This document shows, piece after piece, positions 1 through 64,000 of a stretch of DNA of 64,000 nt; the first letter of the stretch is position 1; each line of letters starts with the position of its first letter. This DNA comes from Chloroflexota bacterium (GTDB taxonomy: Bacteria; Chloroflexota; UBA11872; VXNJ01): positions 2,907-66,906 of the forward strand of contig VXNJ01000014.1 in NCBI GenBank assembly GCA_009840625.1, read 5' to 3'. The notes beneath the pieces are model-generated. The model saw nothing but the letters and a program-made list of their open reading frames with translations. It did not search any database and was not told the DNA's origin. The position numbers and the translations under genes were made by a program.

Positions 1-120
1 TTTTTTTTTTTTTTTTATTTTTTTTTTTTTTTTTTTTGGGTTTTTTTTTTTTTTGGGGGGGGGGGCGGGGGGTGGTGGGGGGGGGGGGGGGCTGGGCCCC
101 CCCCCCCCCCACCGCCGACC
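1..120. other. Homopolymer low-complexity contig end, probable artefact
   Basis: The first 120 bases are long runs of T, then G, then C with hardly any mixed sequence. Nothing else in the window has this composition. The block sits exactly at the sequence end, which is typical of a sequencing or assembly artefact rather than biology. Short reading frames across it encode only poly-Phe, Gly, Pro or Lys and should not be annotated. Confidence 0.85.
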
Positions 121-375
121 CGCCGCCGTTTGCATTGGGCCTGCCCGCTCCCGCCGCCGGTGACCTGCGGCGGCAAGCGCCGTCGGCCAAACCGCATTCG
201 TTGCCGGCAAGCGAACTGGCGCGCTCGGGACGGGCCCGCACCGGCGGCTTTGGATTCAACCGCTACCAACAATTGACCAGGGTCCGACCGGATCGTTTTG
301 CCGGCAAGCGCCGACCGCACTTGCGGCGCTTCCGGGGCGGGCGCTCGTAACCGCCGCGCGCGGGACTGACACTCC
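121..375. other. Upstream region without a recognisable gene
   Basis: About 255 bases of ordinary GC-rich sequence precede the carboxylate-amine ligase gene. The only structure seen is a short direct repeat, TGCCGGCAAGCG, near 200 and again near 299. A frame is open on the plus strand, but it runs back into the homopolymer artefact and has no recognisable protein. Any promoter for the first operon should lie here, but no convincing -10/-35 pair was found. Confidence 0.5.
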
Positions 376-1554
376 ATGCCATTACCGGAACCGTCCTTCT
401 CAATCGGGGTGGAGGAGGAATACATGCTGGTCGATCTGGGGTCCCGCGATCTGGTGGCCGAGCCGCCGCCGGAGCTGACCACCGCCCTCGAGGACCAGCT
501 CGGCAAGCAATTCAGCCGCGAGCTCCTGCGGACCCAGATTGAAGTGGGGACAAAAGTCTGCAACGACATAAGCGAGCTGCGCGATGATCTGGCGCGGCTG
601 CGCGGGGCGGTATCCGCGATCGCCGGCGAATACGCGATGGCCCCGATAGCGTCATCCACTCACCCGTTTGCCAACTGGCGCGTGCAGAAGGTCACCGACC
701 GCGAACGGTACCAGGCACTGGGCGACGATCTGCAGGTAGTCGGATCGCGGGCGCTGATCGGCGGAATGCACGTGCACGTGGGAATCGAGGATGACGATCT
801 GCGCATCGACTTACTCAACCAGTTGACCTACTTCCTGCCGCACCTGCTGGCGGCCAGCACTTCCTCGCCGTTCTGGGAAGGGGAGTTGACCGGCCTGATG
901 TCGTACCGCACAAGCGTCTTTTCGGAGCTTCCTCGGACCGGGCCGCCGGAGCAGTTCGAGAGCCACGCCGATTACGTGCAAACCGTCGCGGTCCTGCAGG
1001 ACGTGGGCCTGATCGACGACGCGTCCAAGATCTGGTGGGACGCCCGGCTCAGCAAGAGTTTCCCGACGATCGAGATGCGCGCCACCGATATCTGCACCGA
1101 CATCGACGATGCGATCTGCTTGGCCGCCGTTTACCGCTGCGTCTTGCGGATGCTCACTCGCCTGCGGCGAGCCAACCAGCGCTGGCGACGATACTCCCCC
1201 CTGCTGATTCGCGAAAACCGCTGGCGCGCGCAGCGATATGGAATAGATGCCGGACTGGTGGACTTCGGACAGGGCGAAATCAAGTCATTTGCGGACCTGT
1301 GTGAAGAATTGCTCGAGCTGATCGCGCCGGACGCCGGGTATTTTGGATGCATGAGCGAGGTGGAGCACCTGCGCACGATCGTCAAACGGGGCACCAGCGC
1401 CCACCGGCAGATCGACGTGTATCGCGCCGCCCTGGCCAACGGGGACTCGGACGAAGTCGCGTTTTCGCGGGTCGTCGACCACTTGGTGGCCACGACCGTG
1501 GCCGGGGTTGAACCCCGCTCCCACGGTGACACCTCCGTAGCGGCCCGCCGGTGA
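376..1554 (+). CDS. GCS2-family carboxylate-amine ligase (YbdK-like)
   Basis: This 392-aa protein matches the glutamate-cysteine ligase type 2 / YbdK family, ATP-dependent enzymes joining an amino-acid carboxylate to an amine. Family hallmarks are visible: an N-terminal SIGVEEEYMLVD glutamate-rich motif (residues 9-20), a GGMHVHVGIED metal/nucleotide block near residue 131, an SSPFWEG motif, and an EMRATDICTDID block near residue 233. The length is normal for YbdK (about 370-390 aa). The ATG at 376 gives the conserved N-terminus. Its TGA overlaps the GTG start of the next gene (GTGA), so it is coupled to the FtsE operon. The true substrate cannot be read from sequence; glutamate-cysteine ligase activity is family knowledge and often weak in YbdK members. 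Confidence 0.88.
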   Translation: MPLPEPSFSIGVEEEYMLVDLGSRDLVAEPPPELTTALEDQLGKQFSRELLRTQIEVGTKVCNDISELRDDLARLRGAVSAIAGEYAMAPIASSTHPFANWRVQKVTDRERYQALGDDLQVVGSRALIGGMHVHVGIEDDDLRIDLLNQLTYFLPHLLAASTSSPFWEGELTGLMSYRTSVFSELPRTGPPEQFESHADYVQTVAVLQDVGLIDDASKIWWDARLSKSFPTIEMRATDICTDIDDAICLAAVYRCVLRMLTRLRRANQRWRRYSPLLIRENRWRAQRYGIDAGLVDFGQGEIKSFADLCEELLELIAPDAGYFGCMSEVEHLRTIVKRGTSAHRQIDVYRAALANGDSDEVAFSRVVDHLVATTVAGVEPRSHGDTSVAARR

Positions 1555-2468
1555 GCGAGCCTGGCGTGAGCGACCCCGGATCGGTCCGACCGGCTGCTGC
1601 CGAGGATCGGGACTCGGCGCCAGCGGATGCGGTCCGCGCCCCCGATTCGGATCAACCTGAGGCGGCCAGCGAACTCGAATCACGGCAGCTGGCCGACGCC
1701 CTCTACGGGGTCGGTCGCTCGCCGATCATCGTGGCCCGCAACGTCAACTACCGCTACCCCGCTGGCGAACTGGCGCTCCGCACGGTCAATTTGACGATCC
1801 GGCGCGGCGAGTTCGTATTCCTGGTCGGGTCGTCTGGTGCCGGCAAGACGACCCTGATCCATCTTCTAAACCGCGACTTGGTGCCCAGCAGCGGATCGAT
1901 TTACATCGACGGTGTAAACACCGCGCGCCTGACCCGTTCCGAGATTCCGCGACTGCGGCGCCGAGTCGGGGTGATATTCCAGGACTACAAGTTGCTGACC
2001 CGCTACACGGTCGGTGAAAACGTGGCCTTTGCGCTGCGTGTAACCGGCGGATACGACGGCGCCGCCCAGCGTCGGGTGCGGGAAGCGCTGGCGACGGTTT
2101 CGCTGGCCGACCGGGCCAACGACTACCCGTTTCAGCTCTCCGGAGGCGAACAGCAGCGGGTCGCGATTGCGCGCTGCCTGGTCACCAAGCCCCCGATCGT
2201 GATCGCCGACGAGCCGACCGGCAACCTGGACCCCGAGATCGCGCGCGAGACGATTTCGCTGCTACTGCGGATTTCCGAACTGGGTACGACGGTGATAGTT
2301 GCCACCCACAACCGCGAACTGGTCAACAGTCTGCGGCAACGGGTGATCGAACTCTCCGGCGGCAGGCTGGCCCGCGACGAGATCCGCGCCGGCTACACCG
2401 CCGACCTGCTCGACGCGGACGCCTTCACGTCGGCGCAATCTCCGGCCGAAGATCCGTCGGATGACTAG
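1551..2468 (+). CDS. ftsE: FtsE-type ABC ATPase with N-terminal extension
   Basis: A 305-aa ATPase of the FtsEX complex, which transmits ATP hydrolysis across the membrane to cell-wall hydrolases at the division site. Walker A GSSGAGKT is at residues 93-100, the signature LSGGEQQR at about 196-203, and Walker B IADEPTGNLD at about 218-227 with an intact D-loop Asp, followed by an H-loop ATHN. Core FtsE proteins are about 220-230 aa. This one carries roughly 55 extra acidic, Pro/Ala-rich residues at the N-terminus and about 30 at the C-terminus. GTG at 1551 overlaps the preceding stop, and the gene overlaps ftsX by 8 nt, so it is translationally coupled on both sides. An internal start that would remove the extension is possible but none is obvious. 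Confidence 0.92.
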   Translation: MSEPGVSDPGSVRPAAAEDRDSAPADAVRAPDSDQPEAASELESRQLADALYGVGRSPIIVARNVNYRYPAGELALRTVNLTIRRGEFVFLVGSSGAGKTTLIHLLNRDLVPSSGSIYIDGVNTARLTRSEIPRLRRRVGVIFQDYKLLTRYTVGENVAFALRVTGGYDGAAQRRVREALATVSLADRANDYPFQLSGGEQQRVAIARCLVTKPPIVIADEPTGNLDPEIARETISLLLRISELGTTVIVATHNRELVNSLRQRVIELSGGRLARDEIRAGYTADLLDADAFTSAQSPAEDPSDD

Positions 2469-3348
2469 CGTCCACACCCTGCAGTACGTGTTCGCGGCCG
2501 CGTTCGCCTCGATGTGGCGGAACCGGCTGACCACGGTGGCGGCGATAGTCACCACGACGGTCATGCTGCTGGTGTTTGGACTTTTTCTGGCCGCCAACGA
2601 CACCCTGGAGCGCATGGTCGATGCGCTGGGCCGGCGCACCAACATGGTCGTCTACCTACGCGACGACGCGTCCCCGGTCTGGATCTCGCAGACGATCGCG
2701 GATTTCCATGCCCGCCCGGACGTCGCCGAGGTCATCTTCGTCTCCAAGGAGCAGGCGGCCGACGACCTGCGGGCGTCGCTCTCCGAACTGGGCGAGGTGC
2801 TCGACGTGATCGGACAGAATCCGCTCCCGGCATCGATCGAAGTGCGCATGGAGGATCCCGCCAACATCCTGGAACTGGCCGAGGCGCTGCGCCAGGAGAC
2901 CGATCAGATCGAGGAGGTGCTGGTCAGGGCGGACGTGATCGAGCGGCTGCTGAATGCGTCGCAACTGGTGACCATCGGGGGCGGACTGATGATTGCCCTT
3001 TTGGCCCTGGTGGCGCTGCTGGTGATCGTGAACACGATCAGACTGGCGGTGCACTCGCGACGCGAGGAAATCGAAGTCATGAAACTGCTCGGGGCCACCG
3101 ACTGGTTCGTGCGCGGACCCTTCCTGATCGAAGGCGCCGTCATCGGCCTGATCGGATCGGTCGTTGCGGCGTTCCTGACCCTGGTCATCTACATACGGGT
3201 GGTGCCGGTGGTGAATTCGCTGATTTCGTTCCTGCCGGTCCGAACGGCCGCTTTCTTCTGGGTGAACTTGGCCCTATTCATCGTTCTCATGGGCCTGATA
3301 ATCGGCACTCTCGGATCTTATTTCTCGGTTCGCAACGCGCAGATGTAG
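2461..3348 (+). CDS. ftsX: FtsX cell-division permease-like protein
   Basis: A 295-aa FtsX homologue: a cytoplasmic N-terminus, a first membrane helix at about residues 22-45, an extracellular domain of roughly 120 residues, and three further helices at about 170-195, 220-245 and 265-290. The motif HSRREEIEVMKLLGATDWFVRGPFL near residue 200 is the typical FtsX coupling region. FtsX carries no ATPase activity; it relays the FtsE cycle to periplasmic or extracellular peptidoglycan hydrolases. Here it lies between two FtsE-like ATPase genes and is followed by an M23 peptidase with coiled coils, its likely client. Its ATG overlaps ftsE by 8 nt in the junction GATGACTAG. Confidence 0.92.
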   Translation: MTSVHTLQYVFAAAFASMWRNRLTTVAAIVTTTVMLLVFGLFLAANDTLERMVDALGRRTNMVVYLRDDASPVWISQTIADFHARPDVAEVIFVSKEQAADDLRASLSELGEVLDVIGQNPLPASIEVRMEDPANILELAEALRQETDQIEEVLVRADVIERLLNASQLVTIGGGLMIALLALVALLVIVNTIRLAVHSRREEIEVMKLLGATDWFVRGPFLIEGAVIGLIGSVVAAFLTLVIYIRVVPVVNSLISFLPVRTAAFFWVNLALFIVLMGLIIGTLGSYFSVRNAQM

Positions 3349-3349
3349 C

Positions 3350-4030
3350 TTGATTTTGTTCAGCAACGTTTCCAAGTCCTACGGGCGTTCGCGCAACGTC
3401 CTTGAGGACATCAATCTGTTAATTGCCCGCAACGAATTCGTATTTCTGATCGGCGCCAACGGGGCCGGCAAATCGACCCTGCTCAAGCTCGCCACGCTTC
3501 AGGAGGAACCGAGCGCCGGCACCCTGATCATCGGGTCTCAGCGCGTGAACAGGCTCAATTCGAAGGGGCGCGCCCGGCTGCGTCGGCGACTGGGAATAAT
3601 CCCGCAGCAGAACCGGCTTTTCTACGACCGCACCGCCTATGCGAACGTGGCTCTGCCACTGCAGGTGACGGGCGAGGGCGGCAATCGGCTGCGCGCGCGG
3701 GTCATGGCCGGGCTGGACCGCGTCGGCATGGCCGACCAGGCCGATACCGTCGTCAATGAAATGTCCGGCGGACAGCAGCAGCGCGTGGCGATAGCCAAGG
3801 CCCTGGTCAACGATCCCGAAATCCTCATCGCCGACGAACCGACCGAAGCCCTGAGTCCCTCGGCGTCGCAGGCCGTGATGGAGCTGTTGCTGCAGGCCAG
3901 CAGCGAAGGAATCACGGCGCTGGTCGCCACCCACGATTCGGCGGTAGTCGACCGATTGCGCCGCCGCGTGGTCAAGCTGGAGGAAGGCCGGGTCGTGGCC
4001 GACGTGCCGGCCGGCGGATTCGATGACTAG
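3350..4030 (+). CDS. Second FtsE-like ABC ATPase with altered D-loop
   Basis: A 226-aa ABC ATPase, close in length to core FtsE, starting with TTG one base after the ftsX stop. Walker A GANGAGKST is at residues 35-43, the signature MSGGQQQR near 140, Walker B ILIADEPT near 160, and an H-loop ATHD near 190. Where FtsE has the D-loop GNLD, this protein has EALS, so the conserved D-loop Asp is missing. It therefore differs functionally from the first FtsE of the same operon. Together with the single FtsX between them, this suggests a heterodimeric FtsE/FtsE2 complex with one altered ATP site. Homodimers competing for FtsX are the alternative. Its end overlaps the peptidase gene by 8 nt. Confidence 0.85.
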   Translation: MILFSNVSKSYGRSRNVLEDINLLIARNEFVFLIGANGAGKSTLLKLATLQEEPSAGTLIIGSQRVNRLNSKGRARLRRRLGIIPQQNRLFYDRTAYANVALPLQVTGEGGNRLRARVMAGLDRVGMADQADTVVNEMSGGQQQRVAIAKALVNDPEILIADEPTEALSPSASQAVMELLLQASSEGITALVATHDSAVVDRLRRRVVKLEEGRVVADVPAGGFDD

Positions 4031-5276
4031 GTTCTCGCGCCGGCTGCTGCTGCGCGGATCGGCCCTGGCCGGGGTGGCCGCGGTGGCCGCGGCGGGCGCC
4101 CCCAGATCCGACGCCGACGAGCTTTCCGACCTGCGCAGCAAATTGGCGGCCGCCGAGCAGGATCTTGAATCCTCCGGCCAGTCGCTGTCGGCTTCCGACG
4201 CGCTGCGGGCCGCCACCGCCGCCCGGTCCTCGGCGCTGCAAGTGCAACTGCGGGTGACCGACGAAGCGCGATTCCGGGAACTGGTCAGAGCCCAGGAAAT
4301 CGACTACCAGCTCGACATCGGGGCCCTAGAAACCGAACGCACGCGGCGCGAGATCGCGGACCTTGAATCCGAGTTCGAGTTCATCCGGCGCTCGGTCGGT
4401 TCGCGCATCCGGGCAATCTACAAGGCCTCGCGCAGCACCAGCCCGCTTACCCTGATCCTCTCCTCGGACTCGTTGACCGAGGGGCTGGACAAGGTGGCCG
4501 CGCTGGAGCAGGTGCTGCGCCAGGACCAGGACGAGATAAAGCGGCTGCTGGCCAAGCGCGAGGAAATCCGGCTGCGCTACGACCTGCTCAAAGACCAGCA
4601 GGACAACCTGGGCCAGCTGCGCGAACAAAAGGCCGCTGTGCAGGCGGCGCTGGATAGGCGTTGGGAAGAGCATCTGCAGCGGGTCGAGGAGGTCAAACGG
4701 CAGCAGGCCGGCTACGAGTCCGACGTGCGCGCGTTCGCCGCCGAACAGTCCGCGCTTGGCGGGCAAATCGACTACCTGAAACAGCAGATCGAGGACGAGC
4801 TGGCTCGGATCGAGCGCGAGCGGCAGATAGCGGAGGCGCGGCGGCGGGCGGCCGGATTGTCCGGCGGAGCCTATTTCCCGCCGCTTTACGGGATCGTAAC
4901 CACCGAGTTCGGTGGCTGCACCTACGGACAGTGCCCGCACCTGGGAATCGACATCGCCGCACCGCTGGCCACGCCGATCGTGGCCGCCTCCAGCGGAGTG
5001 GTCATCAAGTCGGGCTACGCGATCGCCGGCAATCGCTGGGCCTCTTACGGGATGACCGTGATAATCGCCCACGGGACCCACGAGGAGACCCTTTACGCCC
5101 ACCTAGCCGACACCAGCCATCCGCCCACCGTTAGGCAGGGCGACACGGTGATCGTCGGCGACACGATCGGCTACGTCGGCGTGACCGGCTGGACCACCGG
5201 ACCGCATCTCCACTTCGAGCTCCGCCGCAATGGGGCCCCCGTCAATCCCCGCGACTCGATCCAGTTCGGTTTCTAG
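4023..5276 (+). CDS. Tat-exported coiled-coil M23 peptidoglycan endopeptidase (EnvC-like)
   Basis: This 417-aa protein has the EnvC layout: signal peptide, long coiled coil (about residues 35-275), then a C-terminal LytM/M23 domain (about 290-410). The N-terminus SRRLLLRGSALAG carries a twin-arginine pair followed by a hydrophobic stretch, so Tat export is likely. In the M23 domain the zinc ligands are present: HLGID near residue 306 and HLHFEL near residue 395. E. coli EnvC lacks these residues and only activates amidases, so this protein is predicted to be an active DD-endopeptidase. The downstream position in the FtsEX operon and the 8-nt overlap with the second ATPase make it the probable FtsEX-controlled hydrolase. 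Confidence 0.9.
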   Translation: MTRFSRRLLLRGSALAGVAAVAAAGAPRSDADELSDLRSKLAAAEQDLESSGQSLSASDALRAATAARSSALQVQLRVTDEARFRELVRAQEIDYQLDIGALETERTRREIADLESEFEFIRRSVGSRIRAIYKASRSTSPLTLILSSDSLTEGLDKVAALEQVLRQDQDEIKRLLAKREEIRLRYDLLKDQQDNLGQLREQKAAVQAALDRRWEEHLQRVEEVKRQQAGYESDVRAFAAEQSALGGQIDYLKQQIEDELARIERERQIAEARRRAAGLSGGAYFPPLYGIVTTEFGGCTYGQCPHLGIDIAAPLATPIVAASSGVVIKSGYAIAGNRWASYGMTVIIAHGTHEETLYAHLADTSHPPTVRQGDTVIVGDTIGYVGVTGWTTGPHLHFELRRNGAPVNPRDSIQFGF

Positions 5277-5278
5277 GG

Positions 5279-6547
5279 ATGGCGATGATCGGCCGAGTCC
5301 GCCAACGCCTGGTCGGGGCCATGATCCGCCCGCTGCCCCTGATCGGAGCGCTGCTGCTGGCGGTGGCCGCCCTCCTGGGCGGTATGCTGCTGGGCAGCTC
5401 CGAGCTGCCCAGCCCGTTTCGCGAAGGACACCCGGACCCCGAGGACGCCGCCCTCCTGGAAGAGGATTTCGCGGTCTTCTGGCAGGCCTGGTCGACGCTG
5501 CAGGACAACTTTTACGCCGGGCCGCTGGATTCGCGGGAACTGATGCGCGGCGCGGTCGACGGGATGGTCGGCGCGGCCGACGATGCCCATACCTACTTCC
5601 TGCCGCCCGAGCGGGCCGGCAACCACCGCGATTGGATCAACGGCACCTTTTCCGGAATCGGAGTTTCGATGTCGCTGGAGCCGGATGGAGCGGTCCGGAT
5701 ACAGCGGGTGTTTCCGGGCACGCCGGCGCACGACGCCGGCCTGCTGGCGGGGGACCAGATCCTATCGGTCGACGACCGGTTGCTCTCCGACCTGCCGCTC
5801 GCCGAGGGCCTGTATCTGATCCGCGGGGAGTCCGGCACGGTGGTGGTGCTCGACGTCTATCGTCCCGGCACTGACGAATCGCTCAGGTTTGAGATCGAGC
5901 GCTCGCGGATCAGTCCGCCCACGGTATGGGCGCGCCAGATCGATGGATTCGGGTTCGTCGAGCTGACCCAGTTCCGCTCGCGCACCGCCGGCGAACTTCA
6001 GGACGCGCTCGCCGAGCTATCCGACGCGGGCGTCGCCGGAGTCGTCCTGGATTTGCGCGGCAACGGGGGCGGATTCTTGAGCTCGGCCCTGGGAGTGGCC
6101 TCGCAGTTCTTGCCGGAGGGAGTAACGGTCGCCTATCAGACCCAGCGCACCGGTCCCAACGTCCGGCACCGCACCGGCAGCGACGGCGAGGCGCTGCGGA
6201 TGCCGCTGGTCGTGCTGGTCGATTCCGATACCGCCAGCGCGGCCGAAATCGTGGCGGCGGCCCTGGCTGACAATCGCCGGGCCCCGCTGGTGGGGCAGCA
6301 GACCTACGGCAAGGGGTCGGTGCAGCTCAGTTTCGACCTCGCCGACGACTCGCTGGTGCGGGTAACGGTCGGCAAATGGCTCACCGCCGGCGGGGTTCCC
6401 ATCGACGGCGCCGGCCTGGAGCCGGACGTGACGGTCAGCACATCGTCGCAGCGCGATCCCAACGACGATGATCTGGCCCTGGCGGAGGCGCTGCGCCTGA
6501 TGCGCGCCGACGCCGGATGTTGCCTGATCCAGGACGCGGCGGCCTGA
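5279..6547 (+). CDS. S41 carboxyl-terminal processing protease (CtpA/Prc-like)
   Basis: A 422-aa S41 family protease. An N-terminal membrane anchor lies at about residues 18-40, a PDZ domain at about 120-205 (GDQILSVDDRLL), then the S41 core with LRGNGGG near residue 260. The Ser/Lys dyad is in place: S320 in DTASAAEI and K345 in TYGKGSVQ. Such enzymes act outside the membrane, cutting C-termini of envelope proteins and often trimming or degrading peptidoglycan hydrolases. It begins 2 bases after the M23 peptidase stop, so co-regulation and possibly proteolytic control of that hydrolase are reasonable inferences. ATG at 5285 is an alternative start. Confidence 0.92.
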   Translation: MAMIGRVRQRLVGAMIRPLPLIGALLLAVAALLGGMLLGSSELPSPFREGHPDPEDAALLEEDFAVFWQAWSTLQDNFYAGPLDSRELMRGAVDGMVGAADDAHTYFLPPERAGNHRDWINGTFSGIGVSMSLEPDGAVRIQRVFPGTPAHDAGLLAGDQILSVDDRLLSDLPLAEGLYLIRGESGTVVVLDVYRPGTDESLRFEIERSRISPPTVWARQIDGFGFVELTQFRSRTAGELQDALAELSDAGVAGVVLDLRGNGGGFLSSALGVASQFLPEGVTVAYQTQRTGPNVRHRTGSDGEALRMPLVVLVDSDTASAAEIVAAALADNRRAPLVGQQTYGKGSVQLSFDLADDSLVRVTVGKWLTAGGVPIDGAGLEPDVTVSTSSQRDPNDDDLALAEALRLMRADAGCCLIQDAAA

Positions 6548-6573
6548 CGGTGGCGCACTCGCGGCACGGCGGC

Positions 6574-6909
6574 ATGGAGGCGTTCATGGAGCCGGACACC
6601 GGCCCGGCGCACGCCATTTTGGATCCACTCATCGAGGGCCTGATCGGAACGCTGCCGGTGTGCCAGTTCTCCACGCGCCGGTTCATCGCGGTATTCATCG
6701 CCGACCCCGAGCGTGCCGAGGCTTACAAGGCGGCGCTGAAGACCCTCGGCGACGATCCCGATCTGGGGTTGATGGCCCTGCACGGCCAGGTCATATCGGT
6801 TGCCCTGCGCAACGACCGGCGGCTCAAGTTCGCCGGGTTCGTGCGCGAAGACGATCCCGAGCACGTCGACCCGTTCTGCCACAGTTCCTGGTGGCGCAAG
6901 GAGGAATGA
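6574..6909 (+). CDS. Hypothetical protein, 111 aa
   Basis: A small protein in the operon between the S41 protease and a membrane protein. No family was recognised. It has no signal peptide or membrane helix. It is acidic, with a central stretch of alternating hydrophobic residues (FIAVFIADPE near residue 38, VISVALRND near residue 75) suggesting a compact alpha/beta fold. GTG at 6550 and ATG at 6586 are alternative starts; 6574 is chosen because it clears the preceding gene. The C-terminus ends SSWWRKEE. The stop overlaps the next start (ATGA), so it is translationally coupled and probably acts with the neighbouring membrane protein. Confidence 0.65.
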   Translation: MEAFMEPDTGPAHAILDPLIEGLIGTLPVCQFSTRRFIAVFIADPERAEAYKAALKTLGDDPDLGLMALHGQVISVALRNDRRLKFAGFVREDDPEHVDPFCHSSWWRKEE

Positions 6910-8198
6910 CCCCGGCCGAGGATCCGGGAAGGGCGGTCGCGTTCTTTCTCCGGGTCGACCCGGCCGTCCTGGCCGACCTGGGATCCCGGCCCCTGCGGGC
7001 GACCATCCTGCGCGGCGGGATCGCGGCGCTGGCCGGATTCGCGCTCACCTACCTGCTGCTGGCCACGATCACCTGGATAGTCCTGGGCGGGTTTGCAATT
7101 GACGTGAGTCCGGTGACGATCCTCGGCACCGGCGCCGGTCCGCTGGTCGCCGCCTGGGCGGGTTCCTTGCTGGCGCTGCCTCTGGTCCGCGCACTCACCC
7201 CGCACCTGCCCGGCCTGGCGGCGCTGGCGGTCTACGCCCTGCCCGGCGCGGCCCTGTTGTCATCGGTATTGATCTGGGCGGCCCTGGCGCGGGTCGCGAT
7301 CGTGACTGCGTGGGGCGACACCGCCCGCCCCTGGCTGCTGAGCGACCTGCAGAGTCTGCTGGGCCGCGAGGAACAGCTCTGGGCCGCCGCCTTCGCCGCC
7401 GCACTGGCGGCGCTGCTGCTGGCGATCCCGCTCTGGCTGCGGATCTGGCTGCGCCTGAGCCCGGCGCCCGGTGCTGCCAACTCCCGGTTCGCGCCCGCCG
7501 GCCCCGATTTGCTCGCCTATCACGATCGGGTGCGCGCCACCCGGGTCGAAGCGGGCGAGTTCAGCCAGCGGCCGCGCGCCGATCTGCCGGCCCTGGCCGG
7601 TCGCGACGACATTAGCGTGGTGGAGCGCGACAGCAGCAGCCGCATGCCCTCCTGGCTGGCTGCGACCGCCGGGGCAAATTCCATGCTGGGCAAGCCCGCG
7701 GTGGCCCTGTTTCTGATCTGCCTGCTGCTGCGGGCCTTTCTCACCGACCCCGGCCTGGAACGCTTCCCCAGCAACGACACGGCGGTGTTTTTCCTGGACG
7801 GCTTGCGATCCTCGCGGACGCTCACGGTGCCGCTGGGCCCGGAGGTTTCCGGGGTGCGGATTTTCGCGCTCTCCGGCAGCGGGGTGGTGGACGTGTTCGT
7901 CCCGGCGTTGTTCGAACGCGAACCCGATAGTTTCAGTTTCCTCAGGGCCGCGGAAGCGGACCCTTTGCCCAGTTTCGACGTCGACCTGGCCGGAGCGGAA
8001 GCGGGCCGGGGGGAGATCGTCCTGCGGAACCGCTGGCCGGGCTCGGTCCGGCTGGAACTGCGGGCCCTGCAGCAGTTCGGCGACGGTGAACTGGCGGTGG
8101 CCGTAGTCCTGGCGGTCGCCAGCGCGCTGCTGATCGTTTCCGGGGCGGTATTGGCGGTCCTGGGGTTTGCGAACCTGCGGTCCTACCTGTCGGGCTAG
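6906..8198 (+). CDS. Polytopic membrane protein of unknown function
   Basis: A 430-aa protein with predicted membrane helices at about residues 35-60, 75-100, 110-135, 155-175 and 180-195, then a soluble linker, another helix near 270-285, an extracytoplasmic segment of about 110 residues, and a final helix near 400-425. I did not recognise a family. The start ATG at 6906 overlaps the previous stop; a longer upstream frame runs through the preceding gene in another frame and is rejected. The position after FtsEX, the M23 peptidase and the S41 protease suggests an envelope role, but no catalytic motif is visible. Confidence 0.7.
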   Translation: MTPAEDPGRAVAFFLRVDPAVLADLGSRPLRATILRGGIAALAGFALTYLLLATITWIVLGGFAIDVSPVTILGTGAGPLVAAWAGSLLALPLVRALTPHLPGLAALAVYALPGAALLSSVLIWAALARVAIVTAWGDTARPWLLSDLQSLLGREEQLWAAAFAAALAALLLAIPLWLRIWLRLSPAPGAANSRFAPAGPDLLAYHDRVRATRVEAGEFSQRPRADLPALAGRDDISVVERDSSSRMPSWLAATAGANSMLGKPAVALFLICLLLRAFLTDPGLERFPSNDTAVFFLDGLRSSRTLTVPLGPEVSGVRIFALSGSGVVDVFVPALFEREPDSFSFLRAAEADPLPSFDVDLAGAEAGRGEIVLRNRWPGSVRLELRALQQFGDGELAVAVVLAVASALLIVSGAVLAVLGFANLRSYLSG

Positions 8199-8762
8199 AT
8201 GAACCGCGATCGCCCCTGGCAGGTGCTGGTACTGGCGGCCCACTGGCCCGGCGAACCGCGCGGCGCGCTGCTGCAGGCCGCCGCCGCCGCTTCGGACTTG
8301 GCCGGAGTGGTGGCAAACACGCGGCTGCTTTACCCGCACGGATCGCTGCCGGGCAAGGGCAGCGGCGACGATCCGTTCGCGCGGCTGGAATCCGATCCGG
8401 AATTCGGACTGGTGGGCCTGCCGGCGCCGGGCTGGTCCGCCCGCACCCGGCGGATCGGATTCGCGTTCAATGCGTTCCTGTACGTGAGCGCGCTATCGGG
8501 ACCGCAGCTGCTGCTGGTTTCCGATCGCCTGGTCTGGTCCTGGCTCGGCTGGTTCCTGCGCCGGCGCCGCAAACGACTGGTGCTGGAAATGACCGGCGGC
8601 TCGGCGCCCGACGCCGCCTGGGTGCGCGCCGCCGCGCAGGCGGATGCGGTGGTGGCCAGCAGCGAAGACCAGTTCGAGGCGCTGGCCGGCGCCGGGATTG
8701 ATGCTTCGCGCATTTTTCTGACCACCGACCGGCGGGCGATGGCGCGCCTGCTGCTGGGATAG
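8199..8762 (+). CDS. Hypothetical protein, 187 aa, glycosyltransferase-like N-terminal fold?
   Basis: The ATG follows the preceding TAG directly (TAGATG), so it belongs to the same operon. The sequence opens with VLVLAAHWPGEPRG, has a hydrophobic middle (FLYVSALSGPQLLLVSDRLVWSWLGWFLRRRRKRLVLEM), then ADAVVASSEDQFEALAGAGIDASRIFL. That last pattern, an Asp/Ala strand followed by a name-the-residue helix and IDASRI, recalls the linker of GT-B glycosyltransferases. However, the length is only half that of such enzymes and no sugar-nucleotide site is present. It may be a reduced, non-catalytic relative. No firm function is assigned. Confidence 0.6.
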   Translation: MNRDRPWQVLVLAAHWPGEPRGALLQAAAAASDLAGVVANTRLLYPHGSLPGKGSGDDPFARLESDPEFGLVGLPAPGWSARTRRIGFAFNAFLYVSALSGPQLLLVSDRLVWSWLGWFLRRRRKRLVLEMTGGSAPDAAWVRAAAQADAVVASSEDQFEALAGAGIDASRIFLTTDRRAMARLLLG

Positions 8763-8881
8763 TCGGGCACCGGCCGTCGACAGGCTTCCCAACCAGTCGC
8801 ATAAGATTGTTCAACACCGCTGCGGCGAGGCCCATCCACGCGCGGCCGCCGGCATCATCTTCCCGACTAAGCGAGTCCCAT

Positions 8882-9382
8882 TTGTCCCGATTCAACCGTT
8901 TGTTATTGCGTCCGCTGGTCGTCATTGTGCTCCTGGCGTTGGCCAGCACCGTACTCATTGCCTGCGAAACCCAGGCCGAGACCGAGGCCCGTGAAGCTCA
9001 GGAACTCGCCGACCTCGGGACTGCCGGCGACGTCTTCATGCAGGCCATCCTCGCCGAGGGTCCTGATTCGGCCGGCGCCAATTCAGCGCTTTCGACCAAG
9101 GCCAGGCTCTATTACAAGGACAGCGAGGAATTCGGCGATCTGATCGCATACCTGTCCATCGGCGCCTACTCCGGCGTTGATCTGACCGGTTACGAATTGG
9201 TCACCTCCGAGCGCAACAAGAGCAAGGGCCGCGTTCTGGTGAACTTCAGTTACGCTGATGGCAGCTCAGCCCAGACCTACCTGGGAGCCCTGTACGTGGG
9301 CGAGCGAGGCAGCAAGGAATGGGTTATCGACGCCATCGGCGACGGTGTTGACCTGTTCATTCCGGGCGACGTCAACTTCTAA
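8882..9382 (+). CDS. Small lipoprotein
   Basis: The frame from TTG at 8882 gives 166 aa with a Lys/Arg-poor but clear lipoprotein signal: hydrophobic stretch LVVIVLLALASTVL followed by lipobox LIAC at about residues 20-23. A start at 8807 (TTG) would add 25 residues before the signal and is less likely. The mature part is acidic at first (ETQAETEAREAQELADLG), then alpha/beta with YADGSSAQTYLGALYV. It resembles small DUF4878/NTF2-like lipoproteins in length and layout, but this is only an impression. It would be anchored to the outer face of the membrane. A GC-rich hairpin follows it. Confidence 0.7.
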   Translation: MSRFNRLLLRPLVVIVLLALASTVLIACETQAETEAREAQELADLGTAGDVFMQAILAEGPDSAGANSALSTKARLYYKDSEEFGDLIAYLSIGAYSGVDLTGYELVTSERNKSKGRVLVNFSYADGSSAQTYLGALYVGERGSKEWVIDAIGDGVDLFIPGDVNF

Positions 9383-9417
9383 ATTTCCGGCCCGCGGGCC
9401 TCTCCTGCTGCAAAAAT

Positions 9418-9435
9418 GGGCGCGTTGACGCGCCC
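9418..9435. terminator. GC-rich hairpin after lipoprotein gene
   Basis: A perfect 7-bp stem GGGCGCG/CGCGCCC with loop TTGA. On the plus strand only CGGTTTCC follows; on the minus strand ATTTTTG follows. It lies between two plus-strand genes and may be a weak terminator of the lipoprotein gene. No minus-strand gene reads into it. Confidence 0.4.
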
Positions 9436-9461
9436 CGGTTTCCAGCAAGAGTTTTGATTTG

Positions 9462-10406
9462 ATGAAGATCGTCATTGCCAGCGAAGGCATCTCCGCGAGC
9501 ATCGACCGCCTGCGGGCGGCCCATCCCGATGTCGAGGTGGTGGTTCCCGACAGCGATGCCGAATTCGCCGAGGTGGTGGGCGACGCCGAAGTGGTGTTCG
9601 ACCCCTTCCGGCGCCCCGGCGGACTGGCCGCCTGCAAATCGGCAAAGTGGGTCCAGACCGGCGGCGCCGGCGTCGAAAAAGCGCCGCTGGGCGAAGTCAA
9701 GGGCCGCGGGATCACCCTTACCAATGCCGCCGGCGTGCATGCGATACCGGTGGCCGACACCGCCATGGCCCTGTTGCTGGGAGTTGCCCGGCGATTGAAC
9801 TGGGCGGTGCGCAACCATCTGGCGCACTGCTGGGCCCCGGACCGCGGGACCTACGAACTGGTCGGCAAGACTGCCGGACTCATCGCGCTAGGCGGGATCG
9901 GAATCGAGGTCGCGCGGCGCCTGAAGGGTTTCCAGATGCGGATCATCGGGGTCGACGTGGACCCCGGGATAACGTCCGAATTCGTGGACGAGGTGCGGCA
10001 TGTTGACGAACTCGGCTGGCTGCTGGGTCAGTCGGACGTGGTCGTGGTCTGCGCGCCCGACACGCCCGCCACTCACCACATGTTCAATTCGACCACCTTC
10101 GCCCAGATGAAGCAGGGCTCGATCTTCGTGAACGTTTCCCGCGGCGGACTCACCCGCACGCCGGACCTGATCGCGGCGCTGGATTCGGGCCACCTCTGGG
10201 GCGCCGGCCTCGACGTCGTTGACGAGGAGCCGCTGGGCCAGGGCGACCCGCTCTGGCGAAGGGAAGACGTCTTGATCACGCCCCATATCGGCGGTGCCTC
10301 GACCGCCCGCGACGAACGCCTGGCCGACCTTTTCATCGACAATGTCGGTCGCTACAAGTCGGGCCGGCCGCTGCGCAACGTGGTCGACCTGGGCGAGGGC
10401 TACTAG
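9462..10406 (+). CDS. D-2-hydroxyacid dehydrogenase family protein
   Basis: A 314-aa NAD(P)-dependent dehydrogenase of the D-isomer-specific 2-hydroxyacid family, reducing 2-keto acids to D-hydroxy acids or the reverse. The Rossmann block LIALGGIGIEVA near residue 138 has the first glycine of GxGxxG replaced by Ala. The catalytic triad is present: Arg in VNVSRGG near 226, Glu in DVVDEEPL near 255, and His in TPHIGGAS near 275. The ATG at 9462 is preferred to TTG one codon earlier. It faces the sulfatase gene tail to tail. The substrate is not predictable from sequence. Confidence 0.88.
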   Translation: MKIVIASEGISASIDRLRAAHPDVEVVVPDSDAEFAEVVGDAEVVFDPFRRPGGLAACKSAKWVQTGGAGVEKAPLGEVKGRGITLTNAAGVHAIPVADTAMALLLGVARRLNWAVRNHLAHCWAPDRGTYELVGKTAGLIALGGIGIEVARRLKGFQMRIIGVDVDPGITSEFVDEVRHVDELGWLLGQSDVVVVCAPDTPATHHMFNSTTFAQMKQGSIFVNVSRGGLTRTPDLIAALDSGHLWGAGLDVVDEEPLGQGDPLWRREDVLITPHIGGASTARDERLADLFIDNVGRYKSGRPLRNVVDLGEGY

Positions 10407-10451
10407 TCCCGGTTGTGCGGGCGGGTCGTCAAGGAACGACCGCCGACGCCG

Positions 10452-11969
10452 TCAGCTGACCGGCATCGCCCGCCGCGGCGCTACGTAAACCTCGTCGGTC
10501 CCGCATTCGACCAGGAATTCGATCAGCAGGCGCTTGAGGCGCTCGGCGCGCTCGGGGTTCTCCGCGATCACGTCGCGTTCGTGGCGCGGATCAATGAGGT
10601 CGTTAAAGAGCATCGGGGTCAGGGCGACGTCGTTGGCGCGCTCCTGGCGGGCGACGCGTTCGCGGACCGGAATCCACCACGGGTCGCGCAGCGTCGCGGT
10701 GCCGCCGCCGAAACCGTAAAGGGAGGCCGGGGAACGTTCGGTGACCGCCCCGCCCAGGTAGAGGCTCCAGCCGTCCGCGGTCACCCGCGCCGGCCGGCCG
10801 GCCACCTCGGCGATGATCGAGTGGGCCGAGATCGCCGCCGGACGCACCTGGCCGTGCGAACCGTTCATCAAGCCGACCAGCGAATGGCCGGCCAGTTCGT
10901 CCGGAATCGCCAGCCCGGCCAGCTCCAGCAATGTCGGGAGGATGTCCTGGGGGTGGGCGTAGCCTTCGACGGTGCTGCCCGGACGGGTGACGCCGGGGAC
11001 GTGGGCCACCATCGGAATGTGCGAAATCTCCGGCCAGAGCGGAATCGCCTCGCTGTACCCGGCCAGGCCCAGATGCTTGCCGATGATGTCCTTTTCGCCG
11101 AACAGGTAGCCGTGGTCGGAGACGATGATGACCGCGGTGTCCTCAAGCAGGTTCAGGGTCTGCAGGGTGTCCAGGATGCGCCCGAACCAGCGGTCCACCA
11201 TCGCCACTTCGCCGCAGTAGTGGGCGTGCGCCGAGAGCAGCTCCTCGGGTTCGAGGAATTTGGAAACGTGGTCGTAAGCGGGGAAGGTCATTCTTTCCCG
11301 AATTGACGGGTAGAACTTCTCCACGTACCAGTCCGGCGGGTCCCAGGGCTCGTGCGGGTCGAACGTGTCCACCACCAGCAGGAACGGCTGGTTGCCGCGG
11401 TTGCGCTCCAGCCAGTTGGCGGCGCGCCTGAACGTGGTCGGGGCGAAGTAGTCCTCCTCCTGGCGGGCGGCAAGGGTGGTGCGCGTATGGTTGCGCCAGG
11501 AATTTATGGTGGCCCGGACCTTGGCAACGTCGAAGGGCGGTTCCAGCTCGGCGTCGGGCGGATCCAGCCGCACTGCGTCGTTCTCCTGGCCCCGCACCCA
11601 GTCGAACGCGCTAAAGCCCCGCGAGTAGTTGAACCCCTGGCGGAAGATGTGCGGGGTGTCGGCCACCAGCATCGACCGGTAACCGGCCTCGGCCAGGTAC
11701 TCGCCCATGGTCACCTCCCCGGGCGGCAACGGCGCCCACTCGTGATAGGTGAACACCGGCAGCCCGGTCAGCATCTCGTGGCGGTTCAGCACCGTGGGAA
11801 ACGAGGAGACGTAGTAGTTGTCGAACCGCGCCCCCATCCGGGCCAGGCGGTCGATGTTGGGGGTCTCGACCTTCCAGCGGCCGCCGGACGCCCACCTATC
11901 GGGCTGATCGTCGTAGCAGCTGACGTGATCTCGCCGCAGCGTGTCGGAGACCACCACCACAAAGTTCAT
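10452..11969 (-). CDS. Sulfatase/alkaline-phosphatase superfamily hydrolase with Thr nucleophile position
   Basis: A 505-aa member of the sulfatase branch of the alkaline phosphatase superfamily. Metal ligands are conserved: D9 in SDTLRRDH, DPHEPW near 204-209, and DHG at D285-H286, plus a Lys at K298. The nucleophile block, residue for residue, reads F-P-T-V-L-N-R where sulfatases read P-V-C-S-P-S-R, so T59 replaces the Cys/Ser that is converted to formylglycine, and Pro and Ser are lost too. It cannot be a normal formylglycine sulfatase. A Thr nucleophile occurs in phosphoethanolamine transferases and nucleotide phosphodiesterases, so phosphoester chemistry or an inactive enzyme are both possible. 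No signal peptide is seen. Confidence 0.85.
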   Translation of the reverse strand: MNFVVVVSDTLRRDHVSCYDDQPDRWASGGRWKVETPNIDRLARMGARFDNYYVSSFPTVLNRHEMLTGLPVFTYHEWAPLPPGEVTMGEYLAEAGYRSMLVADTPHIFRQGFNYSRGFSAFDWVRGQENDAVRLDPPDAELEPPFDVAKVRATINSWRNHTRTTLAARQEEDYFAPTTFRRAANWLERNRGNQPFLLVVDTFDPHEPWDPPDWYVEKFYPSIRERMTFPAYDHVSKFLEPEELLSAHAHYCGEVAMVDRWFGRILDTLQTLNLLEDTAVIIVSDHGYLFGEKDIIGKHLGLAGYSEAIPLWPEISHIPMVAHVPGVTRPGSTVEGYAHPQDILPTLLELAGLAIPDELAGHSLVGLMNGSHGQVRPAAISAHSIIAEVAGRPARVTADGWSLYLGGAVTERSPASLYGFGGGTATLRDPWWIPVRERVARQERANDVALTPMLFNDLIDPRHERDVIAENPERAERLKRLLIEFLVECGTDEVYVAPRRAMPVS

Positions 11970-12067
11970 GGACTTAACCCTTTGCTCAGCGGGCCAACAC
12001 CAATTTAAGGCCCGCTGAATCCGCGGGCGGCGCTGCGAAGGCCTACCCGGCCGACCCTTGCCGGTCC

Positions 12068-13036
12068 TTAGGGGTTGAGCAACACCTTGCCGGTGGTCTT
12101 GCGACCCTCGAGCATGTCGTGCGCGGTCCTGGCTTCGGCGAGCGGGTATTCGAATTCGATCCGCAGCTTGAGCTGGCCGGCGGCGATCCAGCCGAAGACT
12201 TCGGCCGAGCGCCGCTCGAATTCCGGGCGCGTGGAAATGTAATCAAACAGCGAGGGCCGGGTCAGATACAGCGAGCCCAGACTGTTGAGCAACAGCGGCT
12301 CGATCGGATCTGGGGCCCCGCTGGCGTTGCCGAAAAGGGCCAGCAAGCCGCGGCGCTGCAGGGATTTCAGGCTGCCGATCGCGGTGGTCTTGCCGACCCC
12401 GTCGTAGGCGACTGCCACGCCCTGTCCGTCGGTAATCTTCCCGACTTCGGCTACGAAATCGGATTCGGTGTAGTTGATGACCTCATCGGCCCCGGCGGCC
12501 CGCGAGAGCTCGGCCTTGGCCGGGTTCGAGACGGTGGTGATGACACTTGCGCCGATCAGCTTGCACATCTGGGTCAGCAGCAACCCGACCCCGCCCGCGC
12601 CGGCGTGGATCAGGCACCACTGACCGGCCTGCAGGGGGTATGTGCTCTTGCACAGGTAGTGAGCGGTCATTCCCTGCAGCATCGCCGCCGCCGCGTCACG
12701 CAGGCCGACTCCGTCGGGAACCTTGACCACCTGTGCCGCGGGCGCCAGCAGGTACTGCGCGTAGGAACCAGACACCGAGGACCAGGCCACCCGGTCGCCG
12801 GCACCGAGCCCGGCCACTCCCTCTCCCGCCGCGGCCACGGTCCCGGCGCCTTCGAGGCCGATCACCAGCGGCAGTTCGAGCGGATACAGACCGGTGCGGT
12901 GGTAGGTGTCGATGTAGTTGACGCCGGCGTGGGCGACTTTGATCAGAACTTGCCCGGGTCCGGGGTCGGGGACGGGGAGATCGACGAGGGCGAGGGCGTC
13001 GCTGCCGCCGAACGCGGTGATCTGAATCGCTTGCAT
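12068..13036 (-). CDS. NADPH:quinone oxidoreductase (Qor-type, MDR superfamily)
   Basis: A 322-aa zinc-independent medium-chain dehydrogenase. The N-terminal GroES-like domain carries HAGVNYIDTYHRTGLYPLELP near residue 36, diagnostic of quinone oxidoreductases. The NADPH motif AGAGGVGLLLTQMCK is at about residues 146-160, followed by TVSNPAKAELSRAAGADEVINY. Catalytic zinc cysteines of alcohol dehydrogenases are absent, as in Qor. Family knowledge: cytosolic one- or two-electron reduction of quinones and enals with NADPH. It is a stand-alone minus-strand gene; the divergent oxidoreductase starts about 140 bases away. Confidence 0.9.
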   Translation of the reverse strand: MQAIQITAFGGSDALALVDLPVPDPGPGQVLIKVAHAGVNYIDTYHRTGLYPLELPLVIGLEGAGTVAAAGEGVAGLGAGDRVAWSSVSGSYAQYLLAPAAQVVKVPDGVGLRDAAAAMLQGMTAHYLCKSTYPLQAGQWCLIHAGAGGVGLLLTQMCKLIGASVITTVSNPAKAELSRAAGADEVINYTESDFVAEVGKITDGQGVAVAYDGVGKTTAIGSLKSLQRRGLLALFGNASGAPDPIEPLLLNSLGSLYLTRPSLFDYISTRPEFERRSAEVFGWIAAGQLKLRIEFEYPLAEARTAHDMLEGRKTTGKVLLNP

Positions 13037-13174
13037 GATGGATGTTCCCTGCTGGGCCGACGGAGCGGGCGCCGCAGTCGCGCCCGGTCCAATTCCTAAC
13101 TAGATTAAGGGGCTGGCGGCCACGCCCAACGGGTGCGCGCCGCGGCAGGCCCTGGACAAACCAAAGGAAGCAAA

Positions 13175-14272
13175 TTGCCGCCAATCCGCGTCGGGGTGAT
13201 CGGGTGCGGCGCGATCGCCCAAATAATGCACCTGCCCTACCTGCGCGAACTGGACGACCGGTTCGAGATAACCGCGATCTGCGATCTATCCCCTTCGCTG
13301 CTTGCCTACATCGGCGATCGCTACGCGGTGCCCCGGCGCTACCGGGACCATCACGAATTGATCGCCGATCCGGGTGTCGACGCGGTCCTGATCCTCAGCG
13401 GCGGCGATCACGCGTCGGTCGTCATCGAGGCCCTCCGCGCCGGTCGCCACGTCCTGTGCGAGAAGCCGCTTACCTACACGGTCGCCAACGCCCGCGCGGT
13501 TGCTGCGGCCCAGGCTGAATGCTCGGCCCGCCTGCTGATGGGATATTCGGTCGCATTCGACCCGGCCGTGGAGGCGATCAGGGGCGAGTTGGCCGGCTGG
13601 GAAAGACTCGATTACGTCTCTTTGCAGATCTGCAATCCGGAGAACACCGCGACCTACGCGCACCTGGACGTGCGCAGTTTCCCCGACACGCCCGACTGGG
13701 CCCGGGGGGCGACCAGTCTGCTGGACGATTCCAACCCGGTGATGGGCCAGATCGAATCGGTCATCGGATCAACGCCGGACGCGGCGATGGCGCAGGCGTT
13801 CTTCACCCTGCACGGCTCCTGCATCCACGAGACCTACACGTTGCGACTGCTACTGGGCGAGGAGCCCGAGATCATCGACGCCCGGGCCTGGGACCAGGGC
13901 CGCTGCGTGGCGATGACCGTGCGTTACCCGGATGAGGTGGTAGTCCAGCAGAGCTGGATCTTCAATCACGGCCTTATCGACTACCGCCAGGCGCTGGTCG
14001 TGGTCGGCGGATCAAAACGGCTCGAAGCGCATTGGCCGTCGCCGTACCATCCGTCGGCGCCTACCCGCTTTCAAGTTCGCGAAATGCAGGATGAGGCGGT
14101 AATCGCCCGAACCGTACAGGCTTCCTACGAGGAATCGTTCAAGCTCGAACTCTTACATTTCCACGATGTGTGCTGCGGCCGCGCCCAGCCGCTGCACAAC
14201 GCCCGGCATGCCGTCCTGGACACCGCCCACCTGAACCGCGCCGCCCAGCTGGTGCACCAGAACATGGTCTAG
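13175..14272 (+). CDS. Gfo/Idh/MocA-family oxidoreductase
   Basis: A 365-aa NAD(P)-dependent oxidoreductase. The N-terminal Rossmann fold opens with RVGVIGCGAIAQ at residues 5-16, and the family block VLCEKPLTYTVANARAV near 92-108 holds the catalytic EKP Lys. Family members oxidise or reduce sugars and cyclitols. TTG at 13175 is chosen because an AAAGGAAG ribosome-binding site lies 7-8 bases upstream and the Rossmann strand follows at once; a longer start at 13133 would add a featureless tail. The stop TAG overlaps the convergent gene's stop within one CTAG. Substrate unknown. Confidence 0.85.
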   Translation: MPPIRVGVIGCGAIAQIMHLPYLRELDDRFEITAICDLSPSLLAYIGDRYAVPRRYRDHHELIADPGVDAVLILSGGDHASVVIEALRAGRHVLCEKPLTYTVANARAVAAAQAECSARLLMGYSVAFDPAVEAIRGELAGWERLDYVSLQICNPENTATYAHLDVRSFPDTPDWARGATSLLDDSNPVMGQIESVIGSTPDAAMAQAFFTLHGSCIHETYTLRLLLGEEPEIIDARAWDQGRCVAMTVRYPDEVVVQQSWIFNHGLIDYRQALVVVGGSKRLEAHWPSPYHPSAPTRFQVREMQDEAVIARTVQASYEESFKLELLHFHDVCCGRAQPLHNARHAVLDTAHLNRAAQLVHQNMV

Positions 14273-15873
14273 CCGTCGCCGGCGACCGGGTCGCGGTCGG
14301 GGACGAAATGGTGCGACTGGACCGTTTCCAGGGTGTCCTTGTCAAGGACCTGCAGCCCCTTGCCGAAATCGGTGGCCGCGAAAAGCAGCTGCCCCTCGGC
14401 GTCGGGCCAGATCCACATCGCGGGGCTTTGTATGTCGGCGAAACGCACCCGCCCGCTGTCGAGATCGATCATGGCGACGCTGGGGTACTTGTAGTTGACT
14501 CCGTAAATTCGGTTCCGCGAGGGATCGAATGTGAGCGTGATCAGGTCGGCGGCGAATTGGACCGGATCGCCGATGGCGCCGCTGGCCAGATCGAGCGGGG
14601 TCAGGCTGTCGTTCAGCGCGGAACCCATCCAGAGCGTTCCGGTGGCCGGGTCCAGGGTCGTGGCCGAGATGTATTCGGGCAGACCCTCGATCGTGCGCAC
14701 CGACATTTCATCGGCGGTGTCGAAGACCTGCAGGGTCCGCGACCACCAGTTGAGCACGTAAACGTGTGATCCGCCGGGATCCAGGAGCGGAGAAAGGTCG
14801 CGGGAGTCCAACTCGATCTCGTGCACCAACTGGTTAGCGGCCGGGTCGTAGACGAACAGTACGCGTCGCCGCCGGAAGGCGTTGTCGTGGGCGAAGACGT
14901 ACTCGCGCGAGCCGTCGGTGCCCAGGTAGAGCACGAACCCCGAGTTGAAGTAGAAGTAATTGGAGATCTGGCGCGAGGCGACGTTGATCGCCGCCAGCGC
15001 GGGCTGTTCGAACCCGGCCCGCGGGATCTGATAGACGAACGCGACGGGACGCCGCCGCCGATCGTCCGGATCGCTGACCAGCTGGCGATCGGCCACCAGG
15101 CCGGACCGGCGGTCGATTTCGATCGACGAGAGCACGAATCGGCGTGGATTGTCCGGGTCGGGTATGACAAGGCGCGAAGGATCCGGTTCGCCCAGCCGCA
15201 TGCGTACCGTCACCAGACCCTCCAGTCCCAGCTGCGCCGTGGCGCTCAAGGGACGGTGGTCCAGTGCCATCGCCCTGACTTCCACCGGCCCCGGCGGCAA
15301 CCCGGTGAAGCTGGCGACGCCGTTGCTGTCGGCCTGGCCGCGCGCCAGTTCGCGGCCGAAAGCGTCGCTGACCAGCACGTCCGCTCCCGCCCCGGTCCCC
15401 TCTACGGCCGTGACGGCGACGTCCAGTTGGTTGGCCGGCGGCTCGATCAGGAACCCGGCCACTACCCGACCGCCACCGTCGGCGTATCCGGCGCCGATGA
15501 AGGCCCGTTCCTGCTCGGGCCGGATCGCCATTGCCGGCAGGGCCACGACGGCCTCGAATTCTCCCGAGCGCGAAGTGACGATCTCGCCCAGGCCGATCGC
15601 CAGGTCCGCCTGCGGATCCGGTTGCTCGGCGGCCAGCTCCAGGCTCAGCTGGACCCGCTGGCGGGGATTCCAGCCACGGCCGAACACGGTGATTTCGGAA
15701 CCGGGCGGCCCCCCGGCGGGGATGAGCCGCAACCCCTGCCCGGTAGCCGATACCGCGCTGACGCTGCCGCCCTGGGCTCCCCCCGCGATCCCCAGGCCGA
15801 CGATCACGGCCACCGGCAAGACCACCAACAGGGCCAGGACGCCGGCCAGGGCCACGGCGGTTCGGGTGCGCAA
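14269..15873 (-). CDS. Membrane-anchored beta-propeller protein (paralogue 2)
   Basis: A 534-aa protein with an N-terminal anchor or uncleaved signal (about residues 8-30), an Ig/IPT-like domain near 50-125 (GSEITVFGRGWNPRQRVQLSLEL), a carboxypeptidase-regulatory-like beta sandwich near 140-220, and a C-terminal YncE/NHL-type beta-propeller near 240-530. The propeller has recurrent FDTADEMSVRTIEGLP, DLDSGRVRFADI and LDKDTLETVQSHHF blades. No enzyme motif is visible; a surface binding role is inferred. It follows 47 bases after its paralogue on the same strand, so the two are probably a tandem duplication in one operon. Start is TTG. Confidence 0.7.
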   Translation of the reverse strand: MRTRTAVALAGVLALLVVLPVAVIVGLGIAGGAQGGSVSAVSATGQGLRLIPAGGPPGSEITVFGRGWNPRQRVQLSLELAAEQPDPQADLAIGLGEIVTSRSGEFEAVVALPAMAIRPEQERAFIGAGYADGGGRVVAGFLIEPPANQLDVAVTAVEGTGAGADVLVSDAFGRELARGQADSNGVASFTGLPPGPVEVRAMALDHRPLSATAQLGLEGLVTVRMRLGEPDPSRLVIPDPDNPRRFVLSSIEIDRRSGLVADRQLVSDPDDRRRRPVAFVYQIPRAGFEQPALAAINVASRQISNYFYFNSGFVLYLGTDGSREYVFAHDNAFRRRRVLFVYDPAANQLVHEIELDSRDLSPLLDPGGSHVYVLNWWSRTLQVFDTADEMSVRTIEGLPEYISATTLDPATGTLWMGSALNDSLTPLDLASGAIGDPVQFAADLITLTFDPSRNRIYGVNYKYPSVAMIDLDSGRVRFADIQSPAMWIWPDAEGQLLFAATDFGKGLQVLDKDTLETVQSHHFVPDRDPVAGDG

Positions 15874-15920
15874 CGTGCCGGCCCTCTCTTCTTACCCGGG
15901 GCTGTTTCCGGTTGCCGGCA

Positions 15921-17585
15921 TCAGACCGGGGTCAGGTAGCGCGCCCCGAAGGAGGATGGATCCGGAGAACTGGCTGCCGGCAGGACTTCGCGCGCCACGA
16001 ACTCCAGGCTTTCGGTCCTGAGCACCTGCACCGATTGCCCGCCGCGGCTGCCAAGCAGGAGCAATTCGGATCCGGGCGCCGACCAGATCCACTCCACCGG
16101 TTCCGGCAGCGGGGCCAGCTCGACGATCCCCGGATTCTGCATGTCCACCCTGGTAACCACCGACGAGAAATAACTTGCCCCGTATAGATGACGCCCATCC
16201 GGATCAAGCCAGAGCGTCGTTACTCCATCCAACTTAACGAAGGTCCGCGTGACTATGCCGGTCAACAGGTCGTAGACCCGCAACTCGTTGTCCAGCGCCG
16301 AAACCAGGTACATCTTCTGACCGGTCGGGTTCAGGATGGCCGCGCGGGTGAAGCGGGGTAGTCCGGTCAGCTGATCCAGCCGCCAGCCGGTCCGGGCGTC
16401 GATCACGTCGATTTCGCGCATGAACCAGTCGACGACGTAAACCCGGGATCCGTCCGGCGAGATCATCGGGTCCAGCTCCTCGGGCCCGAACGGGACCCGG
16501 CGAATCAGGGAGCCGTCGTCGCGATCGATCAGATAAAGCGATTGCGTGCGCCAGTACGAATCGTCGGTGGCGAACACGATCCCGGCCCGGTCGTTGCGGC
16601 CCACATATACCACCCGCGCCGGCTGCGTATTCTGGAATCCCTTGATCCGATTGGCGACCGCCAGCACCACGTCCAATTCGCTTGGCCGCGGCACCCGGGT
16701 CGGCAACTGGAAGAATATTCGGAATCCCGGATTGGGCACATCGGTGATCCATCCGTCGGAAAGAGTGGTGGTGGGCGTGAACGGCGCCGCGATACCGGCG
16801 ATCGGATCGAACTCGACGTACGTGAGCAGACCGCCGCCCGGACTGTCCGGGTGGGGCAGCACCAGGCGTTGACCGGACGAGGCGGTCAGTTGAACGTCTA
16901 TCGGCGCCGGCGCGTCGGGGGAGCTTTCGGGGATGGTCATCGACAGCCGGGTGGGGAAATAGCCGAGGGCCCGAATCGTAAGGTCGCGTTCCCCGGGTGA
17001 GAGACCATCGATCGTGGCCACGCCGGTCCCGTCGGTGGCGACCGTGGTCGCGGTCCGTCCGAACCGGTCGTTGACCGAGATCCGGGCGCCGTTGATCTCG
17101 GCACCGGTATCGTCGGACACCCGCACTGCGATCCGGGTCGGATAGGGCTCGACCTCGAACTCGGCGGTTGCCAGTCCGGACGCCTGCTCCAGTTCTTCGG
17201 CGGCGCCGTTGGCCTGAATCTCCGCCCGCGCGTCGGCGCCGTCGAACGCCAGCGGCGGGATCACCAGCGAGATGTCGAATTCGCCGCTGCGCGAAGCCAG
17301 CACCGAGCCCAGGGTCAGGTTCAACGGATCCCGGCCGGGCTTCTCCACGACCAGCAGCAGGTCTATCGGCTCCCGCGGCTGCCAGCCCTCGCCGCTAACC
17401 GTGACCTGGGTTCCGGGCTGTCCGGTAGCCGGCAGGATGGTTATCGTCGCACCGGTCGCGGTCTTCCCGCGCGCCTGGCCGCCCTGGCCGGATCCGTAAA
17501 CGCCCAGGGCTACGATTGCTGCGACCGGAATCAGCAGCAACAGCGCCAGTCCACCGGCAATGATCAGCGAAACTCTCAGCCGCAT
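15921..17585 (-). CDS. Membrane-anchored beta-propeller protein (paralogue 1)
   Basis: A 554-aa paralogue of the next gene with the same order: membrane anchor (about residues 3-30), IPT-like domain (ITILPATGQPGTQVTVSGEGW near 45), regulatory beta-sandwich near 150-220 (INGARISVNDRFGRTATTVATD), and a C-terminal propeller with blades such as VIDARTGWRLDQLTGLP and VYDLLTGIVTRTFVKLDG. The two proteins match in layout and in motifs such as GEFDISLVIPPLAFDGADA versus GEFEAVVALPAMAIRPEQE. ATG at 17585 is preferred over TTG 17600 because it directly precedes the anchor. Exported to the outer membrane face; function unknown. Confidence 0.7.
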   Translation of the reverse strand: MRLRVSLIIAGGLALLLLIPVAAIVALGVYGSGQGGQARGKTATGATITILPATGQPGTQVTVSGEGWQPREPIDLLLVVEKPGRDPLNLTLGSVLASRSGEFDISLVIPPLAFDGADARAEIQANGAAEELEQASGLATAEFEVEPYPTRIAVRVSDDTGAEINGARISVNDRFGRTATTVATDGTGVATIDGLSPGERDLTIRALGYFPTRLSMTIPESSPDAPAPIDVQLTASSGQRLVLPHPDSPGGGLLTYVEFDPIAGIAAPFTPTTTLSDGWITDVPNPGFRIFFQLPTRVPRPSELDVVLAVANRIKGFQNTQPARVVYVGRNDRAGIVFATDDSYWRTQSLYLIDRDDGSLIRRVPFGPEELDPMISPDGSRVYVVDWFMREIDVIDARTGWRLDQLTGLPRFTRAAILNPTGQKMYLVSALDNELRVYDLLTGIVTRTFVKLDGVTTLWLDPDGRHLYGASYFSSVVTRVDMQNPGIVELAPLPEPVEWIWSAPGSELLLLGSRGGQSVQVLRTESLEFVAREVLPAASSPDPSSFGARYLTPV

Positions 17586-17748
17586 TTCCAATCTTGGCAA
17601 AGAGATGGCGCGCCGCGAAGTGCTGGGAGCCTAAGCTTTGGCAGTACGACCATCGCCAAGGGCGGTAGCCGCGTCCGTAACCGCGGGCTAACGGCCGGGC
17701 AGTTAAAGCGTGTCTGGTAGTTTCCAAGCTAGAAGGAATCTGAACGTG

Positions 17749-19161
17749 ATGAAGATGCATGTCGGCGCCGAATGGACCGAGGGTTCGGACCAGTTCGAGG
17801 TGCTTTCGCCCTGGGACGGCTCCGTGTATCAAACGGTCCCGGCGGCGACCGTGGAGGATGTTGACCGCGCAATTCGGACCGCCGAAGTCGGCGCCCAGAA
17901 GATGGCGGCGATGACCGGGTTCGAGCGCTACGAACTGCTGCACCGCGCGGCCGACCTGATGGTCGAGCGTGGCGAGGACCTGGCCCAGACGATTACCCAC
18001 GAGATGGGCAAGATCATCAACGAGGCGCGCGTCGAAGCCGCCCGCGCGGCCGAGATCATCTACCTCTCGGCAGAAGAAGCCAAACGACTCGGTTCCGAGG
18101 TGATCCCGCTGGAAGGCGGGCCGGGCGTTCGCGACAAGTTCGGATTCACGATCCGCGTGCCCTGCGGCGTGGTGGCCGCGATCACGCCCTTCAATTTCCC
18201 GCTGCACCTGGTCTGCCACAAAGTCGGACCGGCCCTGGCGGGGGGCAACGCCGTGATCAACAAGCCGGCTTCCGACACGCCGGTCGTGGCGCTGCGGCTG
18301 TGCGAGATCCTGCTGGACGCCGGCGTTCCGCCCGAGGCGGTCCAGACCATTACCGGCGGCGGAAGCGTGGTCGGCAACGCCCTGGTCTCCGATCCGCGGG
18401 TCCGCAAGATCTCGTTTACCGGTTCGCGCGACGTCGGCGAGGCGATCTCCAACGCCGCCGGCATCAAGCGCGTGACCATGGAACTGGGTTCCAATTCGCC
18501 GGTGATCATCATGCCCGACGCTGACCTCGAAAAGGTCAACGCGGCCCTGCTCACCACCGGATATTCCAACGCCGGCCAGGTCTGTATTTCCACCCAGCGG
18601 ATCTACGCCGACCGCTCGATCTACTCTGACTTCGTCGACTCGTTCGGCGATGCGGTGAGCAAGATCGAATACGGCGACCCCCGTTCGGAGAGCACCGCCA
18701 TGGGCCCGTTGGTCCGCGAGAGCGATGCGGTCCGGGTCGAGCAGTGGATCCACCAGGCGGTCGCCGACGGTGGGCGCCTGGTTACCGGCGGCGGACGCGA
18801 GGGCGCGTTTGTCGAACCCACCCTCCTGGCCGACATCGATCCCGCTCAGCAGTTCTCGTGTGACGAACTGTTCGGGCCGGCGGCCGGCGTGACCCCGGTC
18901 GAAACGATCGACGAGGCCATCGACCTGTCCAACCGAACCCGCTACGGCCTTTCGGCGGCGATCTTTACCGAAAACATCGGGAACGCAATGCGGTTTGCGC
19001 GCGAGGTCGATTCCGGCAACCTGCACATCAACTTCGGCACGCAATGGCGCACCGACCTGATGCCGTACGGCGGGGTCAAGGATTCCGGCCACGGCAAGGA
19101 GGGGCCGCGCTACGCGGTCGAGGAGATGACCGAGACCAAGATGGTCGTGCTCCACCTCTAG
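17749..19161 (+). CDS. NAD(P)-dependent aldehyde dehydrogenase
   Basis: A 470-aa aldehyde dehydrogenase superfamily enzyme oxidising an aldehyde to a carboxylate. Hallmarks: GVVAAITPFNFPLHLVCHK near residue 144, FTGSRDVGE near 223 (cofactor site), MELGSNSP near 245 with the general-base Glu, and NAGQVCISTQRIY near 275 with the nucleophile Cys. The glycine-rich block lacks a CoA-acylating signature. Sequence style is closest to lactaldehyde/succinate-semialdehyde-type enzymes, but the substrate is open. ATG at 17749 follows AGAAGGAA by 10 bases and is preferred to the upstream start at 17710. The CDGSH gene lies 49 bases downstream on the same strand. Confidence 0.9.
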   Translation: MKMHVGAEWTEGSDQFEVLSPWDGSVYQTVPAATVEDVDRAIRTAEVGAQKMAAMTGFERYELLHRAADLMVERGEDLAQTITHEMGKIINEARVEAARAAEIIYLSAEEAKRLGSEVIPLEGGPGVRDKFGFTIRVPCGVVAAITPFNFPLHLVCHKVGPALAGGNAVINKPASDTPVVALRLCEILLDAGVPPEAVQTITGGGSVVGNALVSDPRVRKISFTGSRDVGEAISNAAGIKRVTMELGSNSPVIIMPDADLEKVNAALLTTGYSNAGQVCISTQRIYADRSIYSDFVDSFGDAVSKIEYGDPRSESTAMGPLVRESDAVRVEQWIHQAVADGGRLVTGGGREGAFVEPTLLADIDPAQQFSCDELFGPAAGVTPVETIDEAIDLSNRTRYGLSAAIFTENIGNAMRFAREVDSGNLHINFGTQWRTDLMPYGGVKDSGHGKEGPRYAVEEMTETKMVVLHL

Positions 19162-19210
19162 AACCCGCCCGGATCGGGTTCGCCCGACCAACCCTTGCAA
19201 AGGAGTGCAA

Positions 19211-19420
19211 ATGGCTGACGTAAAAGTTACCGTTTCACGGCGCGGGCCGCTACTGGTGCAGGGCGCCGGCTCAATCGAGCTGGTGGATGCCCGGGGCAAT
19301 TCGTTTCCGGTGGAGAAGGACTCAATAGCCCTCTGCCGCTGCGGAGCCTCGGAAAACAAGCCGTTCTGCGACGGCTCGCACCGCGCCTGCGGATTCGACG
19401 ACGAAACCAGCGCCGCCTAG
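19211..19420 (+). CDS. CDGSH-type iron-sulfur protein
   Basis: A 69-aa protein carrying one complete CDGSH [2Fe-2S] motif, CRCGASENKPFCDGSH, near residues 42-57: three Cys and one His ligands. Family members are small redox or cluster-transfer proteins. No membrane segment precedes the domain, so it is soluble. ATG at 19211 sits behind AAAGGAG with good spacing; a GTG at 19205 would overlap the ribosome-binding site. It probably shares a transcript with the aldehyde dehydrogenase. Confidence 0.9.
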   Translation: MADVKVTVSRRGPLLVQGAGSIELVDARGNSFPVEKDSIALCRCGASENKPFCDGSHRACGFDDETSAA

Positions 19421-19514
19421 GGCCCCAACCGACTAGGGAACCTGTACGGGCGGCGGCGGCAACGCCGTCGCCCGTAATCGTTCGCGTTCCCTTCGACCGC
19501 GGCCGTCCCCCGCC

Positions 19515-20309
19515 CTAGACCTTGGGCGTCCCGCCGACCCAGAAAATCTCCGATCCCGAGGCCAGCAGGTCGACGAAGCTCTGGTCGGCTTCGTAGAAGA
19601 TGACCAGATCGTGATCGCCACCCTCGGGGTCCAGGGCCGCCCCGCCGATCGATTCGACGATCACCTGGCGGCGTTCCACGACCGCCCCGGCCGACGCTCC
19701 CGGACGGTCCGCGAATTCGGCGGCCAGTGCCGAGTCACCCGGCACGTACAGGTAGATGACCGGATTGTGTTCAACTCCCTGGCCGTCCTCTCCCTGCGGG
19801 CGGATCGTGATGCGCAGCGACCCGGCTCCGTAAAGGTGGTATCCCGGCGGCAGGTCCGACTGCATGATCCGGAACTCGATCTGGCCGGCCAAGGGGGCCA
19901 GGATCTCAGAACCGGGTCCAATCTGGGCGGTGTGGACCGGTACGTACTCTCCGCCGGCGCCGAGCAGGACCTCGCGCCGGTCGGGAAGGGCGATCGCGGT
20001 CAGGCAGGCCTGGGCCGAAAACGGCAGGCTGGCGGCATACGCCGGCGCCGCGTCCAGCGCGGCCGGATCGGCGGGCGCGCAGGCGACGCCCGGATCCAGC
20101 AGCGTGCCTTCCTCCTCCGGCAACGGCCGGTTGGGGCGGTCATCGACCGGCTCCGGCGAAGGGGTGGCCGGGACGGGCGTAGCTGTGACGGGGGCGGCCT
20201 CGATCGTGGGAACCGGCGTCGCCGTCGCCGCGGGTTCGGGCGCCGGTTCCTCCGGTCCGCAGGCGATAAGCAGAACCGGCAGGAAGAACAGGATCAGCCG
20301 GCGGATCAA
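19515..20309 (-). CDS. Proline-rich lipoprotein
   Basis: A 264-aa lipoprotein: signal MIRRLILFFLPVLLIAC with lipobox at residue 17. It is followed by a low-complexity Pro/Ala/Thr linker (about 18-65) typical of surface tethers, then a folded domain. The domain contains GSEILAPLAGQIEFR near residue 135, reminiscent of a LytM-like beta core but without HxxxD or HxH zinc ligands. TTG start at 20309 overlaps the stop of the glycerophosphodiesterase gene (TTGA), so the two are co-translated. Function unknown; a substrate- or metal-binding surface protein is a guess. Confidence 0.75.
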   Translation of the reverse strand: MIRRLILFFLPVLLIACGPEEPAPEPAATATPVPTIEAAPVTATPVPATPSPEPVDDRPNRPLPEEEGTLLDPGVACAPADPAALDAAPAYAASLPFSAQACLTAIALPDRREVLLGAGGEYVPVHTAQIGPGSEILAPLAGQIEFRIMQSDLPPGYHLYGAGSLRITIRPQGEDGQGVEHNPVIYLYVPGDSALAAEFADRPGASAGAVVERRQVIVESIGGAALDPEGGDHDLVIFYEADQSFVDLLASGSEIFWVGGTPKV

Positions 20310-21082
20310 TGCAGTTTGCCTCCGTCCGCGTCGCTGGGCATGTCGCCGGGATAGTCGCTGCAGATAGCTCGCGCTCCGGCGGCAACCATTTCACGATAAA
20401 GGTCGGCCCGGTTCACGGTGAACGTCCACAGCGCGATTCCCTTTTTGGCCAGCGCTTCGGCGACCGCGGGTCCCCGGACGAGCCGATGATCGACGTTCAA
20501 GCCGCAGGCTCCGGCGTCGGCCAGGGCTCCCGCCGTACTCGCCAGAGCAGATGGTGCGAGGAGATCGGATGCTTCGCCCGAATGCGGAAAAAGGATGGGC
20601 AGCGTGCGGACTCGGTGCGGGACAAGCAGCGGGACGTCGGCGATGCGCATGCCGGTCAGCCAACAGCTATCGCGCAATCCCAGGCGGTCGATCATCGCCA
20701 GCAATGGGACCACCGCGTTGCGGTCCTTCAGGTCAAAATCCCAACCGGCGCGGTCCCCGACCAGCTCGAAGGCCGCCTCCAAGGTCGGCACTCCCTGATC
20801 GGCAAACCGCGGATCGAAATGCGAACCGGCATCCAGTCCGGCAAGTTGCTCGGCCGATTGTTGGCCGGCATTCCCTGAACCGTTGGTTGTCCGGTCGAGC
20901 GCATCATCGTGTAGGAGGACCAGGTTTCGATCGGCGCTGCAGCGCACGTCCACCTCGATCACTTCGACACCGAGTTCTAGGGCGTGCTCAATCGCCGCCA
21001 GGGTGTTTTCGGGCCGGTGTCCGGCCCCGCCGCGGTGGGCCACCAGCAGCGGCCGGTGCGCGGGAATGTTGACTGCATTCAA
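20306..21082 (-). CDS. Glycerophosphodiester phosphodiesterase
   Basis: A 258-aa GDPD-family TIM-barrel enzyme that hydrolyses glycerophosphodiesters to glycerol 3-phosphate and an alcohol. The catalytic N-terminal motif HRGGAGHRPENT is at residues 16-27, the metal-binding VEVIEVDV near 47-54, and LLHDDALDRTTNGSG near 65-80. The C-terminal VNRADLYREMVAAGARAICSDYP is typical of this family. No signal peptide, so cytosolic. It is coupled to the downstream lipoprotein gene by a 4-base overlap. Likely role: recycling of phospholipid head groups and phosphate. Confidence 0.92.
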   Translation of the reverse strand: MNAVNIPAHRPLLVAHRGGAGHRPENTLAAIEHALELGVEVIEVDVRCSADRNLVLLHDDALDRTTNGSGNAGQQSAEQLAGLDAGSHFDPRFADQGVPTLEAAFELVGDRAGWDFDLKDRNAVVPLLAMIDRLGLRDSCWLTGMRIADVPLLVPHRVRTLPILFPHSGEASDLLAPSALASTAGALADAGACGLNVDHRLVRGPAVAEALAKKGIALWTFTVNRADLYREMVAAGARAICSDYPGDMPSDADGGKLH

Positions 21083-21251
21083 TCGGGTTGGCCAATCGTT
21101 CGATCAGGGCGCGCCGACTCGGCCCGCCTAGGCCTCGTCGATCCTGAATCCAGCCCAAGTCTGCCGCCATCCCCGATCGCGGGCAAGCCGGACCTGCCGA
21201 TACATCGCCCGACAACGGGCGGACGGACAGGGTAAGTCCGCGGTGACCGGG

Positions 21252-21325
21252 TACGCCCGGAGGGATTCGAACCCCCGACACCTGGTTCCGAAGACCAGTG
21301 CTCTAATCCGCTGAGCTACGGGCGC
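21252..21325 (-). tRNA. tRNA-Arg (anticodon TCG)
   Basis: The minus strand folds into a full 74-nt cloverleaf. The acceptor stem is GCGCCCG/CGGGCGT with a G-U first pair, D-arm GCTC/GAGC, anticodon stem CTGGT/ACCAG with loop CTTCGGA giving anticodon TCG, and T-arm GGGGG TTCGAAT CCCTC. The discriminator is A, and CCA is not encoded. It reads CGA and probably other CGN arginine codons. Confidence 0.95.
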
Positions 21326-21499
21326 GCGGCAGAATTATCCGCCAGCGCGACCGGCGTTTTTGCCGATCGAGAACTTCAACATGTGGCTTGTCCGTGATTC
21401 CCGTTCCCCGGCAGCAGATCCCTGGGCGGCACCCGGACGGACCGCCCTGAACCCTGAAAAATCGGTGGTCGGCCGGCGTGGGCGAATCCCCAATCCATC

Positions 21500-21505
21500 T
21501 ATAAT
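21500..21505 (+). promoter_or_regulatory. Putative -10 box of rpsT promoter
   Basis: A perfect TATAAT hexamer about 70 bases upstream of the rpsT start, in an otherwise GC-rich region. No good -35 hexamer lies 16-18 bases before it, so the assignment rests on the -10 alone. Confidence 0.45.
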
Positions 21506-21576
21506 TCGTCTGCGCGCCGCCCCCGGCCAGGTTTGGCGGCGCAGCCCGCCTTTCTTTCCAGCTCCCTAATTCCTCT

Positions 21577-21864
21577 ATGCCATCGCCCCGAAATCTGCGG
21601 ATGCAACGCCAGCGCGCCAAAGTCGTGCGCCGGCAGCAGGCCCGCCGCCTGCGCAACCGCTTTTTCCGCACCACCACCCGCACCTTGGTCGGGAAGGCCC
21701 GCCGGGCGATTGCCGGGGGTGACCGTGAGGCCGCCGCCGGGGCGGTCGGAGAGGCCGTGAAGCAGCTCGACAAGGCCGCCGGCAAGGGCGTGCTTCATCG
21801 CAACAACGCCGCCCGGCGCAAGTCACGCCTAATGGCCGCCTTCGCCAAGGCATTCGGCGCCTAG
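21577..21864 (+). CDS. rpsT: 30S ribosomal protein S20
   Basis: A 95-aa basic protein with the bS20 pattern: Arg/Lys-rich N-terminal helix (RNLRMQRQRAKVVRRQQARRLRNR), long helices, and the conserved C-terminal block KGVLHRNNAARRKSRLM at about residues 69-85. bS20 binds 16S rRNA early in 30S assembly. The usual neighbourhood of S20, next to holA in many bacteria, is kept here: holA lies 10 bases away, convergent. Confidence 0.95.
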   Translation: MPSPRNLRMQRQRAKVVRRQQARRLRNRFFRTTTRTLVGKARRAIAGGDREAAAGAVGEAVKQLDKAAGKGVLHRNNAARRKSRLMAAFAKAFGA

Positions 21865-21874
21865 CGGAACCGGC

Positions 21875-22894
21875 CTAGTTGCGGAAAGAGCGGTAGCAGA
21901 ACCGCACGGTAAGGGTCTGCAATCCGGCCGCCAGGCCGCCGATCGTCAGTCGCCCGCTCTTGGAGCGTTCGTCCAGGTCCACGATCGCGGACAGCATGGC
22001 CCGCAAATCCGCCTCTCCCAAACCCATCGCCTGGGGCGCCGCCCTCCGCACCATTCCCGGCGAGGTTCGCGCGCGCTTGGCCACCGCGCCGTAATCGGCA
22101 CCGGCGGCGATCAGGCTGCGGATAGTAATCAGTTGCCTAACCCGCGCCGCCAGCATCGCGATCAACGCTTCCGGAGCCTCGCCCTCCTCCAGTAGACCGG
22201 CCAGCAGGCTGGCCGCACGCGCCGGATCGGCGGCGACCACGGCGTCGATGTAATCCCAGACCACCACGTGCGCCGGCAGCGGGTCGACCGAGCGAACGTG
22301 ACTTGCCGAAACCCGCCCCTCGAACCCGACCAGGGCGGAGAGTTTTTCGACCTCCCGGGCCAGGACGTTGCCATCCAGTTCCGCCTGTCGCAGCAGCAGT
22401 TCGACCGCTTCGGGGTCCAGCGTCACGCCGCCCTCGCGGGCCAGGTCGGCCACCCAGCGGCGGGCGTTCTGGCCGGACCGCGGGTCGCCGGTCAGGGCGG
22501 GCAGGGCATGAACTCTGAGGCGATCCGATTCCAGGGTCTGGGCGGCGCGGATGCGTCCGGAGCGCTCGCGCCCGGTAATCCCGTCCAGGCTGACGGTCAG
22601 AACGACCTCCGTCGTATCCGGAAGCCGGCCCAGGTTCTCGGCTAGCCAGCGCCAGAAGGGACCGCTGCGGGTGGGCGGCGGAAGGTTTTCGACCAGCACC
22701 GTCCGGCGGGCCGACCCCATGAACGGGAGCGAGAGGAACGCGGTCGAGACTTCCTGAAGATCGGCTTCCTGCCCGTCGAGGCGGGTCAGGTTCACCCCGT
22801 CGCCAGAGTCACCCAGCAGGCCCTTGACGACCTGCTGCATGCGCTGGTCGCGGTCGCCGATGACAAGGTGGACGTTCTGACTGCCGGGTGCCAT
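21875..22894 (-). CDS. holA: DNA polymerase III subunit delta
   Basis: A 339-aa HolA protein, the clamp-loader wrench subunit that opens the beta clamp. Typical segments: VHLVIGDRDQRMQQVV near residue 8 (degenerate AAA+ start), FLSLPFMGSARRTVLVENL near 60, LARWVAD/LDPEAVELLLRQAELDGNVLAREVEKLSAL near 160-200, and a C-terminal helical collar. The Walker A lysine is absent, as is normal for delta. ATG at 22894 is chosen since length then equals the family's; a much longer upstream frame overlaps the divergent aminotransferase and is not real. Faces rpsT tail to tail. Confidence 0.9.
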   Translation of the reverse strand: MAPGSQNVHLVIGDRDQRMQQVVKGLLGDSGDGVNLTRLDGQEADLQEVSTAFLSLPFMGSARRTVLVENLPPPTRSGPFWRWLAENLGRLPDTTEVVLTVSLDGITGRERSGRIRAAQTLESDRLRVHALPALTGDPRSGQNARRWVADLAREGGVTLDPEAVELLLRQAELDGNVLAREVEKLSALVGFEGRVSASHVRSVDPLPAHVVVWDYIDAVVAADPARAASLLAGLLEEGEAPEALIAMLAARVRQLITIRSLIAAGADYGAVAKRARTSPGMVRRAAPQAMGLGEADLRAMLSAIVDLDERSKSGRLTIGGLAAGLQTLTVRFCYRSFRN

Positions 22895-22996
22895 GGCGCA
22901 GTCTATGGGCCCGAACGCTTGCTGGCACAAAACTGGGCCCCTTCCTACAATCAGGCCAGCGCAGGGGATCCGATTTTCAGGACAGGACGGTAAAAG

Positions 22997-24322
22997 TTGG
23001 CGGTCGCAATCAGAAACGCGGAACAGATCATCGCCGACTACGCGGCGGCTCGTCCACGGAGCGCGGCGCTTGCCGAACGCGCCGGGGGAGTGCTGGCCGG
23101 CGGAGTCGAGCACGACATGCGGATCTCGATCCCGTTCCCGGTGTACATCGAGCGCGCCGAAGGTGCCCACAAGTGGGACGTCGACGGGCATCGCTACATC
23201 GACTACATCGTCGGACACGGCGCCCTGCTGCTCGGACACAACCACCCGGCGATCCTGGGTCCGGTGCGCGAGCAACTGGCGCGGGGCACTCATTTCGGGG
23301 CCTCGCACGAACAGGTGATTGGCTGGGGCGAGCGCGTCCTTGATCTGGTGCCGTCGGCCGAATTCGTCCGCTTCCTCTCTTCCGGGACCGAAGCCACGAT
23401 GATGGCCATGCGCATGTGCCGCGCGGTAACCGGCCGCGACAAGGTGCTCAAATTCCAGGGCCATTTCCACGGCTGGCACGAATACGCGATCGTCGCCTAC
23501 GAGGAGCCGTTCGCGATCCCGACCTCGGCCGGCGTCCCGCAGGCGGTGCGCGACCAGGTCCTGGCGATCCCGGTCAACGATGAAGACCTGCTCGCCGACA
23601 CACTGGGTTCGCGCGACGATATCGCCGGTGTGATCCTGGAGCCTTCCGGCGGCAGCTGGGGTTGGCGCCCGACCGAGTTGTCGTGGGTTCGGCGGCTGCG
23701 CGAGTTGACCGCGGCCCACCAGATCCCGCTGATCTTCGACGAGGTGGTCACCGGATTCCGTTTCGGGCCCGGCGGTTACCAGGGCGAGTTTGGCATCGTT
23801 CCCGACCTGACGACGATGGCCAAGATCATGGCCGGAGGGTTCCCTGGCGCCGCAGTGGCCGGACAGGCCCGGTTCCTGGAGCGGTTGGAATATCGCGGCG
23901 ATTCAGTGTGGGACCGCGGGCAGCGGATCGCCCACCCCGGCACCTACAACGGCAACCCGCTGTCGGCGACCGCCGGCGCCGCGGTGCTCGAATACATCGC
24001 CGACGGTAAGGTTCACGCCAAGATCAACCGGCTGGGCGACCGCCTGCGCGACGGAATCGACGCCGCGTTCGCCGAGGCCGGCGTGCCCGGCGGATCCTAC
24101 GGTTCGCACTCCTTCTTCCACATCACCTTCAACGGCGAGTACGGTTCGGCCGGAACCGGTCCGAGCAAGCTATTCGGGTGCCTGATGCTGGAGAACGGCG
24201 TGCACATCGGCTCGCACGGCGGCATGCTGTCGGCGGCCCTCGACGATGCCGATATCGACGCCACCGTTGACGCCGTCCGCGCCAGCCTGGAAGGACTGAA
24301 GAGGGCCGGCCAGCTCGACTAG
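22997..24322 (+). CDS. Class-III PLP aminotransferase, HemL-like
   Basis: A 441-aa class-III aminotransferase similar to glutamate-1-semialdehyde aminomutase. Seen: VGHGALLLGHNHP near residue 73, FLSSGTEATMMAMRMCRAVTGR near 125-146 (PLP phosphate site), FQGHFHGWHEY near 155, PLIFDEVVTGFRFGPGGYQ near 245-263 (PLP-binding Asp), and MAKIMAGGFPGAAVAG near 276 with the Schiff-base Lys. The start is TTG at 22997 behind GACGGTAAAAG. No other haem-biosynthesis gene lies nearby, so a true HemL role is uncertain; an aminotransferase for another amino acid or amine is equally likely. Confidence 0.85.
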   Translation: MAVAIRNAEQIIADYAAARPRSAALAERAGGVLAGGVEHDMRISIPFPVYIERAEGAHKWDVDGHRYIDYIVGHGALLLGHNHPAILGPVREQLARGTHFGASHEQVIGWGERVLDLVPSAEFVRFLSSGTEATMMAMRMCRAVTGRDKVLKFQGHFHGWHEYAIVAYEEPFAIPTSAGVPQAVRDQVLAIPVNDEDLLADTLGSRDDIAGVILEPSGGSWGWRPTELSWVRRLRELTAAHQIPLIFDEVVTGFRFGPGGYQGEFGIVPDLTTMAKIMAGGFPGAAVAGQARFLERLEYRGDSVWDRGQRIAHPGTYNGNPLSATAGAAVLEYIADGKVHAKINRLGDRLRDGIDAAFAEAGVPGGSYGSHSFFHITFNGEYGSAGTGPSKLFGCLMLENGVHIGSHGGMLSAALDDADIDATVDAVRASLEGLKRAGQLD

Positions 24323-24338
24323 GCGGCGGCCCGCCGGA

Positions 24339-25145
24339 CTAGGTCTGGAGGTCGATCGACTGTTCGTGGGCGGCCCTGATGGCGCGCCCGAACAGTCCGC
24401 GAATCCCGCCTTCTTCAAACACCTGCAGGGCCCGGGCGGTGGTCCCGCCGGGCGAGGTCACCTGCGATTTGAGAACCGCCGGGTGTGCGCCAGTCGCATC
24501 GGCCAGCGCCATCGATCCGGCGATCGTCTCCATCGCCATCTTTTGGGCCACGTCGCGCGGCAAGCCGAGAAAAACCCCTGCGTCGGTCCATGATTCCAGC
24601 AAAAGGAAAGCGTAGGCCGGACCGCTGGCGCTGACCGCGGTGGCGATGTCGATGTGATGTTCGTCGGCGGTGTAGAGCTCAGAGCCCAATCCGTTGAGGA
24701 TTTCGCGGACCCGGGCCAGGCTGGATTCGGATACTGCTTCGGAAGCCGTCCATACGGTGAATCCGCGGCCCACCTGAACGGCGGTGTTGGGCATCGCCCT
24801 GACCACGCGCTGATGGCCGAGGTGGGCAGTCAATGAATTCAGCCTGGCCCCGGTCACGAAGGAGATCACGAGCTGGCTCTCGTTGATGTGGGCGGCGGCC
24901 TGGGCGGCGGCCTGTTCCAGGTGCTGCGGCTTGACCACCAGGATGACCGTATCGGCCTCCGCCATCCAGGGGCCGCACTCGGCGAACGCCTTCACTCCCG
25001 TGCCCTCCATCAGCGCCTCGCGGGCGGCGGGCAACGGGTCGCACGCCTGGATCGAATCGGGAGCGCAAATCTGGGATTGGATCAAGCCCCGAATGGTGGC
25101 CGTAGCCATCGCGCCGGCGCCGATGAAGGCGACTCTGCCTGCCAT
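24339..25145 (-). CDS. proC: Pyrroline-5-carboxylate reductase
   Basis: A 268-aa ProC that reduces pyrroline-5-carboxylate to proline with NAD(P)H. N-terminal Rossmann motif VAFIGAGAMATATIRGL at residues 4-20, VILVVKPQHLE near 68, VRAMPNTAVQVGRGFTVW near 115, and the C-terminal signature ATAVSASGPAYAFLLLES...TSPGGTTARAL near 165-240. All catalytic elements are intact and the length is normal. It is convergent to the aminotransferase and divergent from the YchF-like gene. No proA or proB lies in the window. Confidence 0.93.
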   Translation of the reverse strand: MAGRVAFIGAGAMATATIRGLIQSQICAPDSIQACDPLPAAREALMEGTGVKAFAECGPWMAEADTVILVVKPQHLEQAAAQAAAHINESQLVISFVTGARLNSLTAHLGHQRVVRAMPNTAVQVGRGFTVWTASEAVSESSLARVREILNGLGSELYTADEHHIDIATAVSASGPAYAFLLLESWTDAGVFLGLPRDVAQKMAMETIAGSMALADATGAHPAVLKSQVTSPGGTTARALQVFEEGGIRGLFGRAIRAAHEQSIDLQT

Positions 25146-25250
25146 GAGCGGTCCTTAGGGCGAGCCTTTAGCAAGAATCGGTTTAACCGTTCCTAGGTTA
25201 AGTGTAGGGGCGGTCCCGATGCAGCTTTTACCATCCCCCGGACCCGCCGA

Positions 25251-26324
25251 TTGCACCCGATTTATGGATTGCCCAGCGTCGCCCTGGTCGGTGCGCCCGG
25301 CGCCGGGCGCAGCCGACTGCTGCGGGCGCTGGCACCCGAATCCCGCCATCGCACCAATCTCTCGCCCCGCCTGTCCGCCGATCGGGGCCGGGTCGTGCTT
25401 TATGACCCGCAGCTGGACGAATTGGCGCAATTGCTGGGGTCGGCCAAATCCAGCCCGGCCCAAATCGAATTCGTCGATTGCCAGGCCGGCCTCGGCGACG
25501 CCCACGGGCAGGCCGAGTGGTTCGGCAACCTGGCCGCGTTCGACGCCCTGGCGCTGGTGCTGGGGCTCTACGCCGAACCGGATCCACTAGCGGCGCTCGA
25601 TCCGACGCTGGACCTCGTGCGCGAGGAACTAAATATTTGGGATCTGGGGTTGGCCAAACGCAGACTGGAACGCATCCGGGCCGAACTGCCCCGCGCGCCG
25701 CGCGCCGAGCGCGCCCAATTGGAGCGTGAACGTGACCTTTTCTCCCGGATCGTCGATCACCTGGGCGGCGGGCGCTCGCTGGCTGAATTGGGCCTTCAGG
25801 CGCCTGAAACCGAGCTGCTGCGCGGTTTCGGCTTCCTCGGCCGCAAACCGTTCCTGGTGGTTGCCAACACAGCCGATTCGACGGTGGGCGATTGGAGCAA
25901 ATTGAAGGCAAATTGCCGTTGGCCGCTGGTCGGAGTCAGCGCCGAACTCGAGTCCGAAGCGGCCGAGCTGGAACCGGATCTGGGATCGGAGCTGCTGTCC
26001 GAATACGGCATCGCCGAAGGGCCGATTTCGCGCCGGGTCGCGGCCGCCGCCGGAGGCGCCCTGCAGATCCGGACGTGCTACACGGCCAACCGGCGCGAGG
26101 CGCGCGCCTGGTCGATCGGTCCCGAGGCCAGCGCCTACCAGCTGGCCGACGCCGTCCACAGCGACGTGGCGCGAGGGTTCATCCGGGCCGAGGTCATCTT
26201 GGCAGCCGAACTGATTGGACTGGGATCCCTGGCCAGGGCCCGGGAGCTTGGTAGCCTGCGGCGCGAGGGACGCGACTACCGGCTGGCCGACGGCGACCTT
26301 GTCAACATCCTCTTCTCCGGCTGA
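25251..26324 (+). CDS. Degenerate YchF/OLA1-like P-loop protein with TGS domain
   Basis: A 357-aa protein with the length (about 360 aa) and domain order of YchF: N-terminal P-loop domain, a coiled-coil insertion near residues 120-165, and a C-terminal TGS domain (RAWSIGPEASAYQLADAVHSDVARGFIRAEVI... DYRLADGDLVNILFSG, about 285-357) that is unmistakable. The Walker A reads GAPGAGRS with Arg at residue 20 in place of the invariant Lys. The switch region DIAGLVKGAS is replaced by DCQAGLGDAHG, and the base-specificity motif is NTAD. Nucleotide hydrolysis is therefore doubtful. The protein may keep only the ribosome-binding role of YchF. TTG start. Confidence 0.8.
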   Translation: MHPIYGLPSVALVGAPGAGRSRLLRALAPESRHRTNLSPRLSADRGRVVLYDPQLDELAQLLGSAKSSPAQIEFVDCQAGLGDAHGQAEWFGNLAAFDALALVLGLYAEPDPLAALDPTLDLVREELNIWDLGLAKRRLERIRAELPRAPRAERAQLERERDLFSRIVDHLGGGRSLAELGLQAPETELLRGFGFLGRKPFLVVANTADSTVGDWSKLKANCRWPLVGVSAELESEAAELEPDLGSELLSEYGIAEGPISRRVAAAAGGALQIRTCYTANRREARAWSIGPEASAYQLADAVHSDVARGFIRAEVILAAELIGLGSLARARELGSLRREGRDYRLADGDLVNILFSG

Positions 26325-27263
26325 CTACCCGCCGCGGTGGGCCAGCCCGACGATGTCGGCCAGCGAATCGACGCCGGCCTCTCCGCAATAGCGTTTGATC
26401 CCCTCGGCCAGGAGGGCGGCGCGGTCGGCGGCCACGAAATTGATCGTGCCCAGTTGAATGGCGGCCGCTCCGGCCAGGATGTACTCCAGGGCGTCCTCGA
26501 GGCCAGAGATCCCTCCAACCCCGACGATCGGAATATCGACTTCGGGGTAGACCTCGAAAACAAAGCGGACTCCCAGGGGCCGGATGGCCGGGCCGGACAG
26601 TCCGCCGAACACCCCGCCCAACAGCGGCCTGCGGCTGGCCGGGTCGATCTTCATGCCCAGGACGGTGTTCATGATCGTGAGCCCGTTGGCCCCGGCCGCC
26701 TGCGCGGCCAACGCCAGCGGCCGCATGTCGGTCACGTTCGGCGAGAGCTTGGCCAGCAGCGGCAGCGAGCAGTTGTCGCGGATCGTGGCGACCGCGGCCG
26801 ACAGGAGGTCAGCGTCGGTTGCGAATTCGAGTCCGTTGGCAACGTTCGGGCAGGAGAAGTTGGCCTCGATTGCGTCCACCCCGGGAACGCCTTCAAGCAT
26901 CCTGGCCATACTTGCAAATTCAGCCAGCGAGTACCCGGCCAGGCTGACCACGACCGCCGGCGGCATAGCCTGCCAGCGGCGCTGGTAGCTGCGCACGATC
27001 CCTTCCAATCCGGGATTGGGCAGCCCGATCGAATTGAGCATCCCGGAAGGCGTCTCGACGGTGCGTGGAGTGGCATTTCCCTCGCGCGGATTGGAGGTCG
27101 CGGTCTTGGTAACGACCGCACCGATGGCAGCCAGGTCGCTCACCCTGGCCAGTTCGTCGGCGAACCCGGCCGTGCCCGAAGCGGTCATAACCGGGTTTGA
27201 AATCCGCAACGGCCGATCACCGGCGCAAATGTGGACGGGGAGGTCGGTACCGGCGCCTGGCAA
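26325..27263 (-). CDS. pyrD: Dihydroorotate dehydrogenase, class 1B catalytic subunit
   Basis: A 312-aa FMN TIM-barrel that oxidises dihydroorotate to orotate. Motifs: NPVMTASGTAGFADE at residues 23-37, a Lys in TKTAT near 53, TPSGMLNSIGLPNPG near 72-86, the active-site Cys in ANFSCPN near 138 (Cys is the class 1 base), LAKLSPNV near 170, and IVGVGGISG near 252. Class 1B enzymes pair with the PyrK FAD/FeS subunit; pyrK is in the pyr operon near 33 kb, so the two subunits are encoded apart. Its stop directly abuts the stop of the convergent YchF-like gene. Confidence 0.92.
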   Translation of the reverse strand: MPGAGTDLPVHICAGDRPLRISNPVMTASGTAGFADELARVSDLAAIGAVVTKTATSNPREGNATPRTVETPSGMLNSIGLPNPGLEGIVRSYQRRWQAMPPAVVVSLAGYSLAEFASMARMLEGVPGVDAIEANFSCPNVANGLEFATDADLLSAAVATIRDNCSLPLLAKLSPNVTDMRPLALAAQAAGANGLTIMNTVLGMKIDPASRRPLLGGVFGGLSGPAIRPLGVRFVFEVYPEVDIPIVGVGGISGLEDALEYILAGAAAIQLGTINFVAADRAALLAEGIKRYCGEAGVDSLADIVGLAHRGG

Positions 27264-27357
27264 GCAAATCCTCCCCTGCGGGGCGTTATGGGCAATCTAA
27301 CCTTGCCGAGCCCCGGGCAAGACTACGGTACGGCCCCAAGAAGCGATCGGAAATGCT

Positions 27358-27377
27358 GGATTTGTAATTACAAATCC
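27358..27377. promoter_or_regulatory. Perfect 20-bp palindrome upstream of parA-ftsZ
   Basis: GGATTTGTAATTACAAATCC is a perfect inverted repeat in an unusually AT-rich stretch (about 27350-27410) between divergently oriented pyrD and parA. A CATAAT hexamer lies 24 bases further on. The layout fits a homodimeric transcription factor operator for the parA-ftsZ operon or pyrD. It does not match the parS consensus, so a centromere role is not supported by sequence. Confidence 0.6.
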
Positions 27378-27478
27378 TGAATTCGCACTTGCGGTGATAA
27401 CATAATTTTGTCACCTGCGGCGGCTGGCGCAAATCTGTGAATCGATGCGGCGTCGGGCATTTCGGAAGCGGTTGTTCA

Positions 27479-28261
27479 TTGGCAACAAAAATTGCGGTCG
27501 CCAACCAAAAGGGCGGGGTAGGCAAGACCACCACGACCGCGAATTTGGGCGTTGCCATGGCCCGCGACGAAAAGCGGGTGCTGCTGGTCGACATGGACCC
27601 GCAGTCGAACCTGACCGCCGCTTTCGGGCTGGAACGCAATCTTGCCGAGACGCTGACTCAGGCCCTAATCGACCGCGACCGCGCGCTCCCGATCCTGCGC
27701 GTGGCCGACGCGTCGGGCATCGAGGTTGATATCGTCCCGGCCAGCCTGGACATGACGACCGTCGAGACGGCGCTTGCTTCGCGTATCGGGCGCGAAATGC
27801 GGCTGCGCGACAAGCTGCGCAAGATCGAAGAGGATTACGATTTCATCCTGATCGACACGCCCCCGTCGCTGGGACTGCTGACCGTCAACTCGCTGGTCGC
27901 GGCCGAGTACGTGGTGGTCCCCACCGAGGCCCGGTTCTTCTCGCTGCAGGGACTGGAGATGCTCAAGGAGAGTATCAACGAGGTCCTTTACATAAATCCG
28001 AATCTGCGAATTCTGGGAATCCTGCTCTCCAAGCTGGATCGCCGACTGCGCGAAGAGAAATCGGTCGCCGAGTTCATCCGCGAGGAATGGGGCGACACCG
28101 CGTTTTCGGCCTACATACCCACCAATAGCAAGATCCTGGAAGCATCCAGCAACGGCGTCTCGTTGTACGCCTACAAGAAAAATCGCACCTCAACGCCGGG
28201 CCTGAGACTGGCGATCGGATCCTATGAAGAACTAGCAAAGGAAGTGGCTGAACGTGTCTGA
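27479..28261 (+). CDS. ParA/Soj-family ATPase
   Basis: A 260-aa deviant-Walker ATPase. KGGVGKTTTTANLG near residues 10-23 gives the signature and catalytic lysines, VLLVDMDPQSNLTAAFG near 34-50 the A-prime block, and FILIDTPPSLGLLTVNSL near 118-135 Walker B. ParA/MinD/MipZ proteins form ATP dimers on DNA or membrane and position plasmids, chromosomes or the Z ring. There is no C-terminal membrane helix of MinD type visible and no parB follows; instead the gene overlaps ftsZ by 8 nt. A Z-ring positioning role, comparable to MipZ, is inferred from this context. TTG start at 27479; the upstream GTG at 27437 is less conserved-looking. Confidence 0.9.
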   Translation: MATKIAVANQKGGVGKTTTTANLGVAMARDEKRVLLVDMDPQSNLTAAFGLERNLAETLTQALIDRDRALPILRVADASGIEVDIVPASLDMTTVETALASRIGREMRLRDKLRKIEEDYDFILIDTPPSLGLLTVNSLVAAEYVVVPTEARFFSLQGLEMLKESINEVLYINPNLRILGILLSKLDRRLREEKSVAEFIREEWGDTAFSAYIPTNSKILEASSNGVSLYAYKKNRTSTPGLRLAIGSYEELAKEVAERV

Positions 28262-29519
28262 CCGCGACGGAAGCGCTTTTGATCCAATCCGCCTGCAGGA
28301 CCGGAGGCGCGACTCAAATGTTGTGGCCGGTCTGGTCGGGTCGGGACCCAACATGCGATCGAACGCGGTGCACGACATCAAGGTCTTCGGGGTCGGCGGC
28401 GCCGGCAACAACGCCATAAACCGCATGATCGCCGAAGGTGTTGGTGGAGTCACGTTCGTCGCCGTCAACTGCGATGCCCAGGATCTGGAACAATCGCGCG
28501 CCGATGAGCGCATCATCATCGGCGAGCGATCGACCAAGCGGCTGGGGGCCGGGGCCGATCCCCGGCTGGGCGAGAAGGCCGCCATCGAGTCGCTGTCGGC
28601 GATCGAGACCGCCGTGGCCGACGCCGACATGGTCTTTATCACCGCCGGCATGGGCGGTGGGACCGGATCCGGCGCGGGCCCGATCGTCGCCCGCGCGGCG
28701 CGTGCTGCCGGGGCATTGACGGTCGGAGTCGTGACCACGCCGTTCGCATTTGAACAGGGCATGCGGATGCGGGTCGCCCGCACTGCCGTCGAGAACATGT
28801 ACCAGAACGTAGATTCGTTGGTCGTCGTCAGCAACGACAAGCTCGTGGAGCTGGTTCCGCGGTCCCAGCCGATCGCCGACGCTTTTCGAATAGCCGACGA
28901 AATGCTGCTCAACGGCGTCCGCGGGATAACCGACCTGGTAACCAATTGCGGCTTCATCAACGTCGACTTCGCCGACGTGCGCAAGATCATGTACGACTCG
29001 GGGACCGCGATGCTCGGAGTCGGTTCGGCCGCCGGCGGGGATCGGGCCGAATCGGCCCTGAAGGCGGCGCTGAAAAGCCCGCTGCTGGAAACCCCGGTGG
29101 AGAGCGCGACCGGAATACTCGTCAACATCACCGCCGGGCCGGACCTGGGCATTCACGAGGTGAACCGGATCGTGGATTCCATCCGCCAGACCTCCGATCC
29201 CGACGCCGACATCGTTTTCGGCGCGGTAATCGACGAGGAGGCCCGGGACCGACTCTCGGTAACCGTCATCGCCACCGGATCCGATCAAGCGCACGGCGCC
29301 GCGTCCCCGGCCGCCGAACTCCCCCGGCGGCGATCCGATCCACCGGACCTGGACTCGATTCACCGCGAATTTGAAAAACTGGGTGCCGAGCTAGGCGAAA
29401 GCCAGCCGGTGGCAGTCGCCGAATCAGCGGCCGGTGCCTACGATGACCTGGATCCCTGGCACGATCTTGATCCCGAGATCCCGGCGTTCATACGCCGCCG
29501 CCGCAACCTGCGCCAGTAG
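28254..29519 (+). CDS. ftsZ: Cell division protein FtsZ
   Basis: A 421-aa tubulin-like GTPase forming the Z ring. Seen: GVGGAGNNAINRM near residue 45, the tubulin signature GGGTGSG near 134-140, a T7-loop region NVDFADVRKIM near 235, and a conserved C-terminal peptide DPEIPAFIRRRR near 404-415 that normally binds FtsA/ZipA-type partners. The linker (about 350-400) is short and acidic. GTG start, overlapping parA, so the two are co-translated. Usual dcw partners (ftsA, ftsQ, mur) are not adjacent. Confidence 0.96.
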   Translation: MSDRDGSAFDPIRLQDRRRDSNVVAGLVGSGPNMRSNAVHDIKVFGVGGAGNNAINRMIAEGVGGVTFVAVNCDAQDLEQSRADERIIIGERSTKRLGAGADPRLGEKAAIESLSAIETAVADADMVFITAGMGGGTGSGAGPIVARAARAAGALTVGVVTTPFAFEQGMRMRVARTAVENMYQNVDSLVVVSNDKLVELVPRSQPIADAFRIADEMLLNGVRGITDLVTNCGFINVDFADVRKIMYDSGTAMLGVGSAAGGDRAESALKAALKSPLLETPVESATGILVNITAGPDLGIHEVNRIVDSIRQTSDPDADIVFGAVIDEEARDRLSVTVIATGSDQAHGAASPAAELPRRRSDPPDLDSIHREFEKLGAELGESQPVAVAESAAGAYDDLDPWHDLDPEIPAFIRRRRNLRQ

Positions 29520-29566
29520 GAACCGAACCCGGCCGCCCGGCGGGGGGCCGACAATCTAGCAAAAAC

Positions 29567-29586
29567 CGACCGGTGAGCACCGGTCG
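29567..29586. repeat. Perfect 20-bp inverted repeat between ftsZ and the histidine kinase
   Basis: CGACCGGTGAGCACCGGTCG reads as CGACCGGTG-AG-CACCGGTCG, 25 bases upstream of the kinase ATG. No T-run follows on the plus strand, so it is not a typical intrinsic terminator for ftsZ. It could be an operator or a mRNA hairpin before the kinase start. Confidence 0.4.
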
Positions 29587-29610
29587 ATTGCGGGCAAGAC
29601 GTGGGACGCA

Positions 29611-31692
29611 ATGGGAACTAACCCGCCCGAACAGGCGGCGCTGGAGCGAATCTGCCAGTGGTTGACCGACCGCGAGGGCACACCACGGCCCTGGAACGCG
29701 CTGGAGATGCTGCAGCTGGCGCTGCACTATTGCGACGTTCCAGGTTTGTACGCGATGCTGCGCGACAGCGCGGCCGAGGGACGCGGCGGCAACCGGTCCC
29801 AGGGCATGGCGCTGCGCCTGGCCGCCGAGCGGCTGAATTCGGCGCTGCCGCGGCAGCTCCTGCCGGTAAACCGCGCCGCCAGCCGGGCCCAGCAGCTGCG
29901 CCGGTTCGCCCACCTGCAGAACGAGGCCATGGCTGCGATCTCCTCCGCCTACGAGGCCCGTGGCCGGAGCGCCGAGACGGACTCTGCGGGGCTCGGCAGC
30001 CTGGAAGCCCTGCGGCGCATTGCCAAGGCCGCAAATTCGTCGTTGGACGTGAACGAGACCTGCGATTTCACCGCCGACGCGATCGTGAGCGTGATGGACG
30101 TCGACGAGTGCTCGGTCTGGATCCTCGACGAGACGACCAACCGCCTTGTGCTGCGCAGCACGACCGGCCTCAATCGCGACCAGATCGGTCAGGCCGGATT
30201 GCAGATCGGCGAGGGCATTTCCGGCTCGGCGGCCGAACTGGGGCGCTCGATCGCGGTGCGCGACGCCTGGGCCGACCCGCGCTTCAAGGTTCTGCCGGCG
30301 CTGGACGAGGAAATCTATCGCAGCCTGTTGGCGGTACCGGTAGTGCTCGCCAACCCGGCCCGCCTGCTTGGGGTGCTCTCGATCCGGTCGCGGATCCACC
30401 GCGATTTCCCCAGCCAGGAAATCGAATTCGTGGAGACCGCGGCCGAGCAACTGGCGACCGCGCTCTGGAACGCCACCCTTTACCAGCAGACCGACGAGCG
30501 CCTGCGGCAGCGCAACAACGAACTGACCACCCTGCAGCGCATCTCGCAAAACCTGACTTCGCGCCTGGAATACACCGAAGTGCTGTCCACGATCGCCGAG
30601 CAGGCCGCGGCGATCCTGAATGCCGACAAAGCGGCGATTTTTCAGCTGGATGAATCTGCCGGCGATCTCTCCATCGTCGCCGCCCACAAGCTCAGCGCCC
30701 GTTACCGGAGCCTGCGCCTGCAACTCGGCGAGGGCGTGGCCGGACGGGTGGCGGAGCGGCGGGCGCCGCTGATAGTCGAGGACGCGCTATCCGACCAGCG
30801 CCTGCGCGTCTCGCGGGAGTTGATCGAAGCCGAGGGATACCGGTCGATGATCTGCGTGCCTCTAATGTTTCGCGGGTCGGTGATCGGGGTGATCAGCGTC
30901 TATTCGGTGGCGGTTGGCGAATTCGTCGAGGAGGAGCTCCGGATCATCGCCAGTTTTGCCGACCAGGCCGCCATCGCCATGGCCAACGCCCGGTTGTACG
31001 AGCAGTCGCTGCGGGGTCTGCACCGCAATGAACTGCTGCTGCGCGAACTCCACCACCGGGTCAAGAACAACCTGCAGACGGTGGCATCGCTGCTCAACCT
31101 GCAGTCGCGGCGAACCAGGTCGCCGGAAGTGGCCTCGGTGCTCGCCCTGTCGGCCGGCCGGATCGCCGGCATGGCGGCGGTCCACGACCTGCTGTCGGCG
31201 CAGGAAGACGAAGCGGCCACCGCGATCGAGATCGTTAACAAGATGGCCGAAATCGCCAGCTCGGACGCATCCGCTACCGGGATGTCGGTGCAGATCTCGG
31301 TCGATGGAGACCGGGTCGAGATCGACGAGGACCGGGCCACGGTGTTCGCCCTGGTGGTCAACGAATTGATATGGAACGCAATGGGTCACGGTTTCGACGT
31401 AGGCCTGAAGGGCCGCATTGGGGTGCGGATCGAGGTGGACGCCGACATGATCAAGACCAGCGTCCGCGACAACGGTTGCGGTCTCCCGGCGAATTTCGAG
31501 TTGGGACGCGATTCAGGGCTGGGCCTCACCATCGTGCAGCAGTTGGTCGAATCCGATCTCGGCGGCCACTTTTCGTTGCGAAATGACGCGGGATGCGTTG
31601 CCGCGGTTACTTTCCCACTGCCGCGTCGCGCCGGCAATCGGCCGATTCCTGTGCTGGGCTCAGAACGCGAACAGTCCACCGCGCCAGCCTAG
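29611..31692 (+). CDS. Two-GAF sensor histidine kinase (HisKA_2 type)
   Basis: A 693-aa soluble kinase. The N-terminal region (1-130) is unassigned. GAF1 lies at about 150-290 (FTADAIVSVMDVDECSVWILDE), GAF2 at about 315-465 (STIAEQAAAILNADKAAIFQLDE), the HisKA_2 phospho-acceptor near residue 480 in RELHHRVKNNLQTVASLL, and a HATPase_c domain at about 570-680. The last has an N-box (NELIWNAMGHGF), RDNGCGLP and GLGLTIVQQLV. GAF domains bind small ligands or chromophores. No membrane helix or response regulator is adjacent, so the input and output are unknown. It follows ftsZ by 91 bases on the same strand. Confidence 0.9.
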   Translation: MGTNPPEQAALERICQWLTDREGTPRPWNALEMLQLALHYCDVPGLYAMLRDSAAEGRGGNRSQGMALRLAAERLNSALPRQLLPVNRAASRAQQLRRFAHLQNEAMAAISSAYEARGRSAETDSAGLGSLEALRRIAKAANSSLDVNETCDFTADAIVSVMDVDECSVWILDETTNRLVLRSTTGLNRDQIGQAGLQIGEGISGSAAELGRSIAVRDAWADPRFKVLPALDEEIYRSLLAVPVVLANPARLLGVLSIRSRIHRDFPSQEIEFVETAAEQLATALWNATLYQQTDERLRQRNNELTTLQRISQNLTSRLEYTEVLSTIAEQAAAILNADKAAIFQLDESAGDLSIVAAHKLSARYRSLRLQLGEGVAGRVAERRAPLIVEDALSDQRLRVSRELIEAEGYRSMICVPLMFRGSVIGVISVYSVAVGEFVEEELRIIASFADQAAIAMANARLYEQSLRGLHRNELLLRELHHRVKNNLQTVASLLNLQSRRTRSPEVASVLALSAGRIAGMAAVHDLLSAQEDEAATAIEIVNKMAEIASSDASATGMSVQISVDGDRVEIDEDRATVFALVVNELIWNAMGHGFDVGLKGRIGVRIEVDADMIKTSVRDNGCGLPANFELGRDSGLGLTIVQQLVESDLGGHFSLRNDAGCVAAVTFPLPRRAGNRPIPVLGSEREQSTAPA

Positions 31693-31950
31693 TTTTTGTG
31701 CCGTCCATCCTGCCGCAGCCGGGGCCGATCGCTGCGCGAACCGTGATCAGGTTGGAACCGGCTCCGAACGCCAGTCCGCAAACCTCGCGAGCACCTGAAA
31801 TGCCAGTCGCCGCCGAGGTGCCAGCGAAGGGGGCCCATCACCGTTGCTGCGGCACCCGAAAGGCTGGCACGGCGCAATTTGCCAAAAGCACCAGTTCTCG
31901 AGCTTTGTCCGCCGCACATCCGCGGCCGGGGTCGACGCTTGAAGACTTAT

Positions 31951-32292
31951 CTAATCCAGCAGCAATCGGACCTTCTGGAGAACTTCCGCCACAACTGAGC
32001 GTGGTGCCCGAGTCGCCAATCGTGCTCCTCGATGGCGCCAGTCCAAGCTCCTGATTTGATCGGCGATAACGACGCCGGTTACCGGTCCATTTGGCGGCAG
32101 TTTTACTTCGAATGGCCAGGCCCGGATTCTGGTCGTGATTGGACATGCCAAAGCTACGCTAGACCGCTCGTTGTAACTTCGCGGACTCAATATCAGCGCG
32201 TGACGGCGGCCGGCTTGCTCGTGTCCGACTTGGTCTGCGAAACGCAGCCAGACGATGTCGCCGCGACCGGGGACCGGTTCGCCGTCTACCAT
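31951..32292 (-). CDS. mazF: MazF/PemK-family endoribonuclease toxin
   Basis: A 113-aa toxin-like protein. The N-terminal block GEPVPGRGDIVWLRF near residues 4-18, AGRRHALILSPRSYN near 27-41 and ACPITT near 49 match the MazF beta-barrel core, and IADQIRSLDWRHRGARL near 77-93 the second conserved strand region. MazF enzymes cut mRNA at short motifs and halt growth until inhibited by the antitoxin. ATG at 32292 overlaps the end of mazE by 7 nt, the usual toxin-antitoxin arrangement. The 258 bases between it and the histidine kinase contain no recognisable gene. Confidence 0.9.
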   Translation of the reverse strand: MVDGEPVPGRGDIVWLRFADQVGHEQAGRRHALILSPRSYNERSSVALACPITTRIRAWPFEVKLPPNGPVTGVVIADQIRSLDWRHRGARLATRAPRSVVAEVLQKVRLLLD

Positions 32293-32525
32293 TCTTCCTC
32301 GCCTAGTGGCGGACCCCATTCTTCCTCGGGGTGTTGACGATTCCTGGACATTTCCTTTATCAGGTCGTTGAGGTCGAAGTTCCGTTTTCGCAAATGCAAC
32401 TCTTCCCCTTTTGGATCGATTTCTATCGCCGACCCTTCGCCGACCCCCCACTGCTCAGCAACCGCCTTAGGAATTCGGATGGCAAGGCTAGAGCCCCACT
32501 TTGAAACGTGTGACTTGACGCCCAT
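32286..32525 (-). CDS. mazE: MazE/AbrB-family antitoxin
   Basis: A 79-aa antitoxin. The N-terminal SpoVT-AbrB DNA-binding domain is clear: KSHVSKWGSSLAIRIPKAVAEQWGVGEGSAIEID at about residues 4-37. The acidic, unstructured C-terminus (ending PPLGEEEW) is the part that blocks MazF. ATG at 32525 follows AAGGAG by 6 bases; an in-frame ATG at 32549 is possible but lacks this site. The gene is clearly richer in A/T than its neighbours, pointing to horizontal gain. The pair probably autoregulates through MazE binding upstream. Confidence 0.9.
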   Translation of the reverse strand: MGVKSHVSKWGSSLAIRIPKAVAEQWGVGEGSAIEIDPKGEELHLRKRNFDLNDLIKEMSRNRQHPEEEWGPPLGEEEW

Positions 32526-32964
32526 AATCAACTCCTTGAGGATATTCATTGTATATCTTTTGGATTCACGTCGTTGGAATTGCGGCAACCAGCCGGCCAA
32601 TTTCGCCAGCCCCCGCAATTCAGACCGTCGCCCAAATGCAATCCGAAGGGGTATGCAACCGCTACTTCAATACCCGCGAGGCGGGGTGATGATGCTGCCA
32701 GGGTAAATTTCGCGGCATCCTCGTTAGTCCGGCCCAGGCCGCCGTTTGGTTACGGCTAGGCCCGGTCGGCAGCGGACGCCCAACCTCCAACGCCGGCGGG
32801 CTCCCGCCGAGCGGGGCGGATCGGCGCCCGAGGCAACCGCGGCGACGCGGAATCCGGGGCCCGCCCGTCAAGTCCGTGTTCGTCGGCGTAAGGGAGCGCG
32901 GCTAGGAGTTCCGGGCGAAGAGGATCGAACCGATCACCCAGACTGGTGAGAAATCGAGGCTGGC
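32526..32964. other. Intergenic region between mazE and pyrK
   Basis: About 440 bases with no gene recognised on either strand. The part next to mazE (to about 32570) is AT-rich and contains TATACAAT on the minus strand (plus 32548-32555), a plausible -10 for the toxin-antitoxin promoter, without a clear -35. The rest is GC-rich, and its short frames have no recognisable product. It marks one edge of the foreign module. Confidence 0.5.
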
Positions 32965-33774
32965 TTAAATGCCCGAATCCCATTGCCAGGTAAGCTCCCG
33001 GGCTTCGAACACCGGACCTTCGGTGCAGACGCGCTTTAGCCCCGATCGGGTGGTCACAACGCAGCTGTAGCACACTCCGAGACCGCACGCCATCCGTGCC
33101 TCCAGCGCGAATTGGACAGGCCGGTGGCGCAGCCGCTGCGGGGTGGGGTCGAGAGCGTCGATCCGGCTTGCGCAGGCCTGCAGCATCGGGTTGGGCCCGC
33201 AGGCCAGCACCGCATCCGACCACTGGTACCACTCCGGCAGCAGCTCGACGACGCTGCCGGTCGCGCCGTAGGATCCGTCGTCGGTGGCGTAATACACCTC
33301 GGCATGCGCGGGAAGCTTGGCGGCGGGGGTCAGCCCGGCTTGCGAGCGCGCTCCGTTCAGAATCACGCAGGAGCGGTCCGGAGCCGATTCGGCCTGGGCG
33401 ATTAGCGGTCCCAGGCCGATGCCCCCGCCGACCAGCAGCAGGTGCCGGCATCCGTCCGGCGGCGCAAAGCTCGAACCCAGCGGCCCGAGGGTGTCCACCG
33501 GATCGCCGGGTCGCAATTCGGAAAGCCAACGCGAGCCGCGACCGACGACATGGAACAGGATCGCCACCGCTCCTTCGCGGGCATCGATTCGCGAGAGGCT
33601 GTAGGGCCTCCGCAGCAACGGGTCCTGCTCGCCGCCGCTTACGTGCACGAACTGCCCCGGTCGGGCGCGGTCGGCGATCTGCGGGGTGGCAAGTTCGATC
33701 CACCACAGCGATTCGGACAGCTGCTCGTTGGCGATCACCGTCGCCACGTCGAAGATCGGGCTGGGCCCGGTCAT
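32965..33774 (-). CDS. pyrK: Dihydroorotate dehydrogenase electron transfer subunit
   Basis: A 269-aa FAD and [2Fe-2S] protein that passes electrons from PyrD to NAD+. [13 protein letters not shown] near residue 60 is the FAD-binding site, [17 protein letters not shown] near 112-128 the NAD-binding site, and [23 protein letters not shown] near 225-247 provides the four Cys cluster ligands. ATG at 33774 overlaps the carB stop (ATGA). It is the last gene of the pyr operon; its partner pyrD lies elsewhere (26325-27263). Confidence 0.93.
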
Positions 33775-36700
33775 TGGCGCCGGTCGTGGCGGTAATGGTC
33801 GATAGGAAGAACGAATTCTTCGTCGGCGGATTCGAGCGCCCGCACCAGGGCGGCGGCGGTATCCAGCGAGGTGAGGCAGGGCAGCATGCGCTCGTTGGCC
33901 GATCGCCGCATCCGAAAACCGTCTTCGAGCGTCGGCCGGTCCCAGGTAAGGGTGTTTACGACCAGGACGGTCGCGGGATCGCGAACGTGGTCGAGCAGGC
34001 TCAGTTGCCCGGGCGAGGCCTCGTCGAGCCGGTTGATGGTCTCGGCCGGAATGCCGGCCCCCGCCAGGAACCGGGCGGTGCCGCGCGTGGCCTTGATGTG
34101 GTACCCGCGGGCATTGAGCGACCTGGCGATCGGGAGCGCCTCGGGTTTGTCGCGGTCGGCGACCGACATGATCACCGTGCCGCGATCGGGGATTCCCAGT
34201 CCGGCCGCCAGCATGGCCTTGCGCAGGGCCGGGGCAAAGCCGAAGTCGACGCCCATGGCCTCGCCGGTCGATTTCATTTCCGGGCCGAGGAACGAATCTA
34301 CCCCGGTCAGCTTTGCGTGCGAGAAGACCGGGGCCTTGACCGCTACCAGCGGTCCTTCCGGGGCATGGCCGTAGTCCCAGCCCTGCTCCGGCAGGGTCTG
34401 ACCCAGCATCGCCTTGGTCGCCAGTCCGACCATCGGAATCCCGGTCACCTTGGAGAGAAACGGAACCGTCCGGCTGGCGCGGGGATTTACCTCGATCACG
34501 TAGACCTGGTCCTCCCAGATCACGTACTGGATGTTGAGCAGACCCACCGCGCGAACCGCCCTGGCGATGCGGTCGGTGTAGTCGACCAGGACTTCCTTGA
34601 GGTGCCCGGCCACGTGCTGCGTCGGATAGACCGCGAAGCTGTCTCCGGAGTGGACGCCGGCCCGTTCGATGTGTTCCATGATTCCCGGAATGAGTACCCC
34701 GTGCCCGTCGCAGACCGCGTCGACCTCGACCTCCAGACCCTGCAGGTACTTGTCGATGAGCACCGGGTGTTCGGGCGACGGCTGGGTCACGGTCGCCACG
34801 TACCGGCTCAGACCGGCGGGATCGGACGCGATCTCCATGGCCCGCCCGCCCAGCACGTAGGAAGGCCGGATCAGAACGGGGTACCCGATCCGGCGGGCCA
34901 CCGACAGGGCGTCCTCGATCCGCCGCACCGTGGCGCCGGGCGGACGCGGTATGCCCAGTTCTTCCAAGAGACCGTCCAATTTTTCGCGGTCTTCCGACGC
35001 GTCGATGCTGGCGGCGTCGGAGCCGGTCAGCGAAACCCCCATGTTGTAGAGGGGCTCGGCAAGATTGATGGCCGTCTGGCCGCCGAACTGGACCACGACC
35101 CGCGGATCGCCGCCGCCGGACTCGTTGTCGATGATGTCCGCGACGCACTCCACGTCGAGGGCTTCGAAGTACAACCGGTCGGAGGTGTCGAAATCGGTGC
35201 TGACGGTCTCCGGGTTGCTGTTGATCATCACCGCCCGCCAACCGCTCTCCTGGAGCGCCCAGGCCGAGTGCACCGAGCAGTAGTCGAATTCGATGCCCTG
35301 CCCGATCCGGATCGGGCCCGATCCCACCACCACCGCCGCTTGGCCGGATTGCCGGTCGGCCTCGTTTTCCGCCTCGTAGGTCGAATAGAAATACGGCGTC
35401 ACCGCGGCGAATTCGGCCGCGCAGGTGTCGACCAGCTTGTAGACCGGCACGATTCCGAGCCGCTTGCGCAACTCGCGCACCCGGTCGGGCAGATAGTCGG
35501 CCAGCTGGGCGATCACCGAATCCGGAACACCGAGCCGCTTGGCGTCCCAGAGCAGCGCCGCGTCCAAAGGCTCCTCCAGCAGCCGCAGCTCCATGGCGAT
35601 CAAGTTGCCCAGCTTGGCGATGAAGAAGCGGTCGATTGCGCTCAGCTCGAATATTTCCTCGACGCTGCGCCCGCGCCGCAGCGCCGCCAGGATCGCCCAC
35701 AGGCGCTGGTCGTTGGGGTGGCTGATGGCCCGGTCCAGGACCTGGTGATCGCTCCAGGCGGGGTCCTCCCAGAGCATCGAACGGCCGCTGATCTCCAGCG
35801 AACGTAGCGCCTTGCTGACCGCCCCTTCGATGGTGCGTTCGATGGACATCACCTCGCCGGTGGCCTTCATCTGGGTCCCCAGCGAGCGGTCGGCGGTCGG
35901 GAATTTGTCGAACGGCCAGCGCGGAATCTTGGCGACCACGTAGTCGAGCGCCGGCTCGAACGCGGCCGCGGTTTCGCCGGTGATCGGATTGGCAAGCTCG
36001 TCGAGACGGAACCCGATCGCGATCTTGGCGGCGATGCGCGCGATCGGGTAGCCGGTGGCCTTGGAAGCCAGCGCCGACGAGCGGCTCACGCGCGGATTCA
36101 CCTCGATGACGCGGTACTGGAACGAGTTCGGGTCCAGGGCCAGCTGGACGTTGCAGCCCCCGGCGATGTCCAGGGCGTCGATGATCTTCAGCGATGCGCT
36201 GCGCAGGAGCTGGTACTCCTTGTCCGAAAGGGTCTGGCTGGGGGCGAAAACAATCGAATCGCCGGTGTGCACCCCCATCGGGTCGAAGTTTTCCATGTTG
36301 CAGATGGTCACGCAGGTACCGGCCGCGTCGCGCATGACCTCGTATTCGATTTCTTTCCAACCGGACAGGTATTCCTCGACGAGCACCTGCCCGATCGGGG
36401 AAGCCTCGACGCCCTGCGCAACCAGTTCATCCAGGCGGTTCAGGTCCTCGGCGATCCCGCCCCCGGTGCCGCCCAGGGTGTAGGCCGGACGGATGATCAG
36501 CGGGAACCCCAATCGTTCGGCTATCGAGCGCCCCTCGGCAACCGTGTGGGCGATGTCCGATCCGGGAATCGGTTCGTCGATCCTCAGCATCAGGCGCCGG
36601 AATAGGTCCCGGTCCTCCGCCTGCCGGATCGCCGAGATCGGAGTTCCCAGGAGGCGGACCCCATAGCGCTCCAGGATCCCGGCCTCCTGCACCTCGCGGG

Positions 36701-36988
36701 CCAGGTTGAGGCCAGTCTGGCCGCCCAGCGTCGCCAGCAGGCCGTCGGGGCGTTCGCGCCGGATGATTCGTTCGACGATCTCCACCGTAAGCGGTTCGAT
36801 ATAGACCACGTCGGCCACGTCCTCGTCGGTCATGATCGTGGCCGGGTTGGAGTTGACCAGGACGGTCGTGATCCCTTCCTCGCGGACCGCCTTGCACGCC
36901 TGGGTGCCGGCGTAGTCGAATTCGGCCGCCTGCCCAATCACGATCGGGCCGGATCCGATGATCAGCACCTTGCGCAACGAGGAGTCCT

Positions 36989-36992
<4 letters not shown>
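33771..36992 (-). CDS. carB: Carbamoyl phosphate synthase large subunit
   Basis: A 1073-aa synthetase with the standard duplicated layout: first ATP-grasp half (residues about 1-400), oligomerisation domain (400-550), second ATP-grasp half (550-930) and C-terminal MGS-like allosteric domain (940-1073). Seen: [27 protein letters not shown] at the N-terminus and [27 protein letters not shown] at the start of the second half. It makes carbamoyl phosphate from glutamine-derived ammonia, bicarbonate and 2 ATP with CarA. Starts by overlapping carA and ends overlapping pyrK. The allosteric domain suggests UMP/ornithine-type control. Confidence 0.96.
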
Positions 36993-38169
<1,177 letters not shown>

Positions 38170-38170
<1 letters not shown>

Positions 38171-39489
38171 CAGGATCGCGCCGCCGGGGATTCGATCTCG
38201 AAGACCGACTCCCCGTCCACCCAGGTGGCAACCGCCCGACCGGGCAGGGTTTTTCCGTGCAGGGGCGAGTTCTTGCCCCGGGACCGAAAGCGCCAGCGGT
38301 CCACCCTCCAGGTCCGGGCGGTGTCGATGGCCACGATGTCGGCTGCCGCCCCCGGCGCCAGGGTTCCGCCCGGAAGGCCGTACAGGCGGGCCGGGTTGAT
38401 GGTCATCATCGCCAGCAGGTCCGGGAGCTCCAGCACGCCGTCGGCCACCACCGACAGCATCACCCCCAATGCGGTTTCGAATCCGGAGAAACCGGACGGA
38501 GCTTCCTCGAACGGGGCCAGTTTTTCATGCTCGGCGTGCGGCGCGTGATCGGTGCCGATTAGGTCGAACGCACCGGCCGCGAGGCCTGCGCGGAGCGCGT
38601 CTACGTGGTCGCGCGACCGCAGCGGCGGGTTTACCTTGGCCTGGCTGTCAAACGCGTGCTCCCCCTCGCCGGCGATGAGTTCGTCGGTCAGGGTGAGGTG
38701 ATGGGGCGAGACTTCCGCGAACACCCGGACGCCACCGGCACGGGCGCGATCCAGTATCTCGACCGATCCGCCCGAGGATATGTGCAGGGCGTGGTAACGG
38801 CAGCCGGTGAGCCGGGCCAGGCGAAGGTCTCGCTCGAGCATGATTTCCTCGGCCTGGTGCGGGGCTCCGATCAGGCCCAGGCGGGCTGAAACGTGACCCT
38901 CGTGCATGCTGGCGCCGGCAATCAGGGTCGGATCCTCGGCATGGTTGGACACCGGCAGGTCGAAACGGGTCGCGTATTCGAATGCGGTCCGCATCAGCCG
39001 TGCCGAGGCCACCGGTATTCCGTCGTCTGAAAACCCGATCGCCCCGGCCGCCGCCAGCCGGCCCATGTCAGAAAGCTGCCGGCCCTCGAGACCGATGCTG
39101 ATGCTGGCCAGCTGGGCGATGCGCACGCAGGCCCCACGGGCGCGTTCCTGGATATCCCGCAGCACCGCGGGGTGGTCGACCACCGGGTTGGTGTTGGCCA
39201 TCGCGACCACCGTCGTGAATCCCCCGGCCGCCGCCGCCCGGGCCCCCGATTCGATGGTCTCCTTGTGCTCGCCCCCCGGGGTACGCAGGTGGCAGTGGGG
39301 GTCGACCAGGCCCGGCGCCACGACCAGCCCGTCGGCGTCAAATCGCCGGGCGCCGTCGGGGGCCGCGATGTCGCGGCCGCGCGCTTCGACGCGGCCCGCG
39401 CGGACCAGCAGGTCGGCGACCTGGTCGAAACCGTCGGCCGGGTCGATCACCCGGCCTCCCCTGATCAACAGGTCCGGGGAGTCGGTCAA
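38170..39489 (-). CDS. pyrC: Dihydroorotase
   Basis: A 439-aa class I-type dihydroorotase (amidohydrolase) closing N-carbamoyl-aspartate to dihydroorotate. Zinc site motif VDPHCHLRTPGGEHKETIESG near residues 60-80, catalytic/bridging elements in SNHAEDP near 180, HALHISSGGSVE near 235, and GTDHAPHAEHEK near 308-319 carrying the catalytic Asp. Length fits the long, non-E. coli form that can associate with PyrB. Linked by 4-base overlaps with pyrB and carA. Confidence 0.95.
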
Positions 39490-40427
39490 GATTCGACTCG
39501 CAGCACGTTGCGGGCCAACAGGTAGATCACTGCCATCCGGACCGCCAGCCCGGCGGTGACCTGTTCGGAAATGACCGATCGGTCCGAATCGGCCAGATCC
39601 GGCTCGATCTCGACGCCGGTGTTCTGCGGACCGGGATGCATGAGGATTGCCCCCTCCCCGGCCGACTCGATGTGGCGGCGGCGAATGGAGTAGCTGGCCA
39701 CGTACTCGCCGGTCGAGGCCAGCCAGGGGCCGGACATGCGTTCGCGCTGGATCCGCAGCCCCATCAAGACGTCGGCCCCAACCGCCGCCCGGTCGAGGTC
39801 GGACTCGATCGATACCGCCGGCATCGCCGCCAGCTGCCCGGGAACCAGCTGCGGCGGGCCGCAGAGGACCAGTTCGGCGCCCAGCTTGCCCAGGGCCAGG
39901 ACGTTCGAGCGGGCGACCCGGCTGTGCCGGATATCGCCGACGATCACTACCCGCAGGCCGTCAACGGACCCGAACCGCCGGCGGATGGTGAGGGCGTCGA
40001 GCAGTCCCTGGCTGGGATGGGCATGGCAGCCGTCGCCGGCGTTGATCACCGGCCCGTCCAGGATCCGGGCAGCAAGGTGCGGGGCGCCGGCGCGGGCGTG
40101 CCGCATCACGAACATGTCGGCCCCCAGGGCAGCCACCGTGGCCAGGGTATCGACCATCGATTCGCCCTTGGAAAGGGAACTCCCGGCGGAGGCGAAATTG
40201 ATTACTTCGGCCCCGAGCGCCTTGGCGGCCAGCTCGAACGAGATCCGGGTCCTGGTCGATGACTCGAAGAACATGTTCGCCAGTTTCACCCCGCGCAGCG
40301 CCGGCACCTGCGGCACCTGGCGGTCGAGAATCTCGGCCATCGATTCGGCCGCATCCAGTACGTACTCGATATCCGTCCGGCTGTAACCGTCCAGGTCGAG
40401 CAGGTGCCGGTGGCCGAAGCCGTTCAA
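39486..40427 (-). CDS. pyrB: Aspartate carbamoyltransferase catalytic subunit
   Basis: A 313-aa transcarbamoylase condensing carbamoyl phosphate and aspartate. The carbamoyl phosphate motif FESSTRTRISFE at about residues 53-64 and the HPSQGLLDALTIRRRFG block near 137-153 are intact. ASSxSKGE-type loop reads AGSSLSKGES near 80. No pyrI regulatory subunit is present in the window, as usual where PyrR regulates. It starts by overlapping the pyrR stop (ATGA) and ends by overlapping pyrC. Confidence 0.95.
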   Translation of the reverse strand: MNGFGHRHLLDLDGYSRTDIEYVLDAAESMAEILDRQVPQVPALRGVKLANMFFESSTRTRISFELAAKALGAEVINFASAGSSLSKGESMVDTLATVAALGADMFVMRHARAGAPHLAARILDGPVINAGDGCHAHPSQGLLDALTIRRRFGSVDGLRVVIVGDIRHSRVARSNVLALGKLGAELVLCGPPQLVPGQLAAMPAVSIESDLDRAAVGADVLMGLRIQRERMSGPWLASTGEYVASYSIRRRHIESAGEGAILMHPGPQNTGVEIEPDLADSDRSVISEQVTAGLAVRMAVIYLLARNVLRVES

Positions 40428-40945
40428 CGCTCGCCCGCCGAAATGGTGACCCGATCGGTTTCATCAATCTCGGCAATCAGCACCTGCACGTGGTCGGCGC
40501 GCCGGGTCGGAAGGTTCTTGCCGACGTAGTCGGGCCGGATCGGCAGTTCGCGGTGGCCGCGGTCGATGAGCACCGCCAGCTGGACCCGGTCGGGGCGGCC
40601 GAACGACCCGAGCGCATTCAGCGCGGCCCGCACCGAGCGACCGGTGTATACGACGTCATCGACCAGGATCACGTTGAGCCGGTCCAGGCTGAAATCGATC
40701 CGGCTGGGGAGAATCTCGCGCAGCGGAGCTCGAATGGCGAGGTCGTCGCGGTGCATGGTGATGTCGAGCTGTCCGACCCGCGGCCGGACGCCTTCGATAG
40801 CGGCGATCGTGCCGGCCAGGCGCTCGGCCAGGGGTGCGCCACGGGTGCAAATCCCCACCAGGGCCAGCGATTCGGGATCTCCGCAGCGCTCTATGATCTC
40901 GTGCGCCATGCGGCGCAGCGAACGACCGATCTCGGCTTCGGACAT
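40424..40945 (-). CDS. pyrR: PyrR pyrimidine operon attenuator / uracil phosphoribosyltransferase
   Basis: A 173-aa PRTase-fold regulator from ATG 40945 (MSEAEIGRSLRRMAHEIIER). The PRPP motif VILVDDVVYTGRSVRAAL lies near residues 92-109, and LVGICTRGAPLAERLA near 32-47 and HRDDL near 68 match PyrR. With UMP bound, PyrR binds the pyr leader RNA and promotes termination. A longer in-frame start (41047) is rejected because it would translate through the attenuator terminator found at 40982-41015. The leader and PyrR hairpin are described separately. First gene of pyrR-pyrB-pyrC-carA-carB-pyrK. Confidence 0.93.
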   Translation of the reverse strand: MSEAEIGRSLRRMAHEIIERCGDPESLALVGICTRGAPLAERLAGTIAAIEGVRPRVGQLDITMHRDDLAIRAPLREILPSRIDFSLDRLNVILVDDVVYTGRSVRAALNALGSFGRPDRVQLAVLIDRGHRELPIRPDYVGKNLPTRRADHVQVLIAEIDETDRVTISAGER

Positions 40946-40981
40946 CACCGTCCGACGCCGACGCGGGGATTCTGCGGGGTC

Positions 40982-41015
40982 TAAAAGAAAGCGGTCAACC
41001 GGTTCGGTCGACCGC
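40982..41015 (-). terminator. Intrinsic attenuator terminator in the pyr leader
   Basis: On the minus strand: stem GCGGTCGACC / GGTTGACCGC (10 bp with one G-U), loop GAACC, followed by TTTCTTTT. It lies 37 bases upstream of the pyrR ATG and downstream of the PyrR hairpin, exactly where an attenuator is expected. Confidence 0.88.
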
Positions 41016-41051
41016 GTCGTATCGTGCTCGGGGCCGGATGTGGCCAAGGCG

Positions 41052-41083
41052 ACCTTTCTGCCTCACTGGGCCAGATTAAAGGT
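41052..41083 (-). promoter_or_regulatory. PyrR-binding RNA hairpin (anti-antiterminator)
   Basis: The minus strand has lower stem ACCTTT/AAAGGT, a 2-base bulge AA, upper stem TCTG/CAGA and loop GCCCAGTGAGG. The loop fits the known PyrR binding consensus CCNGNGAGGY exactly (CCAGTGAGGC). It sits about 35 bases upstream of the terminator. The 3' side (GGTCG) could pair with CGACC of the terminator's 5' arm to form the antiterminator; that pairing is inferred. Confidence 0.85.
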
Positions 41084-41089
41084 TCGTGC

Positions 41090-41095
41090 ATTCTA
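41090..41095 (-). promoter_or_regulatory. Putative -10 box of the pyr operon
   Basis: TAGAAT on the minus strand, 7 bases upstream of the PyrR hairpin, so a transcript would start just before the hairpin. No clear -35 hexamer lies at the usual distance. Confidence 0.4.
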
Positions 41096-41140
41096 TTTGA
41101 TTCGCGGTCTGCGGCCGCCCGAAATGGCGCCGAAATCCTC

Positions 41141-42418
<1,278 letters not shown>

Positions 42419-42471
42419 TTGTCGTCCATTTGCAATTTCGCCGCCGCAATCGGTCCGCCGGAGCGGCCGGT

Positions 42472-44133
42472 CTAGGTCAGCTGCAGATCCTCTTGAAACG
42501 CGGTCTGCATCTTGGTGATTGGGAACTGGGCGCTGCAGGCGCGCAGAAATCCTACAAACAACGGGTGCGGGCGATTCGGCCGGGACTTGAATTCCGGGTG
42601 GAACTGCACCCCGACGAACCAGGGGTGATCGGCAAGTTCGACGATTTCAACCAGGTCGCGGTCCTCGTTGATTCCCGAGAGGACCATGCCCGCCTGCTGC
42701 AGGCGGTTCCGGTAGGCGTTGTTGAATTCCATCCGGTGCCGGTGCCGCTCGGAGACCCGTCCGACTTCATAGGCCGCCGCCGCCCGCGTGCCGCGCGCAA
42801 TCGTGCAGGGGTGCGCTCCGAGCCGCATCGTCCCGCCGAGGTCGATGTCGCCATGGTGCTGCGGCATCGGCAGGATCACCTGCTCGCCGGCCTCGGCGTC
42901 CTGTTCGTACGAAACCGCCCCTGCGACCCCGGCCGCGTTGCGGGCGAACTCGACGACCGCCATCTGCATCCCCAGGCAAAGCCCCAGGTAGGGCGTGCCG
43001 GTCGCGCGGGCCCAGCCGGCGGCCGCGATCTTGCCTTCCAGGCCGCGCACGCCGAATCCCCCGGGCACCAGGACACCGTCGACCCCCGCCAGTATCTCGT
43101 CGGCCGATCCGCACTCGATCGCCTCCGAGTCCACCCAGCGGATCTTGACCCGGGCCGAGTTGGCGACGCCGGCGTGGTACAGCGCCTGCACGACGCTCAT
43201 GTACGCGTCGGTCGCCTCGACGTACTTGCCGACCAGCGCGATCTCGAGTTCGCGCTGGTGCTGATGCGATCGCTCGACCATCGCCTGCCAATCTGTCAGG
43301 TCGACCGGCCCGGCATCGATTCCCAGGTGCCGGCAGATGTAATCGCCCAGGCCTTCCTCCTCCAGATGCATCGGCAAGCCGTAGATGTCCGAAAGGGTCG
43401 GCAGCGAAATCACCGCGTCGACGTCGACGTCGCAAAACAGGGCGATCTTCTCGCGGGTGGCGGGACCGAGCGGCTGTTCGCAGCGGCAGGCGATTACTTC
43501 GGGCAGGATACCGATCGACCGCAACGTGGCCACCGAGTGCTGGGTCGGCTTGGTCTTGAACTCGCCCGATGGACCGAGCCGCGGCACGTAGGTCAGATGG
43601 ATGTACATGATGTTCTCTTGGCCGACGTCCCGCTTGAGCTGGCGCAACGCCTCGACGAACGGCAGGCCCTCCATGTCGCCAATGGTGCCGCCGACCTCGA
43701 CCACCAGCACCTGCGCGCCAAAGGTCTGCTCCTGGCGCAGGATCCGCGACTTGATCGCATCGGTCACGTGCGGGATGACCTGGATGGTCCCGCCCAGGAA
43801 ATCGCCCCAGCGCTCGCGCCGGATCACCTCCGCGTACACCTGCCCGCTGGTCGTGTTGCAGTCGGCGGTCAGGTTTACGTCGGTGAAGCGTTCGTAGTGC
43901 CCCAGATCAAGGTCGGTTTCGGCACCGTCGTCGGTTACGAACACCTCGCCGTGCTGGGCCGGATTCATCGTGCCGGGATCGACGTTCAGATAGGGGTCGA
44001 GCTTGATGTTGATCACGCCCAGGCCGCGGGACTTGAGGATTCGCCCGATTGAACCGCAGGTAACCCCCTTGCCGAGCCCGGACATCACGCCACCGGTAAC
44101 GATGACGTATTTGGACTGATTGAGGACGGCTAT
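42472..44133 (-). CDS. pyrG: CTP synthase with apparent ATA start
   Basis: CTP synthase converts UTP, ATP and glutamine to CTP. From ATA at 44133 the product is 553 aa (E. coli 545). The N-terminal strand and P-loop read KYVIVTGGVMSGLGKG near residues 8-23, and the glutaminase Cys lies in LGLCLGMQMAV near 390 with a C-terminal HPEF. No ATG, GTG or TTG precedes the conserved VTGGV: the first are GTG 44091 and ATG 44088, which would delete the core strand. The in-frame TAA of the upstream MBL-like gene directly precedes ATA (TAAATA), so reinitiation at ATA, stop readthrough, or a sequence error are the options. Confidence 0.85.
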   Translation of the reverse strand: MAVLNQSKYVIVTGGVMSGLGKGVTCGSIGRILKSRGLGVINIKLDPYLNVDPGTMNPAQHGEVFVTDDGAETDLDLGHYERFTDVNLTADCNTTSGQVYAEVIRRERWGDFLGGTIQVIPHVTDAIKSRILRQEQTFGAQVLVVEVGGTIGDMEGLPFVEALRQLKRDVGQENIMYIHLTYVPRLGPSGEFKTKPTQHSVATLRSIGILPEVIACRCEQPLGPATREKIALFCDVDVDAVISLPTLSDIYGLPMHLEEEGLGDYICRHLGIDAGPVDLTDWQAMVERSHQHQRELEIALVGKYVEATDAYMSVVQALYHAGVANSARVKIRWVDSEAIECGSADEILAGVDGVLVPGGFGVRGLEGKIAAAGWARATGTPYLGLCLGMQMAVVEFARNAAGVAGAVSYEQDAEAGEQVILPMPQHHGDIDLGGTMRLGAHPCTIARGTRAAAAYEVGRVSERHRHRMEFNNAYRNRLQQAGMVLSGINEDRDLVEIVELADHPWFVGVQFHPEFKSRPNRPHPLFVGFLRACSAQFPITKMQTAFQEDLQLT

Positions 44134-44826
44134 TTAGGCCACCGCCGAGGGCTTGAGGGCAGTCCGCGGACGGAGGCAGGCAAGATTTGGCGCACTCTGG
44201 CCGTCGAACGGTCCGGTCACGCTGATGTCGCTCCGCTGCGGTTGTTCGGGAAGACCCAGCGCGGAATTGAACTTGGCGATCTCGCTGAGGTTCTTTTTTT
44301 CACTGCGGGCGGCGTACCCCATGGGCACGACCCACCCCGGCGAGATTCGGGCGATCATTCGCACCGATTGCTCGATCGTGAATTCCTCGCTTCCGCCCGG
44401 CGGGATCATCAGGGCGCCGCAGTGGCGGATCTCGGACAGGAGCGCCGGTTGCAGGGGCTGGGAAAGTTGACCGAGATGAACGACGCTGGCGCCGCCCGCG
44501 CTCAGCCGCAGGACAAGAGTCCCCGGGCCGCTGTCCGGCGCGAACTCCGCCGCCGGCCAGGCGTCGATGAAGACCCCGCCGACCTCGTATTCGCCGGGGC
44601 GGTCGATGCGATACGGCTCCGGCCCCGGTTTGCCTTCGTTGTCGAGGCCTTCAATGGTCCTAAGTTCAGCCTTCTTTAGGGAAGGCGAACCGCTCAGACT
44701 GATCGCGTGCGCAGCTATTTTGAGGTTGCGGTAGCGCTGTCCCAGCCGGTAAGGGTCGATGAATATGGTCGCGCCGCCGTGCTTGATTCGAAAACACGAC
44801 GCGCCAAACCAAGCGATGTCCATCAA
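44134..44826 (-). CDS. MBL-fold-like protein lacking the metal-binding motif
   Basis: A 230-aa protein resembling COG2220-type metallo-beta-lactamase-fold hydrolases: it opens MDIAWFGASCFRIKHGGATIFIDPY, as those do, and later has RPGEYEVGGVFIDAW near residue 78. The hallmark HxHxDH after the second strand is missing; the region reads AHAISLSGSPSLKK (about 39-52). A single His remains, so a dinuclear zinc site is not expected. Its TAA is directly followed, in the same frame, by the pyrG coding sequence. A regulatory or structural role is possible; the enzymatic name should not be transferred. Confidence 0.75.
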   Translation of the reverse strand: MMDIAWFGASCFRIKHGGATIFIDPYRLGQRYRNLKIAAHAISLSGSPSLKKAELRTIEGLDNEGKPGPEPYRIDRPGEYEVGGVFIDAWPAAEFAPDSGPGTLVLRLSAGGASVVHLGQLSQPLQPALLSEIRHCGALMIPPGGSEEFTIEQSVRMIARISPGWVVPMGYAARSEKKNLSEIAKFNSALGLPEQPQRSDISVTGPFDGQSAPNLACLRPRTALKPSAVA

Positions 44827-44962
44827 GCGGTGGATTCGGCGGTCGGACGCAGGCTCGAAAGCGCGCCCAGAATGATTTGTGAAATTCTAATGCGGAACTT
44901 CCCAGGTGCCTCCCGGCAGAGGCCGCAGCCGTCCGCATTACGCGCCACTAAAATCCGGACGC

Positions 44963-45256
44963 ATGGGCGATGCCGCCGGCGATGCCCTCGCCCGACAGAC
45001 TACCGCCCAGGGCCGCGCCAACTCGCCGATGCCGCCAGCCGCACAAACGAAGACTTGGGCCGATTTGCTGGCCTGCCCGGCGTGTCGAGCCGGATTGAAT
45101 GAATCGGCGACGGAATTGACTTGCCGCGCCTGCGGGCGCCGCTATCCGATAGAAGACGGGATCCCGCAATTGATGTTGGAGGATGCGAAGCCGCCTGCCG
45201 AGGCCTCCGGTTCAGGGTCCGGTGGTCGCCCGACCGGGAAGGATTCCGGGACCTAA
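44963..45256 (+). CDS. Trm112/UPF0434-like zinc-ribbon protein
   Basis: A 97-aa protein whose core TWADLLACPACRAGLNESATELTCRACGRRYPIEDGIPQLMLEDA (about residues 30-75) matches Trm112/UPF0434: a CPxC...CxxC zinc knuckle followed by YPIxDGIPxLL. Family proteins activate methyltransferases or act as small adaptors. The start is uncertain: ATG at 44963 adds about 25 unstructured residues; ATG at 45029 begins just before the core. It ends 3 bases before the transporter gene, suggesting one transcript. Confidence 0.8.
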   Translation: MGDAAGDALARQTTAQGRANSPMPPAAQTKTWADLLACPACRAGLNESATELTCRACGRRYPIEDGIPQLMLEDAKPPAEASGSGSGGRPTGKDSGT

Positions 45257-45259
45257 GCG

Positions 45260-47065
45260 ATGACTCCCGACATTGGCCTGACGATCGCAATCCTGGTGAT
45301 TGCGGTGGGCCTGTTTGCAACCAACCGTATTCCGTTCGACCTGATCGGCGTCGCGGTGCTGGTGGCGGTGTTTTTCGTCGGCCTGATTCCACTCGACAAG
45401 GCGTTATCCGGGTTCGCCAACAACGCCATCATCACCATCGGTTCGGTTTACGTGATCTCCGAGGGGCTCTCGCGCACCGGCGTGGCCTACTCGCTCGGCC
45501 AACTGCTGCGCCGGATCGCCGGCGGCAGCGAGGCCCGCCTGATCACGCTGACGATGCTGACCGTGGGCGGCCTTTCCGGATTCATGAACGCGATCGGGGC
45601 GGCGGCGGTCATGCTGCCGGCGATCGTGGCGGCGGCCCGCGCGATGGATGCGCCGGTCTCGCGTGTGCTCCTGCCGCTGTCCTACGGTGCCCTGATGGGG
45701 AGCATGCTCTCGCTGGTCGGGACCCCGGCCAACCTGCTGGTCAACAGCGTGATGGTCGACCGCGGATTCGAATCGTTCCAGCTCTTCGACTTCACACCCG
45801 TCGGGGCGGCGATCCTGGCGGCAGGGATCGTCACGATGGTTTTCGCCCGGCGCTGGCTGCTGCCCGATCACGCCGGCAGTGCCGAAATTGACTCGATGCT
45901 GCCGGCCGACAGCCGCCACCACGAGCCCTACCAGCTTGAGGAAGCGGTCTTTGAAGTGGAGGTGCCGTTCACCTCGAACCTTGTCGGTCAGACCGTGGCC
46001 GAGGCGAACCTGGGCCGGGACTACGGCGTCTACGTGTTCGCGATCGCGCGCGGCGAGCGCCTCCTGGCCAGCGGGCTGGCCAAGACGATCGTGGAATCCA
46101 ACGACCACCTGCTCGTCAGCGGCCAGGTCCCCGATCTGGACCGGATGACCTCTGAATTCGGACTCGGCGCGGCGGAACCCTCCGACACCGACCTGGGTCA
46201 GCTTGGTTCCGGCGGGGCGCGCATGGCCGAGGTAGTTGTGGCCCCGCGCAGCGATCTGATCCAGAGGACGCTGCCGGAAGTGGAATTTACCGCCCGCTTC
46301 GGACTGAACGTTTTGGCGGTGTGGCGCGAGGGCGTTCCGCGGCGCACGCGGCTGGCGGAACTGCGACTCCAGCAGGGCGATACGCTGCTGGTCCAGGGAC
46401 CCACCGCATCAGTGGACGAGCTCCGCCAGCGCTCCGAGGACCTCGTCGTGATCTCCCAGGAAACCGGGATGCGGTTCCGGCGCAACCGCGCCCCGCTGTC
46501 GATCGCGGTCCTGGCCCTTTTCGTGATCGGGATGGTCACCAACGCGGCGCCGGTCGCGATAGTGGCGCTGGCGGCGGCCGGGGCGATGGTGGTGGTCGGG
46601 GCCGTCACCATGGACGAGGCCCGCACGTCGGTGTCCTGGCGGGCGATCATCCTGATCGGCGGGATGCTGGCGATGGCCGAGGCGATGACCGAGACCGGCG
46701 CCGCCGAATACCTGGCCAGGTCGATGGTCGACGTGGTCGGCGGGGCCGGCTGGCAGGGCGTGCTGGCGGTCATCTTGATACTCACGTCGCTGTTTGCCAT
46801 CTTCGTCAACAACCACGTGGCGGCGGTCCTGATGGCCCCCCTGGCGATCGACGCGGCCCTCAATTCCGGCGGCGACCCGCGCATGTTCATCATGGCGGTA
46901 GCGCTGGGCGCGGCCACCGGTTACGCGACGCCGTTCGCCCACCCCGGCAACATCCTGGTGATGGGCCCCGGCAATTACCGCTTCAACGACTTCGTGCGGG
47001 CCGGCGTCCCGGTTGCGCTGGTGGTCATGGCGGTCGGGTACGCCACGCTCCTGGTGGTGTTCTAG
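45260..47065 (+). CDS. SLC13-family transporter with RCK/TrkA-C domains
   Basis: A 601-aa membrane transporter of the SLC13/DASS (CitT, YbhI) group. About 5 helices lie in residues 5-200 (including VGTPANLLVNSVM near 150), two TrkA_C-like soluble domains at about 220-300 (VGQTVAEANLGRDYGVYVFAIARGERLL) and 310-400 (LIQRTLPEVEFTARFGLNVLAVWR), then about 6 helices to the C-terminus. The second signature is GYATPFAHPGNILVMGPGNY near 555. This layout is typical of sulfate or dicarboxylate carriers regulated by a cytosolic ligand. The TAG stop overlaps the convergent glycosylase stop in CTAG. Confidence 0.9.
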   Translation: MTPDIGLTIAILVIAVGLFATNRIPFDLIGVAVLVAVFFVGLIPLDKALSGFANNAIITIGSVYVISEGLSRTGVAYSLGQLLRRIAGGSEARLITLTMLTVGGLSGFMNAIGAAAVMLPAIVAAARAMDAPVSRVLLPLSYGALMGSMLSLVGTPANLLVNSVMVDRGFESFQLFDFTPVGAAILAAGIVTMVFARRWLLPDHAGSAEIDSMLPADSRHHEPYQLEEAVFEVEVPFTSNLVGQTVAEANLGRDYGVYVFAIARGERLLASGLAKTIVESNDHLLVSGQVPDLDRMTSEFGLGAAEPSDTDLGQLGSGGARMAEVVVAPRSDLIQRTLPEVEFTARFGLNVLAVWREGVPRRTRLAELRLQQGDTLLVQGPTASVDELRQRSEDLVVISQETGMRFRRNRAPLSIAVLALFVIGMVTNAAPVAIVALAAAGAMVVVGAVTMDEARTSVSWRAIILIGGMLAMAEAMTETGAAEYLARSMVDVVGGAGWQGVLAVILILTSLFAIFVNNHVAAVLMAPLAIDAALNSGGDPRMFIMAVALGAATGYATPFAHPGNILVMGPGNYRFNDFVRAGVPVALVVMAVGYATLLVVF

Positions 47066-47946
47066 GTCTTGCGCCCGAACCAGTAGGCCAGGTATTTCCA
47101 GCGCCCCCAGGACCGGTAGTGGCGCAGAGCGGCCTCGGAGTCGGGATGGCGGGACCTGAACACCGAGTCGATGGGCAGGTGCCCGAACCGACCGCAAAGG
47201 GCCATGATGCAGGCCTGGGCGTAGGGACCGACTCCGGGCAACCCCAGGATCTCGCGCGCCACCGCACGGTCGCTGCGGTCCGGGCGTTCCCAGGCATCCA
47301 GGTCCAGGCGTCCTTCCACGATCAGCTGCGCGATCCGCCGCAGGCTGCCGGCGCGGTAGCCGAAGCCCGACACGGCGGCAAGTTCGCCGACCGGCACCCG
47401 GGCCACCGCCTCCGGCCCCGGAAAGGCGGTCCGTCCCAGCGGCGCGGGCTCGCCAAGGGCGCCGACCAGGCGGTCGGTCATCGCCCTGGTGCCGCTCCAA
47501 GAGATGTTGGTGGTCGCCAGCACCTTGACCAGATCCTCCCACAGCGTGGGCGAGCGGAGCAACCTGCCGTCGCCGGATTCGGCAACCGCGCGGTAGCGAT
47601 TCTGCCGCCGGCAGCGGATGTGGAATTCGGCCAGGTCGAGATCGGTCCAGAGCATCCGCTTAACGACCGCGTCGAGTTCGCCACGCCCCACGTCTCCCCA
47701 GGCCTCGGCCAGCACCCCGGATCCGGACTGGCTCACGTCGATCGCCACCGCCCGCCCGGAGATGACGGCCGCCGTCTCGAGGCGGAGCCCATCCTGGTCC
47801 CAGTTGAAAGGCGCCAGGGTCCGCCAGCCGTGCGAATTTGCGAGCTGACCAAGATCGATCCGGGCCGCCGGGTAACAGTGGGCCGGAGTCGGACGGGCCG
47901 GCCAATGTCCGCTGGTTGCTCCATCCGCTGGGCTTATATTGGCCAT
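47062..47946 (-). CDS. HhH-GPD DNA glycosylase (AlkA/3-methyladenine type)
   Basis: A 294-aa base-excision repair glycosylase. The helix-hairpin-helix and catalytic loop read ILGLPGVGPYAQACIMALCGRFGHLPIDS at about residues 220-250, with the catalytic Asp in PIDS. The N-terminal half is AlkA-like. The OGG1-type Lys is not seen at the matching site, so a monofunctional alkyl-purine glycosylase is favoured. It starts 38 bases from the divergent sulfatase gene and shares its stop tetranucleotide CTAG with the transporter. Confidence 0.88.
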   Translation of the reverse strand: MANISPADGATSGHWPARPTPAHCYPAARIDLGQLANSHGWRTLAPFNWDQDGLRLETAAVISGRAVAIDVSQSGSGVLAEAWGDVGRGELDAVVKRMLWTDLDLAEFHIRCRRQNRYRAVAESGDGRLLRSPTLWEDLVKVLATTNISWSGTRAMTDRLVGALGEPAPLGRTAFPGPEAVARVPVGELAAVSGFGYRAGSLRRIAQLIVEGRLDLDAWERPDRSDRAVAREILGLPGVGPYAQACIMALCGRFGHLPIDSVFRSRHPDSEAALRHYRSWGRWKYLAYWFGRKT

Positions 47947-47984
47947 GGTCGCCGGCCTTGCCTTTTTCCGATCTGGGACCTTGC

Positions 47985-49466
47985 GTGAATTTTCTTTTCA
48001 TAACCACCGACCAGATGCGCGCCGACACGCTCGGCGTCGCCGGCAACCGGCTCGGCGCCACTCCCCGCCTGGACGCGCTGGCCCGGGAGGGCTGCTGGTC
48101 GCCGCGCACGTACTGCGTCCAGCCTCTGTGCATGCCCTCGCGGGCGACGATGATCACCGGCATGACGCCGCGCGGCCACCGGGTCTGGGCAAACGGGGTC
48201 AACCTGGATCCCTCCCTGCCCACGATCGGCGGGATTCTCGCCGAAGGGGGCTATGCGACCGCCCTGATCGGCAAGGCCCACTTTTGCACGTACTGGCACC
48301 AGGACGGGGTCGCTCCGGAAGAATCGCTGGAAACTCCCGAGGCCTGGACCAGCGGCGCCGTGGCGCCGGACTGGAACGGCCCCTACTACGGGTTCGACCA
48401 CGTTGAACTCACCCTGCTGCACAACTACGTCGCCCAGGGCCACATCCGCCGCGATCCGGCCGCCGGCATCAGCGGCCCGGACCCGAGCCTGATCGAGCAC
48501 GCAGTGGAACCCCCGCTCTGGAACGGCGGCTGGAAATCGGCCCTGCCGGCGTCGCAACACCCCACGACCTGGATCGCCGACCGGGCGATCGCCTACATGC
48601 GTGAGAAGCGCGATAAGCCGTTCTTCCTCTGGGCCTCGATACCCGATCCGCACCATCCGTTCGCACCGTCTAAACCCTATTCCGACCTCTTTGACCCCGA
48701 CCGGATGGAATTGCCGCCCACGTTCGGCGACGACCTCCACGGCAAACCCGACCACGTCCGCGATTACGCGGCCGGCCGCATCAGCACCGGCCTGGAAGGC
48801 AGCGGGACCGGATGGGAGGACCTGACGGCGATACCGGACGCCGCCTGGCGCCAGACTCTGGCCTTCTACTACGGGATGTGCCGCCAGATCGACGACGCCG
48901 TCGGCCGCATGCTCGACGCCCTGGACGAACTGGGCATCGCCGACGAGACCGCGGTCATCTTCACCTCCGATCACGGCGAAATGCTGGGCGACCACGGCCT
49001 GCTTTACAAGGGCCCATTCGCCTACGAGGGGCTGCAGCGGGTGCCGTTCGTCGCGCGCCTGCCCGGGGCCCCCACCGGCATCACGCTCAATGGGCTCGGC
49101 AGCCAGATCGACCTGGCTCCCACTTTCCTCGATCTGGCCGGAAACTCCCCGCCACCGCAAATGGTCGGCGCCCCGTTAACCGAGTGGCTGCGCGGCGGTC
49201 CCGGCCGCGACCAGGCGCTGATCGAGTTCGAGGGGCGATACACCGATCTGCGCTCGCGCACCCTGGTAACGCCCGACTGGAAGCTGACCCGGTACGAGGG
49301 CGGGTCGGAGTCCGAACTGTATTCGCTGGCCGACGACCCAATGGAACGGATTAACCTCTATTCCGATCCGGCTCACGCCGGCACACGCGCCGAGCTGTCC
49401 GACCGCCTTGCCGGGGCGATGATGGACGCCGAAAGCCGCTATCCCGTACCGACGGTCCATGCCTGA
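47985..49466 (+). CDS. Sulfatase (formylglycine-dependent, Cys type)
   Basis: A 493-aa arylsulfatase-family enzyme. The modified-cysteine motif is intact: C49-M-P-S-R in PLCMPSRATMITG, so C49 should become formylglycine if a modifying enzyme is present. Metal ligands include D9 in TTDQMRAD and SDHGEMLGDHGL near 325. GTG at 47985 places the conserved MNFLFITTDQ at the N-terminus; the longer start at 47838 is rejected as it overlaps the divergent gene. No signal peptide, so cytosolic. The substrate is unknown; related enzymes remove sulfate from sugars or act on choline sulfate. Confidence 0.92.
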   Translation: MNFLFITTDQMRADTLGVAGNRLGATPRLDALAREGCWSPRTYCVQPLCMPSRATMITGMTPRGHRVWANGVNLDPSLPTIGGILAEGGYATALIGKAHFCTYWHQDGVAPEESLETPEAWTSGAVAPDWNGPYYGFDHVELTLLHNYVAQGHIRRDPAAGISGPDPSLIEHAVEPPLWNGGWKSALPASQHPTTWIADRAIAYMREKRDKPFFLWASIPDPHHPFAPSKPYSDLFDPDRMELPPTFGDDLHGKPDHVRDYAAGRISTGLEGSGTGWEDLTAIPDAAWRQTLAFYYGMCRQIDDAVGRMLDALDELGIADETAVIFTSDHGEMLGDHGLLYKGPFAYEGLQRVPFVARLPGAPTGITLNGLGSQIDLAPTFLDLAGNSPPPQMVGAPLTEWLRGGPGRDQALIEFEGRYTDLRSRTLVTPDWKLTRYEGGSESELYSLADDPMERINLYSDPAHAGTRAELSDRLAGAMMDAESRYPVPTVHA

Positions 49467-49794
49467 CCGGCTCGAGCCCGAGTCAGCCGAGCTGCTCCAG
49501 CAACTGTGCGAGCGGGCATTCGGAGCCGGCGCATCGGTCGCGCAGGGTTATGTCTTTCGCCTGCAAATCGAGGATTCAAGCGGCCGGGCCGAACTGAGCC
49601 AGCCACACGTGCCGGTCGAACCGGGATGGGTGCTGGCAACGACCCGCGCGCAACTCTCGGCGCTGGAGGCGGGAGGATATTTCGAGCGGGCGCCGCACGG
49701 CGTTCGCCAAGACGGACTGTCGATCGCCCGGGCCGGCCTTACTCAGCGCGCCCGCGGCTGGTTCGAGCAACGCCCGCGCCTGGCAAACCCGTAA
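49459..49794 (+). CDS. Hypothetical protein, 111 aa
   Basis: Overlaps the sulfatase gene by 8 bases and follows it on the same strand. Content: LEPESAELLQQLCERAFGAGASVAQGYVFRLQIEDSSG, then LATTRAQLSALEAGGYFE and a C-terminal Arg-rich end. No motif or family is recognised. The overlap suggests it is real and co-translated, but it could also be a chance frame in GC-rich DNA. Confidence 0.45.
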   Translation: MPDRLEPESAELLQQLCERAFGAGASVAQGYVFRLQIEDSSGRAELSQPHVPVEPGWVLATTRAQLSALEAGGYFERAPHGVRQDGLSIARAGLTQRARGWFEQRPRLANP

Positions 49795-49837
49795 CTTCGG
49801 ACCGACCACCCCGCTTCGCCGACTGAGGCGCGCGCGG

Positions 49838-50173
49838 CTAGTCCTTGATCATGTCGGATCTGAGCGGGGAGAAAGCCTCGACCAGCACCGACGGTTCGAT
49901 CGCGGTGGCCTCATGGTCGGCTCCGCCCGGGATGATCCAGGCCGATCCCGCCCGGCACACCCTTTTCTCGCCCTCTACTTCCAGTTCTACGGCTCCGCTG
50001 ACGCAGTAACCGATCTGTTCATTGGGGTGGTTGTGCATGGTCACGCAACCGCCAGCTTCAATTTCGACGTGGTTGAGCATCATTCGTTCGCCGTGAACCA
50101 GGAGCTTGAGTTGGACGCCGGCGAAGCGTGATTCAAGCTGTTTGGCTTCAGAGCTGTGAACTGCGTCAAACAT
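49838..50173 (-). CDS. Cupin-domain protein
   Basis: A 111-aa single-domain cupin. Motif 1 reads TMHNHPNEQIGYCVSGAVELEVEG near residues 45-68, giving the two His and one Glu metal ligands, and motif 2 is AWIIPGGADHEATA near 79-92 with the last His. Small cupins bind Fe, Mn or Zn and act as oxygenases, isomerases or sensors. It stands alone between two unrelated genes; the function is open. Confidence 0.85.
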   Translation of the reverse strand: MFDAVHSSEAKQLESRFAGVQLKLLVHGERMMLNHVEIEAGGCVTMHNHPNEQIGYCVSGAVELEVEGEKRVCRAGSAWIIPGGADHEATAIEPSVLVEAFSPLRSDMIKD

Positions 50174-50251
50174 TGCCTACGAATCCTTGGTGAGATTGGT
50201 CAGATTGCACGGAGACTATCCAATCTACCAACCTGATTGGCGGAGCGGCTC

Positions 50252-50953
50252 TCAGAGTCCGTAGATGCGAGCAAGGTTGTCGCCCATGATCAGATCGAAC
50301 TGGTCCTGCGGCAGGCCCAATCGGGCGATCGACTCGACCGCCAAATCGGGGTGGGCGGTGGGGGCGTTCGAACCAAAGACCACTCGCTCCGCGCCGACCG
50401 CGTTGACGGCGTCGCGGACCGCGCCGGGCTCGAAAGCGGCTATGCAGGTTCCAAGGAAGAGGTTGTCGGCTAATCGCGCAGCGTCCAGCGCCTGGCCGCG
50501 CCAGTAGCGATGGCCCATGTGGTCCATGATGAACGGCACGTCCGGGAAACGCCGCGCCAGGACGCCGATTTCCAGCGGATGCGAGGGCGTTCCCTGCGAA
50601 TGCACGGTCACCGGGACCCCGTAACTGCGCGCGATCTCGACGCAATCGTTGGCGGCGTCGGAAGAAACCACGTAGCCGTGGTTGGCCGACATCAATTTGA
50701 GCCCGCGCATCGAGTCTTCGCCCAGGCAGCGCTCAAGTTCGCCGGTGGCCTCGTCCCCAAGCCGCGGATTCACGCAGGCGCAGGGGATGATCCGGTCCGA
50801 CAACCGGCCGCATTCGGCCACCGCCCGGTTGTTGGGCCGATATTGGACGCTGGCGATCAGAACCACCTTCTCGATTCCGGCGCGGTCCTCCATGGCCAGG
50901 AGGTCGGGCAGATCTTCGGCGGTCGAGACGTAGGCTTCGCAATCGGCGCGCAT
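50252..50953 (-). CDS. Amidohydrolase-2-like protein with altered metal site
   Basis: A 233-aa TIM-barrel-like protein. It aligns with the amidohydrolase_2 family from its first residue: DxxVS plus LLAMEDRAGIEKVVLIAS, RGLKLMSANHGY near 83-94, VPVTVHSQG (H118) near 113-121, IMDHMGH (H145) near 142-148 and VVFGSNAPTAHPD near 191-203. The N-terminal HxH is replaced by E6-A-Y8, and the catalytic Asp of GSDxP is N196. Two of the four usual metal/catalytic positions are thus altered. It may be a pseudo-enzyme or use another metal geometry. Confidence 0.8.
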   Translation of the reverse strand: MRADCEAYVSTAEDLPDLLAMEDRAGIEKVVLIASVQYRPNNRAVAECGRLSDRIIPCACVNPRLGDEATGELERCLGEDSMRGLKLMSANHGYVVSSDAANDCVEIARSYGVPVTVHSQGTPSHPLEIGVLARRFPDVPFIMDHMGHRYWRGQALDAARLADNLFLGTCIAAFEPGAVRDAVNAVGAERVVFGSNAPTAHPDLAVESIARLGLPQDQFDLIMGDNLARIYGL

Positions 50954-51280
50954 AGTTTTTCTGCAACTCTTGCTAGGGGTCAGCTCAGGTCCGGTGCCGG
51001 CCCGACTGACCGGATTGTCGCCGAAGCGGGGTTCCGATCCGGTCGCCCTGCAACCGCTCGAACCCCGCGTCCGGCCGCCCCATCAATTTCCCTAGTCGAG
51101 CGGGATCGGGCCGTTTAAGCGACCTTGAGCGGCGGCTCGATTCTTAATACAGGGCGTGAAGTGGGTGCGTTGATCCCTGGCGTTCGGTGAACTTCCGATC
51201 AGCCCGCCGGGCGCCGGACCGCGTCCGGTTGGCGGTTGGCTATTGGAAACGCGACGAATTGACCCTATTGCGGTCGCGCC
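50954..51280. other. Intergenic region without a recognised gene
   Basis: About 330 bases between the amidohydrolase gene start and the end of the WD40 gene, both on the minus strand. The open frames are short and show no recognisable motif. No tRNA, no clear terminator and no repeat were found. It probably contains the amidohydrolase promoter. Confidence 0.5.
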
Positions 51281-52318
51281 TCACCGGTTTCCGGCGCGCC
51301 AAACCGTCACTCCACCCTGCGCGTCGAGAGCAGCGAGTGCGCGTCCATCCGGTCGCCAGTGCAAATCTCCCACCACGTCCTCCAGTGGCGCGGCTCCAAC
51401 CGGTTCGCCCTGGCCGTCGCGTCTTAGCGACCACACCACGACGCCGCCATCCCGAGCCCCCGACGCCAGGCGCATCCCACGGGGAGCGAAAGTGAGTGTT
51501 GTGACGGGCTCCACGTGAAGTTCTAGAACGCCAGGCCGCGTTCCTTCGGGACCACTGCCCTGAAAACTCCAGACTGTTATCGGGGCGGCCCCACCAGTGG
51601 CCAATAGCGTGCCGCTGTGGTCGAAGGCAAGCGCCGACGGCTTGCCGGGATATCCCGACATCATCGAGTCCTGCCCGGTGGATCGCCGCCAGAAATGTAC
51701 GGTATTGTCCTGGCTGCCGCAGGCCACGATATCCCCGTCCGGACTCAACACCATCGATACCAGGGAGCCAATCCACTCCAATCGCTGGTTGAGCTTCCCG
51801 GAAGCCGCGCCAAAAAAAGCCACCCGACCGTAGCAGGCCGTTGCCAGTTCCTTTACGCTTGTCCACGCGATCGCGCTGACGGTACTGGGGTGGTCATCTG
51901 ACCGCCACGTTTCTGCCCCATCCGAATCAAACGTGCACACCTGCCGGGCGCAGGAGGCCGCCAGCCGCTCGCCGTCCGGTGACCACGCCACGTTGCCCAC
52001 CCAATCGCTCCCGACTTGGATATCCTGCTCGACCCGGCCGTCCGCGGCGTTCCAGATCAGGACCCGGCCGTCCTGACCGGCCGTAGCGAACACCGGCAGG
52101 TTTGGGTGCATGGCCATCGCGAGCACTCCGCCCGCGTGGACTCCGCGGCGCGGCCAGACGGTCGCTCCCGACCTGCCGTCGAATGCGTAGACACCGCCGG
52201 TAGCATCGCCGACCACCAGCGACTCGCCTCGTCGGGTCCACCCCCCGGCAATGGCGTATTCGTCGACCGCAGCGGACCAGCCCGGGCGCAGTACGCCCCT
52301 CGGGCGGTCGAAGTTCAA
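51281..52318 (-). CDS. WD40-repeat beta-propeller protein of a zinc operon
   Basis: A 345-aa WD40 protein with about seven repeats, for example [50 protein letters not shown] and [15 protein letters not shown]. No signal or membrane segment. It overlaps the cobW stop by 4 bases and is the third gene of the small protein-cobW-WD40 unit. WD40 proteins act as binding platforms; here a scaffold for the CobW GTPase or a zinc-client protein is inferred from context only. Confidence 0.88.
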
Positions 52319-53736
52319 ACCAGGCAGGCCTCGAAACCCCGCCGCATGCTCGGCTCGTCAAGGTTGCGGCCGATAAATACGAGCTGGTTGCGGCGCGGCG
52401 CGTCTCCCCAGGGACGCTCCGGTTGCCCGTCGAAGAGCATGTGAACTCCCTGGAAAACGAAGCGACTCGACTCACCCGCGATGCTGATGAAGCCCTTCAT
52501 TCGAAAAATGTCCACGCCGCGTTCGCGAAGCAGTTCGCCAATCCACGCGTTGAGCCGGTCGGGATCGCAATCTCCGTCAATCTCGATTGCGAACGACCCC
52601 ACCTCGTCGTCGTGCTCATGCTGCGCGACCCAGGTTCGCTCGACCTCAGCGGTGACGGCACCCCACGTTAGCGGAGCGCCGTCATCGGTCAAGGGGGCCG
52701 GGACGGATCGCGTGATCGCCCCTGGCACGGAGACCGCAGCGTCCGCGCGAACCAGCTGCAGGTCGAACTCTTCGGCCAAGTGCTGGGCGTAGAGCCCGAT
52801 CCGCACCGGAGATTCTGCCGCCAAGCGGAATCGCTTGCGTCCCGGCGAGTCAAGTTGCAGGCTCACGTGCTTGCCTACCGGAATCTCGCCCCCCGGGTTG
52901 ACCAGATCAGGCGGTTCCGCGTACCGCCGCACGCACCACTCCGCGCCCTCCTCGAGCGCAGCCTCATCCTCGCCCTGATCGGGCACGACGACCAGTGACA
53001 TCTCCGGGTCGGGCCCGTCGGCGAGGCTGAGTTCATACCGGCCGCGATCAAGCGAATAGACGCCGGTCCACTCGAACGGGTATTCCGGCTCAAGGAATGT
53101 GGGACGGCGCTCCAACGCCTGGTCCAGGTCGAATGCGCCGAGGTTCAACACCGTTTCGATGGAGATATCCGCCTGCTCGCTGCGGACGACGCGGGCCATC
53201 CGGTTCATGTCCCGCAGGCGAGCCTCGATTCCATCGAGCGCGCCGCCGTCGACGAGGTCTATCTTGTTCAGGACGAGCACGTCCGCGAACGCTACCTGCT
53301 CCGAGCTCTCGTCGCTTCGGCCGAGTTGCTGCTCGATATGGGCTGCATCGACTAGCGTGACGATTCCGTCCAGCGAAAACTCCGCGCGGATTTCATCGTC
53401 CATGAAGAACGTTTGGGCTACCGGGCCGGGATCGGCGAGCCCGGTAGTCTCCACCAGTACGTAGTCGAACTTGTCACGGCGTTTCATGAGATTGCCGAGC
53501 ACCCTTATCAGGTCGCCGCGCACCGTGCAGCAGATGCAGCCGTTCGACATCTCGAAGATTTCCTCGTCGGCGTTGATCACGAGCGCCTGATCGATCCCGA
53601 CCTCGCCGAATTCGTTTTCGATCACGGCTATGCGTTTACCGTGTTCCTCGCTCAAGATCCGGTTCAGCAGGGTCGTCTTGCCGGATCCGAGGAAGCCGGT
53701 GAGGATCGTAACCGGGATGTTCCGAGGTGCGTCCAT
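52315..53736 (-). CDS. CobW/COG0523 GTPase, probable zinc chaperone
   Basis: A 473-aa GTPase. The P-loop [12 protein letters not shown] is at residues 14-25, the metal site CICC at 67-70 in [23 protein letters not shown] near 97, and NKIDLVD near 156. The C-terminal CobW_C domain (about 330-460) is longer than average. COG0523 proteins of the Zur regulon insert zinc into client enzymes under zinc starvation. The gene starts directly after the stop of a small upstream gene and lies 0.9 kb downstream of zur. Cobalamin synthesis is not supported, as no cob genes are near. Confidence 0.93.
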
Positions 53737-54045
53737 CTAGTCCTCCTGGAGCAGATCTGCGAGCACCGAACTCGCTGCGTTAAACCCCCATGTCGCACAA
53801 ACCTGGACCAGGTCCTCGGCGACAACGGCGTCCATGGGTTTGTGTACCTTCGCCTGTAGCTGTGGCGCGCCGGGCCGGAGAAGCCCGATCGCGGTTTCGA
53901 CGGGCGCGCAGCCCTCTTCAAGACAAGCCAGCTCGGCGACCGTGACCGTGGTGTCATCGGAAAGCGTTAACGCCTCGCGCAAGACGTGCTTGATTTGTCT
54001 GGCTCGTTCAAGATTCGGAGGGCGCGGAGACGAGCCGATCAACAT
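53737..54045 (-). CDS. Small conserved-looking protein linked to cobW
   Basis: A 102-aa soluble protein, ERARQIKHVLREALTLSDDTTVTVAELACLEEGCAPVETAIGLL, then QAKVHKPMDAVVAEDLVQVCATWG. It keeps a CLEEGCAP pair of cysteines near residues 41-46. I recall similar small proteins next to CobW genes but cannot name the family. Its stop is immediately followed by the cobW start, so the two are made together. A zinc-binding or partner role is a hypothesis. Confidence 0.7.
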   Translation of the reverse strand: MLIGSSPRPPNLERARQIKHVLREALTLSDDTTVTVAELACLEEGCAPVETAIGLLRPGAPQLQAKVHKPMDAVVAEDLVQVCATWGFNAASSVLADLLQED

Positions 54046-54417
54046 ACGATCATCCGTTTGATGCGAGCTTCGCCGGAGGACGGTAGCGACTAACCCTGCT
54101 CCCCTCGGGCGCCGGCGGCAACGAGAGCGGTTCGTCAGGGAGCTGGCTCGCGGCGCCCCGCTTTGATGGATGCTGGCGATGGCGAGCTACGTCGCCCTGA
54201 ATGCGCAGATCAAATTTGCCGCCAAGGGGTTCCTCGTCAGCACTCCTTGTGGTGTCCCGGCTTGCCAGAACCGCACTACCGGTTGGATTTATCAGCGCCG
54301 TATCCGGCCAGGGACTCGAGATCAATTAAAGAGGGGTTGGGGAGGGCGATCAGGTGGCGAGCGGAGCAGAGGTCGGCGCAATGCCCACCGTTCGAATTCG
54401 CCGTCCCCAATCCACGG
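54046..54417. other. Region between the cobW unit and zur
   Basis: About 370 bases separating zur (ending 54418) from the small cobW-linked gene (starting 54045), both minus strand. No gene, tRNA or Zur-like operator was found. A promoter of the cobW unit should lie in its left part, though read-through from zur is also possible. Confidence 0.5.
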
Positions 54418-54786
54418 TCATGCCGCGCTGGCGCACGCGTCGCACGTACCTATCAAGACCACTTCATGTTCCGTCATCTGAAACCCGTCCGGAACTAGAG
54501 ACTCAAGTCCCTCGACGCAGCCAAAGAGGTCAAAAGCGTGGTTGCAAATCGAACAGAGAAAGTGGTGGTGATGTCCGCGATTCTTGGGTTCGTACCGTAC
54601 CCCGCCGCCCAACATCTCCACCGATGCCAGCGTGCCTTGCTCAACGCCCCGTCGGAGAGCCCGGTACACCGTGGCCAGACCTATGCCGGTCCCGCCCAGG
54701 CGACTCCAGAGTTCCCTGGCGGATAGAGGGCCTTCGGCCTCGCCGAGGGCACGCAAGACGGTCAGTTGTTGCTTGGCTCGTTCCAT
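54418..54786 (-). CDS. zur: Fur-family metalloregulator, probable Zur
   Basis: A 122-aa Fur-family repressor from ATG 54786. The winged helix lies near residues 8-65 (ATVYRALRRGVEQG), a GHHHHFLCSICN block near 71-82 has sensor His residues, and the structural zinc CxxC pairs are C78/C81 and C115/C118. The link to znuABC and cobW makes Zur far more likely than Fur or PerR. ATG at 54792 is another start. Both lack a ribosome-binding site, since the operator abuts them; a -10 (TATCAT) in the operator would start the mRNA at about 54786, so leaderless translation is likely. Confidence 0.88.
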   Translation of the reverse strand: MERAKQQLTVLRALGEAEGPLSARELWSRLGGTGIGLATVYRALRRGVEQGTLASVEMLGGGVRYEPKNRGHHHHFLCSICNHAFDLFGCVEGLESLVPDGFQMTEHEVVLIGTCDACASAA

Positions 54787-54792
54787 GGGCAT

Positions 54793-54813
54793 ATGATACT
54801 CGATTCTCAGTTG
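54793..54813 (-). promoter_or_regulatory. Zur operator with embedded -10, zur promoter
   Basis: The minus strand carries TGAGAATCGAGTATCA, an imperfect palindrome (12 of 16 positions) of Fur/Zur-box type. It is inverted and identical over 21 bp to the site at 55034-55054. TATCAT inside it lies 7 bases before the zur ATG, so repressor and polymerase would compete: negative autoregulation. Confidence 0.75.
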
Positions 54814-55033
54814 GCAGGCAACGATTGCGCCGGGTCGCTGCGCTGCTCGTATCACCCCGGCGAATGAACGCTCCCGGCGGGGAGCGTTTCGACCGGGCCA
54901 CGCGTACGGCACAAATCTACAAGCCGCGGCGGATTGGCCACATTTGGTACCCGAATGCCCGCCTGGCAATCGATTGCGTTAGCTGCAATCGCTCTCGTTT
55001 TAAGTCAAATCGGCCAAACGCGCACCACCCCCG
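54814..55033. other. Divergent zur-znuA promoter region, between the two operators
   Basis: About 220 bases between the two inverted operators, with no gene recognised. It separates the two promoters and contains no further copy of the operator. Together with the following leader it makes the 444-base gap between zur and znuA. Confidence 0.5.
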
Positions 55034-55054
55034 CAACTGAGAATCGAGTATCAT
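55034..55054 (+). promoter_or_regulatory. Zur operator of the znuACB operon
   Basis: Same 21-bp site as before zur, in plus orientation, with TATCAT as a possible -10 at 55049-55054. The znuA start is at 55237, so the transcript would have a leader of about 175 bases. Zinc-bound Zur here should repress zinc uptake. Confidence 0.75.
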
Positions 55055-55236
55055 TTCGTCGTACTGGGAGCAAAGCGACGATTGCACGTCTTCCTGACCC
55101 ATTGGCGCGGAAGACCCCGAGATGGTGAGTCGCGTTTTTGGGCTTTGCCTGGATTCGTTTGATTCGCGTTCCGGTCGCCCGTTCGTCGCAACTCTTGCAA
55201 CAAACTCACGTGCTCACCCCGAAGAAGGACGAATCC
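55055..55236 (+). other. znuA 5' leader
   Basis: About 180 bases between the znuA operator and its start. A frame is open here but shows no recognisable protein. GAAGGACG before 55237 serves as the ribosome-binding site. No known riboswitch fold was recognised. Confidence 0.45.
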
Positions 55237-56397
55237 ATGAGGATGCGCCTCGGTCCAATCGCCCTGACGGCCATGTTGATGCTGGCTTTGATGGTTTTCG
55301 CTGCCTGCGATTTAAATGGCGAACAGGACTCAGTCGATGCTCCGCCCGCTACTAGCGAACCGGTTCTCGCGGAAGAACCCGATCCGCCAAGCGAGGAGGC
55401 TTCGACCGATGTAGCAGCTACGCCACGCGATCCCCTTTCAGTGGTGGCCAGCATTTATCCGCTCGGATATTTCGCCGAACGCGTCGGTGGCGACCTCGTC
55501 ACGGTAGAGGTCTTGGTCAGGCCCGGATTCGAAAACCACGGATTCGTGCCGACCGCTTCGGACCTCCGATCGCTTGAAGAGGCCGATTTGGTCGTGATGA
55601 ATGGTCTGGAGCTCGAACCCTGGATGGAGCGCGCGCTGGCGACTTTAGGAGAGAACCCGGATCGAATCGTCGTTGAGGCCGCGGATGCGTCGCGCGCCAT
55701 TGAAGGCGTCCCGCACGGTCACGGTCACGGCGAAGAAGGGCACGAGGAAGACGACGACCACGGACACGAGGAAGACGACGACCACGGACATGAAGAAGAC
55801 GACGACCACGCCCACGAGGACGATGACGACCACGGACACGAGGAAGACGACCATGCCCACGACCATGGCGAACTGGACCCGCACATGTGGCTAGACCCGG
55901 TGTTGGCCGTGGCTCAGGTCGAGCGCATCCGCGACGCTTTAATCGGCGTCGATCCCGACAACACCGACACCTACCGGGCCAATGCTTCAGCACTTGCTGA
56001 CGAGCTCGGGACGTTGGATATTGAAATCGCCGAAGGACTGAGCAGTTGCCGGCACGACCATTTCGTCACCTCGCACGCCGCCTACGGTTATCTGGCAGCG
56101 CGATATGGGATCGAACAGTTACCGGTTGCCGGGCTTTCGCCAGAGACGGAACCCTCGCCGCGAGAATTGGCGGAAATCTCTGACCGGATCGCCGAATTGG
56201 GGCTGGAACACGTGATGGTTGAACCGGTGCTCAGCGGTGAGCTCACGTCTGCGCTTGCTCGCGAACACGGCATCGATTTGATTGCCATTCACGCCATCGA
56301 AAGCGTTACCCAGTCCGAGTTGGACGACCATGGGGACTACTTCGGATTGATGCGGGACAACCTGGCCAATCTGGTCCTGGCGCTGGATTGCGCGTGA
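55237..56397 (+). CDS. znuA: ZnuA zinc-binding lipoprotein
   Basis: A 386-aa cluster-9 solute-binding lipoprotein. Signal and lipobox VFAAC lie at about residues 20-24. The N-lobe has VVASIYPLGYFAERVGGD near 70, the metal His is in GFENHGFVPT, and LDPHMWLDPVLA follows the loop. The His/Asp/Glu-rich loop (about residues 160-210), made of HGHEEDDD repeats, is the known zinc-capture element and marks a zinc rather than manganese protein. ATG at 55237 follows GAAGGACG; the longer start at 55138 is rejected. It begins znuA-znuC-znuB under the Zur operator. Confidence 0.95.
   Translation: MRMRLGPIALTAMLMLALMVFAACDLNGEQDSVDAPPATSEPVLAEEPDPPSEEASTDVAATPRDPLSVVASIYPLGYFAERVGGDLVTVEVLVRPGFENHGFVPTASDLRSLEEADLVVMNGLELEPWMERALATLGENPDRIVVEAADASRAIEGVPHGHGHGEEGHEEDDDHGHEEDDDHGHEEDDDHAHEDDDDHGHEEDDHAHDHGELDPHMWLDPVLAVAQVERIRDALIGVDPDNTDTYRANASALADELGTLDIEIAEGLSSCRHDHFVTSHAAYGYLAARYGIEQLPVAGLSPETEPSPRELAEISDRIAELGLEHVMVEPVLSGELTSALAREHGIDLIAIHAIESVTQSELDDHGDYFGLMRDNLANLVLALDCA
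55719..55870 (+). repeat. 24-bp tandem repeats coding the zinc-binding loop
   Basis: Imperfect 24-bp units such as CACGAGGAAGACGACGACCA followed by CGGA are repeated about five times inside znuA and encode HGHEEDDD. Unit number may vary by slippage, so loop length could differ among strains. Confidence 0.85.
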
Positions 56398-57188
56398 CCG
56401 CGATCGGCTCACCCAGCGCAGTCGAGTGGGATCGCGTCTGCTTCGCGTATGACGCGATCCCCGCGGTCGAAGACGTTTCGCTGTCGATTGACCGCAGCGA
56501 GCTGGCGGCCGTCCTGGGTCCAAACGGCAGCGGAAAGAGCACCTTGATCAAATTGGCGCTCGGTTTGTTGCGGCCCGATTCGGGCCACGTGCGCCTCTTC
56601 GGCCGCGACGCTGGCGATTTCCGGGACTGGGGCAGAGTGGGCTACATGCCGCAGGTTGGCTCCGGCGCCTGGCGCGACTTTCCCGCCACTGTCTCTGAAA
56701 TAGTCGCCAATGGGGCAAAACGCCGGTTTTCTCCTCTGGCGGTGTTTGAGCGCTCCGAGCGCGAAGAGGTCATGGCCGCACTGGAGGTGGTCGGCATGAC
56801 TTCTTTTAAGTCGCGGCGCCTTTCAGAACTTTCAGTGGGCCAGCAACAGAGGGTGCTGCTGGCCCGGGCACTGGTCCGTGACCCCGAGTTACTGGTGTTG
56901 GACGAACCCGCCGCCGGGGTTGATGTCGCCGGCGAGGAACGGCTTTACGCCGTCCTGCGCGACCTGAACCGCGACCGGGGCATGACGATCGTTATCGTCT
57001 CCCACGACATCGGCGCGATGCTGCGCGAGGCAACCACGGTGGCATGTTTGAACTGCCGGCTGGTCCGCCACGGGCCCCCGCACGACCTCACCCGGGACGA
57101 ACTCTCGATGCTTTACGGCGTCCCGGTGGACGTCCTCGTCCACGACGAGCGCCACGAGTTCGAAAGCGTCCTGCACCACCACCGCTAG
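56394..57188 (+). CDS. znuC: ZnuC zinc ABC transporter ATPase
   Basis: A 264-aa ATPase. Walker A GPNGSGKST near residues 39-47, Q-loop YMPQVG near 88, signature LSVGQQQRVLLARAL near 144-158, and Walker B LLVLDEPAAGVD near 165-176 with H-loop SHD near 207. It powers zinc import through ZnuB. GTG at 56394 overlaps the znuA stop (GTGA); TTG at 56388 is an alternative. The gap to znuB is 2 bases. Confidence 0.95.
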   Translation: MTAIGSPSAVEWDRVCFAYDAIPAVEDVSLSIDRSELAAVLGPNGSGKSTLIKLALGLLRPDSGHVRLFGRDAGDFRDWGRVGYMPQVGSGAWRDFPATVSEIVANGAKRRFSPLAVFERSEREEVMAALEVVGMTSFKSRRLSELSVGQQQRVLLARALVRDPELLVLDEPAAGVDVAGEERLYAVLRDLNRDRGMTIVIVSHDIGAMLREATTVACLNCRLVRHGPPHDLTRDELSMLYGVPVDVLVHDERHEFESVLHHHR

Positions 57189-57190
57189 CC

Positions 57191-58027
57191 GTGCCGAGCA
57201 TTTTCCAGTACGAATTCATGCTGCGCGCCCTGGCGGGCGGTGCATTGGTGGGCGTTCTGGCGCCCATTCTGGGCACGTTCGTCGTGCTGCGCCGTTATTC
57301 GCTTATCGCCGACACGCTGGCGCACGTGGCGCTGATGGGGGTCGCGATCGGCATGGCCTCGAGATTCCTACCCGCGCTGACGGCGTTGGTCGCGGCGGTG
57401 CTGGGTGCGGTCGTGGTCGAACAACTGCGCGTCCGCGGCCGGCTGCCGGGGGATGCGGCTCTGGCGGTTGTGCTCTACGGCTCACTGGCGATCGCCATCG
57501 TGGTGATCAGCGCTGCAGGCGGCTTCAATGTGGACCTGTTTTCGTTCCTTTTCGGCTCGATCCTGAGCGTGTCGCCGCTGGACCTTTGGTTGCTGGCCGG
57601 TTTGACGGCGGGAGTCGTGATATTCGTGGCCGTGTTTTACGTGGACTTGGCGCAACTGGCGTTCGACGAGGAACTGGCCAAAGTAAGCGGCGTCCGCACC
57701 GACTTGCTCAACCTCGCCCTGGCGGTGCTGACCGGGGCGACCATCACGATGTCAATGCGGGTGGTCGGCGTTCTTTTGATCGGGGCCTTGCTGGTAATAC
57801 CGGTGCTGACCGGCCTGCACACGGCGCGCGGACTCCGAATGGCCATGGGCGTCGCGGTCGTGACCGGCCTTGTGAGCGCTGGCGCCGGCCTGACGATCGC
57901 GTTTTACAGGGACTTTTCAGCCGGCGGGGCGATCGTGATCACGGCGCTGCTGCTGCTGCTGCTTTCGCGGCTCTGGTCGAGCTTGAACGAGTGGGTGCGC
58001 GGCTCCCGGCGTCAGGAAACGGATTAA
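57191..58027 (+). CDS. znuB: ZnuB zinc ABC transporter permease
   Basis: A 278-aa ABC-3 family permease with about eight or nine hydrophobic helices. The start region QYEFMLRALAGGALVGVLAPILGTFVVLRRYSL is typical of the family, and LIGALLVIPVLTG near 195 is the coupling segment. GTG at 57191 follows the znuC stop by 2 bases; an upstream start at 57044 overlaps znuC in another frame and is rejected. It forms the membrane channel of the ZnuACB importer. Confidence 0.93.
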   Translation: MPSIFQYEFMLRALAGGALVGVLAPILGTFVVLRRYSLIADTLAHVALMGVAIGMASRFLPALTALVAAVLGAVVVEQLRVRGRLPGDAALAVVLYGSLAIAIVVISAAGGFNVDLFSFLFGSILSVSPLDLWLLAGLTAGVVIFVAVFYVDLAQLAFDEELAKVSGVRTDLLNLALAVLTGATITMSMRVVGVLLIGALLVIPVLTGLHTARGLRMAMGVAVVTGLVSAGAGLTIAFYRDFSAGGAIVITALLLLLLSRLWSSLNEWVRGSRRQETD

Positions 58028-58102
58028 AAGACCCGGGATCCAGTCCGCTCTGGAGGTGTGCGGTTCCGGCCGGTTCGAATGCCCGATGGTTGCGGCGGGT
58101 CG

Positions 58103-59164
58103 TCAGCAGATCGACTCAATTCCCTGCTCGCTTGCCATCTGAGCCAGAACGCTGATTTCGGCCTGTGACGCCGGTATGCCGTTGACGATGCGGTCGTCGT
58201 AGGTATTCCATTCGATCTCGCCGGGGACGTACACGCGGTCGAATCCGGGCCGTGGCGGGGTCTGGCGCACGATGGCGGCGGTTTGCTCGGCGGTGGCGGC
58301 GAAATCGGCGGCGTCGGTGACCGCGGCGATATCGATGACCAGGAAGGTCATGCCGGTCTGATCGGCCTCGTCGCCGCTGATTCCGCCAAGCGACTTGACC
58401 GGTGAAGTCAACGCCCCGGCCAGGGCGCCGGATATAAGGTCCAGGACGTAACCGATGGCATAGCCCTTGGCCCCGCCGGCGGGGAGCATGCTAACCGCCG
58501 CGTGCGGGTCGGTCGTATCGTTCCCGTCCGAATCCATGCACCACCCTTCCGGCAGCGGCTGGTCGTGAAGCCGGGCCATCATGACCTTGCCCATCGCCGC
58601 CACCCCGGTGGCCATGTCCAGGATGACCGGCCGGTCGTTTCCGGCCGGGATCACCCAGGCGTGAGGGTTGTTGCCCATGACCGACCGGGCGCCGCCGTAG
58701 GGCGCGGTGTTGACCACTCCGCCGTTAGAGCTGCTGAAGCCGATCATCTGTTCTTCGGCCGCCAGGTAGGGCCAGTAGGCGGCGGCACCGAAGTGGCGCG
58801 AGTTGCGCACGCAGGTCAGGCCGATTCCGCTCTCCCGGGCCTTGCCCATGGCAGTCTGCACTGCTCGCTCGGCGGCCACCTGGCCCATCCCCCGGTCGCC
58901 GTCGAAGACCGCGAACGCCGGGCCGTCCAGCAGCACCGAAATTTCCGGGCGCGGATTGTTGGCCCCGGACTGCAGCGCCTTCAGGTAGCCGGGCTGGAGG
59001 CGAACGACCCCGTGCGAATAGATTCCGCGCAGGTCGGCCCACACCAGGCTGCGGGCGGTCAGCCCGGCATCTTTAGCGGGAACTCCGCAGGCGACGAACA
59101 GCGCCGTGCTGAAGTCTTCCAGCTCGCCCGCGTCCAGGCGGACGGCGTTTTCCTGATCGCTCAC
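58103..59164 (-). CDS. Malate/L-lactate dehydrogenase (Ldh_2) family oxidoreductase
   Basis: A 353-aa NAD(P)-dependent enzyme of the YlbC/MDH Ldh_2 family, unrelated to classical lactate dehydrogenases. Seen: SLVWADLRGIYSHGVVRLQPGYLKAL near residues 35-60 with the conserved His, GDRGMGQVAAERAV near 93, MGNNPHAWVIPAG near 170, and a C-terminal PGEIEWN. It oxidises alpha-hydroxy acids such as L-malate, L-lactate, sulfolactate or ureidoglycolate. GTG at 59164 is chosen because it gives the usual length. Lies 44 bases behind the aminotransferase on the same strand. Confidence 0.88.
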   Translation of the reverse strand: MSDQENAVRLDAGELEDFSTALFVACGVPAKDAGLTARSLVWADLRGIYSHGVVRLQPGYLKALQSGANNPRPEISVLLDGPAFAVFDGDRGMGQVAAERAVQTAMGKARESGIGLTCVRNSRHFGAAAYWPYLAAEEQMIGFSSSNGGVVNTAPYGGARSVMGNNPHAWVIPAGNDRPVILDMATGVAAMGKVMMARLHDQPLPEGWCMDSDGNDTTDPHAAVSMLPAGGAKGYAIGYVLDLISGALAGALTSPVKSLGGISGDEADQTGMTFLVIDIAAVTDAADFAATAEQTAAIVRQTPPRPGFDRVYVPGEIEWNTYDDRIVNGIPASQAEISVLAQMASEQGIESIC

Positions 59165-59208
59165 TTGGCGTTGCCCTCCGGTTGCGTTCGGCCCATTATG
59201 GGCGGGGG

Positions 59209-60411
59209 CTAGATTAGCCTGCGCAACTCCCGGCAGAAGATTTCGGCGCCTTCGCGGATCTGGTCCAAGGTTGCGAATGAAAAGGCGATTCGCAGACAGC
59301 TGTCGTCGCGCCCGTCGGGGCGGAACCAGGAACCCGCCCAGACGTCGACGCCCCGCTCGGCCACGGCCCGCTCCACCTCGACGCCGCTGCAGCCGGACGG
59401 GAGCTGCAGCCAGCAGAAGAATCCGCCTTCGGGCCGCGACCAAATTACCGGCAGGTCGGCCAGTTCGGACTCTAGGACGGAAAGCAATGCATCGCGTTTT
59501 GAGCAATACACGCCCTGCAACCGCCGGATGTGGGCGAACATGTGTCGCTGCATGAAATCGGCGACGATGCGGCTGGTGAACGGACTGGCTCCCAGGTCGT
59601 ATTTGTGGGCGGCGAGCAAGGCGGTGGTTTCGCGGTCGGCCATCGCCCAGCCGAGGCGGGTGCCGGCGCCCAGGATCTTTGAAAAAGTGCCGGTCCGCAC
59701 CACGCGGTTCCCGCCGGCCAGCTCGAATAGGCTCGGCACTCGTTCCCCGGCGAACCGCAGCTCGTAGTAGGCGTCGTCTTCGGCTATCAGGAATCCGTGC
59801 CGGTCGGCAAGCTCCAGGACCTGGCGGCGCCGCTCCACGCTGGCGGTCACCCCGAGCGGGTTCTGGAACGTCGGGATCGTGTAGAACGCCTTAACCCGCC
59901 GACCCCGGCAGGCGTCCTCGATGTCCTGCGGCAACGGACCGCATTCGTCCCAGCGGACCGGTCGCAGGTCGGCTCCGAACCCCTTGAAGAACCCAGCCCC
60001 CCAGCTCACCTCGTCAATCAGCACCGTGTCGCCGGGATCGATCAGGGCGGTCGCCAGCAACCCCAGCGCCTGGGCGGCGCCGTTGGTAATCAGCACCTGG
60101 TCGGGATCCAGCGCCAAATCCTCAAGCCTGCCGGTCTTGCGGCAGACGGCCTCCCGCAGCGGCAGATAGCCTTGTCCGGCGCCGTACAGCAATGCGCCCG
60201 GGTCCGATTCCAGGACGCGGTGTGCCGAACCCGCCAACCTGAGCATGGGGAAGGAATCCGGGTCGGGCTGCCCGCCCCCCAATGGGAATCGGATCTGGGT
60301 GCTCGATTCGATCGGGTCGTCGGTGGCCAGCTGCCGCCGCAGGCGCCCGTGCGCCGAAAGAAGGTCCCCCGGACCGTCGGCGGGACCGGATTCAGGAACT
60401 GCCAAGGTCAA
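59209..60411 (-). CDS. PLP-dependent class-I/II aminotransferase
   Basis: A 400-aa enzyme of the 2-aminoadipate/MocR aminotransferase type. PLP sites: ITNGAAQALGLLATAL near residues 105-120, IPTFQNPLGVTAS near 177-189, IAEDDAYYELRF near 210, and the Schiff-base Lys in RTGTFSKILGAGTRLGW near 236-252. No N-terminal DNA-binding helix is present, so it is an enzyme rather than a MocR regulator. The TTG start overlaps the stop of the flavin oxidoreductase (TTGA); the two form a unit. Confidence 0.88.
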   Translation of the reverse strand: MTLAVPESGPADGPGDLLSAHGRLRRQLATDDPIESSTQIRFPLGGGQPDPDSFPMLRLAGSAHRVLESDPGALLYGAGQGYLPLREAVCRKTGRLEDLALDPDQVLITNGAAQALGLLATALIDPGDTVLIDEVSWGAGFFKGFGADLRPVRWDECGPLPQDIEDACRGRRVKAFYTIPTFQNPLGVTASVERRRQVLELADRHGFLIAEDDAYYELRFAGERVPSLFELAGGNRVVRTGTFSKILGAGTRLGWAMADRETTALLAAHKYDLGASPFTSRIVADFMQRHMFAHIRRLQGVYCSKRDALLSVLESELADLPVIWSRPEGGFFCWLQLPSGCSGVEVERAVAERGVDVWAGSWFRPDGRDDSCLRIAFSFATLDQIREGAEIFCRELRRLI

Positions 60412-61562
60412 TGGGATTCCCCTGCTGGAAAACTTCTCGGCGCGCTGGCGGCGTCGAGCCGGACCGGATCGAAAGGCGCCAGCGCCAGCGCGGTGTCGCG
60501 TTCCAGTATCAGGTTGACGAGTTCGCGGGCGCTGACCGGCCCCAGGAGCATCCCGGTCCGCCCATGCCCCGTGCAGATCCAGGCCCCGCGAACACCAGGC
60601 ACCGGGCCGATCAGGGGAAGCCCGTCGCGGGAGATAGGCCGCAGGCAGGCCGTCTGGGCGATCACCCCTGATTCGTCGATGCGCGCGCTAAGACGGCGGG
60701 CCCGGGCCAGGATCAGGCCGCGCGCCGCGTCGGTCGTTGCCCGGTCGAATCCGACCGACTCCTCGGTGGTGCCGATCCAGACCTGCCCGTCGGGGCGCGG
60801 TGATAGGTAACTGCCGTCCGGGCACGAGAACCCGACCGCGGAATGCGGCGGCGGAAGCCGCAACCGCAGAATCTGGCCCTTGAGCGGGTAAACCGAGTCC
60901 TCGAACCCCAGTTGACCGGCCAGGGCTCCGGTCCAGGGACCGGCGGCCAGCAGCACCTGCTCGGCGCGGTAATCATCCCGCGATCCGCGCAGCCGAAATC
61001 CCGGTCCCGACTCCTCCAGCGAAACCACCGAATCGATCGCCAGGCGGGCGCCGGCGCGCTGCGCCGCGGCGCAAAAGGCGCGGGTCAGGCGATCCGGGTC
61101 CAGGTTGCCGGCCGACGGTTCATAGATGCCTCCGGCCTGCGGCTGGTCGATCCAGGGACAAACTTCCGTGACCTGCTCCGGGTCCAGCCAGCGGGCGCCG
61201 CGTCCGCGCGGTACCGGGTCGTCCAGCAGCGAACGCAGGGCCGGGGCCGCGACTTCCTCCGTGGCTACCAGCACGCTTCCCCCATGCCGCAGCTCGTAAC
61301 CTGAGCCGGAACCGTTCCCCAACGTCTCCGGTAATTGCTGGTGGAGATCGAAAGCGGCCAGCATCAGGTCCCGCAGCGGCGGCTGGAGCCGCAATCCGAT
61401 GGGGGGCGTGATCAGTCCGGCCGAAAAGCCGGACGCGCCGGAGGCGACCTCATCGGCTTCGATTAGCAGGCAGGTCCGCCCCGCCCGGGCAAGGTAGTAG
61501 GCGCCCGCCGACCCGGCTATGCCGGCGCCGACGATCGCAAAGTCGTAGATCGGTTTGGCCAT
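60408..61562 (-). CDS. FAD-dependent amino-acid oxidoreductase (DadA/glycine-oxidase type)
   Basis: A 384-aa flavoprotein. The N-terminal Rossmann motif DFAIVGAGIAGSAGAYYLARAGRTCLLIEAD is at residues 6-36, a DAO-type C-terminal GHGRTGMLLGPVSARELVNLIL near 345-366 binds FAD, and LRPISRDGLPLIGPVPG lies before it. It should oxidise a D- or sarcosine-like amino acid to a keto or imino acid; the substrate is uncertain. It lies 31 bases after groEL on the same strand, coupled to the aminotransferase, suggesting amino-acid catabolism or a racemisation route with the dehydrogenase. Confidence 0.87.
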   Translation of the reverse strand: MAKPIYDFAIVGAGIAGSAGAYYLARAGRTCLLIEADEVASGASGFSAGLITPPIGLRLQPPLRDLMLAAFDLHQQLPETLGNGSGSGYELRHGGSVLVATEEVAAPALRSLLDDPVPRGRGARWLDPEQVTEVCPWIDQPQAGGIYEPSAGNLDPDRLTRAFCAAAQRAGARLAIDSVVSLEESGPGFRLRGSRDDYRAEQVLLAAGPWTGALAGQLGFEDSVYPLKGQILRLRLPPPHSAVGFSCPDGSYLSPRPDGQVWIGTTEESVGFDRATTDAARGLILARARRLSARIDESGVIAQTACLRPISRDGLPLIGPVPGVRGAWICTGHGRTGMLLGPVSARELVNLILERDTALALAPFDPVRLDAASAPRSFPAGESH

Positions 61563-61593
61563 CGGGCGTATTACGGCGCCCGCGGCCGGCGAT

Positions 61594-63249
61594 TCAGAAC
61601 CCGTCGACGCCCATGTTGTGCATGTCGCGGGCCATCGACTCCGGAGACACCGGGGCCGCTGGCTGCGGCAGTTCGGCCACCATCGCCTCGGTCGTCAGCA
61701 GCATGGTGCCGGCCGAGGTGGCGTTGTCCAGGGCGATGCAGGCCACGTTGGCGGCGTCGACGACACCCATTTCGTACAGGTCACCGAACTCGTCGCTGTC
61801 GGCATTCCAGCCGTGCCACGGGTCGTCGGAAGAGAGCACCGAATCGATCACCAGCGAGGGAACCGCGCCGGCGTTGGCGGCGATTCGCCGCAGAGGACCG
61901 TGCAGCGCCCTTTTCACGATGGCGGCGCCGGTCCGCTCGTCACCTTCCGGAAACTGCTCAAGGTCGATCGACTCGGCTGCGCGCAGGTAGCAGGCGCCGC
62001 CGCCGGGCACGATCCCACCGTGGACCGCCGCGCGGGTAGTCGATACGCCGTCTTCGGCGCGGGTCTTGCGCTCGCGCAATTCCACTTCGGTGGCGGCCCC
62101 GACCGAGATGATGCCGACGCCGCCGGTCAGGCGCGCCAGCCGTTCTTCCAGTTTTTCCCGGTCCCAGTCGGATTCGGTGGTTTCAAGCTGGGTTCGAATC
62201 TGTTCGGCGCGGGCCTGCACCGCGGCGTCGTGACCGGGGCTCTCCAAAAGGATCGTGGCCAAGCGTCCGATGGTCACCCGGTCGGCTTGGCCGAGCCAGC
62301 TGACATCGGCTTCCTGCCAGGAAAAGCCGACATGGTCGGAAAAGACGGTTCCGCCGGTCATCGCGCCGATGTCCATCAGGATGGAGCGCATCCGTTCGCC
62401 GTAGGAGGGCGCCTTGATCGCGGCCACGTTCAGCTTGCCGCGCAGCTTGTTCATGATCAGCAGGGCTAGGGCGTCGCCGTCGATGTTCGTGGCCACGATG
62501 AACAGGTTGCGGATTCCGGCGGCCAGGATCTTGTCCAGGAAGGGCGCGAACGCGCCGGCGCTGGAGATCTTCGAATCGGCCAGCAGTACGCGCGGCCGGT
62601 CCAGATAGGCTTCCATGCGCTCGGCGTTGGTGACGAAATAGGGCGAGACCCAGCCCTTGTCCAGCTGCATGCCTTCCACGTAGCGGGTCGAAAGCGCCAC
62701 GCCGCTGCGCGACTCGTCGATCTGGACCATGCCGTCGTTGCCGACCCGTTCCATTACCTCGGCGATGTACTCGCCGATCTCGGGGTCGTTGGCCGCGATC
62801 GAGGCGACCCGCTCGATGTCTTCCGAGCTCGCCACCGGCCGGGCGATCGAGCGGACGTGATCGTGGGCCATCTTGGCGGCGCGGTCAATGCCCCGCTTGA
62901 GGATCATCGCGTTCGCTCCGGCGGCCAGGTTGCGCAACCCCTGACGCGCGATCGACTGGGTAAGCACCACCGAACTTGTGGTGCCGTCGCCGACCGCCTC
63001 GCCGGTCTTCATCGCCGCTTCCTTGACGATCTGGACCCCGATGTTCATGTAGGGGTCGGAGTAGGACTCGGCGAACTGCTTGGCGATCTGGTCGCCGTCG
63101 TTGGTCACCTCGGCGGACTGGAAGCGCTCGTACATGACGTTGCGGCCTCGCGGCCCGTAGGTGGAGCCGACGATGTCGGCGAGCAGGTCGACGCCCTTGA
63201 TCAGGTCGCGACGGGCTTCGTCGGAGAACTTTACGCCCTTGGGCGGCAT
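61594..63249 (-). CDS. groEL: Chaperonin GroEL
   Basis: A 551-aa chaperonin. Nucleotide-binding motifs are intact: VTNDGDQIAK (catalytic Asp) near residue 50, VGDGTTSSVVLTQSIA near 86-101, VGAATEVELRERKTRAEDGV near 375-395 and GGIVPGGGACYLRA. Some normally invariant blocks are changed: YGPRGRNVMYERFQ in place of LGPKGRNVVLDKSF, and the C-terminus ends MHNMGVDGF with no GGM repeat. It thus looks like a divergent or paralogous GroEL, still expected to bind GroES from the upstream gene (61-base gap). No CIRCE element precedes it. Confidence 0.95.
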   Translation of the reverse strand: MPPKGVKFSDEARRDLIKGVDLLADIVGSTYGPRGRNVMYERFQSAEVTNDGDQIAKQFAESYSDPYMNIGVQIVKEAAMKTGEAVGDGTTSSVVLTQSIARQGLRNLAAGANAMILKRGIDRAAKMAHDHVRSIARPVASSEDIERVASIAANDPEIGEYIAEVMERVGNDGMVQIDESRSGVALSTRYVEGMQLDKGWVSPYFVTNAERMEAYLDRPRVLLADSKISSAGAFAPFLDKILAAGIRNLFIVATNIDGDALALLIMNKLRGKLNVAAIKAPSYGERMRSILMDIGAMTGGTVFSDHVGFSWQEADVSWLGQADRVTIGRLATILLESPGHDAAVQARAEQIRTQLETTESDWDREKLEERLARLTGGVGIISVGAATEVELRERKTRAEDGVSTTRAAVHGGIVPGGGACYLRAAESIDLEQFPEGDERTGAAIVKRALHGPLRRIAANAGAVPSLVIDSVLSSDDPWHGWNADSDEFGDLYEMGVVDAANVACIALDNATSAGTMLLTTEAMVAELPQPAAPVSPESMARDMHNMGVDGF

Positions 63250-63310
63250 TGCGGACGGATCCCTGTGTCTGTTATTTGGTCAGCGCTTTAAAAAGCGCGG
63301 GTTCGAGGCG

Positions 63311-63601
63311 TTATCCAACCACCGCGAGGACGTCGCGCTCGGCGATGATGAGGTAGTCCACGCCGTCGGACTTGAATTCGGTCCCAGCGTATTTGGCAAA
63401 GAGCACGGTGTCGCCGACCTTCACGTCGAGCTCGGCGCGTTCGCCCTTGTCGTTGCGGGCGCCCGGACCGGCCGCCACGACCTCGCCCTCCATGGGTTTT
63501 TCCTTGGCGGTGTCGGGCAGCACCAATCCCGAACTGGTCATCTCTTCGCGCTCGATCGGCTTGATCAGCAGTCGGTCGCCGAGCGGTTTGATGTCGGACA
63601 T
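63311..63601 (-). CDS. groES: Co-chaperonin GroES
   Basis: A 96-aa GroES with [32 protein letters not shown] (residues 5-36, including the mobile loop that docks on GroEL), [10 protein letters not shown] near 39, and [15 protein letters not shown] near 61. A ribosome-binding sequence AAAAGGAA precedes the ATG. Transcription probably begins at the TATAAT about 100 bases upstream. GroEL follows after 61 bases. Confidence 0.97.
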
Positions 63602-63697
63602 GGCCAGAATTCCTTTTCGCGGGGGCGGGGTGCGGTCGGCACGAAGGCAAAGTGCGGATTGGCGCGGGGCGTGACGATACCGCCGCGCCGCGGCCGA

Positions 63698-63714
63698 GGA
63701 ATTATAAAAATTCC
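63698..63714 (-). promoter_or_regulatory. TATAAT box in an inverted repeat before groES
   Basis: GGAATTATAAAAATTCC contains a 6-bp inverted repeat GGAATT/AATTCC with TATAAT (minus strand, 63701-63706) in the centre. It may be the groESL promoter with a repressor site, or the terminator region of the preceding LarA-like gene. It is not a CIRCE element (TTAGCACTC-N9-GAGTGCTAA). Confidence 0.5.
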
Positions 63715-63745
63715 GAAGCGCTGTGCGCGCGTGGGCGCGCCGCGG

Positions 63746-64000
63746 CTACGCGGCCTTGGCGATGGTGAGCGGGCCTTCCGGCAGCACCGCGATCTTCAGA
63801 CCCGGTCGCGCTCCCGCCAGCTGCCGGGCCAGCGCGCCGATGTCGCGGCAGGGAAGGCAGCCGATTGCGGCTACCTTCGCCGGATCGAGACCGTCGCTGA
63901 ATACATGCACGCGCGACCGCGATTGGATGTCGGCCAGGATCTGGGCCTGCCACTGGTCGGGGAGCGGCCGCCGCTGCGCCCGGATGCTCGCAAGCAGCTC
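63746..64000 (-). CDS. LarA-like (DUF2088) protein, C-terminal part
   Basis: The last 84 residues of a protein, cut by the window end. HVFSDGLDPAKVAAIGCLPCRDIGALARQLAGARPGLKIAVLPEGPLTIAKAA matches the C-terminus of the LarA/DUF2088 nickel-pincer lactate racemase family, where SDGL and VLPEGP blocks are typical. The catalytic N-terminal part is outside the window. If real LarA, it would link with the hydroxyacid dehydrogenases seen nearby, but many homologues are racemases for other 2-hydroxy acids. Confidence 0.65.
   Translation of the reverse strand, partial: ELLASIRAQRRPLPDQWQAQILADIQSRSRVHVFSDGLDPAKVAAIGCLPCRDIGALARQLAGARPGLKIAVLPEGPLTIAKAA

Follow-up and report, generated by a model that had tools for sequence, protein, structure and literature searches.

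A two-ATPase variant of the ftsEX locus conserved in a class of Chloroflexota, with an FtsE paralogue that lacks the D-loop aspartate

In published accounts, FtsEX contains two copies of the same FtsE subunit. A whole class of Chloroflexota instead has two FtsE paralogues, FtsE1 and FtsE2, at one ftsX, and this arrangement with two ATPases is a genuine and conserved variant of ftsEX. What stands out most as new is that FtsE2, in which the D-loop Asp is absent, was never lost alone among the sampled genomes of the class, whereas the canonical FtsE1 was. The repeated deletion of FtsE1 with retention of the Asp-less FtsE2 offers a natural test of the role of the D-loop Asp in a mechanotransmitting, non-transporting ABC system, and the class also allows the existence of mixed FtsE pairs to be tested. 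The open-access literature searched, a body of work outside which most subscription journals lie, contained no description of an ftsEX locus with a second FtsE.

The locus and its proteins

The window, i.e. the whole stretch of 64,000 nucleotides that was analysed, belongs to a 2.27 Mb assembly that is 97% complete. The features at the locus are as follows.

376-1554, GCS2-type ligase ORF directly before ftsE1
1551-2468, + strand, ftsE1, FtsE ATPase with a GTG start (Walker A GSSGAGKT, D-loop GNLD)
2461-3348, + strand, ftsX, permease with the FtsX extracellular domain
3350-4030, + strand, ftsE2, with a TTG start (Walker A GANGAGKS with Asn37, D-loop EALS with Ser169; Walker B DE at 162-163, signature SGGQ, Gln86 and His195 intact)
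4023-5276, + strand, M23 peptidase, coiled-coil hairpin (residues 30-276) and LytM domain
5279-6547, + strand, S41 C-terminal processing protease, PDZ and S41 domains

The gene order ftsE1-ftsX-ftsE2-M23-S41 was recovered from open reading frames and domain matches, in agreement with the sequence-only reading, which had described a five-gene set with two FtsE-type ATPases flanking what is the sole bona fide ftsX. That reading had also placed 8-nt overlaps at three junctions. These stood for ftsE1/ftsX and ftsE2/M23, the only such overlaps in the window, but not for ftsX/ftsE2, where the ftsX stop codon (3346-3348) and the TTG at 3350 are separated by 1 nt; the M23/S41 gap is 2 nt. With the GTG at 1551 taken as its start, FtsE1 carries an N-terminal extension of about 57 residues rich in Ala, Pro and acidic residues (window 1551-1720). 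No start codon is present directly at the usual FtsE start, and the matched FtsE1 regions of relatives begin without the extension. Upstream, window 15-350 is homopolymer-rich and of low complexity, with poly-Lys and poly-Pro in spurious ORFs, and may be an assembly artefact.

The permease contains FtsX_ECD and a permease domain and scored 231.8 bits against FtsX_Gpos (NCBIfam; cut-off 225). No second ftsX with FtsX_ECD was found in the genome, whose remaining FtsX-type permeases have ATPases of their own next to them. Elsewhere in the same genome (L298, 801-5466), two different overlapping ABC ATPase genes (D-loops GALD and GEVD) accompany a single permease of 952 residues, which has two FtsX domains and adjoins an HlyD/MacA-like gene.

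Judged from its sequence, FtsE2 is a diverged paralogue of FtsE, the second at this locus. TIGR02673 (FtsE) was the best profile for both FtsE1 (263.4 bits, next 174) and FtsE2 (229.9 bits, next 160); as both scores fall under the curated cut-off of 264.85, the profile is not taken as grounds for equivalog status and the two are called FtsE-type paralogues only. They are 42% identical in the window, with compatible motifs. FtsE proteins took all the top places among the PDB sequence matches of FtsE2 (163-175 bits, followed by 143). The structure predicted for FtsE2 (pLDDT 92) best matched the folds of E. coli and S. pneumoniae FtsE, and also V. cholerae FtsE. In the tree, FtsE2 fell with E. 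coli and M. tuberculosis FtsE in an FtsE clade (85/100) apart from LolD/MacB. K41, Q86, S139-G141, D162, E163 and H195 were invariant in 14 FtsE2 sequences, and the catalytic Glu and SGG signature are kept in both ATPases, i.e. the hallmark of a degenerate site is absent.

The M23 partner is predicted to be an EnvC/PcsB-like coiled-coil hydrolase. Its model places helices at 30-138 and 151-276 before the M23 domain, with a pTM of 0.42 at which domain placement is unreliable. A weak match to CC_PcsB was obtained, and the first matches of the fold search were 6tpi (EnvC-FtsX) and 8tzl (FtsEX-EnvC), with poor superposition (TM 0.29-0.36). H306, D310, H360, H395 and H397 are present and invariant in 8 sequences; the metal and catalytic residues are all kept and the hydrolase is catalytically intact, as had been proposed. 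The N-terminus (window 4023-4070) bears a twin-arginine-like signal, SRRLLLRG, and a similar motif occurs in L068. The same proposal had regarded the M23 and S41 neighbours as part of an unusual module. They turned out to be ordinary, as M23 and/or S41 genes also follow single-FtsE ftsEX loci elsewhere in Chloroflexota. Within the class, the M23 gene adjoins ftsE2 in families f1, f3 and f58 and is near it in f4, and it is not beside ftsE2 in f2; the gene-order coupling of M23 is thus not universal.

Substitutions at the ATPase dimer contact

The D-loops read GNLD in FtsE1 and EALS in FtsE2, as originally reported. Comparison of alignment columns between 32 FtsE2 and 57 other Chloroflexota FtsE yielded only eight separating columns, two of them absolute. 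At D-loop position 169, Asp was replaced by Ser, Pro or Asn in 32/32 FtsE2 and in 0/57 other FtsE; the Asp of GNLD was kept in all 57 as well as in 5 references. The change is therefore not common in ordinary FtsE but is a fixed lineage trait. At Walker A position 37, Asn was present in all 32 FtsE2 and in none of the 57 others, which have Ser. This second substitution, absent from the sequence-only reading, is as diagnostic as the D-loop change, and positions 37 and 169 touch across the ATPase dimer. Both substitutions and the gene arrangement are seen in each of the five families sampled from the class, which is more than expected by chance. FtsE2 also differs at position 88, a neighbour of the Q-loop, presumably near the FtsX docking groove expected for ABC ATPases. 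Among the other ABC ATPases sampled in the window's genome, the Asp was kept wherever the D-loop was readable, except in one protein with GLSP, which we take to be LivF-like.

In TAP1, the Asp in the D-loop of one protomer touches the main chain at the Walker A Asn of the other and caps the helix that comes next; when this Asp is lost, dimer affinity falls about 8-fold and, in TAP, hydrolysis is abolished (PMC4242082). In ABCG5/G8, the same D-loop change left transport unaffected (PMC7756269). These differing outcomes indicate that the effect of losing the D-loop Asp depends on context. In general, helix capping is still possible with Ser or Asn.

Distribution of FtsE2 and loss of FtsE1

An FtsX search of 151 genomes of the phylum matched 70 of them at the threshold used, the weak matches resembling other permeases, and the gene order around ftsX was read for the window's class and for about 35 genomes from the rest of the phylum. 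The phylum is taken as Chloroflexota since some small complete genomes in the sample resemble Dehalococcoides/Dehalogenimonas. The ftsE1-ftsX-ftsE2 order proved to be class-wide in five families, wider than first noted. FtsE2 was present in 38 of the 41 sampled class genomes, covering all five families; 32 of these carry both ATPases (a count that takes in G156 and G160, read across contig breaks), six carry FtsE2 only and none carries FtsE1 only. Neither ATPase was found in G168 (69% complete) or in G130 and G169 of genus g6 (85-89% complete). G130 also lacked a detectable ftsX, and the whole FtsEX module has possibly been lost in this genus. In G154 (L076, 4042-4521) and G158 (L077, 4188-4856), a stretch of 480-670 bp lies between ftsX and ftsE2, and in G156 and G160 the contig ends at the ftsX-ftsE2 junction; together these suggest an inserted repeat.

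Outside the class (about 35 genomes), a single GNLD FtsE precedes ftsX except in G003, where an ATPase with GNLS and the Walker A Asn lies downstream of ftsX and a search upstream revealed no FtsE. An FtsE2 profile run over 400 genomes of the phylum scored 321-355 bits in the class, 319 in G003, whose sequence is itself a member of the profile, and at most 304 in all others. One contig scan for FtsE2-like ATPases outside the phylum gave mostly LolD/MacB-type proteins with the D-loop Asp, the closest match (L108, 48%) being an ordinary GNLD FtsE.

Two FtsZ were found in nearly all sampled class members and in G003, and one in most single-FtsE Chloroflexota. In the window, ftsZ (28254-29519) overlaps a ParA/MipZ-like gene (27437-28261) by 8 nt, and the second ftsZ of the genome is at G000:C1:506959-507240. 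The tendency of FtsE2-bearing genomes to have two FtsZ as well is broken by G013 and G008 and may reflect one or two events, and no claim is made of it.

FtsE1 is missing in six class genomes, G021, G159 and four g105 genomes. In G021, a single-contig genome, a 38-aa FtsE1 remnant lies just upstream of ftsX and is 66% identical to the FtsE1 of a sister species, and in the four g105 genomes a release-factor-like reading frame is now directly upstream of ftsX. Whole-genome searches of the FtsE1-less genomes for FtsE1 returned only FtsE2, followed by LolD/MacB-like ATPases. As G021 and G159 group together (92/55) and may represent a single loss, the sequences indicate at least two losses of FtsE1 in the class. 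In all six, ftsX-ftsE2 is intact and the D-loop, DSIN or ASLP, has not reverted to Asp. The dN/dS of FtsE2 was 0.011-0.022 in the FtsE1-less g105 genomes, and FtsE1 pairs gave 0.053 and 0.091. The intact ftsX-ftsE2, the purifying selection in g105 and the unreverted D-loop suggest that FtsE2 serves FtsX without needing FtsE1, and FtsE2 thus very probably works with FtsX in its absence. FtsE2 is evidently functional, since several relatives keep only this ATPase.

These genomes bear directly on how the pair is to be understood. The earlier suggestion of an asymmetric FtsE1-FtsE2 dimer is not supported as a necessary pairing, given the six genomes that keep ftsX and an Asp-less FtsE2 and have no ftsE1. 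An obligate heterodimer, a constant pairing of FtsE1 with FtsE2 whose two ATP sites would be unequal like those of TAP or TM287/288, would account for the retention of two coupled ATPase genes with one permease in 32 genomes, and the FtsE1 Asp would then face the Walker A Asn of FtsE2, the combination described for TAP1 (PMC4242082). The loss of FtsE1 argues against it, given the unreverted D-loop and the strong purifying selection on FtsE2 in g105, as does the retention in both ATPases of the catalytic Glu usually lost from a degenerate site. We therefore consider an obligate heterodimer improbable; a facultative mixed pair and two alternative homodimers are both possible.

That FtsE2 serves another permease and sits beside ftsX by chance is very hard to reconcile with the retention of the ftsX-ftsE2 order in five families, also where FtsE1 is gone, with FtsE2 being the sole FtsE-type ATPase found in the FtsE1-less genomes, and with the adjacent ATPases of the remaining FtsX-type permeases, even though ABC ATPase genes can sit apart from their permease genes. 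A decaying or merely redundant duplicate with a drifted D-loop would be compatible with the variation between Ser, Pro and Asn at the former Asp position and with the fast evolution of FtsE2 on the window's branch (dN/dS 0.42 vs G152). The catalytic motifs are nevertheless all invariant, dN/dS is low elsewhere and the gene repeatedly lost is FtsE1 rather than FtsE2, and we give this explanation almost no weight.

The paralogue tree was moderately supported, with the class FtsE2 clade at 76/98 after removal of the diagnostic columns, and a duplication within the class was not rejected by the AU test (p-AU 0.25). G003 grouped with FtsE2 in the full tree (98/92) and this placement was lost once the diagnostic columns were removed; its FtsE2-like features are a possible case of convergence. 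A horizontal origin of FtsE2 was disfavoured, as the FtsE2 subtree follows the host families. For FtsE2 from f3, f4 and some f2 genomes, the better-scoring of the window's two ATPases was FtsE1 and not FtsE2, because the latter evolves fast. Misassignment was rejected since the tree places them with FtsE2.

FtsE pairs on FtsX and comparison with known systems

From the above, we infer binding of FtsE2 to FtsX, dimer composition, kinetics and M23 activation as follows. FtsE2 would dock on the same FtsX dimer as FtsE1, and FtsX would have a choice between two ATPases. As the FtsE pair binds and hydrolyses ATP, it would bend FtsX, whose extracellular domain would hold the coiled-coil of the neighbouring M23 enzyme. 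Like FtsEX-RipC or FtsEX-PcsB, the complex would in this way free the intact LytM domain, which would cleave peptidoglycan at division. With all its catalytic residues kept, FtsE2 would hydrolyse ATP, in a dimer that communicates differently: the trans contact that the D-loop Asp makes with the Walker A residue across the dimer would be replaced (Asp to Ser, Pro or Asn; Ser to Asn). FtsX of the window's organism would probably carry a mixed FtsE1:FtsE2 pair at least part of the time, and FtsE2 could also act as a homodimer. The explanation as a whole, with FtsE2 acting on FtsX as an alternative to FtsE1, a part-time mixed pair and M23 activation, is the one we favour with modest confidence.

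The mixed pair is suggested by the operon structure of the window, and two separate homodimers fit the same data. Two interchangeable homodimers that alternate on the same FtsX and never mix, e.g. for different growth phases or partners, would agree with the existence of lineages with only an FtsE1-type ATPase elsewhere in the phylum and of FtsE2-only genomes (G021, G159, g105 and probably G003), and the difference at position 88 means that FtsE2 may dock differently. The tight operon, with its 8-nt and 1-nt junctions in the window, favours co-assembly instead, as do the 42% identity and compatible motifs of the two proteins, and strict alternation seems rather unlikely to us. Tentatively, a symmetric FtsX dimer in lineages with both ATPases may be driven mainly by an FtsE1:FtsE2 heterodimer with unequal ATP sites, and FtsE2 may be able to return to working as a homodimer after FtsE1 loss. 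If true, this would be the first asymmetric FtsEX, with FtsE2 the more indispensable subunit.

Two different ATPases also occur in the LivF/LivG pairs of branched-chain amino-acid importers, in which Asp-less D-loops are found; unlike FtsE1 and FtsE2, LivF and LivG serve a pair of unlike permeases, which belong to another ABC type. Heterodimeric ABC exporters such as TAP1/2 and TM287/288 likewise combine two different ATPase domains with D-loop and Walker A differences across the dimer. As a rule, one of their two sites has lost the catalytic Glu (PMC7544095), whereas FtsE2 keeps this residue and can exist without FtsE1. FtsEX-EnvC of E. coli, P. aeruginosa and V. cholerae resembles the present system in having a partner with a coiled-coil hairpin and a LytM/M23 domain, but the LytM domain of EnvC is degenerate and only activates amidases (PMC11627006), while the M23 residues are intact here. 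FtsEX-RipC of Mycobacterium tuberculosis and FtsEX-PcsB of Streptococcus pneumoniae share with the proposed system an FtsE/FtsX type VII ABC complex and its direct action on a coiled-coil hydrolase whose catalytic domain is active. These contain two identical FtsE, and the hydrolase domain of RipC is NlpC/P60 (PMC10694151, PMC11627006), in contrast to the two FtsE paralogues and the M23 enzyme of the locus described here.
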